A stretch of DNA of 64,000 bases from Cristatella mucedo (taxonomy: Eukaryota; Bryozoa; Phylactolaemata; Cristatellidae). The stretch's first letter is position 1, and every line of letters begins with the position of its first letter. Under the pieces are notes generated by a model. It was not told the DNA's origin and did not search any database. It worked only from the letters and a program-made list of their open reading frames with translations. Below are positions 1 through 64,000 of the stretch, one piece after another. The position numbers and the translations under genes are program-made. The stretch lies in the NCBI GenBank assembly GCA_009760855.2, contig WPIO01000023.1, positions 559,501-623,500 on the forward strand, in the 5' to 3' direction.

Positions 1-49
1 AACAACTTCTTACCGACCTGCGCTCAAGGTCCCCTATCAAGTAATACGA

Positions 50-140
50 GGCACCATCGAATGCATTTGATGACCGAGGTCGTGGGCTCGAGCTCCGTGG
101 CATAAGTGAAGCATCTGAGTTCTCCTAGGATGCTAATGCT
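50..140 (+). mobile_element. SINE-1 fragment
   Basis: Contains the B-box-like segment GAGGTCGTGGGCTCGAGC followed by the SINE-1 tail, and lacks the 5' tRNA A box. Same orientation as transaldolase. Confidence 0.7.
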
Positions 141-1247
141 AATGCTATGCTAATGAATTATACTCAATTATATATTTATCCAATGCTAGCACACCCAAAT
201 GAAGCTGGACCAAAAGCAGCCTGTCCGGATCACTGGCTAATGCAGATTAGCTTCGGATCAGCCTGTCCGGCTCAGCCGCCTATCCCAAATGCCTAATTAC
301 CGACTGTCTTTATACACAGGCCAGACAGCAGAGCCCTTGTCACAGTGACCCTCGAGCCTCGGCTTAACTGCAAGAGATAAAGGTACACTGACAAAGCAAC
401 CGCTTGCCCTTCGGCCAGACCAGCAAGTCTATTACTCTCAGCAAGTCTTTCTCTCCCCACTACAATAGGTTTTGGGAAGATGATCAATGGGCCTCAATAC
501 TCCCTGGATCGACCCGGAAGATATGCGTTGGGCAGCCGAATTGCCAGGTCTTTCAGCATTGCTGAGATTGGCTCTTTTGCAAGGCAAGGTCTGGAACCTC
601 CTCAGCTTAATCATGGCCATTAGGATGTATGCATTAGTCATCGAGCTAGGGATTACACACGTGCAGACAAGGTCCCAGTCCTAGCAGCCTTATCTGAAGA
701 TTGGCCACGACAAATAGCCAGGTACAACTTTCACCTCTGCGTACACTGTAATACCTCCACTCTAATGGGACAAATCCAAAGGTAAGGCAAAGAAAGCATA
801 CCGAGATAAGCCACAGAGCCCCTAAAAATACAGAACCTATCAACTGGCTAACCTGCTGCTCCAGGTCAGACCGGCTGCTTTCCAGCCTAATTTTATAAAG
901 CACATTGACCATATTTAATGGCACGGCCCTATTACCAAGTGACTTCGTGAAGGTCATGTCGAACCAAAGCAGTAATGGACTGGCTCGCTGGACTACTACT
1001 ATTAGCAAAACAGGAAGGGGTAAGTGACTGTACTAAGTCCTTAACGTATTGCAGTTCCTGGCATATCTGGCAAGTCACGAATGCAAGTGGACATATAGAG
1101 TCCCTTTGCGACATAATACTAAAGCAATATAATAATAAAAAATAAGACAATTGCACAGCACCATAAGAGAACTAAACCACCTTTTAGGAACTGGAATTAT
1201 ATCCTGGAAAAGAAGAACACCAATTGGCCAGCATACGGGAACATATA

Positions 1248-1331
1248 AAGGATAATGCACAAGCACAAAGCAAACAAGGATAATGCACAAGCACAAAGCA
1301 AACAAGGATAATGCACAAGCACAAAGCAAAC
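1248..1331. repeat. Three perfect copies of a 28-bp tandem repeat
   Basis: The unit begins AAGGATAATGCACAAGCACA and is repeated at 1248, 1276 and 1304 without mismatches. It lies in transaldolase intron DNA. Confidence 0.95.
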
Positions 1332-1417
1332 GAGAGGAACAGGTAGGTTTGCAGCTTCCTTTTAGAAGTCACAATATGTCGTGACATCAGCCTTCAGGTC
1401 CCCTATCATGCAGGGCA

Positions 1418-1580
1418 ACGACTTCAAGGTTCTATTACTCACTTTTAAGGTTCCTTCCATTCTTTTGTTCCTGGCTTACCTCTCTGAAATATTTACTCCT
1501 AATACGTCGTACCACATACTCCTCTGACTCGAGTCGTTGAGCTGTTCCTCTAACCAATCCCCAATCCTTTGAAGACTGCC
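1418..1580 (+). mobile_element. LINE-A (CR1/L2-like) fragment
   Basis: A diverged copy of the RT C-terminal region (DFKVL.LTF..LHS.APAYLS and following), seen by comparison with the copies at 42050 and 58215. Heavily decayed. Confidence 0.55.
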
Positions 1581-1599
1581 TTCAGCCTCTGTGTCTAAT

Positions 1600-1745
1600 C
1601 CCAGTGGTAAGGTGCTCGCTTTTCACGACCTAGGTCGTAGATTTTGGTCCTGTAGTGAGAGTATTGCCAACTGCAAACGACGGTGATAGCCTTTAAAGGC
1701 TCTTCTGCTACTATAAAGATGAGGCTGTTAAATCGGCTAACCGTT
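1600..1745 (+). mobile_element. SINE-2 copy
   Basis: Starts at a tRNA-like head (CCAGTGGTAAGGTGCTCGC) and ends with the family tail GGCTCTTCTGC..CTATAAA..GAGGCTGTTAAATC. Similar copies lie at 36905 and 42765. Confidence 0.75.
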
Positions 1746-1899
1746 TTTCAGTTCATATGTTCCAATTGCCCGGAACTGACTATTGACTTTAATCAAGACA
1801 TCCCCTTGCCTTGACAAAATTGTAAAGGAAGCTATAAAAAAGCACCTTGTCTTCACACCATTTGCTCTGCTCATATGAATTGTCCTTAAATATATAAAT

Positions 1900-2041
1900 A
1901 TAATTCATTTGTATAGCGCCCCTAGAGAACTTAATCTCTATTCAGGCGCTTCACCTATGCTACAGGGCTTGAGCCCACGACCTCGGCCGGACCTTGGTTG
2001 AGGCGAGCACCTTAACCACTGGGCCAAACCAGCTCGGCAGT
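1900..2041 (-). mobile_element. SINE-1, near full length
   Basis: Read on the minus strand it has a tRNA-like head (CTGGTTTGGCCCAGTGGTTA, A box), GAGGTCGTGGGCTCAAGCCC (B box), and a 3' hairpin with GGGGCGCTATACAAATGAAT. This is one of the cleanest copies in the window. Confidence 0.85.
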
Positions 2042-2751
2042 CCTTCAAGCGCTTGTGCACGCTGAAATTAGTGTACGTGTTTTTGTTACTATTTAGCAGT
2101 GAGATCAAGTGTATGCTTCCTCGGGCCTCTACACGGTAGGATTTCAGACCTGAGAACCTAACAAGTAAATGATAAAATTGAAGATCGACTGATTAAACAC
2201 CCACATTTATACAGTTGGAGAAGAACCTTAGCGGCTATCACTCCCCTTACAGCAGGCAATAAGGTATTGCCTTCAGCTGAACTCTATCCCATGACATGGG
2301 TCGTAACATGTTTGGCAGGTCACTTATATTGATGTTGTTCTGTGCTGCATGCATGTTAGGCTCAATTGGATAGTTGCCAACTACAGCAGACAGTGCCTGG
2401 CATGAGCTGCACCGGCAAAGAACAGTTCACCACCTTACATCCATGTTGAGTTGCTGGGCAGCCAAACTGTGCTGTAAAAGCAAACATTGCAACGAGATGC
2501 TTGCTTTACAAAAATTGGATTTTGAAATGTGCATCTGTGACTGGCCGATGCAACACTTCTCTCATATCATATGCTTCTATAATACTGTGTCCTGCAATCG
2601 GTCCGTCGATAAGATGAATGTGGTCTTGGATAGCACCACCAACAAACCTAGTCAGCTGATCGGCTGCTAAATTTGCTCCTTCTGCAGCAGCTTCTAAGCT
2701 CCTCCGTGGTTGTGTTGGCTCGCCTTGCTGAGAGCTGTCGCTTCTCCTCAG

Positions 2752-2883
2752 ATTGTCGTTTGACGCAAGCGCTTCGATCGAGAAGGCTCGCCGCTTTATC
2801 AGCTTCTACGAGCAGGAGGGCATCGGCAAGGATCGCATTCTTGTAAAGCTGGCCTCGACCTGGGAGGGCATCCAGGCGGCTCG
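2752..2883 (+). CDS. TALDO1: Transaldolase exon with Schiff-base lysine
   Basis: Acceptor AG is at 2750-2751 after a pyrimidine tract and donor GTATGT starts at 2884. The exon starts with the third base of an Arg codon (RLSFD context) and ends two bases into the next Arg codon. It encodes [15 protein letters not shown] and then the [14 protein letters not shown] active-site strand. Confidence 0.96.
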
Positions 2884-5800
2884 GTATGTCGTATATTGCG
2901 CGGCAGCAAGCACTGCTTGAGCAGGTGCTCTGGCCGAGGTACAATACCGTGGCCTGCTGCTCGCTGATTGGTCTGTTGTGGTTACGTGCCGTGTCCATCT
3001 AGGCATATTTCTCTGACCGACCAGAAAGCGACTTGCTGACTGGTTTCCCCTTAGGCAGATGCAGTTGTGATCCGGCTGCCTGCCTGCTTTGCGATGCCGC
3101 CATGTGGGTGCTCGTAGCGGCTGCTCTCTCGATGAGACGCAGTCGTATCTTGTGACTCGGTCACGTCACACACACACAAAAAGTGTGGCAACCAAGGCGA
3201 GCCTGCCTTTTTGTCACATCGCTTGCTCCATCGTTGTGAATTTGTTCTTTGTGTGCTTGTTCGTGCTAACATTGTGCATGCTATCACAAACTATATTGAC
3301 ATACTTCCTTGCTTCTATATATAAAGTGCCTAGAAAGAGATTAAGTTTTCTTAGGGCGCTATACAAATATTACTAAAATGGCACAAATGTGTACCACCAT
3401 TAAGCTCTCAGCTTCGGCAACGCTAGTGTTTTTTCTGTAACTTTCGCCTAGTAAGCTGTTGTTCCATACTTGCAGCATAGTTGGCTGTATTCCTGCAGCT
3501 CGGCCCTTACTTGAACACATGGGACATATGCTCCTCCTCTACCCAAAAGGTTGCATGGAACATTAGGGCAGGCTGTAGTTGCTGCCTGCTGAACTCAAAT
3601 GGTGACACGAAGCTCCGTGGTGTGTAAGCCTGGTGCATTCGCGACTGCTCCCTGCACCGTGCATCGCTTTTTCTCGTACAGCGCCAGCATTAATTGTGCA
3701 GTGTGTTATGGCCAAGATGTTCAAAATAATTTTTCTAACTGCTAAACAAAAACATTATAAACGGAGCCTTACCCTGATGCTGCATAACTCTCTCGGCTCC
3801 GTTTAGATAGATGTGAACCTGTCGAGGTGCTACGCGTTGCTTTCTCTCTGCCTCGATGCTCTGGGCCTCGCGCGTGCGCGTTACGTGCCACTTGCTGCCC
3901 ACAATGCAATTTTTTTCTCGCCACTTAAAGTGAGCTGGAAAAAGAGCACGGCGTACACTGCAATCTGACGCTGCTCTTCTCCTTTGCCCAGGTGCGTACG
4001 TGCGTAGTGCCCGTGCGCGCGCTCCTGCGCCCAGCCTTGAAAGGCATCTGCTCCTTTTCTCTCTGTTCTTGTTCATCCGGCATACCGTCGACGTGCCGAA
4101 CCTGCTGTAGGCCGTGGCCTGCGCAGAGGCCGGTGTCACGCTAATCTCGCCGTTCGTTGGGCGCATCTACGACTGGCACGTGAAGAACAGTGGACAAAAG
4201 GACTTCGCTCCTCTGGAGGACCCAGGTTGGCAACGAGGGAGTTGGGCGGCAGCTAGCCTTGTCCTACTTGCTAGTGAAAGTGCCACTCGGTGATCGAGTG
4301 AAAGGCCTAGTTCTGCTTTCTACCTGATTCGGTTCATCCGCCTTTTGGCGAACTTTGTGCCAAGTCTCGTTGTTTTTTGGGTCTGCATCGGCTCAGTAGG
4401 AAGTGGCTAGCTGTGCACAATACACTTGCATGGTGTGCTTGAGCCGCCGTGCTCTCAGCACTGACCTCGTCATGGCCAGGCGTGGCATCCTGGTCTCTTC
4501 TTACCGAGCAGCTTGGGTAGCACTGCTACGGTCGTTACGGCCTGCTCGTGCGAACAATCTCTGACCTCGCATGGCCTCCTGCCTTAGGTGTGATCAGCGT
4601 GACCAGGATATACAACTACTACAAGAAGTTTGGCTACAAGACGGTCGTGATGGGAGCGTCGTTTCGCAACGTCGGCCAGATTACTGCGCTAGCAGGCTGC
4701 GACCTTCTGACGATCTCGTGAGTAGTTTGCTGCGCCGAGCCGGAGCTCTGCACGACAGCATTCCGAGTGGCCGCTCTAAGCTGCCGCCGTCCCTGCTGGC
4801 TGCTCGGGCGTCGTGTCGTGGCGTCCTTCCTGCCTGCCGTCGTGCGAACTGTGCGCCCATCTTTGCAGCCCGAAGCTGCTCGAAGACCTCTCAAAAAGCC
4901 ACGTGCCCATCGAGCAATACCTTTCGGCTGAGAAAGGTGAGTTTCTTTTGTTATGCGCATACGAATGTCGTGTGCCGATGCCCCCCCCCCCCCGTGTTTC
5001 AGCCCACGCTTTGCCTAGTGAGGCCAGGCTTTGTCAGCAACGAAGCAGTAGTCTCACATCGTCGCCACAGCGATGGCACAGTCAGAGCCATGATCTGTCC
5101 AGGTGGTCATCACTCGCGTGCTTGCTCCTCGTGCTTGTTGCATAGTGTGCGCTTAGATACTTGGTTTCCCCCTCCCAATAGCAGCATTTTGCCGTCTTGC
5201 CTCCATAATATGAACGAACTCGACTTTGATGTGTATTGATTGGAATTGTGTTGTTCCACTCGCAGCTTCCGGCTTTTTTGTTGTGGATTCGCTGTAACTG
5301 TCGCAGTTGCTCAAAAATGCTGTGCAAGACTAAAAATCCTGTCGTCAAGAAAATAAGGTTAAGCTTCATTAGCAATTGTTTGCAGTTCAGTCACCACGTT
5401 ATTCTGGATGCCAGAGACAACAGCTTTGCTCTGCAACTCGTGGTCGGAGACTCGTACCACCCACTCTTCTGACTCAAGTCGTTTAGCTGTGCCTTTAACC
5501 GATCTCAATCCTTTCGAAAATATCCCCAAAGCCTGCGATTTGGTTCTTTGTTCAACTTTGTTCGGCTTCCATCATTTTTGTGTAAGCGATCGAGTTTACA
5601 GTGGATCGTTGTATTTGACTGCCAAGGTCTTCACTTGCAGGCATGTGAAGTGAGCGCTTATGCCACCACATCTTCAGGTCGGACCGAAATAGCGTTGTGT
5701 GAATGGATGTCTGCAGCCAAATGCTAGCACGTTCGTGTGCACAAAGGAAGTGCGGATTTTTAATGAGCACTTCACTCGGATGCTTTGGTTGGTTTTCTGA

Positions 5801-6828
5801 ATTTTGGGCAAACATGAAAAGACTTAGCACAAGTCACACTGGAGAGTTGTCTTTAGGTGCACGCGAAGCCTGCTGGTTTTTGGTGCACTTAGATTAAGAG
5901 TTTGCAGGTAGACTTTATTTTCGTTGATTGGTGTTTGCTGCATTACTTTTCTTTTAGAACTCGGCGGCTAAGGCATGCTTTGGTTGCATGTTGGACTAGC
6001 CATGCCTGGTGCAGCTTGTTAAAGCTGTTGTGTAAAATGGATCAATGGCTCGAATGCTCTCGTTTATTAGCAAAATCGGGGGGGGGGGAAGAGGGGGAAT
6101 TTTTAAATACTAGAAAATATACTGTATTTGTTACGTTGCCATTCCTGAATGTGCAGACTGGAAAGAAAAAGTAGGCTAATGCTTCCAGTAGCTTTTGGAA
6201 TGATTTTGACTTGAAAACCCAGCCTATACATGTCTCTTAACCCCAGCACACTAGTTTCCATCGATGTACCAACTGATGGTCCCAAAGGTACCGGTGTCTT
6301 TTATAGTGCCTAATTCTGGGTTTAGGTTGGTTTTGCAGCAACGCATTCTAATTCTCTGAGCTTTAATCCTTGTGGGCATCAAAGATTGCTACTGCATACT
6401 GGATTTTGTATCACAATTAGTCATTGAATTATTTACTTATTTTGGTGGCCCTTTCGCCCCCAGTTTTGTGATAATTCCTAGAAAATACCGATATGTGTGG
6501 TGCAGCCGTGATTGTCAATCCAAGTGTGTAAATAAGTATAGCAACACCTACTTTCGGAGCAGAATAGGTAAATGAATCGTTTTGCTCGTGCGTATAGAAT
6601 CTCCGTATTTTCCTGCCTGTGTGGTGTTTTGCGTAGGATCAACGGCATTTCTTGCTCGTTTTAGCTCAATCGTCGAACATAGATCGAGTGGAGATGAGTG
6701 AGAGCAGGTTTCGCTGGATGATGAACGAGGATGAAATGGCCAACAGCAAGCTATCGGAAGGCATTCGAAAATTTGCCGAGGATGCTGAAAAGCTCGAGGC
6801 CCAAATTCGCAAGCTGCTGCAACAGTAG
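2752..6828 (+). CDS. TALDO1: Transaldolase, C-terminal two thirds (six exons; 5' exons outside window)
   Basis: Transaldolase moves a three-carbon dihydroxyacetone unit between sugar phosphates in the cytosolic non-oxidative pentose phosphate pathway. Six exons splice in frame: 2752-2883, 3931-3991, 4111-4225, 4588-4717, 4869-4936 and 6683-6828. They encode about 216 residues ending at TAG 6826-6828. Landmarks seen are [11 protein letters not shown] with the Schiff-base lysine codon at 2846-2848, [58 protein letters not shown] and a C-terminal [11 protein letters not shown] helix. These match animal transaldolase closely. The usual length is about 337 residues, so roughly the first 115-120 (including the DATTNPS-type signature) are missing. 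I could not find those exons in 1-2751, so they probably lie upstream of the window. The gene is convergent with HCFC1. No frameshift or lost catalytic residue is visible in the exons present. Confidence 0.97.
3225..3376 (+). mobile_element. LINE-A 3' end
   Basis: The 3' untranslated tail with GTGCCTAGAAAGAGATTAAG and GGGCGCTATACAAATATTA, identical in layout to other LINE-A copies. It sits in a transaldolase intron. Confidence 0.75.
3931..3991 (+). CDS. TALDO1: Transaldolase short exon (61 nt)
   Basis: Acceptor AG is at 3929-3930 and donor GTGCGT at 3992. The exon encodes [20 protein letters not shown], the conserved strand of the barrel that follows the lysine exon. It is too short to show as an ORF, and it joins its neighbours in frame. 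Confidence 0.95.
4111..4225 (+). CDS. TALDO1: Transaldolase exon ([18 protein letters not shown])
   Basis: Acceptor TAG ends at 4110 and the donor GT is at 4226. The exon encodes [20 protein letters not shown] and continues to PLEDPG, matching the family. It ends one base into a Gly codon that is completed by the exon at 4588. Confidence 0.96.
4588..4717 (+). CDS. TALDO1: Transaldolase exon ([20 protein letters not shown])
   Basis: Acceptor TTAG ends at 4587 and donor GTGAGT starts at 4718. It encodes [14 protein letters not shown], then [25 protein letters not shown]. This is the most conserved block of the C-terminal half. Confidence 0.97.
4869..4936 (+). CDS. TALDO1: Transaldolase exon (SPKLLEDL)
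   Basis: Acceptor TTTGCAG ends at 4868 and donor GTGAGT starts at 4937. It encodes [19 protein letters not shown] and AEK. A run of about 12 C follows in the intron near 4980. Confidence 0.95.
6683..6828 (+). CDS. TALDO1: Transaldolase terminal exon
   Basis: Acceptor CATAG ends at 6682. The frame runs [20 protein letters not shown], then [21 protein letters not shown], to TAG at 6826-6828. The FRWxxNEDxMA helix and the basic, leucine-rich C-terminal helix are diagnostic of transaldolase. The 1.75 kb intron before it (4937-6682) holds only a short LINE-A scrap. Confidence 0.97.
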
Positions 6829-8856
6829 TATCTTATGCTACAGCTTGTAATTTTGGGACAAAAGGTCACTGAAAAAAGAGAGCTCACTTATGCTGCTCCG
6901 CTTGGTTGTAAGCCTGCTGCTGCAGTGTCTCGGTGTACGAAGCAGCATGTCACTTGATTGGCTACTGCATGCTCATTCGTGTGATGAAACTGCTGTCAGC
7001 AACTTTATGTCTCAGATGCATTGTGGGAGCCTGATTTTCTTGTGGGCATTGTACTTTTTTGCAAGAATGCCGTTGTATGATGCATCATCCACTACTAATA
7101 CAAATGTGTCAAAGCTACTAACTGCAGCCTCAGCAGGTGTGATGACATTGTCATAGTTTGTAGACCAGTTTTCGTATGGGTACTTAGCAATGCGTTGGTA
7201 ACCACCATTATGGTATTGGTTGAAGTTTTTTAGGGCATTGCAAGAATTAAAGAGTTATGTGGCTGTGGTGCAGTGTGAATGATCGTGTTTTTCTTAAGGA
7301 TAATGGTTAAATATGTAATTACAGTGAGATACATTATGGCGGCCGCTTGTTTCAAGCCTTTCCCGGAATGCCTGGCCAGGGGCCTATACTTTTTACAAGT
7401 CAGCAGTACATATTCATGACAGCTGCCTGACCTGGTTTGGTCTCTATCGCGATGCCAGGTCGACATCTTTCTCATGCCAGCTGAGGGCAAACTAGCCACT
7501 TATCATCGACGTAATGTGTAACTGCTTGCTTAAAACTCATCCTACGTGGCATAGCAGTAACTCATACTCCTACCTGCTTGCCTTCATTGATTTCATGCAT
7601 GACTATGAATGGCCTCATGGTTGCTAAAGCAACATAGGAGTTATAGAATGAAATCCCTCGACAAATGTGAAGCCATTTGCTTTCGTAGTTCCATAAGAAT
7701 TTGAATATAAAAACGGCAATTGAACCAGCACCTATATTTTAGGGAATATAAAATACTCATTAAGCACAAATCATGAACTGTATATTGTATGTTGCCATTG
7801 TGGCCGCAGAACCGTCTTGCCGCTGGGAGGCTAAGCCAGACGGCTCTGTACTCAAACCCAATAGAACCACGATTTAGATTCACTTTTAATAGTTTTTTTC
7901 GTTTCCCACTTTTACGACATCGAGCTTTCTGTTGAGTGAAGTCATTTTGCCACCAATCACTAGTACACACGGCTACGAACTTAGCAGCGCGACTCCTGAA
8001 ATGGTCCATCATCAAAATATAACATTAAAATACTATTCATTGACGCAGATTGAATTGCACGTACTTCGTCTTCGGTGCTTTTGGCAGTCGGTTCCACGCT
8101 TTAAAGCGTGCTATTTAAATCTACTCTGTCTTGTTCCTTTCGAAATTTTCCGGTGACTGAATACAGATGGGTGATGGCAAACAATAGTCTAATGAAAGGA
8201 GCGGTGCAATGCTTCCACAGAGTTGCTAGTTCGAGGCAGGCCATAAGTGGCTCGATCCCTAACAGTCCGAAGACGTGTACTGAATAAAGGTGCGGCTCTG
8301 AGGTTGCGCCTCTCTCCAATGTAATTAATTGTCTTTCCAGTTCATCCGGACAATTTTTGACTAGCATTTCGAAGACGTAAGTTCCGCGGTATCATAATAG
8401 AATATGTTCGACGTTATAAGCTAATCAAAATATAGAAGATTTGTCAACAAATTCTTTGTCGGGGCTATTTTGTCTTGGGCAGTTTTGTGAGCAGGCGATT
8501 TTGTGAGCAGGCTATTTTGTGGGGAATGCCGTATGTCGTGATGTAATCAAACGCAAATCAGTTTGGCATAAAAAACCTAGCTGGAGATATTGATTTATTG
8601 TTCTACATATTAGCACATCAAAATTATTAATACCATCCTTATTAATACTTTCGGGTAATATAAACAGTAAATAAACACTGAAGCCTTTAAGCCGCCAATT
8701 AAGTTTATTTCTGCAATCCTAAGTTGACATAACTGCATTTTCTTGAGATAGCATGAAAATGCTGCTAGTATTAGACTGCTGTCTAAGTGTTCTTTGATAT
8801 ATCTTTGACATATTTACCGAGACAAGGGCAAAGTATTCTGGGGAAGCATTTGCTAA

Positions 8857-8860
<4 letters not shown>

Positions 8861-8902
<42 letters not shown>

Positions 8903-9000
8903 CATTTGTGTAGCGCCCTAAGAGACCTTGATCTATGTTCATGCGCTTGACATATGTAACGGGGCTCTAGCCCACGACCTCGGCCATCGAAGGCAGCTAA
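8861..9000 (-). mobile_element. SINE-1 with (TA)n grown from its 3' end
   Basis: A pure AT-dinucleotide run (8861-8899) abuts the 3' tail of an inverted, 5'-truncated SINE-1 (AATTCATTTGTGTAGCGCCC, then CCCACGACCTCGGCC). The same arrangement occurs at 38641-38820. Confidence 0.75.
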
Positions 9001-9419
9001 GATAAGTGAGGCGTATTTCGCCATGCCTGTCGAAGATATGGAAAAATACTGGATACATCATTTCACCTGTTAGATTACTAAGAAATGTAAAGAAGGCAAA
9101 ATAAAGAAACTGCTTGACATTTTTTGGTCATAGGAATATGAGAAACAATGAAAAAATTAAACGGATGAAATAATTTTATTTATTCATGACTGCTGTAATT
9201 TAATTTTTGCATGGGAAAAGAACTCGGACGTTTGCTATCCTAAGAATTTGGCGTGAACTCTCAAGCAGCCAACCAAATTATGCACATGTGATCACATGCG
9301 GATCTCATTCAGTCTATAGTGTGAGCCTTCCCTTCCCATCCAGAATTGTCTGGAAATCGTGAAACTTCAAGATCCTTGACATAAATGCTGTCCAGGCCGA
9401 ACTTCTTTGCCTCTGCTAC

Positions 9420-11885
9420 TTGATCTGCCTTCTGCCCTCTTATCATTAGTAGAAAGCTACAACCCGATGTTTACTGACATGCTAGACTTGTTGCACCGCT
9501 GACTAAACGCACTGTTCGTCCTCGCCCTGACGGCTTATGGCTTACCATGACAAAAAAAATAGCTATGTCAACTACGCAAAAGCTTGAGAAAGCATACAAA
9601 TCATCAGGACTGACTGCCTATCGACAGGCATAAGAGGACTACTGTAGATCGCACCAATCGATCCTGGAAAAGGCCAAGTGTAGCTTCTATAAGAAAATTT
9701 TGAATCGCAAATGCACAATCCATAAATTCTTACGTCCACGATCAACCATCTCCTTAACCCTACCAGGTTAGCTTTTATCCTAGTGATAGTTGTGGAGGTG
9801 ATCTAGCTGATCGCTTCTTTGTCAGTGTAGTTTGGTTCACGTACAACACAGAATGCCAGCCGACTACGAACACGTTTTTTCCTGCGCACGGAGCAGAGGG
9901 AGCACAACTCCCTTCGCCCCTCTCGCCCACTCAAGTCCCACTCCTCGACCTCGGCTTCTCACCGGCCCGCCCCGATGATGAATCCAGTATCTGTTCACAA
10001 GCGGGTTAGCAGGAGGAAAAATACCGGCCTCGGTTCAAGCCGCAGAGGCGGACCACAGCTGTGCACCGGCCCGTCTCGATGATACATCCAACCTCTGTAC
10101 CGGCCATCCCGACGATACTCCCAACAGCCGTTCACCGGTGGATTAGCAGAGGAACAATATCGGCCTGCGTCCGAGACACATCCGAGGTGGTGCAACAGCC
10201 AAGCGCTGGCATCAGCAGATTGCAGTCAGCAAGATTAACCAGATCAGAGAGTCCAACCCGAAGGGAGCAGCATCCCCTCTGGACTCCTGTCCCCCAATAA
10301 CACCCACCGGACTTTCCTCCCATAATTCCGTGCAACATCTCAACGTCTACATTCAAGGAGGCCGCAAGTAACCTCATTCTGAAATTTATCTACCCGTCAA
10401 AGAACTTGTCCTCTGGACCCTATTCCTCAAGTCCTACTTCTACGATGCATAGATCTGCTACTGACATGCATGACCAGAATTATAAATTTGCACTCTGCCT
10501 CGGGTCTTGTCCCTGGACTTTCAAAAAGACGGTAGTTAGGCTAATTAAGAAAGGAAAACTCGACTAAGAGAACTCGAGCAACTTCTGCCTAGTCTCTCTT
10601 CAACCGTTCCTTTCGAAGACACTAGAACGAGTTGTGCAGACTCTTGAAACTTCAAACCTAGCAAGCAAGTTCCAGTGTGTCTCTAGAGCGAATCCCTGTA
10701 CTGAATCAACATTGCATAGGGTTTATAACCACGTTACCAGGAATGCGGAATTAGGTTAAGTCTCTCTCCTTGCTTTGCTCAATCTTTCGGTAGCGTTTGA
10801 TCAAGTAACTGAAGAACGGCGTATCTCAGGGTATTGCATTTGGTCCGCTCCTTTTCAGTTTTTGCACTCCCTCTTGCGGAAGTAATCACGAAGAACAATC
10901 TAAGCTTTCGCTGCTATACAAATGACATTCAATGGTACCTTTGCTTTGATCCTTCCCAGCCCTTCAGCATGTTGAATTCTTCCAACTCCCTTGTTACATG
11001 CATTGATGACATGCACACATGGAGGGCAGCAAATTTTCTTTAATTAAATGGTGATAAAAACAACTTACTAGTTATGGGCAAAGCAAGTGTGATTCAGAAA
11101 TTGGAAAGCTTCGCTCACAATCGGCTGTGCCAGTCAGTATATCTCCTTTCGAATCTGCAAGAAATCTAGGTGCACTGTTCCAAAGTCACTGTTCATTAGA
11201 CGACCACATCAGCTCCCCACTCAAGTCTGCCTACTTTTATCTTCATAACCTTGATAGAATTTGGACTTGCTTAGACAGGGGTTACCACATCTTAATTGGT
11301 CCATGCATTTGTGGCATACCGTCTTGACTTCTGTCTCAACTGATGCAAAACGCGGCAGCTAGGCTTCTGTCGTGAGCGCCACAATATCCACATCACACTA
11401 CTTCTCGACGACCTGTAGACTCCCAGTCAAGCAACGCATCGACTTTCAAGGTTTTGTCACTCACATTTAGGTCCCTTCATTCTTTGGCTCCAGCCAACCG
11501 ACTATCAGATCTACTCCCCCATCAGGCTAAACCACTTTTCGGAATCTTGTCTACCTACACCTCGTACGAATCCTTTGGAGACCGTGCCTGTAGTTCAGAT
11601 GCTCCTAAAGCCTGGAACTCACTGCCGAACCGCGCTATATATTTTGACGCACGTATTTATGACAGCATTTAGTTCAGCACAGAGTTCACGTGATTCGTCT
11701 TTTGTGTGCTTCGTGCTGCCACTGTGCATGCTGCCACTAACCATATTTGCATGCTGACCCTGTACATGTCACCTCTAACCATGCTATGCTTGTTCATCTT
11801 GCATGCTACCCATAACCATTCGATCACCTTACAGCCAATATTAAGTGCCTAGAAAGAGATTTGAGTTCTCTGAGGGCGCTATAGT
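9420..11885 (+). mobile_element. LINE-A (CR1/L2-like non-LTR retrotransposon), decayed long copy
   Basis: Read on + strand with frameshifts, it shows the region between endonuclease and RT (KAKCSFYKKILNR), RT motifs (FALPLAEVITKNNLSFRCY then YTNDIQWYLCFDPSQP, where the YADD box is damaged), CIDDMHTWRAANFL, and the C-terminal block RSLHSLAPANRLSDLLPHQA with [19 protein letters not shown]. It ends in the family hairpin near 11840-11885. No intact ORF remains and the endonuclease domain was not identified. It is intergenic. Confidence 0.8.
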
Positions 11886-11887
11886 AG

Positions 11888-11945
11888 TAATGGCTCTTCT
11901 GTCGCTATACAAAAAGACTGTTTAATCAACTAGGATTTATCTATA
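11888..11945 (+). mobile_element. SINE-2 tail
   Basis: ATGGCTCTTCTGTCGCTATA followed by AAAAGACTGTTTAATCAACT, the 3' end of SINE-2, directly joined to the end of the LINE-A copy. Confidence 0.6.
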
Positions 11946-12623
11946 ACAAATATATCACTATTACTATTATTAAGTGAATATTAGGATCTAGTTTGATTTT
12001 AGACGAAATGTAGCTGTTCAGCTAAAACTGCTGTGGTCGTTTTGGTCACCTCGACGAAAACTTAACAAGTGTAAGACTGCTTGAATATTTAATGACTATT
12101 GGTAAGCTCGGTATCCTAGAATGCAAAAGCACGTCAGTACAATATTATATAATACAATATATAATATTACAATATTGGCAAAAGTGCTAATGCCGGCCTA
12201 TTATTATTATTCAACGATCGTATATCTTGTAAGAACCTCGCGGTCACTTTAATGAGTTCCTTAAAAGTACTGGTAGAATACACTAGTAGAGTACAATATG
12301 GTAGAAGTACTACCAAAAATCACTGCTTAGTCAAACCAGCTTCGAACGATGCTGTCCCTTGAGAACTGAGTAACTATATATGTGAGTGGGATAAGAATAC
12401 TAAAGACCTTGCATATTATTGCCCCACCCAGAATTTTGTTCAAGTGTTACCAACAATCGCTGAGAATAGAATACCACCAGCATTAGATCTTAAAAAAACT
12501 ATGGCTTGCGGAGGTCCGAAATATATACAGATTGCTTTCAGTAGCTTCGAATGACCACTTATTTGTGCTAACAAATGTACTAACTTGTGCTTAACTATGC
12601 AATATCGTTCTCGATGCTCTGGA

Positions 12624-12629
12624 TTTATT
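12624..12629 (-). terminator. HCFC1: Candidate HCF-1 polyadenylation signal
   Basis: AATAAA on the minus strand, about 495 nt after the HCF-1 stop codon. It is the first canonical hexamer I noticed downstream. No transcript evidence is available. Confidence 0.4.
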
Positions 12630-13123
12630 AAATAAAGGTTTCTTTATACAATTATACAACATTCTAGCCTGCCCTAGCAGATCCCATGATTCTTGATTCT
12701 ACATTTTGCTGTACATTATTAGTAAGAAATGATCTCACTATATGTATATCAATGACATAGAGTACTCATCAGAGCTAATATAAATACATAAAAATATGTA
12801 CTGGCTAGACTCCCTGTAGATAGATACACGTAGCAGAATTGCATGATACTCTACATGTTAGCATCAACCTAACAAAGGGAAGCCGTCAATGTTCATCCCC
12901 TTGTGCAGAGCTGAGTGACACTTGTGGACTGGTCGGCCTGCCAGCCGTGGCGTCACATCAGGGCCCATCGACTTCGAGATATCCGCCAGCAGAAAGCCCA
13001 CAGCCGATCTCATATCGTCAGTGAGCAGTTGCACGTCCTAACTACTTTGTTTCTTACAAAATATACAAAAGAGATAATGGTGTCGTCGAGCATTTTCAGC
13101 CATCCATTTACAACAAGTCACTA

Positions 13124-13274
13124 TCAATCCATTAGCTGAGATACTGGCTCTGCCGGTTGAAGGTGTTGTAAGTCACTACTATCTTCCAGCTTGATCCTCT
13201 TGGGAGAAGATGCTGCAATTGCTAATGGACTTGATGGCGATGTACCAGCTGGAGTAGCAGTTAGAACCTTTGGA
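13124..13274 (-). CDS. HCFC1: HCF-1 exon 22 (terminal, nuclear signal and stop)
   Basis: Acceptor TTTCAG ends at 13275. It encodes residues 1256-1305, [20 protein letters not shown] then [12 protein letters not shown] and ends QLMD at TGA 13126-13124. SPKRIKLED is a good monopartite nuclear signal, as at the end of other HCF-1 proteins. Confidence 0.92.
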
Positions 13275-16200
13275 CTGAAAAAAGGAGGCATATCCATGTC
13301 GTTATACTGAATATAATGATTGCACACAGGACGGCTTGGGAGGACTAGATCAGCTGAAACCGACAACCATACATACATACCTACTATCTCCTGACGACAA
13401 TACCCGTTTAACAGGTGTCTTGTTCACAGCACTTGAAGCCGAGTCTTAAGAAGGAGAGAGAGCTACTTGTCAATACATGCTGAGCCACCGAACTTTACTG
13501 ACAAAAAATGTTCATACCTATAACTGTAACTTACCCTGCAGCCACCGAACTTGTGTTGCTGGACCATAGCCTTTCTCATTCTTTGCGGCTATTCTAAATA
13601 TAATTGCTGGCTTGGTTGTGCAGTCGACGTGTGCTGACGTCAAGTGTGCATTAGTGACAACACAGCTAGGTGTATGGCCACAAAATACACGCACAAATGC
13701 AAGCTGAGGAGTTGCATTGGGTCCAGCAGGTTTAGGCGCTGGTCCCGAGGCTGCTGCGGCAGAGCCATTGCTTCGGACCGCAAGATAAACAGCATATTCA
13801 AGAATTGTGCCGTTCGTGTTCTGAGGCGGCTCCCAGGATAAGTGTGCACCGTCGTTATTCTATTAAAAAACAAATCACGAGAAAGTCTTTGGCACAGCAC
13901 ACTCATAAGCTCATAAAAACCCTTGCAATGAAAAGCAAAAGAGTGGTCTTGTCTGCCTGTTGGTAAAGAGCAACAGGCGGTCACTGGGTTCTGCCACCAT
14001 CACATAATTCATTTTCGAAGACTAACCTTACTGATTTTGATAGCAGATGGTGCACCAGGGAAACCAGGCAGGCAGGTTTTGAATGCCGATGAATCACTCC
14101 AAGGACCTCGGCCACACGGATTGATGCCAGCAACTCGGAATTTGTATGCTGTCCCTGGTAGAAGCTCCTGCTTCTTGACTACAGGTCCGTTAGCCTCAGC
14201 CAGGCTAGCAACGTCCAGTAATTCCTACAACAGATTGGAGCTGGATTGTGATGACCACAAACACAGTTAGAATGCATACCAAGGCCTCAATATGTGATTC
14301 TATAAGTGTGGCACTGACGAAGCAAGCTTATGCAAGGTAACACTGATAGCAAATAAGTCGCCTTATTTTTACAGTATGACGTAGCCCGTGTTTAAGTAAC
14401 GGTCAGCAGAGTCAACGGCCTAATTTTTTATTATTTTTTTCTCCAGAGGCTACCCTACTGGTTTGCAGAAGGTAAAAAATTGGCGACATCAGGATTTGAG
14501 CCTACGACGTGGGTCGTGGAGTGCCAACATTTTAGCCTCAGGCTAAGACCACACTGGGTGTCAACATAGCAAAATATGTTCAACCTGTAAAACTAAAAGT
14601 GTCGCATACAATTATCTGAGGGTATAAGCACTCAACTCAAGCCATGACAAGATTGCCACAAAGAGTGCTAAGAATGGCTAGCCGTTGCCGACTTTTTTTG
14701 CAGTACAACTATCCACCCCCAATATCACCCGAAACGTTCCATTAAATGACAGGTAGAACTATACAGACAGACTAATGCCAATAGATTAAATGGTTGAGGG
14801 TCGACACCCAACACTCAGCTACTAATTGCTTTGAAACTCAACACAGCTACTGCTTCTGATACAAAATGTGCACATAACCTCAAGCATGCAATCACGTGCA
14901 CATACGCATATACCCACGGTTGCGGGCACATGCACGTGTCTGTGCATATAGGCACATTACCAGTTACCTTAATATCAGTCTGCAAATGGAAGGCAAAAAA
15001 AGACAGTCTTCCATAATAACCTCACTGCAGGTTCGACTTTCTACGAGCTTATTTAGATAACACGGCCGCCGGGACTAAGATTAATAGTGTCCCTAACATC
15101 AGAGGAGTTGTTCAGAATAGAAAACCTGTTCTCTTCTCAGGGTGGCATGGTCTTCTGTTGTTACCCTTGTTTACACATTGGTCCACGTCATTTTTATGTG
15201 TGTGCCTTGCACTTGCCTCACTACCAATTTCCTAACGCGACTAAGTGACATTTGCATGCACGGCTTGTTAATAGGTGTTGTATGCAGTATAGGAATATTC
15301 GTGAACTTACGAGAATTTACCAACATTGAAAAGTCCCAACTCATGACATAATGGATGTAAACGAAGCCAACCACAGTTAAGATTGTGGCATGCAAGCAAA
15401 CATAATAAAGAAACTAACTTACACTCGTGTCGCTCATTCCAAGCTGACTGCCCTGCTCAGATGGCAAATGATAGTGCATAACTAATGTGGTAGTCCCTTT
15501 TACGATGCCAACATCAAACCACTGGTTGTTAATCGACTCTTTCTTTACCAGCTGAACCGGAGTGAGTTGATCTTTGCTAGAGTTCTCCTGGCAGGCGAGA
15601 AGTGTATCAAATGTATCAGTGCCGGAATGCAACATGAGAATGAAATGCCACTTTGCAACAGTCTACATACCTTTGATTGCTCGTCCTTTACCAGTACGTC
15701 ACTACATGTTGTAGCTTCAAGTTTACCGGCAACTTTAGAGCTTGCTGCTGTCACGGCTGCACTAGCAAGCGTTGATAGAGGATCTAAAAAAAATACATGC
15801 AAGCCCCCGGTAATGCACCGCCTGTCATTTTAATTGTAAATAATTGCCTCTTCCTTACACGACCGCAGCAAAACAAATCAGAGACAGTATATGGCTGCCT
15901 GGAATGCACTGGAAGTTTAGTACACCATGGCTTATACAGCAGCCGTGCAAGTCAGACAGATGATCAGAGATTGCATTTCACTTCGGAGCAGTCGAGCTAC
16001 CTATATACATTACATAAACGAAGAAAAACGAAAGCTGAACTTTAAAGTTAGATCTCGACAATCAAACCCAATTTAACAATATATTATCCTTCTTACATAG
16101 TGCTGCCATAGAAGTTGACTAACTGGGAGGTCAAAATCCAAGACACTTGCTTATATGTGGCTCTATATTAAGAATTCAACGGTAAATGCAAGACGAGCTT

Positions 16201-16344
16201 GACCAATTTATAAAAAACTCTTTGGCTGGAAGCATATCTAAAACGATGGTATCAAGAACACATCAGGAGTTGATAAGACTAGATGCCTTTCTTCTCCGAC
16301 AGGAGACTATGATCCAAAAAGTGACACCTACTGAAGGCATTCAG

Positions 16345-16380
<36 letters not shown>

Positions 16381-19300
16381 GAACATTAAACTTTCAGTTC
16401 TGAATTGGTCAAGCTGTAAAATTAAAGGCTGAAAGACAAGATTGGTAGGGAGCTTAGGATATAAAACAAGCATAACTCTACAGCTTGGATGACAGGCACA
16501 CCCCAGCAGTGCAGTGGATTAAGAGAATTGACCAAAAGTGTATACAGCCGGTCACAGCCTCAGCTGCTGTTCATTATTGTACAGTCTTTTCCCATCGACT
16601 GACTTACTTTGACTAGTATTCATGTAATGATTCTATGCGCTAACTCAACTTCCAAAATCTGACATTTCCTCATTAATATATTCAAGTTATATTACGAATA
16701 AGATAGTTTTATTTTGTTAAACAATACAGGATGAACATTTTAATGGCTAAACTCTTTTCTATTTCATCACCCTCAAACGGAAGCTATGCCCAGCTATCCT
16801 GTTCGTCAATCTCATTCATATATTGGCTACAAATCAGAGCCCTGCTAAACAAGGGTACTGTCATTTGTTATTTTTGTCACAACACAGCCCAATCTGAAAA
16901 AAGATAGGTCATAATGTAGGCCAAATATCGAGTGACGTTGCACTGCTTTCATGATTTTTAATTAATAAATTATGAAATTAAGAAATGAATACAGTTAGCA
17001 TTACAAACAGGACCCATTTACAATTTTATACGAAGTAAAAAATCATACAACCATGAAGTGTGCTATTAGCAAGTGTCTATTGTGGTTTCGACTTATGGAA
17101 GTGGCCGGACTACCAAGCATGTATCTTACGTGTGACTAATCCACAAAAATCTACTTCGGCGAATTGAACGAAAGTGCACGATACATTAACGCTCTATGTC
17201 CGCTTGCTATTCGGAGAGTAAATCTGCAATAAGTAGTCAAACGCTGACAACACTGGAACGAAAGATATCAGCTTCCAAACACTGCCAGTCTGTGTTTCTT
17301 CAAAGACCACATCACACAACCATAAAGCCTCGGCTTACTCCCCTACTTCGGAAAAAGGAATGGTGGCAGCAACACATCGAGTGAGCAGTGCTGAAGTCTG
17401 AACAAGCTAAAGCGAAGCAAACATTTAATTTGCAAATGCAAATTCAAGAACACACTGCTGTCCCATCAAGCAACTAGCCAAATTGTGGCAAAAAGCTGGT
17501 AGTTCTCTTACCGTTGGCTAAGCATTCTGGCATACTAGATGTATCACATGTCTTCTCCGGTACCTCTTGCTTGACGATATCTAGAATATATGCATAAATA
17601 ATGAGAAATATACAAACATTAAGTAATTTCTCCAACTGAACATTTAGGTCCTGTATAATGGAGCTTTAGAGCAACCGTGTCTAGGTGGTACACATATAAG
17701 AATCTCAGCATAGCCGTTTGGTTGTAGCCTGGTAGACAAGGTTGGCAGGCAATTCTCAAAGAAATACAACTGGGATGCTACTGTAGTACTTATGTAACCT
17801 CGTCCACAGACGTCATATTTTTTAAAGCTTTAGTCAGTCTTGTGAACCTTTGATGGAGTTTAGACAACATGTTGTCCACTGCCTTGAAGATTAAGACATA
17901 ACCAAGATGTTCAATGTGCAATGAATAAGCTAGCTAGCTACACATGAATTGCTCGGCTGAAAGACAACACATTACTCTGGATGCGATGGCGTGTATTAGC
18001 ATCTATAATTTGGATCCATAATAATAGTAAGACATTTGTGTAACACCCTATGAGAACCAAATCTCTTTCTAGGCACTTTACATGAGGGAAAGAAAGCATA
18101 TCTATCCTACAGAACCCACCTGCTCCAGCAGCCACGAACGAGTCCTGTAACTTGCTGTCCACCTGATCGGCAGCCGATGCAGGGTCCAGTGAGATATTCT
18201 CTGGTTTAGCACAATCGATGGCTGGCATTGTTATAGCAGAGTTCAGCAAAGCAGAGTTAGACTCAGGCTGGATTTCCACAGGTTCATGCTTAACTGCTGG
18301 GCAGCTAGGAGCATTTTTAACCGGCTCAACACAATGATCTGACAGGGCTTCACCATCAGTCGACTGCTCACCACAAGTCGTTATTGCCGAGATGCTTGGA
18401 ATCTGAGTATCTGAATTGGCTACAAAAATCCACTAGCCATCGTTAGTTACAGAATTGAGAACGACAGACTTGGCATAAAACCCAACGATGCTATTCAAAC
18501 TTGCTAATGATCCTGGCATCTCCTTTCTGGTTCACCTTTAGTTATCTTACCACTATCAGCAGTGTTTATCTTCATGCTCACCTATTTTGCACAGCTTCAA
18601 ACTCATAGCTTTGGGTGAGAAGCCGGAGTCCTCCAGATTCCACAAAAAAGTGTGCCTGTACTGGTATCGCTGATGTTGTTACCCGGACTATTTATCATAC
18701 AGCAACAGAGCACACTGTTAGCTTTAAAGGCTTTTGCTGGACATGTGGAATGTGCTTTAGCAGAACAGACACTGCAAAGGTTAGTGGCCTCTATGCCTGG
18801 CCAGACGAGGAAGGCCATACAGAATCGTGATGGGACGACGTCACACTAAAAACATACATACCGCGTTTGTTTTAGGGCTGCCAGCGATTGTTGAGCATAA
18901 CATTTGTATGCATAGCAGCGGAGAAAACTCATTTTACCAAAAATAATTTAAAGCCACAGCAATGATGGCCATATTGCAAGGGTCGGCTGAGTATTTTACT
19001 AACCTGGGGTTATACTAATCGGTGCCCCAGAGTGCCTTCTTGAGTGTTTAAACATTCTGGCCAAAGCATGATACCTGTTTGCTGGTGCATGCATGCTATC
19101 CTTGGTTATTGCTTCTTTTACAGCAAGTTGCCAAGCACCTGGATAGCGATTTGGTTCTCTTGGGGCACAAAAAAACATTATTGTAATAATTATTATTGTG
19201 TAGATACTGAAATAAACCGGATGCCCATTGTATTTGCCATTTAAACCCCAGGAGTCAGCTTCAGCAACTGCTTATCTGAATGCATGACTTGCCGACCGAA

Positions 19301-22300
19301 ATTCGATCCTGGACGGAAGCAAATTTTCTTAAATGATAAAACCGATCGCCTACTCATAGGACACTTCAGGCATAGGCTGGTAGATTTCGCTCTTGTAATT
19401 CGTGAAGCTTCAGTGCAACCGTCATCGTGTGCTCGGAATTTAGCTGTCCTCTTTGACAATTACTTAACGTGTGAAAGCTTCATTAAGAATCCACTTAAAC
19501 AGCTAGCCATCAAGTTCAATCTGTCTAAGACTAGAGACTGTCTATTATGACAGCTGGCTACACATCTTACTAGCTCCCTGGTTATGTCAAGGTTGCAATA
19601 CTATAATTAAGGTTTGGCCAGGCTACTAAAAAATGTCATTAAGCCTCTTCAGCTGGTGATGAATATGGCTGCAAGCTTAGTAAAAAAAAATCCCTTGGGC
19701 TCAGCCATGTGTCTTGTTTGCTGAAGAAGCTTCGGTGGCTCACAGTCGTTCAAGAGATACATGGCAAAAATCCTTGCTCTGGTCACAAGGCTTGCCATAG
19801 CCAGGCTACTTCATGCATAGCTGAACCGTTGCACCAGCTTCAGCCTCCTGGTGCCACCAGGTCCCTATGAAAAATAAATTAGCTGTTCCATTCCTTCGCC
19901 TAAAGACAACTGGCGACAGACGCTTTTGCTTCCGAGGTCCTAGACTGTGGAGCTCAACTTCTACAATTTTTACACGACATCTCTCCTTCTGCTGAAAGTG
20001 ACACATACTTTCAAACCGTCTTTCAACTGCTACTCACTTCTTCGACTGCCCTTCTGACTCAGTTATGCTTTCACTTTCTTTTTACATGAGATGAATTCTG
20101 TTGGCTACCGTATGCCCACCAAAAGCTGCGGAGGTTTTGGGTGCGCAAAACAAAACTCTCCTGTGTAACGCCCACTTAGTGCTTGTGGTATTGCGGAATG
20201 ATTACAAAGATACATTATATAAGCAAGTCTGGATAGGCTTGAATTCCCTAACTCATGGGTCTTCTATTAAGTAATGTTTGACCGACTAGGTATACAGGAG
20301 ACTATGATAAGTGATTACTTACATAAGTGTTTGTCAACAAAAAGACACACAACCCCAAATTTAAGCCAGAACTGCAATAGCCAACAGTATGTCAGACTTG
20401 ATACACATAATCGATGATCATTCAAGCCACCATTAAAACAAGTGTTCAAACAGATGCTATGCAGCAAATCCCTTGCACGGATATCAGCTACCTAGGATCA
20501 AACCCCACGACTATTTTACTACTTTAAAGAGGCAACCAAGTTAAAAAATAATCGCAGTAAGAAAACCAGAAGCAAGGAGACATAATAAAGGCTACCTGAA
20601 GGGGCAGCTGCATCTGATGGCAGCTCCCTTGATGAGGCTGAGATAGCTGCTGCAGCTTGAACGTTGTTACTCTCAACAGCCACTGCCGGAGTTGCCGGCT
20701 GTGTAGTCACCAAGTGCATCCCAGCACTTGCTACTGCTGTTGTGCCAATACTGGGCACAATCGTAACTGAAGACATGGGTGCTAGCGACACAGGTGCTGG
20801 TCGGGCTATAAAATAAGAGATCTTATTTGATGCAACTGCATTGCGGACACGCACACTGGCGAAGCATCAGACACTTACTGCTAGGAGACGTCAATGTCAA
20901 TGTAGTGCCAGCTGACTGTACGGCACCTCCCATAGCGGCAACCGTGGCTGCTGAGGCATTGACGATGGAAACAGGTGCTTTGCCAGAAATGCCTTGGGGG
21001 TTAACTACGATTATCTGCTGGCCACCACTTCCGGTGGTTGACGCTGCAGTTGTGCTGGTAGTTAGCCCACGGGGCATGGTTGTCACAATGCGTGCTGGTG
21101 TCCCGCTCATCATGGTGCCAGCACCACCAGGCTTTGGGGCAGCAATAACTATAGTCTGCCGGCCACCAGGAGATGCCGTAACCGTGGCAATCCCAGGTTT
21201 GGCAACAGTTAGTGCACTTGAAGTAATAGTCCTTATCACAGTCGTAACTGGCTTCCCAATAGCCACCTAAACAATATAAACAAAGTAACAGTCATTCAGA
21301 ATGGAAAGATAAACACTAAGATGGCTCACATCACACCTACACATCTTTTTTTTTAATCTAGCTACGACCGATGATAAAAACCGAAGAACAAATGTAAGCT
21401 GCAAGTGACAGAATAGCAATAAGTGTTTGTCTTATGTGTAAAAACACAATGAGCATAACCATTATATTAATAAGCTGTCTTCGGCACCCAAAATGGCATA
21501 TGTTGCAGGCTATTGTTTTAATTTGTCGATTAACATATGCTGAAGTTCTGAGGAAACCTCTAATAATCTCTAATCAACCCTAATATATGTTTCCCCCAGG
21601 AGTAGTCGCCTGTGGAGAAGCTGTACGCAGTATGGCGGTAGCAATAGCCGGAAAGGCCAATCGAACCTGGCCACCAGCACCTGGTGCAGAAAGTATAGTA
21701 GTTCCAGCTATGAAGAGAAAATGTGTTGCTATATATAATTCCTTTATATAGAGCCCCAAGAGAACTTAATCACTTAGAGACTGCTTCACATATGCCACGG
21801 AGATCGAGCCCACGACCTCGGTTATCAAATGCATTCACCTTGACATGTCGGGGCGAGCACCCTAACAGCTGGGCCAAACCAGAGCGGCACTACAGGTAGT
21901 AATCAGATATGGTAAGCTTTCGAATCCTACAGTGGCTCGATGTAAAAAGCACATAACTCAAACGCCGTGGCTGTGAATATTCACTATTCTCATCAAGCAC
22001 AGTAAACAGAGCATACATGTAAGCTTCATGCAACCACACTCGCACAGGCAACCTAGCCTCTACGTGCCTGAGGCTGAACGCTGCTGACACCCAAAATAGT
22101 AGCAGGCGTCATTCCTGATGGGGTAGACGTAATCACAGCAGATGGCTTAGCAGTTCCACCTGCTTGAGTGGCGGTGACTAACTTGACGATCGTGGCACCC
22201 GGAGGCAGCTGCGTCTTATTCTAAAGATAGCAAATAATTACACACAAAGTTAAACAGATACAGTAAGGGCTATGCAGTACAATCTCTTAGTATGCCTCCT

Positions 22301-25300
22301 TCGGAAATTGGGTCCTGGGGTTGCATGCACACACGCATGCGCGCACACACAAGGATGCAATAAATCACGGGACGATAATAATAATTACATTTGTACAGCA
22401 CCTCAGTTAACGAAGTCTCTTTCTATACACTATATATGCAGTAAAGAAAGCATTTCAGTACGGTTAGTGCTAACGTTCATACCTTAACATGGGATGAGAC
22501 CACGGCCAAGTAAGTCAGGTGGCACGATAGCAAACCAAATTCAAGATAAAAACCCTCCTAGCATAATACAAACAGACACTCTGGATCACAATTATATGAC
22601 AGATTATTTTTGACTGGGTTAAGATGGCCTACATCAACACTGAATAGGTGTTTCAGTGAAAAGCCAGTCGAGTCTATACAGGTTTGCTCCATTCACCGAA
22701 AGAGTAAACAGTGAGCTACAACTGTAAATACCACAGGTTAGCCTTGCATATTGCAGCACCATCAGTTCTGAAATAGCAGAATGTTAGGCAATAGACCTTG
22801 GCCGATTCTGACCTCAGACATTCCAACCAACGCCTTCTATGATTAAAGTACATTCTGCAGCCACTTACACAAGTATTAGAGGTTAATTATATCTTGTGTG
22901 GTTTCCCTTGTATAGGACCCAAAAAAATTAACACGCTGAAACTAAAAACAAAAACATATACACACACTAAGGCACTTACCGACGTAACAGTCATTCCTTG
23001 GTTTGTCTTCACCAACGTCACGATTTGAGGCTGAGAAGTATTTCCACCAGTTCCACCAGCCTTGTGCACAGTTATTATCTGTTTTCCCCCAGGAGTAGTC
23101 GCCTGTGGGGAAGTTGTGCGCAGTATGGTGGTAGCACCAGCTGGAGAGGCCAATCGAACCTGGCCACCAGTACCTGATGCAGAAACTATAGTAGTTCCAG
23201 CTATGAAGAGAAAATAAGTTGCAATATATAATTAATATATATATAGGACCCTAAGAGAACTTTACCACTATTCAAGCGCTTCACATATGCCACAGGTCTA
23301 GAGCCCACGACCCTGGTCATCAACCACATTCACCTTGAACTTGTTGGGGGCAAGCACATTAACCACTGGCCCAAACCATTGCTGCAATGAAGAGAATCTG
23401 CTAATATGCCTAACTGCCACATTATCTCAAACAATAACTTACTTTGAATCGATCCCATCCGTACACCGGCATGGGTAACAACAGCAGGCTGTACAACTTT
23501 GATTGAAGGTGTGGTACTACTTGCAATCTTTTGAGCAGCCACAGCAGCATTTGCAAGTGCAGCAATACCTGTCATCTGGTTGCCCTAAAAGGATTAAAGT
23601 ACTTATTTCTGTAATTGCCTGAATTAAATTGGAATACCGATACCAATGAAATATGTTATGTATCGACAGGTCCCAGCTTCAGTGACCATCGGTAGATAAG
23701 CAGAAGGCAACAAGGCACATGCTAACCCCCATGCAAACACTGAATTCATAAGCTGAATGGTGTCATGACAATCCAGCTCAAACAGCAGCAAATAACTTGC
23801 AAGAAGAACAATACAGTATGTGAGCAGCTCTTTTGTTGTATAAATTGGCTGCAATACATTTTACAAGGTCTTGCAAGACAAATGAAATTTGTTTCCAAGA
23901 TGTACAATAAACCCTGCATGGAAGAGAGCCACATAGCACCACTACAGAAATATCTCTATGATCCAATCGAAAAAAGATCAAGACGTACCAAGCACGATCA
24001 ATTGTTTATAATAATAATAATTCACTTGATAAAGCGCCCTCAGAGAACTTTATTTCTCTATAGGCGCTTTACATTTGCTGAGTTTAACAGTTTGCTTCTC
24101 CTGCCAGTGAACAATTGAACCAGCCTAGAGTATCCGGAAGTACGGCGTTTCTATCGAGTAGGCAAGGTCTTTTTTCGGGCAACAAAGTTTGAGGATTATC
24201 TAAATAAACATGGCAACAAAGCAAAATACATAGATCATTTCTTAGCAGCAGCAGTTTCCACAGAAAAAAGCCCAATGGACAATCCCATCGTTCACTCGTT
24301 CTAGTGCAGATTTCTGTGAGCCTATTATCAGAATGTCAGCAAGTCAGCGATATCAAAAGCAACGTTACAAACAAGGTGTACACTCAAACACGAAAGTATT
24401 TGGATGGTTCATATTTCCTCGATTACCATCTTTTCATAAGCTCCCAACTGGATTGAAGTCGGGATGCTGGGTGCCCGAGTATGAATTGCCATGATAGCTC
24501 GGCAACTTGTGAATAATAAGCCAAAAACTAGCCGAACAATCTTTTAAACTCCTATAATAACGACTGTTTGCCCAGAATAGAGCCTCGAGAAACCACCCAT
24601 TCATCAGTTCATGCTGGAACTGTGAGGTACACAGAACTAATTGAGGATTACTTATTTTGCCGGGTATAATATCATTCAGTCCTGCCGAAGGTCGCCCAGC
24701 TGTCGACCTTCGTGAAGGATAATATCATGGCACCGTACTAGGCTGGACACTGGCCTAGTCAAACTGCCAATACTTTATCAATTCCGAAGGGTACTGTTTC
24801 GGACAACGTTACGAAGCTAGAGAAGACTGGCAGCCCTGAAAATTCTACAGGGTCAGGCCAACCCCTCCTACCATTAGGGGGGGGGGGGCCGTAAATCCGG
24901 TGACACTGCCAGATGGCGATAAGATGAGGCTGGTGTGCATTCTCGAGTTGCAATGACAAAACCGCTTCTGTCGGTAAAGAATATTGTAAGTCGTTACAAT
25001 GGGCTCAATCCATTGGACCGTTGACGATTGGTGTAGAGTTGTATAAAGAGACAAAAGCCAATCCACGCCCTTTACCAACTGCAAAAGAAGGCTTTACGTG
25101 CGACGGCGACCCAACGAAGCCTAACTGGCAATGCCCTGAAGGACAGCAGCATAAAGCATTCGCTGAGTTTTCGAGTCCCTTTCTCTTTTGCACACCGGAT
25201 CGTGTCGGACGTGTAAGCGTCCATAGTCAGATACTCGAGGAATGCTTACAACGCACCTGTTTATTACAGCATTTGGTGGGTCTTTTTCATTACTCTTTCG

Positions 25301-28300
25301 TGTACACGTACCTGCTTACACTGTGCCTGATGTTACCACCAATCATTTGGTAATGCTTTCGATACAGCATTCGTAAAGTGCCTAGAAAGAGATTCAGTTC
25401 TCTGACGGCATTATAGAAATGTATTAATATCTATTATTACTCACCCAATTACCTTCAGTCAATAGTCAAATTCGGAAGAAAGGGTGTCATGATATGGTAG
25501 TGCTTCAGCAGAAATGGCATAGGAGCCCAGCACTGAATACCCGGCACAATGACCTAGGACGACTGTTTAGACCTTCAAAATGTAGGACCTCCAAGAACGA
25601 TGGCATTTCGAGGACTGGATTGTAGTTTCCAGCTCGACACCGATCCCAAGTCAACCGCTGCCTGTTTTTTAACAATTTATAAGAATGCTGTTACCCTCCC
25701 TAGGTGGTTTTAAAGACTGGCAAGTCACTCCATACCTTAAAACACAATCGTGCATTTCCTGGATGAAGTCGAGGGACGGTTATGGCAGCTGGCCCTCTGT
25801 ATTACGACTATTGATGCACTTTATATTTACTTGCAACAAGCTTGGAGTAGCATAGCGCCTAGGTTTGCAAGTGTCTGATCAGTTCCATGCCTGGGCGAGT
25901 ATGACAGGTCCTTTCAAATATGGGATGTGATGTGCAACGTCATACGAGCACAATAAATTAACTAAACATGATAATTGCAAAACATGTTACTTTTCTCATT
26001 TCAAACAGTTTGCATACTTCTGGTTTCCCAAACATTCGATAATTACTAAACATGCCAGTGGGTAGGAGGAAGGAGCCGTCATGATGGCTGCCCCAGCCGT
26101 CCAAATGCTTTTGTGTTTGAGTGCTTATACTTACAGTAGCAACTGATGATGGTCCAGCAGTTATGGTCCTCACCAGCTACAATAAAACAAATTAAAGAAC
26201 ACTTGACAGTTGTCAAAAAAATTTGTTCTGCCTGCCACTGGCACTTTCTAATGACAAATCAGTACATTCAAAGCCATTATCATATCCGACGGCACCTACA
26301 AAAGTAGCAACTTATAAAAAAAAGCTTGGACACAAACAAGCAATGAAACTTATTATATCAAATGATACCTCAAGACGGCAAATTTGGCAGAGAGCTTAAA
26401 AGTGCAATCGAGCACAGTGCATGACCGAGGAAATAACAACTGAAAGAGCAGAACTGCATCGCATTAGTAAAAGACTCGAGGAAGCAAAACCTTAAAAAAT
26501 CATAAGAGAACAGGAATATTTAAATTGAAGCCAAAATTAGCTTATAAAGTTAGAATTATATTACGAAGACAGAGCATTGCTAAGTCAAGAAAATCAAACT
26601 AGCAGTACATAAAAAGGAAACTGAAGATGTTTACAAAAAATGCCGTCATAGCTTAGCAATCGCTTAATTGAAACCATGAAGACAGCCCTTCATGCTGCTT
26701 CAGAAATGAAAATTACGAGAAACTTTTAAATGCTGACAAAAACTTGACATCTCCAAACAAGCAAATAGCAGAAAATATGATTACTCAAGAAGTCAGGCTA
26801 CTATAAACCAAGAAAAAGTGTAACATTCAATTAAACTGGTCCTCAAACACTGAACCAGCAGGCATAAGCGACACGGCTAACAGAACCCTCAATCTCAAGC
26901 TGAGGCAAGATAGGACCGTCAACAGCACTCTGTTTTGACATTCCCGAATTGGTGAACTCGAGTCACTTTTAGGCCCCTTTATTCTTTGGCTCCAGCCTAT
27001 CTCTAAGATCTACTCCCCTACCAGGCCAATCGTCGTACCACCCACTTTTCGGAATCCACCAGTTTACCAATACCTCGTACAAGCCTCAAATCCTTTGGAG
27101 ACCGTGCATTTAGTTCATATGCTCCCAAAGCCTGGAACTCCCTCCCGACTTGCGTCAGAAATCCCCTGACTTGACCACATTTAAAAAGAACTTAGAAACG
27201 CCTATTTAGGACAGCCTTTAGTGGGTCCCTGAGATTCGTCCTTCATGTGCTTATGCGTGCTGACACTGTGCATGCTGCCACTAACCACATTTGCATGCTG
27301 ACCCTGTGCATGTCACCCCTAACCATGTTATTCATGTTGTTTATCAAGCATGATATTACCCGTCATTCAATCGTGTTTCCCTTGCAGCAAATGTAAAGCA
27401 TCTAGAAAGAGATGGAGTTCTCTGAGGGTGCTTTATCAAGTGTATTATTATTACTATTATTAGTCGAATAAAGCTGCTTAGCAGTACCCTCATCAATTTC
27501 GTCGTACACTAACAGAACGTCTATTCGGCGGTTGAGGTAGCGACTGGCACCGAGTTTCGACTTCACTTTGTTGTACATCCTCCATTTATTGGAATGTAAA
27601 AAGCAGACGTGTTAGCATCAGGCATCTGCAGTTAGTCCTAAATATGGGCACCAGGCTAATTTTTAAAATATGTAGTCCAACATATGAAAGAGATCTTAGT
27701 TAGCTCCGGTCCAACAGCAGGTAAATAAGCTAATGTCAACAGCAGTTAAGAAGTTCTTGCTCTGACTCAGAATGCCTGAAACGCCTCAATTTTTCGATAA
27801 CTAGCAGGAATGCTACGATAATACTTGCCCCTTCGGACACTGAGGTCCTTTGATAACTATTAATCGGATCTCTTTCATTTGCTCACACAACATTGTCACA
27901 AAATGGCTTTGCTCTGCGGTTCCACAATATGAAACTTACTTCCACGACTCCAGCGCAAGAAACCGACTAATCCTCCTAGCTTAAGATGCAACGCAAACAC
28001 AGACTGAAACTGCTCCAAAAATAAAGTAAAAGCCACCCATACTTACACCGGCACCCTGCTGGCCAGTGATAACCTTTACGGGTTGCCGTGGATTGCCAGT
28101 GGCATGAATTAACCTTGTCTGAGGTTGCAGGGGCTGCTGGAGAAGCGCAGTACCAGTTTTGGTGGTCGATAAGGCATTGGCAGGTGATGGTGATGCTGCA
28201 GAAATTCCAGGTACAGTGCTGGTACTACCTGAGGCTGACGATGACACATTTGTAGCTTGCGTGACATCATAATTTTGAACCTGAAGGATGTATGCGTCAG

Positions 28301-31300
28301 CCGTAGGCACAGCAGACCATGTCAGCTCCAGTGAGGTCGTGCTTGCTCTCACGAGCTGCACACGGCCAGGTGCAGGTGGCTTCTCTGCAGTGTCAGAAAT
28401 GTAGCAAACCATGAGCACATGCTTAAGTAGAAGTTTATGTAAAAGTTTAAAGCACAGTTTATGTAAACACAAGTTTCTCTACTTAAGTGTTAGCATAGTA
28501 AGTTCAGCACACAAGGAGTATGCCAACCGCATGTGCAATCTGGTGTGATGAGCACTGGATATAAACATGTCTCCATAATACAGGTAGACGGCTGGCTACA
28601 CTGTCACCGAGATAAGTACACCTGAAGCTCGGAATCATCACTTACACGCAGGTGCAAAAGAACTTTTGCAGTGTGACCGCAGGTGCTGTGACGGCCATTC
28701 TGTTCGCATAATAAAAGGATTTTATATGATGCCATGCACCCAAAAGTTTCGAATAACAAGTAAAAATATTTATTGACAATCCACTAACAATATGTATGCT
28801 GCTGGAATGCATGAATTCAATGTGTTGTTGCTCCACCACGATTCTTAACGACCTCCCTTGTCTGCAAAGGCATCGAGGCCACGAGCTTCCGCATTGACTC
28901 CTCTGTATTCCACAGAGCCCGAATTTTACTAAAAAGATCGGCTGTGCATGTAAGCCAAACACCCTGCCTCGGTCGCCTGTCGGTGTCGTCCCGTGCTCTA
29001 TGGGGTTGAGATCCAGCGACTGACTGGGCCAATGCATTAGCATGACACCGAATTCTTCAAAAAGAGCTTTACTGACTTAGCTGCACCCCTTGAGTCATTA
29101 CCTTGTTGCCCAATATACCCGTCTCCAAGCAGATCGTTTGCATTTTGCATTCTGACTTTCTTGACCACCCCAGTGTGTGTATACGTGTTGGTCCATAATA
29201 CCTTCGATCTGATGCAGAGCTCCAACAGCTTTCTCGGCAAAGCAGCCCCATGCTATCACAGACTTCCACCCGAATTTCACGGTAGGTTGAAGGCAGTCAT
29301 GTCGATAAGCCCCATCTTTCCTTCGGCTAACCCTTATTCGTCGCTTTCCCAAATATTGTAAACTCACTTTAGTCTGTTGAAAAAACAGAACTCCAGTCGT
29401 CTTCTTCCAGAGGGCAGGGTCGTAGACCCATTATAAGTAGTGGTAAAGTCGTAGGGCCCACTATAAGCAGTCTGCCTCATGCTGGCGAGCAGAGGTTTGT
29501 GTTTTGCAACACGCCGCAAGTTGCCACTCTTAGCCAGCCTCCTACGGACCTTATTAATATCGACCAATCCCTGTAGTGCCTGTACATGACTGCGAGGTCT
29601 CGAAGTGTGGCGGTTCAGTTCCAAAGTGCTACCATCTTAATGAGCCAGTCACCCGTGGCATTGATCTTTCGGGGCCAGCACTATTCAGCTGCTCGGGCCA
29701 AAGATCCAGTACCCGAATATTTGTTGAGATTATAGCAAACAGTAAGTTTGCTAATCTCTAGCCTCTGTCCAATTTCACGATTGCTAAGGTCACGTTAATA
29801 ATAACAATAATAATAATGCACTTGATAAAGCGCCCTCAGAACTCAATTTCTTTCTAGGTGCTTTACATTTGCTGCAAAGGGAAACACAATTGAATGGTGA
29901 GTAATATCATGCTTGATAAACAACACGAATAACGTGGTTAGGGGTGACATGCACGTTGATGCAGCACTGTCAACATCCCCTTAACATAGTAACTGCTGTG
30001 TTTACCGCCTGGCAATTCGTCGCTACATGCGACCGACCCAGAAGTTAGGAAGTGGACTGACATAATGCTACGGAGCAGTGCACAGACATACAATGAATGT
30101 TGATGCTATGAATGTTAATAAACCCAAAAAACTTCCACTGCCTTTACAGATAGCGAATCTTCAGCAAAACCGGTCTGGTTTTCAGTGATAAGCATCTGAA
30201 TAAGCCTACTAGGCTGCTCAAGAGAATGCATTGGATAACTCCTGGCCCACCTGAATTTCTTGATGCTCTGTGGCTTTGGTTTGTGATCTGGCAAGCCCGA
30301 ATACTGAAAATTAAAGGGTGTGAGGATTTTTTTGCACCTGAATGTAACTATCTACACAAATCCCCATAATGCGAATGCTAATACGTAATTACGAAAGCTA
30401 GGAAGAACGTTTTTCTTCTCAGATTCCTACGAACCAACAGCAATGCTTTAGCATTCCCTGAGAATAGCAATTTCGGAAGAACAAACTTCTAGTGAACCAC
30501 ACTCGGTGGCTTCAAATATCTGTCTTGATAATATTAAAGCTTACGAGAGGTACATCTACCAAATACAGATCCAGAGGTGCATGCATAAGATGTTATGCTA
30601 ATAAAACTTATTTTAAACGGTTTTTGTTTACATAGCCTTTTCTCAAACAATGCTAAAAAGGTCACTTTCTAAACACTCGAGAAGTATCTGAAACAGAGAT
30701 GATTAGGACAAGAATGTAGAAAATGCACCGAAACAGCACTAGGCTTGACTAGCATTACTCAACAAAAACAATGCTGTGGCATGTCAGCTCACCATACCAC
30801 CAAAAGCAAACCAATAATACACAACTCAATGGATATTTCCGGCAAAGATTGGGGCAAAGAATCGTGTAGAAGGGAACGGCTCATATAAATAAAAATCAAG
30901 ACATCTTTTATGCCCATGCCATTGGATATACTGTATCAGTTGTAGGCAGCTATAACTATAGAAATAAAATTAAAAATATTGCTTATACTGGAGACACCGA
31001 ATAGCTAGTTGACATCACAGGCCACAGAATCGATGCAGTTGGCATCCCGACTATAGTGGCTACGAAGGAAAATGGATAGACAAGCCGCGAGGGGAAGACA
31101 GACCTAGCTCATCTAAATAACACAGAATCAAAAATTGAAGTTAAAAATAGAACCAAGCTAATAGCAACATCGGCAAAATGATACACAGATACCGCCTATC
31201 CAAAAAATGCATGTCATCCCCAAATCCTACGAACACGACCACATTAACATGCAATGTCAGTGTCATCAGTATGAAAAAGAAAGCCGGGATTGCGAGTGTA

Positions 31301-34300
31301 AATGACATCGTAAAAAAAGCGAGGCTTAAACCGACCCTTGGGGTACCACATAAAGTGTTTTTACTCAGCATCAGCTCCAGGCGACTATGTAAACTGTACA
31401 CCCATTATTTCCCATAAGATGATGATGAGGCACAGCTATGAAGTCAAACCCTTTAACAAAACGCCGGTAGGTGAATAAATCCAGAAAACTGCATACTTGT
31501 CCTACATTCCTTTACGAGGACCAGTCCATAGCAGCTGCCACCTTTTCTGGATCTCAAAACGATATCTAAGATGATGGCTAATGTCGTGTTGTATCATTGA
31601 GTCAAAGAGGAATGGTCCTGGGGAAGTGTGGGAGCGAACACCGACAATGTCAAGAGGGGTAGGGCACTCGCCTTTGATGACCGGGCCGTGGGCTCAAGCC
31701 TTTCGACCTAAGTAAAGCGAGATTACATTGTCTAAGGGGGCTATATAAATAAAGTACATTCTTGACTCACTTTCCATGACTTGACTTTTCTTGACGTGTA
31801 ATTTGGGAGAAGCACGTTACATGAAAACTACATTCGCATATGATAATAGAGGCGCAAAAAGGGGAGCCGATATGGGCCGATGAGCTTGACAGCAAGAGAA
31901 ATTTGGTCAATGGTGTGGCTTTTTATGTGTTGGGGGATTAGACGTGGGCACTTAGGCAGACAGATCTGCAAGACATTGCAAGCATGTTGGAACACACTGG
32001 ATCAGAAGGGCTATCAAAGTAGACATTCCCAGAGAAGATGTCGATTCCTAGTGCAAAAAACAGAGAGAATGTAATAAGTCACAGATGAAGCTGGAATGCT
32101 ACCCGTGAGCTACATATTATCACCACCATAGGCAACATATCACTGGCTGAACAGACAGAACCGAAAATTTACAAGATTGCATAGCAGGAGCCAAGAAAGA
32201 TCTCAAATGTAAAAAAAGGGCTCGCAACAAAAGCTCATCTACCACGAGGTCTCAAAGATCCCGGAGTAATAAAAAAACATAGAATTAAAAACCTCCTGAA
32301 GTGGCTTCAGTGATGGCCGAGCAGTTCATTTTCGATGATGGATGTCAGATCGCTATTTACTCCTAGTTTTGTCTTTAAAATTAGCCATGCCTTTCAATTT
32401 GAACATGTAAGTGGTCATGTAACCTCCAGTGTAAAGTCGTGAGAAACATCAATTTTGGGAAGCACACAGCAAGCCTTCATGCAGGTCTAACTGCAGCCCA
32501 GCTAGGCAATAATAAATGTCTAGGGGAAGGCTCACTGCCTGATGCAGTTGGAATGCAAGTAAAGCATAACAAGACAGGAAAGTTGCGGGCTGAAGCAGTC
32601 ACATCAAGTCATTCGGCATTCTTCTAAAAGGGGGTATACCATGCGTTAGAACTAGCTTGCTTGAGCCCCGTAAACATTTTCTGGCCACGTACTTATTCAA
32701 GCATTCATCAGTAACAAAGCAACAGCAACTGATCGTTTCAGGAACACAAACCTACCAGTTTCAAGGTACCACAGATCCTTAAAACAAACTTGGTTATTCC
32801 ATGCTTTCCGATAGCCATCCCTGCCACTCCATATGTATAAGCGTGAATTAATTGAAACACAGCAGTGGCCAGCACGTGCCCGTGGAACAGCATCCTCATA
32901 TACTTCAACTGCAAGGGGCTCCCACGTCAAGGTCTCTGAAACAGTGTGATAGAAATGCAAGTAGCAAAGCTATCGGTATCACTAAGGACTGAAGGCCAAG
33001 GCTAGCAAGACGTAATGCTCTTTACCTCTTATTCAGAAATGAGTTAGCCACAGTATTCAATGAATGCATTCAAAATACCATAGGAAAACTTACATTATGT
33101 GCAAGGAAGGTGTGGATTAATATAAGCGCAATAATAACAACCTAAACACAGCCAAGACAACTGCCAAACAAGTTAATTGTGCATGTTTTCTGTACCTAGT
33201 AGTCCAACCGAGGCGGTAGCATGCACAATCCAGTAAATTTACTGCTTTCTCATATTAATCTCAACCGGTAGTATTTTAGGCGCTAATTTTGCAAAAACCC
33301 AGCAGTTTCAGATTTGTGTAAATTCCCATGATGGGTAGATTTTTTGGGCCTGCACTGTTATGTATGTATATTAGTTCATAATCTCTATCCCAGAACTTTA
33401 CATAGCTACAGGGCTCGAGCCCATGACCTTGGTTGCTTATACTTGACAACATTGGAAAGACATACATCAAGTGAAACCAAGCAGAGGAAGTGCATACCTA
33501 GATTAAGTGAAGCCAGTGCATTAGTACATTTCCACTCCTTCTCGTGCGTAGCAACCTTGACGTCTTCCATGACAAGCGGCACCCAGCCACCAAAGACAAA
33601 CATCCTGCAACAACAGTGTACAGATCAGTATAGCAAGTGAGTCAGCACATAGCTCAGAGGTCACGATACCAAAACGTGCAAGAACATACCTGTTGCCAAT
33701 AATGTTTGCAGAATGCAGGCTTCTGGGCAAAGGCGGAAGTCCCTGAAGCTCTGGCTTAGTCCACACCAGACTGTCTGGAATGGAGGCCAATGAAAAAGCT
33801 AGCCGACCACACCTGCAGCAGCTACTGCATTAATTTGACAATAGCAGACAGAGCTGCAATATATCGAGATGATTTATAGAAACTAACTAATCAGTACCTA
33901 GATTCAGCATCCAGAGATCCCCTAGTCGGCACCCACTCATCCCACCATAGATGATAAGTGATGGTGAAGGGTCTTTGCCACCTGTATAGACTGCAGCACT
34001 GTGCGATTCGCGGGGTGAAGGTGGTGTGCCCGAAGCACTTGGATACTCCCAGCAAAGCGTTACCGAGTTCGGCTTCAGCTCCAAAATGTGAAGATCATTG
34101 AGATACCTGAACAACAAATATAAATTTGTTTAAGATGCATCCATCGTTAATAAAAGATCACTACCCTGGTGAAAGCACACCACAAGCAACTAGATCAGTT
34201 CTGAGTTGAGATGAGAATCTTATATATTCCACTACAAGAATCAACTTGTCAATATATGAGATGTGTGCCGTTTCGACACAAATCCTGACATGGTTGTGTA

Positions 34301-37300
34301 AACAAACATGAAACAGAACCCAAGCTTCCACAAAGATACAAGGTGTAGCCATATGAGTCACTGTCAAAGTACAAGTAAGGGTCAGCTGATTCAACACCCT
34401 CGTTTGTAAAGCCACAAAATAGCCTTCACCTAGCTATCAACACTGCTTGCACTAGGCAATAAAGGATCGTTCATCCACGATCTCGGTCGTGAAGACCTTA
34501 CCCCCCCCCAGCTAAGACCTATGGGTACCTAACAGTAATAGAATGTGATATGCCCTCTGCCCAACCAGATAAGCACTTAATGAGCATCTTCGATGTAAAC
34601 TGGGTAATTTTATGGGTTGCACAATAGGTCATAGGTTACAATACCGGAAACTTAATAATTATAAAGGGCGTTCTGCTTGTTTTACTCTATCTTAACCAGC
34701 CAGAATGCATCAATTCAAGATTGCTATGCACGACAATGACTAGCTTACCTAACTATCTTCTGTGAGCTTTCCACACTACCCTGCTGATTCCATACCCACC
34801 CTACTAATCTTCACTGTCTTGCATCTTAAGTGCTTTAATTTAGTATCTACGTGTTAAGATTGTAACGAGTTCCACAACTCACCAATCTGAGAGCTCAAAG
34901 AATTTCCATTGCCTGCTAAAAGCAAGGTGATAGCCATCAAGGCTCTTCAGCTGCTTTATAAAAGGGGCAGTTGGATCAACTGACCTTTAATTTAATTTAA
35001 TTTGAAAATACGCCAGTGATGCATTTCACGGCATTCGGATTTTCGAGTTGGGATTTTAAAACCATTACCAGCAGACATCTAAAGGACATGGTGCCTTCCA
35101 AACATGCTGTCAAACCTGCTCCATGTATAAGCAACGGCATAACTATCAATGGCCTTGGTGGACAAATAGTTCAAGTCGCTCGACCTGCTATCAAGAAACA
35201 AGTTCAAGCTCTAGTTTAGCTCACTGAAATTTTGGAACTCTGGTCTCTCCTTAGCCATCGGGCTCGGTATTTTCAAGCTCCTTTAGTTGCTGCACTAGAT
35301 ATGGCATAGCCTACTGCCCCCTCAGCGACAGCAGTTACTGAGTCTTAGTGCAGGGATAAGGTGCTAGCACTTCACGATCCAAGTAGTGAGTTCAAGTTCT
35401 GAAGGCAGCCATTTCTATTGCCTGGTGCAAGCAGGAGTGATAGCTCTTTTAAGAAGGCTCTTTAGTTGCTACATAAACGTTAAGCTGTTAAATCAACTGG
35501 CTCACTTTTTTTTGTTACTGCATACTAGTCCCATCTTCCATCTTGACTACGAGTATTAATTAAGTTGCAACGAGTCATGACTATCACCAGCGATATGGCA
35601 CAGCAGTCTGAAGCAGGCACAAAAAGGAATTTTGAAAATACAACAATGCAGACCTGGGAATATTAAGAGCAAAACTGATTTTACCTGAACTGGGATCAAA
35701 GATGCAACATTGCGAACACAAAAAATGTTACAAGTCGAGTTGCAGAAAAAGCTTGTTTTTGTAATTGTTTTAACACAATTAAATGTTTCCCATGAGCCCA
35801 TAGTATATGTGGAAGGGTAGCTCACAGCATTCTTAGCAATCCAGTAAGTTATTGGCTGTGACTCGGTTATCTGGTGTTCATTATTGGCACTACTCCAAAG
35901 GCCTGGCAGCCGTTCTTTTCCTGTCTAGCAAAGCTTACTGCTCTACCAAAAGTTGATTTCCAAGATCGTTGGTCCTCTAGATAGCGGGTTCCCCACACCA
36001 CTCAGGCAACTGGTCCCCAAAACCCTATCCGACAGTTGGTCCCAAAATAGCCATACTCAGTTACTGAATGTAGATTGCTAAGCATGCTTCATTCCGAATC
36101 AATCTCTATTCAATGCACATGAATGTAGAATGCTTAAAAAACATTATTGTACACATTGTCACAAATGGACGTTTAAGTAAGATCTGCAAGTGACTGCTCT
36201 TAGCATCCCATTACCTTAGCTACTGTGTATCATAATAATACGACATCTACTCTCCAACTGCCGACTATGGCACATCTTTTTCAGCGGTCCTGAACTGCTA
36301 CTTCTATGCTACTCACTACCTCAACTGCTTTCCTAACTCTGCTATGCTTCCCACTTTCTCTTTGTTGCGTGAGACAAAGTCTGTTGGCTACCGAATGCGT
36401 ACCGAAAGCCGCTTAGGCTGTGAGTGCGCTATACAAAACTCTCCTGCGTAACACCCACATGGTCTTTATGACTTTGTGGAGTTACTGACGGAGATACATT
36501 ACATTACATTAGCAGAGTGCCCTGAGATGACTAAATCTCTTTTTAGGCAAGACATCTTATAGCAAAAATGGAATTAAGCACCACAACTACGACCAAGCTG
36601 AATGGGGGACCAACTGTTCCGAAAAAGTCTACAATGCTGCTATGATATACCACTGGCACGATCAAGTCAAACAGCTGTGCCGTAACGTTGAAAACCAGAT
36701 GTCCCTGCTTCATGGCTGGATGCTCTAAGATCACATGATACTTGACATTGCTTCTGCTTACACTAGACTAAGCATATGGTGCTAAATAATCGTATTCCAT
36801 TCCATTATAATCAAAGTTAATAATGCATCGTCGGTATCGTGGCTATGATCAAAGGTACTATTAACTCGCCATTCTTCCTCCATAACATGGCGCTAAGCTT
36901 CTACTGGGCCATGATAACCGAGGAGGTAAGGTGCTCACTCTTTACGACCAAGGTCGAGGTTCGAATCCTGCAGTTGAGCGACCTTATATTGCCAACTGCA
37001 ATCAGTGGTGATAGCCGATAAGGCTCTTCCGAAGCTATACAAATGAGGCTGTTAAATCAGCTAAGATTTTTCTTTTCTTGCCAGTAAAACTTTTCTTGCC
37101 AGAAGAGTCAGAATATACTAGGTCAGGCAAAGCTCAACCAAGGAAATAGTACCATTGTTCAAGCGGTTGTTACCACAATTCCAACTTAAGATTTAGATCA
37201 GTGGTTCTCAACCTTCCTAATGCCGCGACCCTTTAATACAGTTTCTCGTGTAGAGGCGACCCCCAACAATAAAAGTATTGTGCGCGAAATGTGGAAATGC

Positions 37301-38638
37301 ATGTTTTCCCATGGCCTTAGGCAACCTTGTGAAAGGGTCGTTCGACCCCCAAAGGGGTCGCGACCCACAGGTTAAGAACCGCTGGTTTAGATTGTCACAT
37401 CCTAGAACAAGTCTGACTTAGGAGCAAGCACATTGTCAGTTGGGTAGGTGAATCTGCCGGTTGTGATGTCGTTAAAAACAGGCAAAAATAAAGGGGTTAC
37501 AGGCCCCTGTGGGCTGTAGGGTAGGCATACTCTAAAGGATTGGTCGACTCGGGCAAGCAAGTACGATTGGCAAAATACCATGTAATCCCGACAGCTCCCC
37601 TAGCACAGATGTTCCTCCATTCCCCTTCCAAGCAGACAACCAGACAGCTAGTAGCCACCGATCGACCAACAAGCTAACTCTCTACAAGCAATGGATTAGG
37701 CAGCAGATAGAGAACTTTAGACTAATAGCAGTCTACTGAATAAAATTAGTCGGTGCCAAAACGAACTATATGATTACTAACATTAAAACAGCTAATTCAC
37801 GAGGTAACCTATAGAACAGTAAATGGGACTTTGATTTTTACACTCAGCTTCACTTCCTCTCTGCTCTGTTTTCAATGGAAAACTGCTAGAGTCGGCTAAA
37901 GAAGAACCAGCAAAACCCGACATATATTGTGACGTCACAACATACCATAGGCGAAGGTTATTGCCTCGGGCATGGGAAGGCTAATTAACCCCCAAACTGA
38001 TACACCTTTACTTGAAACCAAACGGAGCTCCCATCTTCTAGCACAAGTAAATTTGGTGTGCTTCAGTCATGTTTACGTTTTCTTAATCACCCACCACTAG
38101 TCATGTTAACAGCTTTGAGGCCTCTAGAAGTTGCTGCTAATGCAGTCCAAATCAGATCAGACACAGCTAGCATGCCTTTAAGCACAAGCCGGAAACATTT
38201 AGCACTACCTATCAATGAGCAAAATCTATATATCACTGAGTAGTGATGAGCCACTCAGCTGTTGGAAAGCTTTAGCACTTCTACAACAGGCACTTATATT
38301 ACATCAGACAACAAGTCGAATGCCACCAGGCCAGCACAAAAGTACCACAAGTAGTGAAATCTCTCTACCCTGGCTCAAACTCATGCACGTTCTTAGCAAA
38401 TATTATTTGCTGGATTGTCTGCTTAAGCTACATAGAGCTAAAAGAACGCCGAGATATGTCCCTACACTAGAAAGACAAAGGATGTATCGTATTGCTCTTG
38501 GGTTAATCCACGACCTTGCAACCATTCTTGATGTCTGTCAAAGCCAGTAACCTATATTGGCAGATGATGGAGACCAGCATTATCTCAATACAGCTACCAT
38601 GCTTGTACTGCATGACAAGCCAGTCACGAGCAAAGGCG

Positions 38639-38697
<59 letters not shown>

Positions 38698-40640
38698 CAT
38701 ATAGTACCCTAGGAGCTTGCTCTCTAGCCAAGAGCTTCATATATGCCACAGAGCTCGAGCCCACGACCTAGGTCGTCAAAGGTGAGCGAGCACCTTGACC
38801 CCTGGCCAAAGCAGAGCAGCATCCAGAATGCACATAAACACACATAATAATACGGGGAGACACATAAAAATTAGCTCACGCCGCAGCTCGGTAAGAAGCC
38901 TTACTTTGGGAAAGTACGAGCACGAAATGGGATCTGAAACAGCATGATTTCCCACTGCGCAATCACAAGCAGCTAGCATGGAGAAAATAGATATGTCCCG
39001 ATTCAAGAAGGATCGATGCAGTTAATACAAACAAGTTCAAGGAAAAACTGTATGGACAGCCTATATCTCGTAGGAATCGTGACCCAAGTAATATTAATAT
39101 AAAATCTAATCAAAACTCTTGCATTAAAAGCCAGACACGATCTAACCGGTCTTAACCATGCACAGTTGCCTGGGGACAAGCAAAAGAAATCAATAAGTCA
39201 CCTTGGTATGTTGTTTTTTGGGTCTTCACTATCATTTGCCAAGCCTCCAAACAGATAAACTTTAGTACCCCAGAGTGTAAAGCTGTGACCTACAAAACAA
39301 GTTCAAAAGTACTACTCGTAGAGTTTCCCCTTCATACGTGTTTCACAGGCCAAATTAATTAAAGCAGTAACATCAATATGCGTTGAATAAATATGAATCA
39401 ACTAAATCATACGACCATACAAAGCTCGACAGAGCCACCTATTCCAAAACAAATCGGGGCTCACAGGGCCTCAAAACAAAAGCTAGAACGCCATGCGTGA
39501 CAGCCATGAGAAACGGACACCTACTTAGAACAGGCCAGAATAATTGAACGCAAGATAATTTTTTTTTAAATGCAAAAAGTTTGCACAAATAGACCGTTGC
39601 ACCGACGGTGCTAGCAATAATTGCCAACATAATCAGTAATACTTACCAAGTCTAGGGCACGGTGCCGGGGCATTTTTTGGCGGCTTCGGCTTGAGTTTTT
39701 TCCATTCCCACCTACTGGCCTGTAGTTCAAATAATTCATTTGAGTACTTCCCATATTCCACCATACCGCCGAACACCAGCAGTCTCGTGCCATCGCATAC
39801 AAAGCCGAAAGCTGCACAACCGGGCGGGACCTCTCCTTTTACGGCCGGAACAAACCACTGATTGGTTGCTACAAAGAATAGACAAGTGAGTTGTCTCCAC
39901 CTTGTTCTGCAGATAACCTCTGCTCAAGGTGGCCGCATACCTATAAACAAGCGGCGATGCGACCCGAGGTGTGCACGGCGACACCGAGCAACGCAGCGAC
40001 TCACGAGCTCTTCGCGCGGCGCTGAGTAGCCACATCTCTTGCCATCGCTCAGCGGCAAACCGGGGCCACCCGCAGGGCCAGGGCCGTACAAGGCGGTCAA
40101 CAACATCACAAGTACAACCTAAATAGAATGGGCGACGCGCTGAACAGTGGGTAGGACGAAGTCACAAGATCGGGTAACGACCTCGTTTACTTCCGATCGA
40201 CGGCAGCAGCGGCGAGTCCCTAGATTGTTGCCTAGAAGATCGCCATTGGGCGCCGCCATATTGGCTGCCCTCTTTTTCATATTCAATTTTCTCCTAAACT
40301 ACGGAAGGTGGACATGGAGCAAACCCATGAAACATTACCGAAATGACTATAATAACCCTAACCCTACTTTTGGCACCCGTAAGCATGCGGATCTCGCATC
40401 TTCGCGGATGTAGCAAATGACAACAATTTAGCGCCATCTTGGCTTGGCCGGAGCACTGTTTATATCAGTAGGCAACCTACCAGTATTGAAGACATGGAGC
40501 TCGTCAACTATCCCTTCGTTGCCGCCTCCGAAAACGACCATCAGATCTTTTATGGCTACTGCCCTGTGACCATGGCGGGGTCTCGGACTAGACCCACTGG
40601 CGTTACTTATCTTCTTCCACTTCAATATGGGAGCCGCCAT
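13124..40640 (-). CDS. HCFC1: Host cell factor 1 (HCF-1), 22 coding exons, 1305 aa
   Basis: HCF-1 is a nuclear scaffold that joins transcription factors to histone-modifying complexes (SET1/MLL, Sin3) and helps control the cell cycle. Residues 1-350 (exons 1-7) form six Kelch repeats, with FGGG, FGGM, FGGL, YGGM, FGGW and the [17 protein letters not shown] signature, all very close to animal HCF-1. Residues 351-390 are the first fibronectin-III part (SAS1N-like). Residues 464-844 are a Thr/Ala/Val/Gly-rich linker. Residues about 1006-1235 are the C-terminal FN3 pair, with [19 protein letters not shown] and [15 protein letters not shown]. Basic patches PVKRV and SPKRIKLED near the end are likely nuclear signals. 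The exon lengths sum to 3918 nt and every junction phase agrees. No CETHETGTT-type proteolytic repeat is present. The start is the ATG whose product begins [13 protein letters not shown], matching the family N-terminus. Confidence 0.97.
13381..13444 (-). CDS. HCFC1: HCF-1 exon 21 (basic tail)
   Basis: Acceptor TTAAG ends at 13445 and donor GTATGT starts at 13380. It encodes residues 1235-1255, [27 protein letters not shown] is a likely part of the C-terminal nuclear localisation signal. Confidence 0.88.
13535..13859 (-). CDS. HCFC1: HCF-1 exon 20 (FN3)
   Basis: Acceptor AATAG ends at 13860 and donor GTAAGT starts at 13534. It encodes residues 1127-1234 with [40 protein letters not shown] and [20 protein letters not shown], the last FN3 domain. 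Confidence 0.97.
14027..14224 (-). CDS. HCFC1: HCF-1 exon 19 (FN3)
   Basis: Acceptor TTGTAG ends at 14225 and donor GTTAGT starts at 14026. It encodes residues 1061-1126. [40 protein letters not shown] and [10 protein letters not shown] are near-identical to the self-association FN3 domain of HCF-1. Confidence 0.97.
14440..14560 (-). mobile_element. Possible tRNA-derived SINE
   Basis: On the minus strand a tRNA-like stretch carries CGTAGGCTCAAATCCTGAT (B-box-like) downstream of GGTCTTAGCCTGAGGCTAAA. The rest is unclear. It lies in an HCF-1 intron. Confidence 0.35.
15423..15587 (-). CDS. HCFC1: HCF-1 exon 18 (start of C-terminal FN3 pair)
   Basis: Acceptor GCCAG ends at 15588 and donor GTAAGT starts at 15422. 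It encodes residues 1006-1060. [20 protein letters not shown] matches NQWFDVGVIKGTN..VTHYFLP of HCF-1. Confidence 0.95.
15671..15783 (-). CDS. HCFC1: HCF-1 exon 17
   Basis: Acceptor TTTAG ends at 15784 and donor GTATGT starts at 15670. It encodes residues 968-1005, [20 protein letters not shown] then a short acidic tail. DPLxxLASAA is a conserved HCF block preceding the C-terminal FN3 domains. Confidence 0.92.
16324..16379. repeat. 12-bp hairpin fused to a (GT)16 microsatellite
   Basis: ACACCTACTGAA (16324-16335), loop GGCA, then TTCAGTAGGTGT (16340-16351), perfectly complementary and running straight into the GT repeat (16348-16379). Confidence 0.9.
17512..17580 (-). CDS. HCFC1: HCF-1 exon 16 (linker, 69 nt)
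   Basis: Acceptor TTCTAG ends at 17581 and donor GTAAGA starts at 17511. It encodes residues 945-967, [20 protein letters not shown] and LAN. VKQE is a second sumoylation-like motif. Confidence 0.85.
18020..18100 (-). mobile_element. SINE/LINE 3' tail fragment
   Basis: ACATTTGTGTAACACCCTAT, AAATCTCTTTCTAGGCACTT and GGAAAGAAAGCAT. A similar arrangement is at 22375-22470 and 56420-56500. It directly precedes HCF-1 exon 15 on the plus strand. Confidence 0.55.
18120..18419 (-). CDS. HCFC1: HCF-1 exon 15 (acidic linker)
   Basis: Acceptor TTTGTAG ends at 18420 and donor GTGGGT starts at 18119. It encodes residues 845-944, an acidic, Ser/Pro-rich segment with [28 protein letters not shown] and [17 protein letters not shown] has the look of a sumoylation motif (psi-K-x-E). 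QVDS at about 930 resembles, but does not match, a taspase site. Confidence 0.88.
18735..18860 (+). mobile_element. Tc1-like transposase C-terminal fragment
   Basis: Encodes [20 protein letters not shown] and TSH before a stop. It is nearly the same as the C-terminus of the Tc1 copy at 28817 ([20 protein letters not shown]). Nothing upstream is clearly transposase. Confidence 0.6.
19245..20220 (+). mobile_element. LINE-B (second CR1/L2-like family), decayed C-terminal part
   Basis: + strand peptides [40 protein letters not shown] and KTRDCL are followed by broken versions of the HWLPV.., LKTTGDR-F and LWSS blocks. The 3' end (CTGTTGGCTACCGTATGCCC and after) recurs at 36245-36520. No intact ORF remains. 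Confidence 0.7.
20596..20805 (-). CDS. HCFC1: HCF-1 exon 14 (linker)
   Basis: Acceptor TATAG ends at 20806 and donor GTAGCC starts at 20595. It encodes residues 775-844, [20 protein letters not shown] through an Ala-rich stretch to [10 protein letters not shown]. The phase fits both neighbours. Confidence 0.88.
20879..21266 (-). CDS. HCFC1: HCF-1 exon 13 (linker)
   Basis: Acceptor TTTAG ends at 21267 and donor GTAAGT starts at 20878. It encodes residues 646-774, [20 protein letters not shown] and a long Gly/Ala/Thr/Val-rich run with KIIT-like repeats ([27 protein letters not shown]). The composition is typical of the HCF linker. Confidence 0.9.
21587..21895 (-). pseudogene. HCFC1: Duplicated part of HCF-1 exon 11 with flanking intron and SINE
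   Basis: It matches 23085-23393 through exon, acceptor and SINE. The exon-like part reads [20 protein letters not shown] then [11 protein letters not shown] and hits a stop soon after the similarity ends. It has the acceptor but no good donor, so it is most likely not used. The two copies differ by roughly 10% over the exon part. The SINE-1 of this copy spans about 21735-21895. Confidence 0.75.
22080..22220 (-). CDS. HCFC1: HCF-1 exon 12 (linker)
   Basis: Acceptor CTTTAG ends at 22221. It encodes residues 599-645, [20 protein letters not shown] to PATILGVSS, matching the LPAGTILKLVT..TILGISS block of HCF-1. The chosen donor at 22079 (GTTCAG) is weak but is the one that keeps the frame with exon 13. 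A stop follows if it is not used. Confidence 0.85.
22375..22500 (-). mobile_element. SINE/LINE 3' tail fragment
   Basis: ATAATAATAATTACATTTGT, then AGTCTCTTTCTATACACTAT and AAAGAAAGCAT. It is the same type as at 18020 and 56420, in an HCF-1 intron. Confidence 0.5.
22980..23200 (-). CDS. HCFC1: HCF-1 exon 11 (linker; source of a nearby duplicate)
   Basis: Acceptor TCATAG ends at 23201 and donor GTAAGT starts at 22979. It encodes residues 525-598, [20 protein letters not shown] followed by [14 protein letters not shown] and [14 protein letters not shown]. The 5' half of this exon, with its upstream intron and a SINE, is duplicated near 21590-21895. Confidence 0.92.
23222..23393 (-). mobile_element. 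SINE-1 in HCF-1 intron 10
   Basis: An inverted SINE-1 with tail AGGACCCTAAGAGAACTT, B-box region AGCCCACGACCCTGG and head GGCCCAAACCA. It is the paralogue of the copy at 21735-21895, both being part of the same local duplication. Confidence 0.8.
23443..23584 (-). CDS. HCFC1: HCF-1 exon 10 (linker)
   Basis: Acceptor TTTTAG ends at 23585 and donor GTAAGT starts at 23442. It encodes residues 478-524. [20 protein letters not shown] resembles the PQMSGMAAL..AAATQKI block of vertebrate HCF-1. Confidence 0.92.
24009..24085 (-). mobile_element. LINE-A 3' end fragment
   Basis: AATAATAATAATTCACTTGA, TAAAGCGCCCTCAGAGAACT and TAGGCGCTTTACATTTGCTG are the minus-strand image of the LINE-A tail. Confidence 0.75.
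24380..24500 (-). mobile_element. Tc1-like fragment
   Basis: On the minus strand one frame reads [12 protein letters not shown], like the Tc1 QSPDLNPIExLW motif. The segment is short and broken. Confidence 0.35.
24715..25960 (+). mobile_element. Decayed Tc1-like transposon interrupted by a LINE-A
   Basis: + strand peptides in different frames are [20 protein letters not shown] (helix-turn-helix), [23 protein letters not shown], then after the insertion [12 protein letters not shown]-type sequence near 25465, [11 protein letters not shown] near 25650, and [11 protein letters not shown] to ISSMPGRV near 25760-25900. A LINE-A 3' end is inserted between the VRRRP and KGVMIWG blocks. A run of 10 G interrupts the first block. 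It lies in HCF-1 intron 9. Confidence 0.65.
25235..25435 (+). mobile_element. LINE-A 3' end nested in the Tc1-like element
   Basis: Encodes [14 protein letters not shown]-like C-terminus, then the tail GTGCCTAGAAAGAGATTCAG and GACGGCATTATAGAAATG. The left edge of the insert is uncertain and may reach 25140. Confidence 0.65.
26135..26176 (-). CDS. HCFC1: HCF-1 exon 9, 42-nt microexon
   Basis: Acceptor TTGTAG ends at 26177 and donor GTAAGT starts at 26134. It encodes [14 protein letters not shown] in phase 0-0, in the style of the HCF linker. As the exon is in-frame it could be skipped. It is supported only by splice signals and composition. Confidence 0.7.
26948..27460 (+). mobile_element. 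LINE-A 5'-truncated copy
   Basis: Starts at the RT C-terminal block (CACTTTTAGGCCCCTTTATT) and runs through TCCTTTGGAGACCGTGCATT to the family tail GAGGGTGCTTTATCAAGTGT and TATTATTATT. It is close in sequence to 42050 and 58215. Confidence 0.85.
28047..28384 (-). CDS. HCFC1: HCF-1 exon 8 (first FN3 part and start of linker)
   Basis: Acceptor CTGCAG ends at 28385 and donor GTAAGT starts at 28046. It encodes residues 351-463. [20 protein letters not shown] and [20 protein letters not shown] correspond to the N-terminal self-association FN3 half. A Ser/Thr/Pro/Gln-rich stretch ends in [11 protein letters not shown]. Confidence 0.95.
28805..29790 (-). mobile_element. Tc1-like transposon, decayed
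   Basis: Minus-strand peptides appear in order over about 1 kb: [25 protein letters not shown] (HTH), [80 protein letters not shown] (aligned to the QQDNDPKHTA region), [17 protein letters not shown] and [20 protein letters not shown]. This is the normal order of a Tc1 DDE transposase. Frameshifts and stops disrupt it. It sits in HCF-1 intron 7 in the same orientation as the gene. Terminal repeats were not delimited. Confidence 0.85.
29800..29975 (-). mobile_element. LINE-A 3' end
   Basis: The ATAATAATAATGCACTTGAT tail, AAAGCGCCCTCAGAACTCAA, and GCTTTACATTTGCTGCAAAG, the reverse of the LINE-A tail. It abuts the Tc1 copy on its 5' side. Confidence 0.8.
29980..32700. other. HCF-1 intron 7 remainder
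   Basis: Apart from a minus-strand open stretch with splice signals (30148-30303) and a SINE-1-like copy (about 31645-31755), I recognise nothing. Broken + strand frames around 31850-32100 do not match a family I know. Confidence 0.5.
31645..31755 (+). mobile_element. SINE-1-like copy
   Basis: GGTAGGGCACTCGCCTTTGA (head), GACCGGGCCGTGGGCTCAAG (B box) and GGGGGCTATATAAATAAAG tail. The hairpin part is diverged. Confidence 0.6.
32756..32935 (-). CDS. HCFC1: HCF-1 exon 7 (Kelch 6)
   Basis: Acceptor TTTCAG ends at 32936 and donor GTAGGT starts at 32755. It encodes residues 291-350, including [34 protein letters not shown] and KDLWYLET, which close the propeller. Confidence 0.97.
33365..33450 (-). 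mobile_element. SINE-1 fragment next to HCF-1 exon 6
   Basis: ACAGGGCTCGAGCCCATGAC and CTTGGTTGC are the inverted B-box region. It is only about 50 bp from the exon 6 donor. Confidence 0.55.
33498..33604 (-). CDS. HCFC1: HCF-1 exon 6 (Kelch 5-6)
   Basis: Acceptor TTGCAG ends at 33605 and donor GTATGC starts at 33497. It encodes residues 255-290, [20 protein letters not shown] then [15 protein letters not shown]. It is almost identical to the family sequence. Confidence 0.97.
33690..33774 (-). CDS. HCFC1: HCF-1 exon 5 (Kelch 4-5)
   Basis: Acceptor CCAG ends at 33775 and donor GTATGT starts at 33689. It encodes residues 227-254, [20 protein letters not shown] and SANIIGN. Confidence 0.96.
33898..34106 (-). 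CDS. HCFC1: HCF-1 exon 4 (Kelch 3-4)
   Basis: Acceptor TTCAG ends at 34107 and the donor GTACTG starts at 33897. It encodes residues 157-226 with [20 protein letters not shown] and [15 protein letters not shown]. The intron before it (34107-39201, about 5.1 kb) holds several SINEs, a LINE-B tail and the SPIN-like element. Confidence 0.97.
34905..34985 (+). mobile_element. SINE-2 tail
   Basis: GGTGATAGCCATCAAGGCTC, TTCAGCTGCTTTATAAA, then GGATCAACTGACC. This is the 3' half of SINE-2. Confidence 0.6.
35345..35505 (+). mobile_element. SINE-2 copy
   Basis: GGGATAAGGTGCTAGCACTT, GAGTTCAAGTTCT, then GTGATAGCTCTTTTAAGAAG and GTTAAGCTGTTAAATCAACT. The spacing matches the copies at 1600 and 36905. 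Confidence 0.65.
36245..36520 (+). mobile_element. LINE-B 3' end
   Basis: Matches the end of the LINE-B copy at about 20010-20215 (GAGACAAAGTCTGTTGGCTA, then CTATACAAAACTCTCCTGCG) and ends in (ATTAC)n. It is 5'-truncated. Confidence 0.7.
36905..37065 (+). mobile_element. SINE-2, near full length
   Basis: GAGGTAAGGTGCTCACTCTT (A box), GAGGTTCGAATCCTGCAGTT (consensus tRNA B box), ATTGCCAACTGCAATCAGTG, then GAGGCTGTTAAATCAGCTAA. This is one of the two best copies of the family. Confidence 0.8.
37199..37384. mobile_element. SPIN-like hAT MITE (186 bp) with target-site duplication
   Basis: Ends are CAGTGGTTCTCAACC and GGTTAAGAACCGCTG, imperfect 15-bp inverted repeats of hAT type. The flanks are ATTTAGAT and GTTTAGAT, an 8-bp target-site duplication with one change. 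Internal blocks TAATGCCGCGACCCTTTAAT and GGGTCGTTCGACCCCCAAAG are the sequences I know from the SPIN / URR1 non-autonomous hAT group of tetrapods. No ORF. It lies in HCF-1 intron 3. Confidence 0.88.
38641..38820 (-). mobile_element. (TA)28 plus inverted SINE-1
   Basis: A perfect AT run of about 55 bp (38641-38695) abuts the 3' end of a SINE-1 (TAGTACCCTAGGAGCTTGCT, GAGCTCGAGCCCACGACC, CCTGGCCAAAGCAGAGC). It is in HCF-1 intron 3. Confidence 0.8.
39202..39289 (-). CDS. HCFC1: HCF-1 exon 3 (Kelch 3)
   Basis: Acceptor TTTGTAG ends at 39290 and donor GTGACT starts at 39201. It encodes residues 128-156, [20 protein letters not shown] and SEDPKNNIP. It is too short for a simple ORF search. Confidence 0.96.
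39647..39868 (-). CDS. HCFC1: HCF-1 exon 2 (Kelch 1-2)
   Basis: Acceptor TTTGTAG ends at 39869 and donor GTAAGT starts at 39646. It encodes residues 54-127 with [31 protein letters not shown] and [12 protein letters not shown]. Confidence 0.97.
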
Positions 40641-40644
40641 CTTG
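40431..40644. promoter_or_regulatory. YY1-type motifs at the HCF-1 start
   Basis: CCGCCATCTTG at 40634-40644 reads AAGATGGCGG on the gene strand and contains the HCF-1 ATG. A second GCGCCATCTTGG lies at 40431-40442 just inside intron 1, and GCCGCCATATTGG lies at 40252-40264. YY1 sites overlapping start codons are a known feature of many animal housekeeping promoters. YY1 binding here is inferred from motif alone. Confidence 0.55.
40481..40640 (-). CDS. HCFC1: HCF-1 exon 1 (start codon, Kelch 1)
   Basis: ATG is at 40640-40638 and donor GTAGGT starts at 40480. It encodes residues 1-53, [13 protein letters not shown] through [20 protein letters not shown] to HVFNT. The start codon sits inside a YY1-like AAGATGGCGGC motif. 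Confidence 0.97.
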
Positions 40645-41930
40645 TTTCATACCCGCACTGCTGGGGGTACAATGGCCAAATACCTGTATCTCCTGCCAAT
40701 GGCAACGCAAAGGTTACCAACCAGATATCTATAACATATATAAAATGTCATATAAAATTTAAAAACGAATAATACACAGTCTTAGTTTCCTTCAAACACC
40801 TGTTTTCCTAGTTTGCCTAAAGTACAACGCCCAGCGAACTTCCGCCGGCCTTACATAGGACAGCTGTGGAGGACAACTACGAATCTCCCGAATTCTTGTA
40901 CTAAAAAAGTAATGAAGACGGCATAATAATTCGGGCTGCATATTCTACGTATTCTATATAATCTATATTTTAATTAATATTTATTAATATGCAGTCTACG
41001 ATGAAGGCTCCTATTTTGAACGACTAAGAGACCCGCTGGAATGTGGGCACATATGAGTTGCGACTCTACTTGCGAGCAGTAGATAGATGTAGTATGGATG
41101 TTGGGGTAGCTACTTTCAGATTTATTCACAATCAGACTCAAAGTAGGTCAGATTTCCTCTTAACTGCGATCTTCTGCAGCTTTATCATGCCTAAGATACA
41201 CATATCGGAACTTGGTACGCTGAAAAGCGCGAGTCGGGCACTGAGGGAGACGCCCGTATGCCGTACGCGTAAGTACTCAGTGTCATGGGGCCAGTACTTT
41301 GCTACTCTGATATAATCTTGTTGCTGTAAAATATTCTTTCTACGAGACAAGCTATCGCGAAATAAGCCTCGACGGACGGTGCTTCAATTCCCCGCGATTA
41401 CGGACTGTGAGCTGGAGAGCTGAACCTCGATTCCGAACTATGAGCTTTGCCGCTGAATTAGAATGGGGCCACTAACGAAATGGCCGCGATAAGCCCAGGC
41501 TTATGAGCAGCGCGATGTTTGGCATAACTTATGACCTGGCCACGGTACGGTGGTAATCTGCACGGTCCTAGCCGCAGCCGCTCTCCTGGAGCAACAATGC
41601 TGTAAGCCTGTTACCGAGTAGGCTGGATGTCACCTGCCGTATCAGCCGTGATATACATGCTATTGTTTTGCTTTTCTAATACTTTATTTTGTTAGCTCTG
41701 CGCACAGGATATCGAGCTTTGTCTTGTTATCGCTAACGTATTGCGAGCTTCAGGCCTTTGCACATTGCATGCATTGTGCCGCTATCCGAACAAGTGAGGG
41801 TCTCGTGGTCATAACTGTGTACATGGCAACTGCGTTTATTAGAAGTACTGTTGCGCAAGTCTGAACTGGGAAATTCGAAGGAAGAAAATTTAGTATTTAA
41901 GCGCTAAGGTTGCAGTAAAATATACTTGGA

Positions 41931-41998
41931 CAATTCATTTGTGTAGCACCCCTAAAAGAGCTTAATCTCTATCTAAGCGTTTAGCATAGTTCGAGCGA
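41931..41998 (-). mobile_element. SINE-1 3' fragment
   Basis: AATTCATTTGTGTAGCACCC, CTTAATCTCTATCTAAGCGT. Only the tail survives, next to a LINE-A. Confidence 0.65.
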
Positions 41999-42049
41999 AT
42001 GCGGACCGCACGGCATCATATCTGTATGAAGCATTTTTCTATACAGCAT

Positions 42050-42540
42050 TTTCTGTACATAGGTCACTTCATTCTTTGGCTCCAGCCTATCTTATCAGAT
42101 CTACTCCCCCACCAGGCCAAGCATCGTACCACCCGCTTTTCGGAATCCAACAGTCTACCAATACCTCGTACAAACCTCAAATCCTTTGGAGACCGTGCAT
42201 TTAGTTCGTATGCTCCCAAAGCCTGGAACTCCCTCCCGACTTGCGTCACAACATCCCATTTAAAAAGAACTTAAAAACCTATTTAGGACAGCATTTAGTG
42301 GATCCTGTGATTCGTCCTTCACGCGCTTATGCATGCTGACACTGTGCATGCTGCCACTGTGCATGCTGCCACTAACTATATTTGCATGCTGACCCTGTGC
42401 ATGTCACCCCTAACCATGTTATTCATGTTTATCAAACATGATATTACTCGCCATTCAATCGCGCTTCCCTTTGCAGCAAATGTGAAGCGCCTAGAAAGAA
42501 ATTAAGTTCTCTGAGGTCGCTTTATCAAGTGCATTATTAT
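42050..42540 (+). mobile_element. LINE-A 5'-truncated copy
   Basis: Encodes [40 protein letters not shown] and LPTCV, then the tail AAGCGCCTAGAAAGAAATTA and CTTTATCAAGTGCATTATTA. GCATGCTGCCACTGT is duplicated in tandem at about 42346-42375. Little diverged from the copy at 58215. Confidence 0.88.
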
Positions 42541-42764
42541 TATTACAGCCGCTGCAAACTATGTAGCACTTTAAATTAATCTGATTGTCTTATGCTACAA
42601 TGTGCATTCTTTCAGTTATAAAAATGTCAAAACCGTGGACTCGTCTTGGGAGAAATTTTAATCTCCCATCGGTTTTACCCAAAGCAATAACTAAAGACAC
42701 TTATGGCTCGTGCGAGGTGACCTTTCATCTAATACACGGGTATATAGCGTGCGGCTTGTCAGAT

Positions 42765-42950
42765 CTGAGCCGTGATGGTACACTGGGTAAGGCAGTTGCT
42801 TTCACAACCTCGGTTCCAAGATCGTGGGTTCGATTCCTGCCGTTGGCGATTCTTTATCGCCGCTGCAAGCCGTAAAGGCTCTTCTGTCGCTATACACAAC
42901 GAGGCTGTTTAATCAGCTAGGATTTATTATTTATTTATTTATTATCTGCA
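42765..42950 (+). mobile_element. SINE-2, near full length
   Basis: CACTGGGTAAGGCAGTTGCT (A box), GATCGTGGGTTCGATTCCTG (B box), CGTAAAGGCTCTTCTGTCGC, GAGGCTGTTTAATCAGCTAG and an ATTTATTT tail. Confidence 0.8.
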
Positions 42951-45059
42951 CATTCTGGGCAGACTGCGAAACATGTACTGCTTTAATATAGGCTATAGTA
43001 AGTCTATATTTATTGTGTATATGTATAGATATATACATGAATGCATACATAAATGCTTATCCAAACGCGAATGTATGCATACATGAATGCATATATACTA
43101 TAGTGCCTTACGAGCGCAATACTACGATTGGCTATATTCACTATTTAAAGCATTGACCAGCAAATAGCTTCTGATAAGCTGTGCCCCTCCAATGGCTTAG
43201 CCTCGGGAAGAAAACAAGTCAACAAACGCACAATAGCATAATAGCCATCGCAATGAATTTTATCCTCCTGCTAAATGGTAAGCAAGGGGATAGAAGTAGA
43301 TCAAGAGTTTCTGCCAAGTGCAATGAATTGAAAATCCCACAAGTTTCAAAATCCATGCGAGTGACTGATGATGTCAGTGTCGACACTCATACGACCGGCT
43401 GAAACGAAAGGTTCGTTGCGTTGAAAATAATAAAACTTCTACTCTGTTATAATGATGCACAGCACCAACGAAAAGCGCCCGTACCTTTAAAATAGCAAGT
43501 CCGTACCCATAGCGTTAAGGAGTCAATTCGTCTAGAATCAGCCTACGAGGCCTACGAAACTGCAGACCGGTGGAGAGCCTCGGGCGAAACTCCCACCTGG
43601 CTCAAAGCGTAGAGCAAAAACGTCTGACTATTACACGACTTCGGATTTTAGGCTGGATTAGCATCGATTAACTCATAACCGGTTCCTAGCCGATATTATT
43701 CAGGAACCGCGAATACTATTTCGACAATCATAATCTTGCTGACCTAGCACGCCACCATTTCACTGCCTCTCCTTCAATTAAGTTAGACCTTAGCCACAAT
43801 AGTAAAGGAAACCTAACCAAACTTAAGCTACGGTAGGTGTCAATCGGTAGACCGCCGCTTCGCTACACTCTAACTGGTCTTTTTAGCGAGCGATGCTTAG
43901 CTAGAAGAGTGCTAGAATACGGGCAGGGCAGGATCCTCGTCATGAAACTAACTAATCACTGAAGTGGCATAAAATATATGGAGGCACGTGAAGTATAACC
44001 GGACGCTACTAAGCAGCTAACGGTAGGCAGCAGTATTAGTGGCTTGACGAGGCTATCTACTTTGCTCCAAGGTCTGCCGTAACATGAACCGATTCTCATG
44101 TAACCAACCCTCCTTGAAGTTTACCATACACATAGGCTATCCGTTGAGCATAAGATTGCATGCTAAAAGTTCCTTTATTTCTTTGAAAATAACGACTAAC
44201 TTGAAATGATTTGGAGCTTCTTCAAAGTGATTTCAAGACTGCTCATTAAGGTTACGTTTCAAGAATTAAATAAAGTTAATATGAAAATCTGCGGCAGTGG
44301 GCGTTTCGGGGGGGGGGTGGCTCATTCTATGGAGAAGTCACCAGTTAGTAGGCTGCTCATGTGAGCATTTTATTAGTCTATTATAAGTTTTCCTTTGCAA
44401 GCTTTACATGCTGAGTGCATGTGATAATCGATCAATTAGCAAGCTTCCTTTCCCGAATGTTTAATGTGCCTGAATAGAATTTTACCAGTAGCTCTTAGAG
44501 GCGCTTATACGAATGGTTCTGATCGCTATTATTATTAATGTCTGGCTTTTGCGAAGCCAGCAGTGCTGGCAATAGCTATACCACTTTTCATGGCAAACAT
44601 TTTTTGAAGTCAAGAACTGCAGCTTAAAGTGGTTGCTTTGCCTTAACTGTGTTCCAGGGCCTTGTACCCTACGTACGTAGTCGAAATATCCTGGCTCTGA
44701 TGTCTCTACTAGCAAGTTCCTCTAATTAATTCTGACAACTCTTCACAGCTCAATGCAGGTAGCAGCGAAGGGCAAGGCAGGGGCATGCATAGCTTCTAGC
44801 GAAAGAACTCGAAAGTGTTTGGCATTATTGGAAAAACCTTAGTGCTGGACGCTTAAATTACAAGAGAGGAAGCTGAAGACAAGACTATAAGCCTTGTGTC
44901 CTCCAGTTTGACAAACGAGCTATGAAACTGTCAGCTTGCAGTGTACACATGGTTTTCGCGATCCACTTTGTTTGCTTTACTTCTATCTGAAATACTTGCA
45001 ACCCTGTCTTTGCCTGACGTCTCGGCCTGGGATCATTTAGCTAGCGGCCATTAGTCCGG

Positions 45060-45345
45060 CACCTGTCTCGAATTCTTCAGAGATAGCCTGGAGCTTGCTC
45101 CCAGGCACCCGAAGCTTGTAATCGACCGTCATCACATCCCTTGACTTGATGACATTTAAAATGAAGCTAAAACCCACATCTTACCCTCACTATTTCCTTA
45201 AGCCGTCCAAATTGCTCTTGACGTGCAGTGCAAACCGTGCATATTGGTATCTCTGGTCAGTTCATGTGCTTCTAGTCCAGCTTTTGGATTACATAGGAAG
45301 AGATTTACGCTCTTCTCAGGGTGCTGTATAGTCTTGTTACTGTCA
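45060..45345 (+). mobile_element. Decayed LINE-A C-terminal fragment
   Basis: LDLMTFKMKLKP, then a tail with ATAGGAAGAGATTTACGCTC and TTCTCAGGGTGCTGTATAG. Strongly diverged. Confidence 0.45.
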
Positions 45346-45497
45346 TTACTACTTTGCTGCAAAAATCACGGAAACAGTTCAGGCGTTTTTAGATCACAGT
45401 ACGTGCACTCTCTTCGTGCATGCCTTCTTGCCTGCACTATAAGAAGCTTATAGATGGCACGTGGCTCGACAGCCAGGCTGGCCAGTCATGCATCTGC

Positions 45498-45528
45498 ATT
45501 CCAGCCAGTCTGCATGACTGGCTGGAAT
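45498..45528. repeat. Perfect 13-bp hairpin
   Basis: ATTCCAGCCAGTC (45498-45510), loop TGCAT, GACTGGCTGGAAT (45516-45528). It is intergenic. Confidence 0.9.
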
Positions 45529-46351
45529 ATCTCATGGCAATGCAGCACCTGATAGCGGGCGACTTTCTTTCCTTCATATATTTACCCCCTGGCCTATTTC
45601 TATGGTTTAGATAATGCCGATGTTAGGCAAACGGCTCTCATGGTGGGTGGATGAATGCACACTCACTTGCAGCTGTATAGCAGCAGAATACTCATGCTAA
45701 TTCAGCCTTGCAGGTCAAGTGAACAGGACAAGGGTACCATGTGCAGCACAGGCATTGGTTTATCTGAACCAAGTGAACATCAGTTATGCATCAACGACGT
45801 CCACATTATGCTCTATATAGAAACTCAAAGGCAACAGTTCATACAAATTTAGCGAGTTCTCCACTCTTTGCACTGACGAAAAAAGCACGCAGACATTGAC
45901 TATATGCAAATGCCTGTGAGCACGTCGACGACTGTACACACTCAAACGACATTTGAGTAATCTCAAAGGAAACGGCTGCTCCATAAGGCAGAGCATTTAC
46001 CGGTTTAAGTCACGAACTGACAAACATATCTCGCTGTACCATAAAGTACATCATGCACAAAAAGACGCCCGATACGAAACCTACAAAAGAGGCACAACAG
46101 GACATCTGCTACGAGCTAAGTAGTACAACAAGTGATACAAATACGTAACATAGGAACGTAAGGCACATAGACAGGTCCTCATCACCTGGCGGGAGCCTGC
46201 AAGGCACCGGCGTGGCCAAGGCAACATCACGAGGCGCAACATAAATACGGGTGCACGATCGCGATGGCCTCTGCCACGATGACGACCATCCGCCACCATC
46301 GACAGCAGGATACGTAGACCATGAAAACGGCCCCCAAACGACAAGTATTTT

Positions 46352-46698
46352 TCAGCTGCACACCTTTGTTGTGGCTAACTTTTGACGCTTGGCTGCCGGC
46401 AGAGTTGGAGCGGCTGCACCTCGGGCAGCAGCTGCCGACTCAGTAATGGCGCCGGCCGAAGTCAGACCCAACGAGCCGCCGGTGGGCTGCTGCTCATCGC
46501 TGCCACTGCCGGCTTTCTGCAGCTCCAGCCACTTGTCTCCGAGCGCTTTCGAGAAGTGGTCATCGACGGTCTGTGCAGACCTGGCAGCGCCGTGCCCGGC
46601 AGCGGCCTTCGACCTCTTTGCGCTCTCGTCGCCGACCGGCGAATTCACTTTCCGCCAGGTGGCGCCAAGCGACTTCGCAAAGTGATCGTCGACGGCAT
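46352..46698 (-). CDS. VGLL4: VGLL4 exon 5 (TDU2, TDU3 and stop)
   Basis: Acceptor TTTGCAG ends at 46699 and the stop codon is at 46354-46352. It encodes DAVDDHFAKSLGATWRKV, a linker of about 25 residues, then TVDDHFSKALGDKWLELQKA and a Gly/Ala-rich tail with AKRQKLATT. The second motif is the closer match to the vertebrate TDU2 (VDDHFAKALGDTWLQIK). Confidence 0.96.
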
Positions 46699-49600
46699 CT
46701 GCAAACGACCATGACCGGTGGGTAAGGCAGCCGAGGCCAGGGCAAGAAGCCAATTTAGAGAGGCCGTAAAATGGCAGCTGCTAGAATGGGGCACGCATGT
46801 GTGCACGCACATGGCGCCGGCGTGCGCATGCCTGGCGAGTGTCAAATGTGCACAACGAGGCTTGCCTGTCAAGTTTGAGCATGTGCACATACAAACCCAT
46901 CCACCCATTCGGCGAGGGGCTGCACCAGCAGCATTAATGCTAACGAGCATCAACTAGCATTACGAGTGGCTAGTGTACAAAGGTTGCATCGGATTCAGGG
47001 CAAAGTGTTAGCTGCTCCCAAACAAACACGGTGAACATTGAGACAACATCAAGGGACACCCCGTGCACCGTGGTGCACCTTATGGCTTAGCTGCCACCCT
47101 AGCGGTCACCAAGGAGCTGAGAAGGAGGGCATTTGCCTCACAATCGCTTGGTTAAATGCTAATGTAATCGTGGCTTCACCACGTGAAGCGATGGGAAGCC
47201 CCATTCCCAAGAGAGTCACAGTACTGGTATGAAATAGTGACACGTCCTGTCACCAGCAGGAGGTGAGCGTAAAATTTTAAACTCCCGAGGCCTTCAGCCG
47301 AAGTGAACTGTACGATGCCATTTGCCGATCACATTGTTTGTGAGCAGACTACCACGTTTTTTGAATTCAGCTCAGACTGCCAAGTAGAGCAATTTATGCC
47401 ATCAGCAAAAGTACCAACTCGAGCAGGGCTTGAACAGATCCATTACCCAAGTTTACCACGACCGATTTATATCACTAACCAATTTACATGCGTCCTTTTA
47501 AGCATATGTAAAGTGCTCTGAAAGATAATTATCCTAGGGTGCAGAAGAAATGTCTTATTGTTATTAATATTAAAATATAATTGTTATTATTATTAATATT
47601 CCAACTGCCGTTTGACAGCGGAAACTTTCGCACGTGACTGCAAGTATCTGATTCCTTGGCAGTGGCTTGCAACTACATCGTGTAGGGTTGTCACGAGAGA
47701 ATCACTCGAGCACCGAGCAAGCGAATATTAGCATTAAGCACTTTGTAGCTGCCGTGAAACGCAAAAGAGGACCCAAGCTTCTTTTAGTTCACAATCAGCA
47801 AAACAAGCTACTGCAGCCTCTCGTGAAGCCCACAGCAGTTGCTGGCAGAAATCTGTTCTTTACGGCTAGCACTTGATTTGCAGTAGAAATCCAATGGACA
47901 TTAATCATCGGCATGGATGCTGTGCAGAAGATCTGCTCAACAGTGTGGACTAGCCTCGCCTTTGCACGATATTGCTGGAGAGCTGCATGCCACCACATTC
48001 TGTGATGTGCCCGAGATGGTTGAGCTCAGCACATGTTGCGTCTGCGATAAGCACTTTTATATCAGACACTTGCTCTTTTTTGAAGCTCTGAAGAGGTTTC
48101 TGATATGCTTTGAAGCTAACTGGTCCAGCACTATGCTCAAGCCTCCAGCCTCTAGCATTGAACGTTACCGAGGGGAAACAATTGTGGCAATGCTCTGGGG
48201 GGGGGGATGGACAAATACGACTGTACACTAGAGTGGCCTAGGCCGGACTGTTCCAAGCCTGTTGCTGAGGCTGGCAAGACAGAGGGCATCATTAAACATG
48301 TAGCATGCAGCAGAAAGCCCAAACAGATGGGAAACTATTAGGTGGTGAGAGCTGCCACGACCTTTAAAGGGCCAGAAAAAGCCAGCCGTGCTGATTTTAG
48401 TTCAGGCAAATGGGTTGATTGAGGGAGGTGGACAATGCCTAACCTCATATCAATCCCGGGAGTATGAGACACTACATTGGAATGTTAATACAGTAGGCTA
48501 GCTAAGCTTGGTTTTCAAGCGAAGGTGGCAGCAGGAAACTAGTTCCCACGAGCTCTTCAGCTGCCCATTTACATTCCACCAAAGGGCAAGCACGATGGAT
48601 CAATACATTCAAAGGCAGCACCCAATGCCAGCTGGCCCACCAGCTTACTTTAAATCATTGTCTGACAGCAGCTCTTGGAAGGGTTGCAATGGGCTGATTC
48701 AAAGAGCATCAAAGCAAGTGTCTTGACAAATTCCGACTCGTCATCCCATTTTTATAGTACAAGGTCACACAAGGACCTAGTGGCCACCCAGTGAATGGTT
48801 TGTGGCTGGCAAAAAAAGACTCGACAGAAACCCCACAATGGTTGAGGTGGAGAGCACACACCAACGAAGGTTAAAACCAAAGCTGTGGCTGGGGCACTCA
48901 GAACAGTGAGCAATGGCTGGCCAGCTAGCTTCCAAGCTGCAGCCGACTTTCAAAGCAGACACTTCGACTCCGATGGCCATCAGCCACAAGGCAGATGTTC
49001 GCAGAAGGACAGCGATGCTCCCTCCAAACAGCTACACGTAATGTATCTCTGTAACTCTACAAAGACTATGTGGGTGTTACACAGGAGACTTGTACAGCAC
49101 ACTCGAAGCTTAAAAAGCTTTCGGTAGCCAACAGACTTCATCTCAAGCAACAAAGAGAAAGTAAGAAGCATAGCTGATTCAGGAGAGTGGTTAAGGTAGC
49201 GAATAGCATGGAAATAGCAGCTCAGGACGGCTGGAAATGCACGGTGCACCATGGTTTTCTGTCAGACAACCGTGTACCCTACGTTGCTTACTTAATAAAC
49301 ATCCCCGTGGACATACGAATGCTCAGGCACATACAGACCAACTACCAACTCGATCATTACTAACAGTACAGGTCCAGTACAGTACAAACAGATCTCTTAT
49401 ATACCGACCTCGCAAATTCGACCAGGTAAGTTCTGGTAACTCCCTCTCTTGACAATGTAGACAAGCAGCATTCAGAAAAATTCTGCCACGAAAATGTTAA
49501 TAGACAAAGGACGAAGTAGCCGGAATTTCCAACCTGAGCTTGTCCTCCCTGTGTGCAGCATGGCGTAACAATGTACACAGATGCGATTGACATCTAGTGG

Positions 49601-52600
49601 TACCACATCGTCAGCAGGCTTTTATGCACTTTTTTTTTACGAATGTTTCCTAACGGAAGCAGGCAGCTATCGATATGCTCGCTCATGCTGACCTCATTTT
49701 TTAAAACCACTTCACTTTGCATGCTCCCAAAATCTGGAAGTCATTACCAACTGAAGTCACAACATCCCACGACGACATCTACACGCTAAAAGCCCACCAG
49801 TCTCTCACAGCACTTGCTCTGTCCGTGTGAACCGTCATTATGTGCAACCAAGTGCTGACACTGTGGCTGCTATAGCTAACCACTTGACATGCTCCATTTC
49901 TAGCATTTCACGCAAAGTACCTAGAAAGAGATTTAGCTCTCCAAGAGTGCTATGCAAATATCTCATTTCTTTTATTGTCATCGACTCGCCACGGCACTAG
50001 TGTAGAGGTACAGTACATGCCACATGACGATGCCACACAGTGCCGGTCCAGCAGGAGCCGGACATACTGTAGCTCGAGGCTAGGTGCATTGTCCTGCTCC
50101 AAAGTGACCTTTCATTAGACGACCACATCAGCTCCACAGTCAAGTCTGCATACTTTCAGATACATAACATTGCTAAAATTCGGATTTGCTTATAGAAGGA
50201 TAGTACATCTAAATTAGTCCATGCACTTGTGACATCCTGTCTTGACTTCTGTAACTCACTGCTTGCTGGTCTACCGGCCTGTGCAATCAGGTGTTCACAG
50301 TTGGTGCAAAACGTTGCAGCTAGGCTTGTTTGTCGTGAGCGCTGCAGTTGCCACTTTACATTACATTACATTTACATTACAGCGTTTCTAGCTGACCTGC
50401 ACTGGCTCCCAGTCAATCATCACATCGACTTCAAGCTTCTGTCACTCATTTTTAGGTCCTATCATTCTCTGGCTCCAACCTACCTATCAGAACAACTCCC
50501 CCACCAGGCAAGGCATCGCACCACCTGCTTATCTGAATCGAATCGTTTAGCCATACCTCGTACAAACCTCAAATCCTTTGGAGACTACGCCTTTAGTTCA
50601 TATGCTCACAAAGCATGGAGTTCACTCCCGACATCCCCTGACTTGACGACATTTAAATAGAAGCTAAAAACGCATCTGTTTATCACTGCATTTAGTGAGT
50701 TCAGGTGATTTTTCCTTTGTGTGCTTATGCATGCTGACACTGCACATGCTGCCCCTAACCATATTTGCATGCTGACCCTATGCATGTCACCTCTAAACCA
50801 TGTTATGCTTGGTGAAATTGAGCATGTTACTAATAACCATTCGATTATGCTTCCTATACAGCATATGTAAAGGGCATAGAAAGAGATTAAGTTCTCTGTG
50901 GGCACTATACAACTATATTTTTCTTAATATTATTACTACCGGGCATGTTCTCAACTGCAAGGGTCCAAGAGACTAATGATCATGCATAGCAGGTCGAAGG
51001 ACAGCGGCTTCATCCCACTCGAACTCTGCCAAATTGAATGCATAATATCAAAAAGCTTGATGTCAATGGCCGAGAAAGCACCAAGCCACTTGGTGATGGG
51101 AGCTTTCATCTCACTGCATTAGGAGATGCAGTCATGAATTTAAGGGCTCGGGCATCCCTTCGAGCCCAATATCCCCAGGACCAAAAAGTACAGTGCTCGA
51201 CCATAATTTGGTTTACAGAGGGCTGTGGAGCCACGCCCAGGCTAATAATGACAGGAAGTGATTAAGAGACATCGGTACTACAGCATAAAATCACCAGCAT
51301 TCTGATGAGGTGGATGGAGCCAGCAGCAGACGTCACACAAGCTCATTTCTATCTATCTATCATTTCTATCTTTCTACTGTGTATCTATTAGCAAAGGCAA
51401 CTTTCTAAGATTGAACATGGCCTAGGGTTTGCTGCTGAGCTACCAATGTAGATAAAACCCAGATGGCAAACAGAGCTTCATCGAACAGCCGTAAATGATT
51501 ATTTAACCATGCTTGGCCGCCTACATTTCTTATTCATTCACACCAACTAGCCAAAGGTTAGGCAAACCAAATATGTACAGCATCAGCAAACCTACAACTG
51601 CACATTACTTTAGCACCGGGATTTAACAGCACACGATGTAACAGCAAAGCAAGCTGCCGCCTACTGCTGCGTTATTATCTATACCAAAGGTCGGCAAACT
51701 CCCTCCTCGAAGCAAGATATGGCCTAGCCTAGTACTCTAGTCCGGCCTACTGCCCCCTAGTAATTTACTGTAGGATCCGGCCTAATTGCATTGTCGCGGT
51801 TTTGTTCCCTTCATTACTGCTGGTTTCAGCTCAAGCTGTTACCCACCAGTGTTTATTTTTAGAACTGATATCAGGCACTTGAATGAAACAGAAGTGCCTG
51901 ACCGGAGAGGGATGATACATGTCTACCCCTATTATTGCCATGCATGTCGCCAAGTCTGTTTCGACTGCTTGTTCGTCTGGTCACGCCCACTCTGCCGGCA
52001 CACTGGGTGTGGTTTGTTCTGGCCTAGTGTGCTTTCTTGACTTCCTAAAATGGCCTACTAGTCCAAAATGTTTGCCGACCCCCGGTGCGCACAATGGGCC
52101 GACCATACGCCCGGTGGCTACTGCTGAGCCGAGGAGCACGGTCGTGCCGTGGGAGCAAAGCTCAGCACAGCTTATGCTGAGGGATCGCTAGAGTGTGCGC
52201 TACAACCCGAGACCAGCACAGCAAAAGCATCGGTTGCCGGTGGCCTGTGAGTCACAGAACAAGGCCCAGCTGGTTCAGTGACCTGAGTGCACGAGTACCC
52301 ATGGCGATGGTCCAGCTAGATGATAAAAGGCCACCAGATCGCTGTGCGACCTTGAACCTAAAAGTGAGCAGTGGGCAGCTAAGGGTGAGAGCTTGTCAGC
52401 AGGCACCACCTACCTGCAGCTCGATTGGGAGCCCTTAATTCGACGGCTGCTCAGGCCAATTAGGTGTCCCCCTTTAGAGTGGCTGGCTGCCTCGAGGCAC
52501 TGATTTGCAGCCACACTAGAGCACAGCTTTGTGCCTCAGATTCCTACATTCGGTGCTTCGGTACCAGAATGAAGCACCACTTCAAGCATGTAGGTTTAGT

Positions 52601-55600
52601 ACACCCCCAATAGTTTTCCACTTTCATGCACAAGGAGCCACAATGCTCAAATGGCACTTGCCCGACAGCTTCTCGACGTTACATGCGCCACGAGTAAGCT
52701 GGGTGCAACTAAAAGGGCACGAGTCAGATGGAGCCACCACTGCAAGGAGCGTCTTGCATTACTTACCCGCCACATGCATTCGATCGGGCGGTGGAGGCAC
52801 CGGAGCCATATAGCTGCTGCCTAGAGATCGCCTGAAGTGTTCCTCGATAGCCGGATCACACGATTCTACAAGGAACAGGAAAGGTGAAAACTCACAGAAC
52901 AAGTGGCTTCGAGTCGAAGGGCTGGCGACGCTTCCCAGAAACACAAGGAGGTCTGAAATCCAAGTCTCCCTGGATCCAGAGTCTGCCACACAGGCAACTG
53001 ACAGCGAGCTTTACGAGACACCAGCCACGAGGCGGTACTCAAAAAGCATATTACGCCGAACCGATTGCCAGACTTGAATTAAGTGCAATCTCGACGCACG
53101 GCACACGACGCCCGACGTCGAGCAGCAGCCCAAACTAAGCTCTGCTGTCAAGCGATGCACTGCTACCAGCAGCGGGATGCCACAATCGAGGCCTAAGACA
53201 CAGTGGGCAGGACGCTGGCCCTGCTTCGAGAGGCACGATTGCAGCTCTGCCTACCTGCCGGCATGTCTTGCCACTGCTTGCTGGCCGACCCTGCGCTCGG
53301 ATTCTTGTCCGACACAGCCATCGCGCTCACCGACGTAAATACCGACGAGCTCGATGACTGCCCGCGCGATGCAGAGGACACGTCGAACACTGCACTGGGC
53401 TTCCTCGACAAATTCAAGGGCTCCTGGTCGAGGGCTACAGCCGAAGCAGATTGGCCGTAGTCGGTCGACCGTGGTAGAGGCAGCGAGGCAGCAAGACTGA
53501 CGCCGTCCACTTTCGTAACGGCAGCGGAGCTGATGGGCGGCAGCACCAGCCGCTTGTCAAATAGCGCCATCCAGCTGAGCCCGGGGCCATCCCCACGGTA
53601 CGTGGCTGCATACGGCGGGAGGCCGGCCGGACCCTGCAGGTCGCCGAGGTCAGCACGCATGGACAGAAGGTGACTGAAAGGAAGCCGACAAAGACGGCGT
53701 GAACCGGCGACCTCGCTGCGCACAGCAAGCACGCAGCACACGGTAGACATGAGCACTTCTTGTGAGAGCTGAACTGCCTAGACAGCTTCTGCTCGAGTAG
53801 CAACTTTTGAAGCTACGTAAAACCGCTTGAAGCATGCGCCGTTGCTCCGCACTGCAAACTGCTGACGGCCAACTCTCGGGGAGTGGGTCAACATGGCACT
53901 AGGCACAAAAAAAAAAGAAGAAAGGAAGAAGGCAAGAATCCCGAGGACTCCCTGCTCGATCTATCAATCGGACAGGAGTCAGAGATGGTGTCTGTACCTG
54001 ACTTTGTATCCTGTAGCCACTAGAGCTCACTGCATGTAGACTCACTTTGCTGAGTCGATACAATACTTCATAAATCTACAGTCTATAACGTGTCATTCCC
54101 AGAAGAACCGGTCATAACGTGTCATTCCCAGAAGAACCGAAGAATCTTCCTGCGTGACGAATGGACGAACTTTCTCGCCTTAATTAATAGGGATCTGGCC
54201 TTAGTGCTTGCTATACCCCGGTCTACCTTGTCGAACAATGTGCTCAAGCAGCCGCTCGCGCTGCTACCTGCGCCAGTGCACCATTGAAGCAAACCAGTGA
54301 CACAAGCTCGTCACCGCCACCGCCCAAACCAAGCTCACAGGGTGAGCCGGTGACACCCTGAGCGCAACCAGACAGCTGCGCAAATAGCCAATGAATGTGC
54401 TGTGGGAAGATCTTGGCTCTACGGCCATTGATGCAACAGCAAGCTGCTAAATTCAGCACACTCTGGACGCCAACCCAGCCAACTCGAATGCCAAGAGCCA
54501 GCTGTGGCGATACACAGTGGCAGCAACATGCTTGGCAATGGGCTTAGTGCTGCTAATGCTGCCGCCAACGCGACCGGCGAGCAGACCTCAAACTATATCG
54601 ACAAGGACCTTTTCCTTTGCAGGATCCAAAAACCAATGACCACATCAGCAAAGCAGGTTGCTTCCCCAAATTCACCTCCATTTGCGCTAGTATGCGGGTC
54701 TGATGGTAACAGCTTACAGGCATGCCGCGAAGGTGCCACTTAGACACTGTCCTCGAAGGCAAAACCAGACTAACCCACACCTATTTGCGTGGAATCGACG
54801 ACGAGACCTCTTACAGCAGTGGCAGCGACAGCAACAGTCTGCATCAGACAGCAGGTGCTGGTGAAAAGAGTTAAGTCAAGGACTACAGCAGCTGGTCTCT
54901 GCTGAAGGCCACCAGGCTGAGCAGACACTCCATTCGAACCAAGCTTTCGGGGCTGTTACAAGCCATCAGAGTTGCAAGCGAATTGCAGACATTCATTAGG
55001 AGGCATAACATAAAAAATGTAGTTAGCTCGCGCACGAGCACACACAGTGAGACACAAACGGCATTCGAGATCAAAGCCATACGAAGCGATATTCTTTTCA
55101 TTTTTACACTTTCAATGAATCACGACTTGGACTTGTATGAGATGACTACCTCGAATATGCAGGACAGCCAGCATGATAAAGAGACTAGCAAACCGTGAAC
55201 ACGGTAAGAGACATTGTTCATTTATCTTAGCACACCTTGTAACCTACTTCAAGACCAACGAGGAGCATCTCCACTTTGCTAAGTTGCCGTTTCGATCGGT
55301 GCGACAAGCTACCGGTCGGACGGTATCAGAGGGAAGGTAGCTTAAAAATGCCTCCTACCGAAAGCACCACTTGCTTAAGAACCCAAGACCGATCGCATAT
55401 AACTGCATGCTTTCTTTCGAATGCTACGGCGGTGCACGGAGGGACGGATCTGTTAAGCAAAGGCCAGCTCGAACAGCCACATTGGCTCTTGCATATTTAC
55501 ACTCCCACTTACTGGCTGCTTACTCGCCAAGCCATGGAAATGAACATAAAGGTGCATGCAATGCAATAGGACAAAGGTGTACAGCAGACAAAAGGATCCA

Positions 55601-58600
55601 CGGGCGAATGCAAGTGTCACCTCAGTTGCATCAGAGTGCAGGCATGGACAACGTAGGGCCACGGTCGCACAACTGTCACTAGACTGCAGACAGCAGCCTG
55701 CTGAACAGGGTCCTCTTATGCAGATGAACGAACGAACGACCGCAGGTCAACCAAGGCCAGCTCTCAGGCGAGCAGCCAAGCGGCAACATGGGCAACGCAC
55801 CACCTAGCTCCAGCACAGCCAACGGCAAACAGAGATAATCCGAGCCAGCGGATCTTCAGCCACCAAGCCTTCTAGCTGCTTCGGCAGAAAACCAGATTTG
55901 CTTCGGCAGCAAGAAAGGCTCTTATGGCATACTACATCAAACACCATCTCTCTAGTCACTGTCTATTACCACAGCTGCTGTTTTAGCAGCCAAAACCGGC
56001 TCAGGAGAGGAAGGGAGGCACCAGACCTGTTATCAAAAAGAAACTGAATATACAGTCTATTGATCAGGCATCGCCTGGCTAGTCACTACACTGGCCACCA
56101 GCACTTCTTGGACTTGGAGCATGCTTATCTAAAAGCAGGCAGGCAAAGGCTGACACGTCGAATAACGGAACCAAAACCAGCGCAGCCCTCCAGCTAGAGG
56201 CATGCAACAGATTTTGGTACGACGGGTCATGGTATGTCGAAGAGCGGCAGGCCGAAACCAATGGCAGAATACAAGGGGGGGGGACGCGATCGAGGGATCA
56301 CCAAAGTCTTAACCAATTCAAAGCCAAAACAAGCCACCTTAAAGAGGCTGGTCCGATGTAACATCTGAAAGTAGCCAAGTAGGCAAGGACTCTTAATCAC
56401 AATGTTGATGATAATACTCATAATAATAAGCATTTTTGTGAGCTAAGCAAATTAGTCCCTTACCAGGCACTTGACATAGGGTGGAAAGAAAGTATGTCAA
56501 CTGAGTAGTGACACTTATAACATTTTCGGAAATTGCCACTTGCCCAAACAAATGAAGGATGCTTCACGTGAGCAAAGCATATCCTGTGTGTAGCACATAG
56601 ATTTCTATTTTACTTCAAATGTCTTTACAGGTCAAGGGTTGCCTTGATGGCTACAGATAGAAAGATCAAGGGCTATTTATGGGTAGGAAGAGGTCGGTTA
56701 GATGCAAAGCTACCACGACCCGACCCGAGTGGCAGGAGTGGGTGACCTGAGGAAGGGGGAGTGCACAATTCAGACAGGCAGGTCCGACCAACAGACTTGA
56801 GTGATGGAACCTTCGAGCTGCAGCAGCACTGCTTTGATGGAGGGGGGAGGAGGAGGAGCCATTGCAGGTCCAAAAGTAGGTGCTGGCAGTTGAACTGCTC
56901 AGGACAGACAAGCCTAGCTGGCCAGAGCTTTGAGCCTTTAGCAGCAGCAGGCAAGGAGATCTATTTCAGTCAGGCTCTTAGCTTCGAGGGAGAATGATGA
57001 GCTGCTCTCACCACGACCCTCCCAGTGCAGCCAGCCGACCGACCGAACGACCGACCGAACGCCCGGCCACTCTCCAGGACATGCCGAGCGATTCGGGAGC
57101 AAGGCTTATAGAGACCGATGAGACAAAGCTCGCCGATGCCTGGAGAGTCTTAGCTCAGGAGTTGGGTGCATGCACTTTTCCACTCCGGTCGTGGGTTCGA
57201 GACCTGCAGTTGGCGATCCTAGATAACCTTTAATGCCACGACTTCAGCTCAAGACTAAGACGCTAGCGGACAAGAGACAGTCCCATCAGAGCCGCAGATA
57301 CGGAGTCTCGCCGACACAAAATACAGAGGCTCACCGACAAGCAGATACAAGGGCTTGCCGAGGCCACGGTAGATTGCCATCAACTAGCTAGTAGACGACT
57401 CACCGGCTCTGCCACTGGCCTACGGCAGCAGCAGCGGCTGCAGCCGCGTTCTCCCGGCACCGATCGGCTGGGAAGTGGGGCACTGTGGGAATGATGTCGG
57501 CCAGGTCGTTGATCATCACATGACCGGAGAAGTGCCGTTTGTTCTCGGACCGGGCGGCCAAAGCTCTTTCTTGGATCCTGGCTCTTTCTTGGATCCTCAA
57601 ACCACTCTCCTGGCTTGCGGCGCCCTTGATGAGGCCTGTGGCAGCAAAAGGCATTTCGAACGTAGGCGCGAAGCAGACAGACCGACATGCCTACTAGTAG
57701 GCAAGCGAAAGCTTGCAAGCTCGACCCTCGGTGGTCGGCAAGACACAGGGCGCGACAGACCAATCGAGGTTAGTATGCAACATAGAGTACTGGACGAGAC
57801 CTATCGCGAGCCAGCTGCTGCGCACGCTGCCCCGACCTAGCATGACAGGCCAGTATACCCCGAGCTTGCAAGCGCTGACGAGAGGCCCCACATAGCGTAA
57901 CAAACGAAGCTCGAGTGCCCTCCTGAAGTGGCAGTGCCACATCTGTGCCTTACATACACAATCCAGCAGCATCAGGCACCGCATGACGATAGGACCAAAC
58001 AGCGTGTGGCCCAATTTCGCAGGGGCTGTCATTCACATGCAAGCCCAATACCATCAGTCAGCAGAAGCCGATCAGCATGGCAAAAAATCGGCATAAGTGA
58101 GTGCTTGCTAAGTTGAGCTGAGCGGCAAGCACACAAAGGATGCGACTCACGCCCATCTCATGCTACATAGGCAGTCGGAACCGCTGCAAAGCGACTGAAC
58201 ACACTGTACTAGCCAACACACTAGGCATGGTTTTGTCGCTCACTTTTAGGTCTCTTCATTCTATGGCTCCAGCCTATCTTTCAGATATACTACCCCATCA
58301 GGCAAAGCATCGTACCACTCGCTTTTCGGAATCCAACAGTCTAGAAATACCTCGTACAAACCTTAAATCCTTTGGAGACCGTGCATTTAGCTCGTATGCT
58401 CCCACAGCCTGGAACTCCCTCCCGACCTGCATCAGAACATCCCCTGACCTGACCACATTTAAAAGAAACTTAAAAACATACCTATTTAGGACAGCATTTA
58501 GTGGGTCCTTGTGATTCGTCCTCGATGTGCTTATGCGTGCTGACACTGTTCATGCTGCCACTAACCACATTTGCATGCTGACCCAGTGCATGTAACCCCT

Positions 58601-61600
58601 AACCATGTTATTCATTTTGTTTGTTTTTCAAGCATGATTTTACTTACTATTCTATTGCGTATCACTTTGCAGCAAATGTAGAGCGCCTAGAAAGAGATTG
58701 TTCTCTGAGGGCGCTTTATCAAGTGCAATATTATTATTATTATTAGGTGTGGCGACCTGTAACACGAGTTTGCGTCAAACACACACCGAGCAGTAGGCAC
58801 AATCTGAAGAGAAGTTAGGCGAAAGACAAGGAGTGAGGCAGCATTTGGACAAGTGCCCAACAGCCCCCCAGCCGAAAAACGCTCTTGCGTAATATACTTT
58901 TCAAATGCCACGGCAGCAATCGTGTCAAGAGGAATTCCCCGGTTGGTCTCCCAAGCAAATGCTAAGCCATTTTGGGAGGAATAAAAGGAATGCCAAATGA
59001 GCTACTCATTTTGAAAAGAAATCTGACTAAATCAAACGTCACTACCCAACGACTTGCGCGATAGTTGCCTAGCTAGAAACGCTTGTTTATGGAAATGGAA
59101 TTAAAGGCCGTTTCCATTGCAGTTTGATCCCCCTGACTGGCACTGACATGTTATTAACCCACCGACTTGAGATGCACAGGCCTGTGCCAACAATGCTCGA
59201 TAACGATGGCTCATGCAAGATTTGTCACAGCAGTCCACTGGATGCTGCATCAGCAACAGGATTGAGCCATTTCACACCCATAAAGACATACTGCACAAGG
59301 CATACATAATGCTCTCCAAATACAGTACCAACAAGCTCAAACACAGGTTTCGAAAAACAAGGCACAATCGCAAGTTTGCATAGGCATTTAAGAGAGTAAT
59401 AGAAGAGATGAACTGTTCCTACATACATCTCAGCTGAATACACTGCAGTATAAAGGGGCCAATGCAACGTGGTCATCAACTTGCCCTATAGGAGCTGGTG
59501 CAAAAGCAATACACAGGGCCTGTTGTGGTGGCAGCTTTTGATCCCATGTTTTAGCCTAAGGATAAGGTGCTCGAACTTCACCAATCAGGTTGGTTATTGA
59601 ATCCTACAGCACGTAATAATTCATTGCCCTCAGCTGGGCGATGGCAGCTAAGGACTAGGAGCTGGTGCAAAAGCAATACACAGGGCCTGTTGTGGTGGCA
59701 GCTTTTGATCCCATGTTTTAGCCTAAGGATAAGGTGCTCGAACTTCACCAATCAGGTTGGTTATTGAATCCTACAGCACGTAATAATTCATTGCCCTCAG
59801 CTGGGCGATGGCAGCTAAGGACTTTTGCTATGGGCCTGCTGAATCAGTCGAATTTCGTTCGCAACACTGCTCAAGTCCTGAAGCTGTCGCGTGTGTTGAA
59901 AGCATTTCGTGTGAATAATTAGACTATTGCACAGTATGATGTGAGGTGAATACCAAGTGTTGCTCAAATTAGGAGCCCTAATTTAAAGAAAGACATCTTG
60001 ATGATTGCCCAGAGAACAAAACCCAAGTTGGGTTTAAGTTTCACGAGCCCCATTTTGTGCATGTATAGGCAGTGGCCAGACACCGATAGAAGCAATGCAG
60101 GATATGAATGATAAGGGTGGGTGCAAACTGCCTTACTAAACTTACAGCTTAAGTGAATGTGGAACTTATATCAAAGTGACTCACAAGGGGGAATTAGCAG
60201 TGGTGCTTATGTACAGGTGGTACTTACCAACTTACAGTTTAATTGAGTGTGGAACTCTAATCAAAGTGACACAGAGGGACAATTAGCAATGGTGCCCATG
60301 TACAGGAGGCACCTACAAATCATACTTGACAGCAAATAGTCACACGGCAAAAAAAAAATGAGCATCACATGGCCCCATCTGGAACCTCCAACCACCAAGC
60401 ACAGCTGGGATACATGTGTCCACTATGGTACCCTTAATGGTCGAAATGGTGTCTCAGAGGTGCTCCTGAATCAGAGTACCATTATCACAGCCCTGGACCT
60501 TCCGGAATTATCTCAGTTCACAATGTCTGGGAGCATCGTTTGGCCCAATACTTCTGAGGGGTGGGTGCAAGAGAATGAGAGGTATGTAAGTTCTCGGAGG
60601 CCGACAGGAGCATGAAATCCATCAGAGGCAAACTGCATAGGGGCTGCAAGAACTATTCAACGACCTAACCAGGCATTATGGAAGGGGGCTTGCTCCTGGA
60701 AAAGTCCTCACCTCAGCCTGACAGGAAAGGTCAAGAAGCAGTCCCATGGGACAATTCCTGGGAACGACTACGACCTGAGGTGTCTAGATGCATTTCGACA
60801 ACGACTGTTGCTGCCTGGAGATGTGCAAAACACAGGTCAGTGACGATTGTGCAATAATTATATCAGGGAATGAGATTAGGTTATGCATGTCAAATGAACC
60901 AATAATGCTTACCGGATCACAAATGCAATAATACTACTACTACTACTAATAAATTTGATATAGCACACTCAGGGAACTCAAAATCTCTTTCAAGGCACTT
61001 GACATTTGCTGCAAAGGAAGCACGATCGAATGGTTAGTGGTAGCATGCTCAATTAACAATACGAATAACAGATAGGGGTGACATGCACACGGTCAGCATG
61101 CAAGTATGGTTAGTGGCAGCATGCACAAGCATATAAAGGTGGAATCACAGGGACCCACTACATGCTGTGCTAAATAGATGTTTTAGTTTCTTTTTTAATT
61201 TGGTCAAGTCAGGAGATGATGTGACACAAGTCGGGAGTGAGTTCCAGGCTTTGGGAGCATACTAACAAAAGGCACGGTCTCCAAAGGATTTGACGTTTGT
61301 ACAAGGTATAGGAAAACAGTTAAATTCCGATGCTTAGCCTGATGGGGGAGTCGATCTGATAGGTAGGCTGGAGCCAAAAAATGAAGGGACCTAAAAGTGA
61401 GTGACAAAACCTTGAAGTCGATGCATTGCTTGACTGGGAGCCAGTGCAGGTCGGGAGAAGTTGTGAGATGTGGCAAGTGAGACCCTCACGACTGACAAGC
61501 CTAGCAGCAGAGTTTTGCACCAGCTGTAAGCACTGATTGCAGGCAGGTAGACCAGCAAGCAGTGAGTTATATAAGTCGAGACAGGATGTCACAAATGCAT

Positions 61601-63258
61601 GGACCAATTTAGATGTGATATCCCTGTCTAAACAAGCCCAAATTTAGCAATGTTATGTAGCTGAAAGTAGGCAGACTTGACTGGAGCTGATGTTGTCTAA
61701 TAAAAGGTCACTTTGGAACATGACACCTAGATTTCGTGCAGATTCAACAGGAGATATGCTGGCAGAGCCGATTTTGAGAACATTAGCCTTTCCAATTTCT
61801 GAATCACACTTAGTTTAACTATAACTAGTAAAATAGTTTTATCACCATTCAGTTTAAGAAAATTTTCTGCCATCCGTGTGCAGATGTCATCAATACATGC
61901 TGCAAGGGAGCTGAGAGAATGCGATATGCTCCTGGGCTGGGAGGGATCAAAGCAAAGGTACAACTGAGTGTCATCTCCACATAGAAGTGAAAGCCTAGAT
62001 TGTGCCTGGCAATCACATAGGCAAGAGGGAGAGTATAAACCGTGAAAAAAACAGGACCAAGCACAGATCCCCGAGGTACTCCATATTTCAGAGGTTCGTC
62101 GGATGATCTTTGTCCATTCACATCATTACTCTGGAGTCTCCCACTGAGATAGGCAGTGCCAGTGATGCCCAGGCGAGATGAGAGGCACTGAAGCCGAGCT
62201 GGTTTGGTCCAGCGATTAAGGTGCTCGCCCGACCAAGGTCTGATTGAGGCCGTGGTCTCGAGCCTCGAGGCGTATGCCAAGCGTCTGAATAGAGATCAAG
62301 TTCCCTTGGGGCGCTATACAAATTAATTATAATATATTTTTAAGGACTTGATGATCGATAGTATTAAAAGCTGCCGAAAGATCAAGCAAAACAAGCAGAG
62401 ATACTCTACCTAAGTCTGCATTCCTAACTAGGTCGTTATACAGCCGAAGCAAAGCTGACTCCATGGAGCGATTAGCTCTAAAGCCAGACTGGAACTTACT
62501 AACAAGGTTTGTAAAGCTTTGCCTTGAGCATGCAATGCAATCGCTGAACATTGCTAGACATGAAAGCGTGTTTGATTTACAATGGTGGGAGAAGTCCTCC
62601 ACCCAGACTGCCCCCATGCGACCAGGCTCACTTCAGGTACTCTCCAAGACCAAGGCTTACCGGGTTAGTCACGACGGGTGGGTGGGGAAAAGTACATTCA
62701 TTTCCTGAGCACAAGGCTTCGAACCTCATTGCCAAGGCGCCAGAAACTAGTACGCAATATGAATTAGGGGATCCTGTGTAGAAATTGTTGAAGGCAGTCT
62801 TTCAAACGAGCAGGTACAGCTGTAACCTCCCAGCCGGAACCAATAAAGTTCGTCTGCCTCATTAGAAAAATAATAGCTCAAATGCAAAGGAAGCCGGTCA
62901 GCTCAGCCAAGAGAGCTGGAGGGCAGCAAACGTGTCGCTTAAAAAGTGCTAGAAAGGGCGGCAGTTCCAGAGGTTTGGTGCCGACTGGGTTATTCATTTA
63001 GCGGGTCGTGGGAGTCGCCACGAGGGAGCACGATGTGAACAAGCCACCGCCAGACCTCTCTTGACATGAGCACCGGATGCTTTTTGTCCTGCATTTTCGG
63101 CCAGCTCGAAACAGATAAGACAACGATGCAGAGCCGCGTCTGAGTAGCACTTAAAACGGACCGTCTACACGAGGAGATAACTAACCATTGACTTCCAGCC
63201 TCTCGGTCTGATTCACCATAGAAGCCGCTCGCGATAGGACGTCCAGGGGTGACTCCAT
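46352..63258 (-). CDS. VGLL4: Vestigial-like 4 / Tgi orthologue, five coding exons, 389 aa, three TDU motifs
   Basis: VGLL4/Tgi is a nuclear co-factor that binds TEAD/Scalloped through TDU motifs and competes with YAP/Yorkie, so it acts as a repressor in Hippo signalling. Exons (gene order) are 63258-63186, 57635-57404, 53673-53255, 52865-52767 and 46698-46352. The phases all agree and sum to 1170 nt. The protein starts MESPLDVLSRAASMVNQTER, matching the METPLDVLSRAAS start of animal VGLL4. A NKRHFS patch resembles KRKFS, EPLNLSRK resembles the QPLALTKN patch, and there is an eight-alanine run near residue 90. TDU1 (IEEHFRRSLGSSY) lies at about 246-260, TDU2 (VDDHFAKSLGATW) at 277-289 and TDU3 (VDDHFSKALGDKW) at 319-331. 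The tail holds a basic AKRQKLATTK. Vertebrate VGLL4 has two TDUs, so the middle one is extra. Introns are long and full of LINE/SINE copies. Confidence 0.94.
49690..49975 (+). mobile_element. LINE-A fragment
   Basis: Resembles the APKAWNSLP region (GCTCCCAAAATCTGGAAGTC), then the tail GTACCTAGAAAGAGATTTAG and GAGTGCTATGCAAATATC. Confidence 0.6.
50095..50925 (+). mobile_element. LINE-A copy with RT C-terminal part
   Basis: Encodes VTSCLDFCNSLLAGLPACAI, QLVQNVAARLVCRE, LADLHWLPVNHHIDFKLLSL, IPRTNLKSFGDYAFSSYAHK and [12 protein letters not shown], then the 3' hairpin. A TTACATTACATTTACATTAC insert lies at about 50357-50380 within the coding part. Confidence 0.88.
51684..52084. mobile_element. 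hAT-like MITE (about 400 bp)
   Basis: Ends are CAAAGGTCGGCAAACT and AAATGTTTGCCGACCCCCGG, near-inverted repeats of the CAGGGGTCGGCAAAC hAT type. GGCCTAGC/GTCCGGCCTACTGCCC is typical of such elements. I could not see a clean 8-bp duplication. Confidence 0.55.
52767..52865 (-). CDS. VGLL4: VGLL4 exon 4 (TDU1)
   Basis: Acceptor TTGTAG ends at 52866 and donor GTAAGT starts at 52766. It encodes ESCDPAIEEHFRRSLGSSYM and APVPPPPDRMHVA. DPxxEEHFRRSLG is the first TEAD-binding TDU motif of VGLL4. Confidence 0.96.
53255..53673 (-). CDS. VGLL4: VGLL4 exon 3
   Basis: Acceptor TTTCAG ends at 53674 and donor GTAGGC starts at 53254. It encodes residues 102-241. GGDL-like ADLGDLQGPAGLPPY, a TDYGQSASAVALDQEPLNLS block and a Ser-rich stretch precede the TDU exons. 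LNLSRK resembles the conserved LALTKN patch. Codon use is GC-rich. Confidence 0.85.
54085..54139. repeat. 29-bp tandem duplication
   Basis: ATAACGTGTCATTCCCAGAA followed by GAACCG occurs twice, 29 bp apart. It is in VGLL4 intron 2. Confidence 0.85.
56415..56500 (-). mobile_element. SINE/LINE 3' tail fragment
   Basis: ATAATAATAAGCATTTTTGT, CAGGCACTTGACATAGGGTG and GAAAGAAAGTATG. It is the same type as at 18020 and 22375. Confidence 0.45.
57145..57235 (+). mobile_element. SINE-2 5' part
   Basis: GTCGTGGGTTCGAGACCTGC (B box) and AGTTGGCGATCCTAGATAAC, the central SINE-2 region. The 3' half is absent. Confidence 0.6.
57404..57635 (-). CDS. VGLL4: VGLL4 exon 2
   Basis: Acceptor GCCACAG ends at 57636 and donor GTGAGT starts at 57403. 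It encodes residues 25-101. It includes a small tandem repeat RIQERARIQERA, then SENKRHFSGHVMIND and an eight-Ala run. The phase fits exon 1 (1) and exon 3 (2). Placement in this gene rests on phase, splice sites and the weak KRKFS-like match. Confidence 0.75.
58215..58745 (+). mobile_element. LINE-A 5'-truncated copy
   Basis: Encodes [40 protein letters not shown] and [20 protein letters not shown] as an open frame to the family C-terminus, followed by GCGCCTAGAAAGAGATTGTT and (ATT)n. It is one of the best-preserved fragments. Confidence 0.9.
59489..59822 (+). repeat. Perfect 167-bp tandem duplication of a SINE-2-like segment
   Basis: The unit starts GGAGCTGGTGCAAAAGCAAT and recurs 167 bp later. 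Each copy carries GGATAAGGTGCTCGAACTTC and TTGAATCCTACAGC (tRNA-like A/B boxes). I saw no mismatch between copies. Confidence 0.9.
60142..60313. repeat. Imperfect tandem repeat of about 83 bp, two copies
   Basis: AACTTACAG(C/T)TTAA(G/T)TGA(A/G)TGTGGAACT begins each copy, and each ends with GTACAGG(T/A)GG. Several substitutions separate the copies. It is in VGLL4 intron 1. Confidence 0.75.
60928..62620 (-). mobile_element. LINE-A long copy, RT region, interrupted by a SINE-1
   Basis: Minus-strand peptides in order are VSKFQSGFRANRSMESALLR, VSLLVLLDLSAAFNTIDHQV (RT motif), [SINE-1], CLSSRLGITGTAYLSGRLQS, KYGVPRGSVLGPVFFTVYTL, the YxDD box region (shifted by one base so VEMTLSC replaces VDDTQLY), the IDDICTRMAENFLKLNGDKT block, VTSCLDLYNSLLAGLPACNQ and the APAYLSDRLPHQAKHR block. 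The tail lies at 60928-61020. This is the most complete RT of the window but it is not intact. It lies in VGLL4 intron 1. Confidence 0.88.
62193..62335 (+). mobile_element. SINE-1 nested in the LINE-A reverse transcriptase
   Basis: GAGCTGGTTTGGTCCAGCGA (head), GGCCGTGGTCTCGAGCC (B-box region), then GCGTCTGAATAGAGATCAAG and GGGGCGCTATACAAATTAAT. It splits the LINE ORF between the DHQVL and CLSSRLGITG blocks, in the opposite orientation to the LINE. Confidence 0.85.
63186..63258 (-). CDS. VGLL4: VGLL4 exon 1 (conserved N-terminus)
   Basis: ATG is at 63258-63256 and donor GTTAGT starts at 63185. It encodes MESPLDVLSRAASMVNQTER and LEVN plus one base. The PLDVLSRAAS box is diagnostic for VGLL4. 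The exon is too short to appear in an ORF list of 60 codons or more. Confidence 0.93.
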
Positions 63259-63758
63259 TTCAGGCACCACTACAAAACATATATGGAAGCGCCAACTAAA
63301 CTTATCCCAAAAATGCTAAGGAGTACAGCCATTCAAAAACAGAGCGGCAGCGGCGACGGCGGCAGTGGCTGGCGGCGGCAGTGGCTGGCGGGGTCGCGCA
63401 ACTAGAAAGCAGAGACGGGCGCTAGGCCGGCGGCCGAAGGGTACCGATCGTAGCCTAAGCACATACCTCGACTCCCTACTTTGCGCAACTCCTTTGGTTT
63501 GCGACGTAGGGAAGTCGACCACAAAGAGGGAACACAAATCGCGACACGCGAAAAAGCAAGCCTGGGTATGATCGGAATTCCGGTAGCCACATGGGTCCCG
63601 AGGCGACCCTTTATTGGTCAGTACGCTGCGGTACTGGAGCGGCCTCTAGCGGCTCGCCCGCAACGCCAGATATCGTACAGCCGACCCAGTTATATTCTCT
63701 ATTGTGGACCGCAACTGTCAACAGTGGGTCTGCTACTCGGGTGCTGGCCGCCCGTTGC
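63259..63758. promoter_or_regulatory. Divergent VGLL4/DCAF11 promoter region
   Basis: Exactly 500 bp separate the VGLL4 start codon (-) from the proposed DCAF11 start codon (+). It is GC-rich, with CpGs and a two-copy 16-bp GC repeat at 63358-63389. No TATA box stands out. A CpG-type bidirectional promoter is the simplest reading, inferred from geometry. Confidence 0.6.
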
Positions 63759-63889
63759 ATGGGATCTCAGAACTCACGGCGCGAAAATCGTAACATGGAA
63801 GCTAATGATAACGAAACTGAGCAACCAACTTCCGAACAGGCAGAAGGAGATCAGGACTACGTCGCAGTGTTATCGTACCTTCTGCGAAG
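63759..63889 (+). CDS. DCAF11: DCAF11/WDR23 first coding exon (gene continues off window)
   Basis: DCAF11 is a WD40 substrate receptor of the CUL4-DDB1 ubiquitin ligase. Only the N-terminal exon is in the window. It runs from ATG 63759 with MGSQNSRRENRNMEANDNET, a Glu/Gln-rich stretch, then DQDYVAVLSYLLR, and splits an Arg codon before GTACTG at 63890. The family starts MGSRNS and continues through an acidic stretch into a VLAYLLRRGQVR segment with a junction at the same place. The WD repeats are outside the window, so the call rests on about 43 residues. A downstream ATG near 63795 could also be used. Confidence 0.75.
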
Positions 63890-64000
63890 GTACTGCTGGG
63901 TAGAGGCTGGTCTTTACCTAACCATTGCATTGGTACAACGCACTTGTGCCCGTCAGCCGCATACCTGACCGACCCCTGAGCCTAGAATAAAAAAAGAACG

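Follow-up and report, generated by a model that had tools for sequence, protein, structure and literature searches.

The window, the whole 64,000-nucleotide stretch analyzed here (C155:559501-623500), carries at 37199-37384 a non-autonomous hAT element of 186 bp whose 15-bp inverted ends are imperfect. This is very probably a dead copy of the SPIN family, which would have entered an ancestor of the lophotrochozoan host from another animal, spread, and died. SPIN (SPACE INVADERS) is best known from mammals, reptiles, and frogs, with mouse copies of the URR1 type, and is a textbook example of a transposon that crossed between phyla; because only a small number of invertebrate hosts have been documented, the routes of transfer are guesswork. 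A first-pass annotation, made from the letters of the window, had called the element a SPIN-type hAT MITE, and that assignment is supported by TA-centered duplications, a putative SPIN interior, mouse snippets (three of the five found through strings of the element itself), and a full-length relic whose transposase is broken.

Element in the window

The element and its flanks are as follows (positions are those of the window).

37199..37384, plus strand: SPIN-type hAT MITE, non-autonomous, 186 bp (from ends, target-site duplication, genome copies, and copy alignment)
37199..37213, plus strand: left terminal inverted repeat CAGTGGTTCTCAACC (from sequence and copy alignment)
37370..37384, plus strand: right terminal inverted repeat GGTTAAGAACCGCTG, consensus GGTTGAGAACCGCTG (from sequence and copy alignment)
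37191..37198, no strand: left target-site duplication copy ATTTAGAT, TA at positions 4-5 (from sequence, with TA-centered duplications at other copies)
37385..37392, no strand: right target-site duplication copy GTTTAGAT, 7/8 identical to the left (from sequence)

Read directly from the sequence, the length, ends, and flanks given by the first-pass annotation are exact; its 8-bp target-site duplication is there as flanking 8-mers, but the duplication is imperfect, with 7 of 8 bases identical. Comparing the outer 16 bases of one end with the reverse complement of the other gives 14 matching positions. Pairs of 8-mers 186 bp apart that match at 7 or more of 8 bases occur at 30 of 63798 window positions, and an inverted pair of 15-mers (at least 13/15) at the spacing of the element occurs at a single place, 37199-37384; the combination of duplication and inverted pair there is not a product of chance. 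The other copies in the genome also exclude a chance inverted repeat, all 40 of the candidates scored being matches. None of the listed window open reading frames of at least 120 amino acids overlaps 37199-37384. The element has the properties of a MITE: it is short and noncoding, occurs in many copies, and corresponds to a larger element, sharing its ends, from which internal sequence has been deleted.

Short copies in the genome

The genome surveyed comprises 572,011,866 bases in 688 contigs. A DNA search with the element returned 2218 first-look candidates, 40 of which were scored and all of which match; the 39 scored candidates other than the window copy are 88-90% identical to the element. 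A pattern of the two ends with 31 fixed bases, run over the whole genome, gave 145 matches versus 0 for a reversed control pattern. Twenty of the 40 scored copies were aligned, and a 187-bp consensus was built from the 19 that remain without the window copy. All 20 aligned copies have the ends, which are short (~15 bp) as in hAT elements and vary at scattered positions. The window copy shows 93% identity to the consensus, and its Kimura two-parameter (K2P) distance of 0.074 lies within the 0.039-0.080 of the other 19, a range biased low because the alignment took the copies most similar to the window copy. Most copies carry their own decay and their own duplication, with L004 and L006 as short copies without a good one. 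In L016, L048, and L052, the right-hand palindrome is altered (GGGGTCGAACGACCC or similar beside the end), as by exchange within a hairpin.

Longer copies and target sites

A 62-base interior attributed to mouse SPIN/URR1, and wholly absent from the window copy, served as a second probe. It returned 67 candidates in the genome, and all 40 scored places match at 84-92%; in each of these 40, one or both sides match the short consensus as well. Both ends fall within the stretch read in 27 of the 40 longer copies, and 19 copies of 302-332 bp yielded a 321-bp consensus. L050 and L069 are near-duplicates of one another. Some copies, L055, L060, and L061 among them, are 447-509 bp long and have a different internal block. 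This other block (roughly GGCTCAGCTTATTAAATAGCAAG...) was seen in L055, L059, L060, L071, L073, and L078 and partly in L061; apparently it either marks a further MITE class of middle length or belongs to the parent. Three long copies that seemed to run on were extended: two, L083 and L084, are derivatives that lost internal sequence and have a second end, and the third is the full-length relic described below.

The 8-bp target-site duplication is described as a trait of the hAT superfamily in the passages of PMC11008031 drawn on here. Duplications matching at 6 or more of 8 bases flank 18 of the 20 aligned short copies and 22 of the 27 two-ended longer copies, alongside the 7/8 duplication in the window. 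TA stands in the middle of the left flank (positions 4-5) in 15 of 20 short copies, counted by eye, and in 22 of 27 longer copies, and the target of the full-length relic described below is likewise TA-centered. Such an nnnTAnnn target is the preference of the Buster/SPIN group.

Comparison with mouse sequences

Five mouse snippets can be aligned to the 321-bp consensus: Ate1 primers R1 (positions 302-321) and R2 (246-266), an Scd1 primer (237-254), and two Pqbp1 sites (28-45 and 114-138). For none of the five did any of 2000 shuffles align as well. We take the snippets to be SPIN/URR1 copies; the passages that contain them do not say SPIN. The sources of these passages are PMC2767504 for the Ate1 primers R1 and R2, PMC9482360 for the Scd1 primer, and PMC3713010 for two Pqbp1 sites. 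Ate1 R1, Scd1, and the first Pqbp1 site were found through strings of the element itself, so their shuffle results overstate the evidence. Ate1 R2 and the second Pqbp1 site were chosen without element strings and are a fair test: the former matches at 18 of 20 bases (consensus 246-266) and the latter at 21 of 24 (consensus 114-138). The second Pqbp1 site has no match to the short consensus, as expected from the deletion in the short form. By the positions in PMC3713010, 129 bp separate the two Pqbp1 sites, whereas the consensus has them about 95 bp apart, which means that this mouse copy is collinear with it only in part.

The assignment to SPIN is thus supported by the 62-base interior attributed to SPIN/URR1 and by short mouse snippets, limited material on which the noncoding ends and interior appear common to these copies and those of tetrapods. 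A similarity confined to the ends is rejected on the evidence of this interior and of the snippets at 246-266 and 114-138. Strings of the element were also searched in 5.39 million papers, where many other matches look like chance, several of them on unrelated organisms with an 11- or 12-base string only. Exact SPIN patterns had no match in IMG/VR (viral) or GTDB (prokaryote) contigs.

Full-length relic and transposase

The first-pass annotation had proposed a search for autonomous copies in the same genome, and one decayed full-length copy with a broken hAT transposase was found. It occupies C111:23756954-23760241 (3288 bp), with both ends and a TA-centered target duplication GCTTAATC/GCTTAAAC. 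The sequence between its ends contains pieces of a transposase that are spread over different reading frames and interrupted by stops. Two of four pieces match three of four hAT open reading frames of the same genome, collinearly and at 26-34% identity (best E value 3e-8, for a target set of these four proteins only); the remaining two gave E values of 0.065, which is weak, and 3.9. In a Pfam search, none of five relic pieces exceeded the cut-off, and one transposase piece had no match in a PDB search. The hAT transposase of the parent is represented by this broken relic.

One transposase piece searched against the genome gave 5 rows of 133 candidates, namely itself and three places (two rows overlap). 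These three relatives are 41-64% identical to it, and no intact transposase was seen in the genome copies read. That the transposase relics are few and diverged argues against a single very recent burst.

The abundant hAT with Dimer_Tnp_hAT domains (L032-L037) and the loci with DUF4371 domains (L026-L031, L039-L042) were considered as the autonomous partner, which found no support: no SPIN end was present at these 16 loci, read over 3.2-5.1 kb each, stretches that may not reach both element ends. A separate hAT family in this genome is very young: 55 places share the same 76.8-bit dimerization-domain score, many of them with open frames of about 640 amino acids, and L032-L037 are 98.9-99.8% identical over about 2 kb, with no SPIN end in the stretches read at these six loci.

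Host gene

The gene around the element is HCF-1-like, as judged from matches to the Kelch stretch of human HCFC1. The search covered the exons within this query stretch. The query matched the minus strand of the window at 40586-40479 (92%) and at the places below.

39636..39881, minus strand: HCF-1 Kelch-region exon, second of those detected, lying before the element in the direction of the gene (77% identity over 82 amino acids to the human HCFC1 query)
39200..39293, minus strand: HCF-1 Kelch-region exon, the third detected, preceding the intron of the element, 3' boundary approximate (HCFC1 query match)
33626..34108, minus strand: HCF-1 Kelch-region sequence after the intron, aligned through stops and probably more than one exon (HCFC1 query match)

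The match that defines the third exon runs from 39293 to 39123 on the minus strand and overruns a stop near 39200; further minus-strand matches lie at 33606-33436 and 32936-32757. The element sits within the intron that separates the third detected Kelch-region exon, ending near 39200, from the next match, which starts at 34108. The first-pass annotation had placed it in HCF-1 intron 3: the Kelch matches uphold an HCF-1-like gene and an intron, and the number of that intron is approximate only.

MITEs are occasionally co-opted by their hosts, and this copy sits in an intron of a conserved gene, which would suit a role as, for example, a regulatory or splicing element. The copy has nonetheless decayed like the others, in identity to the consensus and in K2P distance alike, and we give co-option a very slim chance. 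The intron copy would instead be a neutral insertion, with no sign of function seen.

Host lineage

A 21,008-bp contig (C688) is mitochondrial. Its COX1 gene, read by eye against known COX1 proteins, has AGA or AGG where serine is expected (11 codons) and AAA where lysine is expected (2 codons), with ATA for methionine and TGA for tryptophan. This codon usage argues against vertebrates, planarians, and echinoderms. The gene order includes the blocks COX3-K-A-N, I-ND3, and F-ND5-H-ND4-ND4L-(T)-S-CYTB-ND6-ND1. We take these, by comparison with known orders, to represent a lophotrochozoan order that is not that of a pulmonate snail or an annelid. The contig accordingly points to a lophotrochozoan, not a vertebrate, in keeping with the invertebrate host supposed by the first-pass annotation (code and order both read by eye).

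In the same contig, a stretch of 2119 bp is perfectly duplicated in tandem, and there are further inverted copies, also perfect and about 1.8 kb long; this structure is either real or an assembly artifact. COX1 fragments lie off this contig at C166:4375626-4376390 and C83:2826-3735 and are possibly nuclear copies of mitochondrial DNA. A genome search for the hemocyanin domain PF14830 gave no match, which does not show absence. Searching the genome DNA with a conserved end of 18S gave 8 matches, at 80-92% identity. In the window, 59489-59823 is a perfect tandem duplication of a 167-bp unit, and 50229-50660 and 58140-58514 are similar open reading frame fragments that by eye resemble the end of a non-LTR reverse transcriptase.

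Because both interior and ends match mouse sequence, the assembly might be that of a vertebrate or the copies might be vertebrate contamination, and the first-pass annotation had named a tetrapod genome or a contaminated assembly as grounds for giving up its reading. The mitochondrial contig, with AGR as serine and a lophotrochozoan-type order, stands against a vertebrate assembly. Against contamination, element copies lie on many multi-megabase contigs, that of the window is enclosed by an intron of HCF-1 on contig C155, and most copies bear separate decay and separate duplications. GC content is 45% both in the window and in the 56 kb of flanks at 20 loci. We therefore regard both contamination and a tetrapod genome as very unlikely, and accord either the barest likelihood.

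Age and origin

Divergence from the consensus averaged 9.5% (8.6% without CpG) in 30 of the 145 pattern matches, the first listed, for which exact ends were required and divergence was taken over the printed part. For 17 of the 19 long copies it was 10.6% (10.2% without CpG), leaving out L071 and L078, the two most divergent and apparently mosaic copies; the mean K2P distance with both is 0.130. At an assumed 2-3 substitutions per site per billion years, a rate that may differ in this host, the copies would be roughly 30-50 million years old.

Ends of the CAGTGGTTCTCAACC type are common to many hAT families. The element could on that account belong to an old, vertically inherited invertebrate hAT of Buster or Charlie type that resembles SPIN only through conserved transposase-binding ends; other hAT families are indeed present in this genome, and the transposase relics, at the 41-64% identity reported above, suggest some depth. 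The likeness to mouse nonetheless extends beyond the ends, to the snippets at 246-266 and 114-138 that had not been search strings, and the interior attributed to SPIN/URR1 matches at every one of the 40 scored places. A divergence of about 9-10% from the consensus is also far below what neutral descent over more than 500 million years would leave. We consider such vertical inheritance improbable.

Horizontal transfer is most likely the best reading of the presence of the family, because neutral change over more than 500 million years would have erased any noncoding likeness between a protostome and mouse. The first-pass annotation had pointed this way in noting that elements of the SPIN group are taken as cases of horizontal transfer, and the noncoding similarity to mouse, in ends and interior, supports such a reading. 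The anatomy of the element is read from its letters; from it we infer an order of events. A SPIN element would have entered an ancestor of the lophotrochozoan host from another animal, and its transposase would have bound the ends, excised the element, and pasted copies into TA-centered 8-bp sites. Internally deleted short forms would then have outcompeted the parent and multiplied at its expense. The transposase genes would finally have decayed and the family died, leaving copies some 9-10% from their consensus.

Comparison with known systems

SPIN has been reported from the snail Lymnaea stagnalis. It is also reported in the bug Rhodnius prolixus (PMC11614815) and in a turtle (PMC4054807), and a hAT element of about 1000 copies with significant identity to SPIN is reported in Biomphalaria glabrata (PMC5440852), as far as the passages of these papers that we used go. 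Among the papers listed by a literature search for SPIN hosts, Biomphalaria was the only mollusc with a SPIN-like element, and no other lophotrochozoan appeared. The suggestion of the first-pass annotation that the element adds a candidate host lineage therefore holds in that another host is added, and is weaker than it sounds, Rhodnius and Biomphalaria having already been reported. An invertebrate, even a lophotrochozoan, host of SPIN-type elements is already known from those passages, and the present genome is another host of a known family.

It is a tentative proposal, to which we give somewhat less than an even chance, that a lophotrochozoan lineage other than the pulmonate snails, possibly of a phylum not yet listed among SPIN hosts, was invaded by SPIN, that the full system is fossilized there, and that the lineage is a candidate link in the spread of SPIN. 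If so, the fossil full-length parent and two or more MITE classes would make such animals candidate links in that spread among tetrapods. A contiguous invertebrate genome with many candidate SPIN sites and a full-length relic offers datable copies and orthologous sites, which can test the time of entry, the number of entries, and whether the lineage was an early or a late recipient.

The elements share with the SPIN MITEs of tetrapods (mouse URR1 type) their ends, noncoding interior blocks, and an 8-bp TA-centered duplication, and in both settings full-length copies are mixed with short, internally deleted ones. They differ in their non-vertebrate host, and the likeness was judged on these parts. 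The 187-bp short form and one middle-length form have internal blocks without a match to a named SPIN MITE.

Rhodnius, Biomphalaria, and Lymnaea are likewise invertebrate hosts with many copies, although the mitochondrial gene order here, set against known orders, is not that of a pulmonate snail such as Biomphalaria or Lymnaea. TcBuster and other hATs of the Buster group have the same nnnTAnnn target preference. The passages of PMC5440852 report no intact transposase in the Biomphalaria assembly, and none was seen in the present genome either. OposCharlie1 (OC1) is another hAT repeatedly transferred among tetrapods and invertebrates; its divergence from consensus, given in the passages of PMC3621081 as 2.2-10.5% over 12 lineages, is similar to the ~9-10% found here, and OC1 was set apart from the present family by name only.
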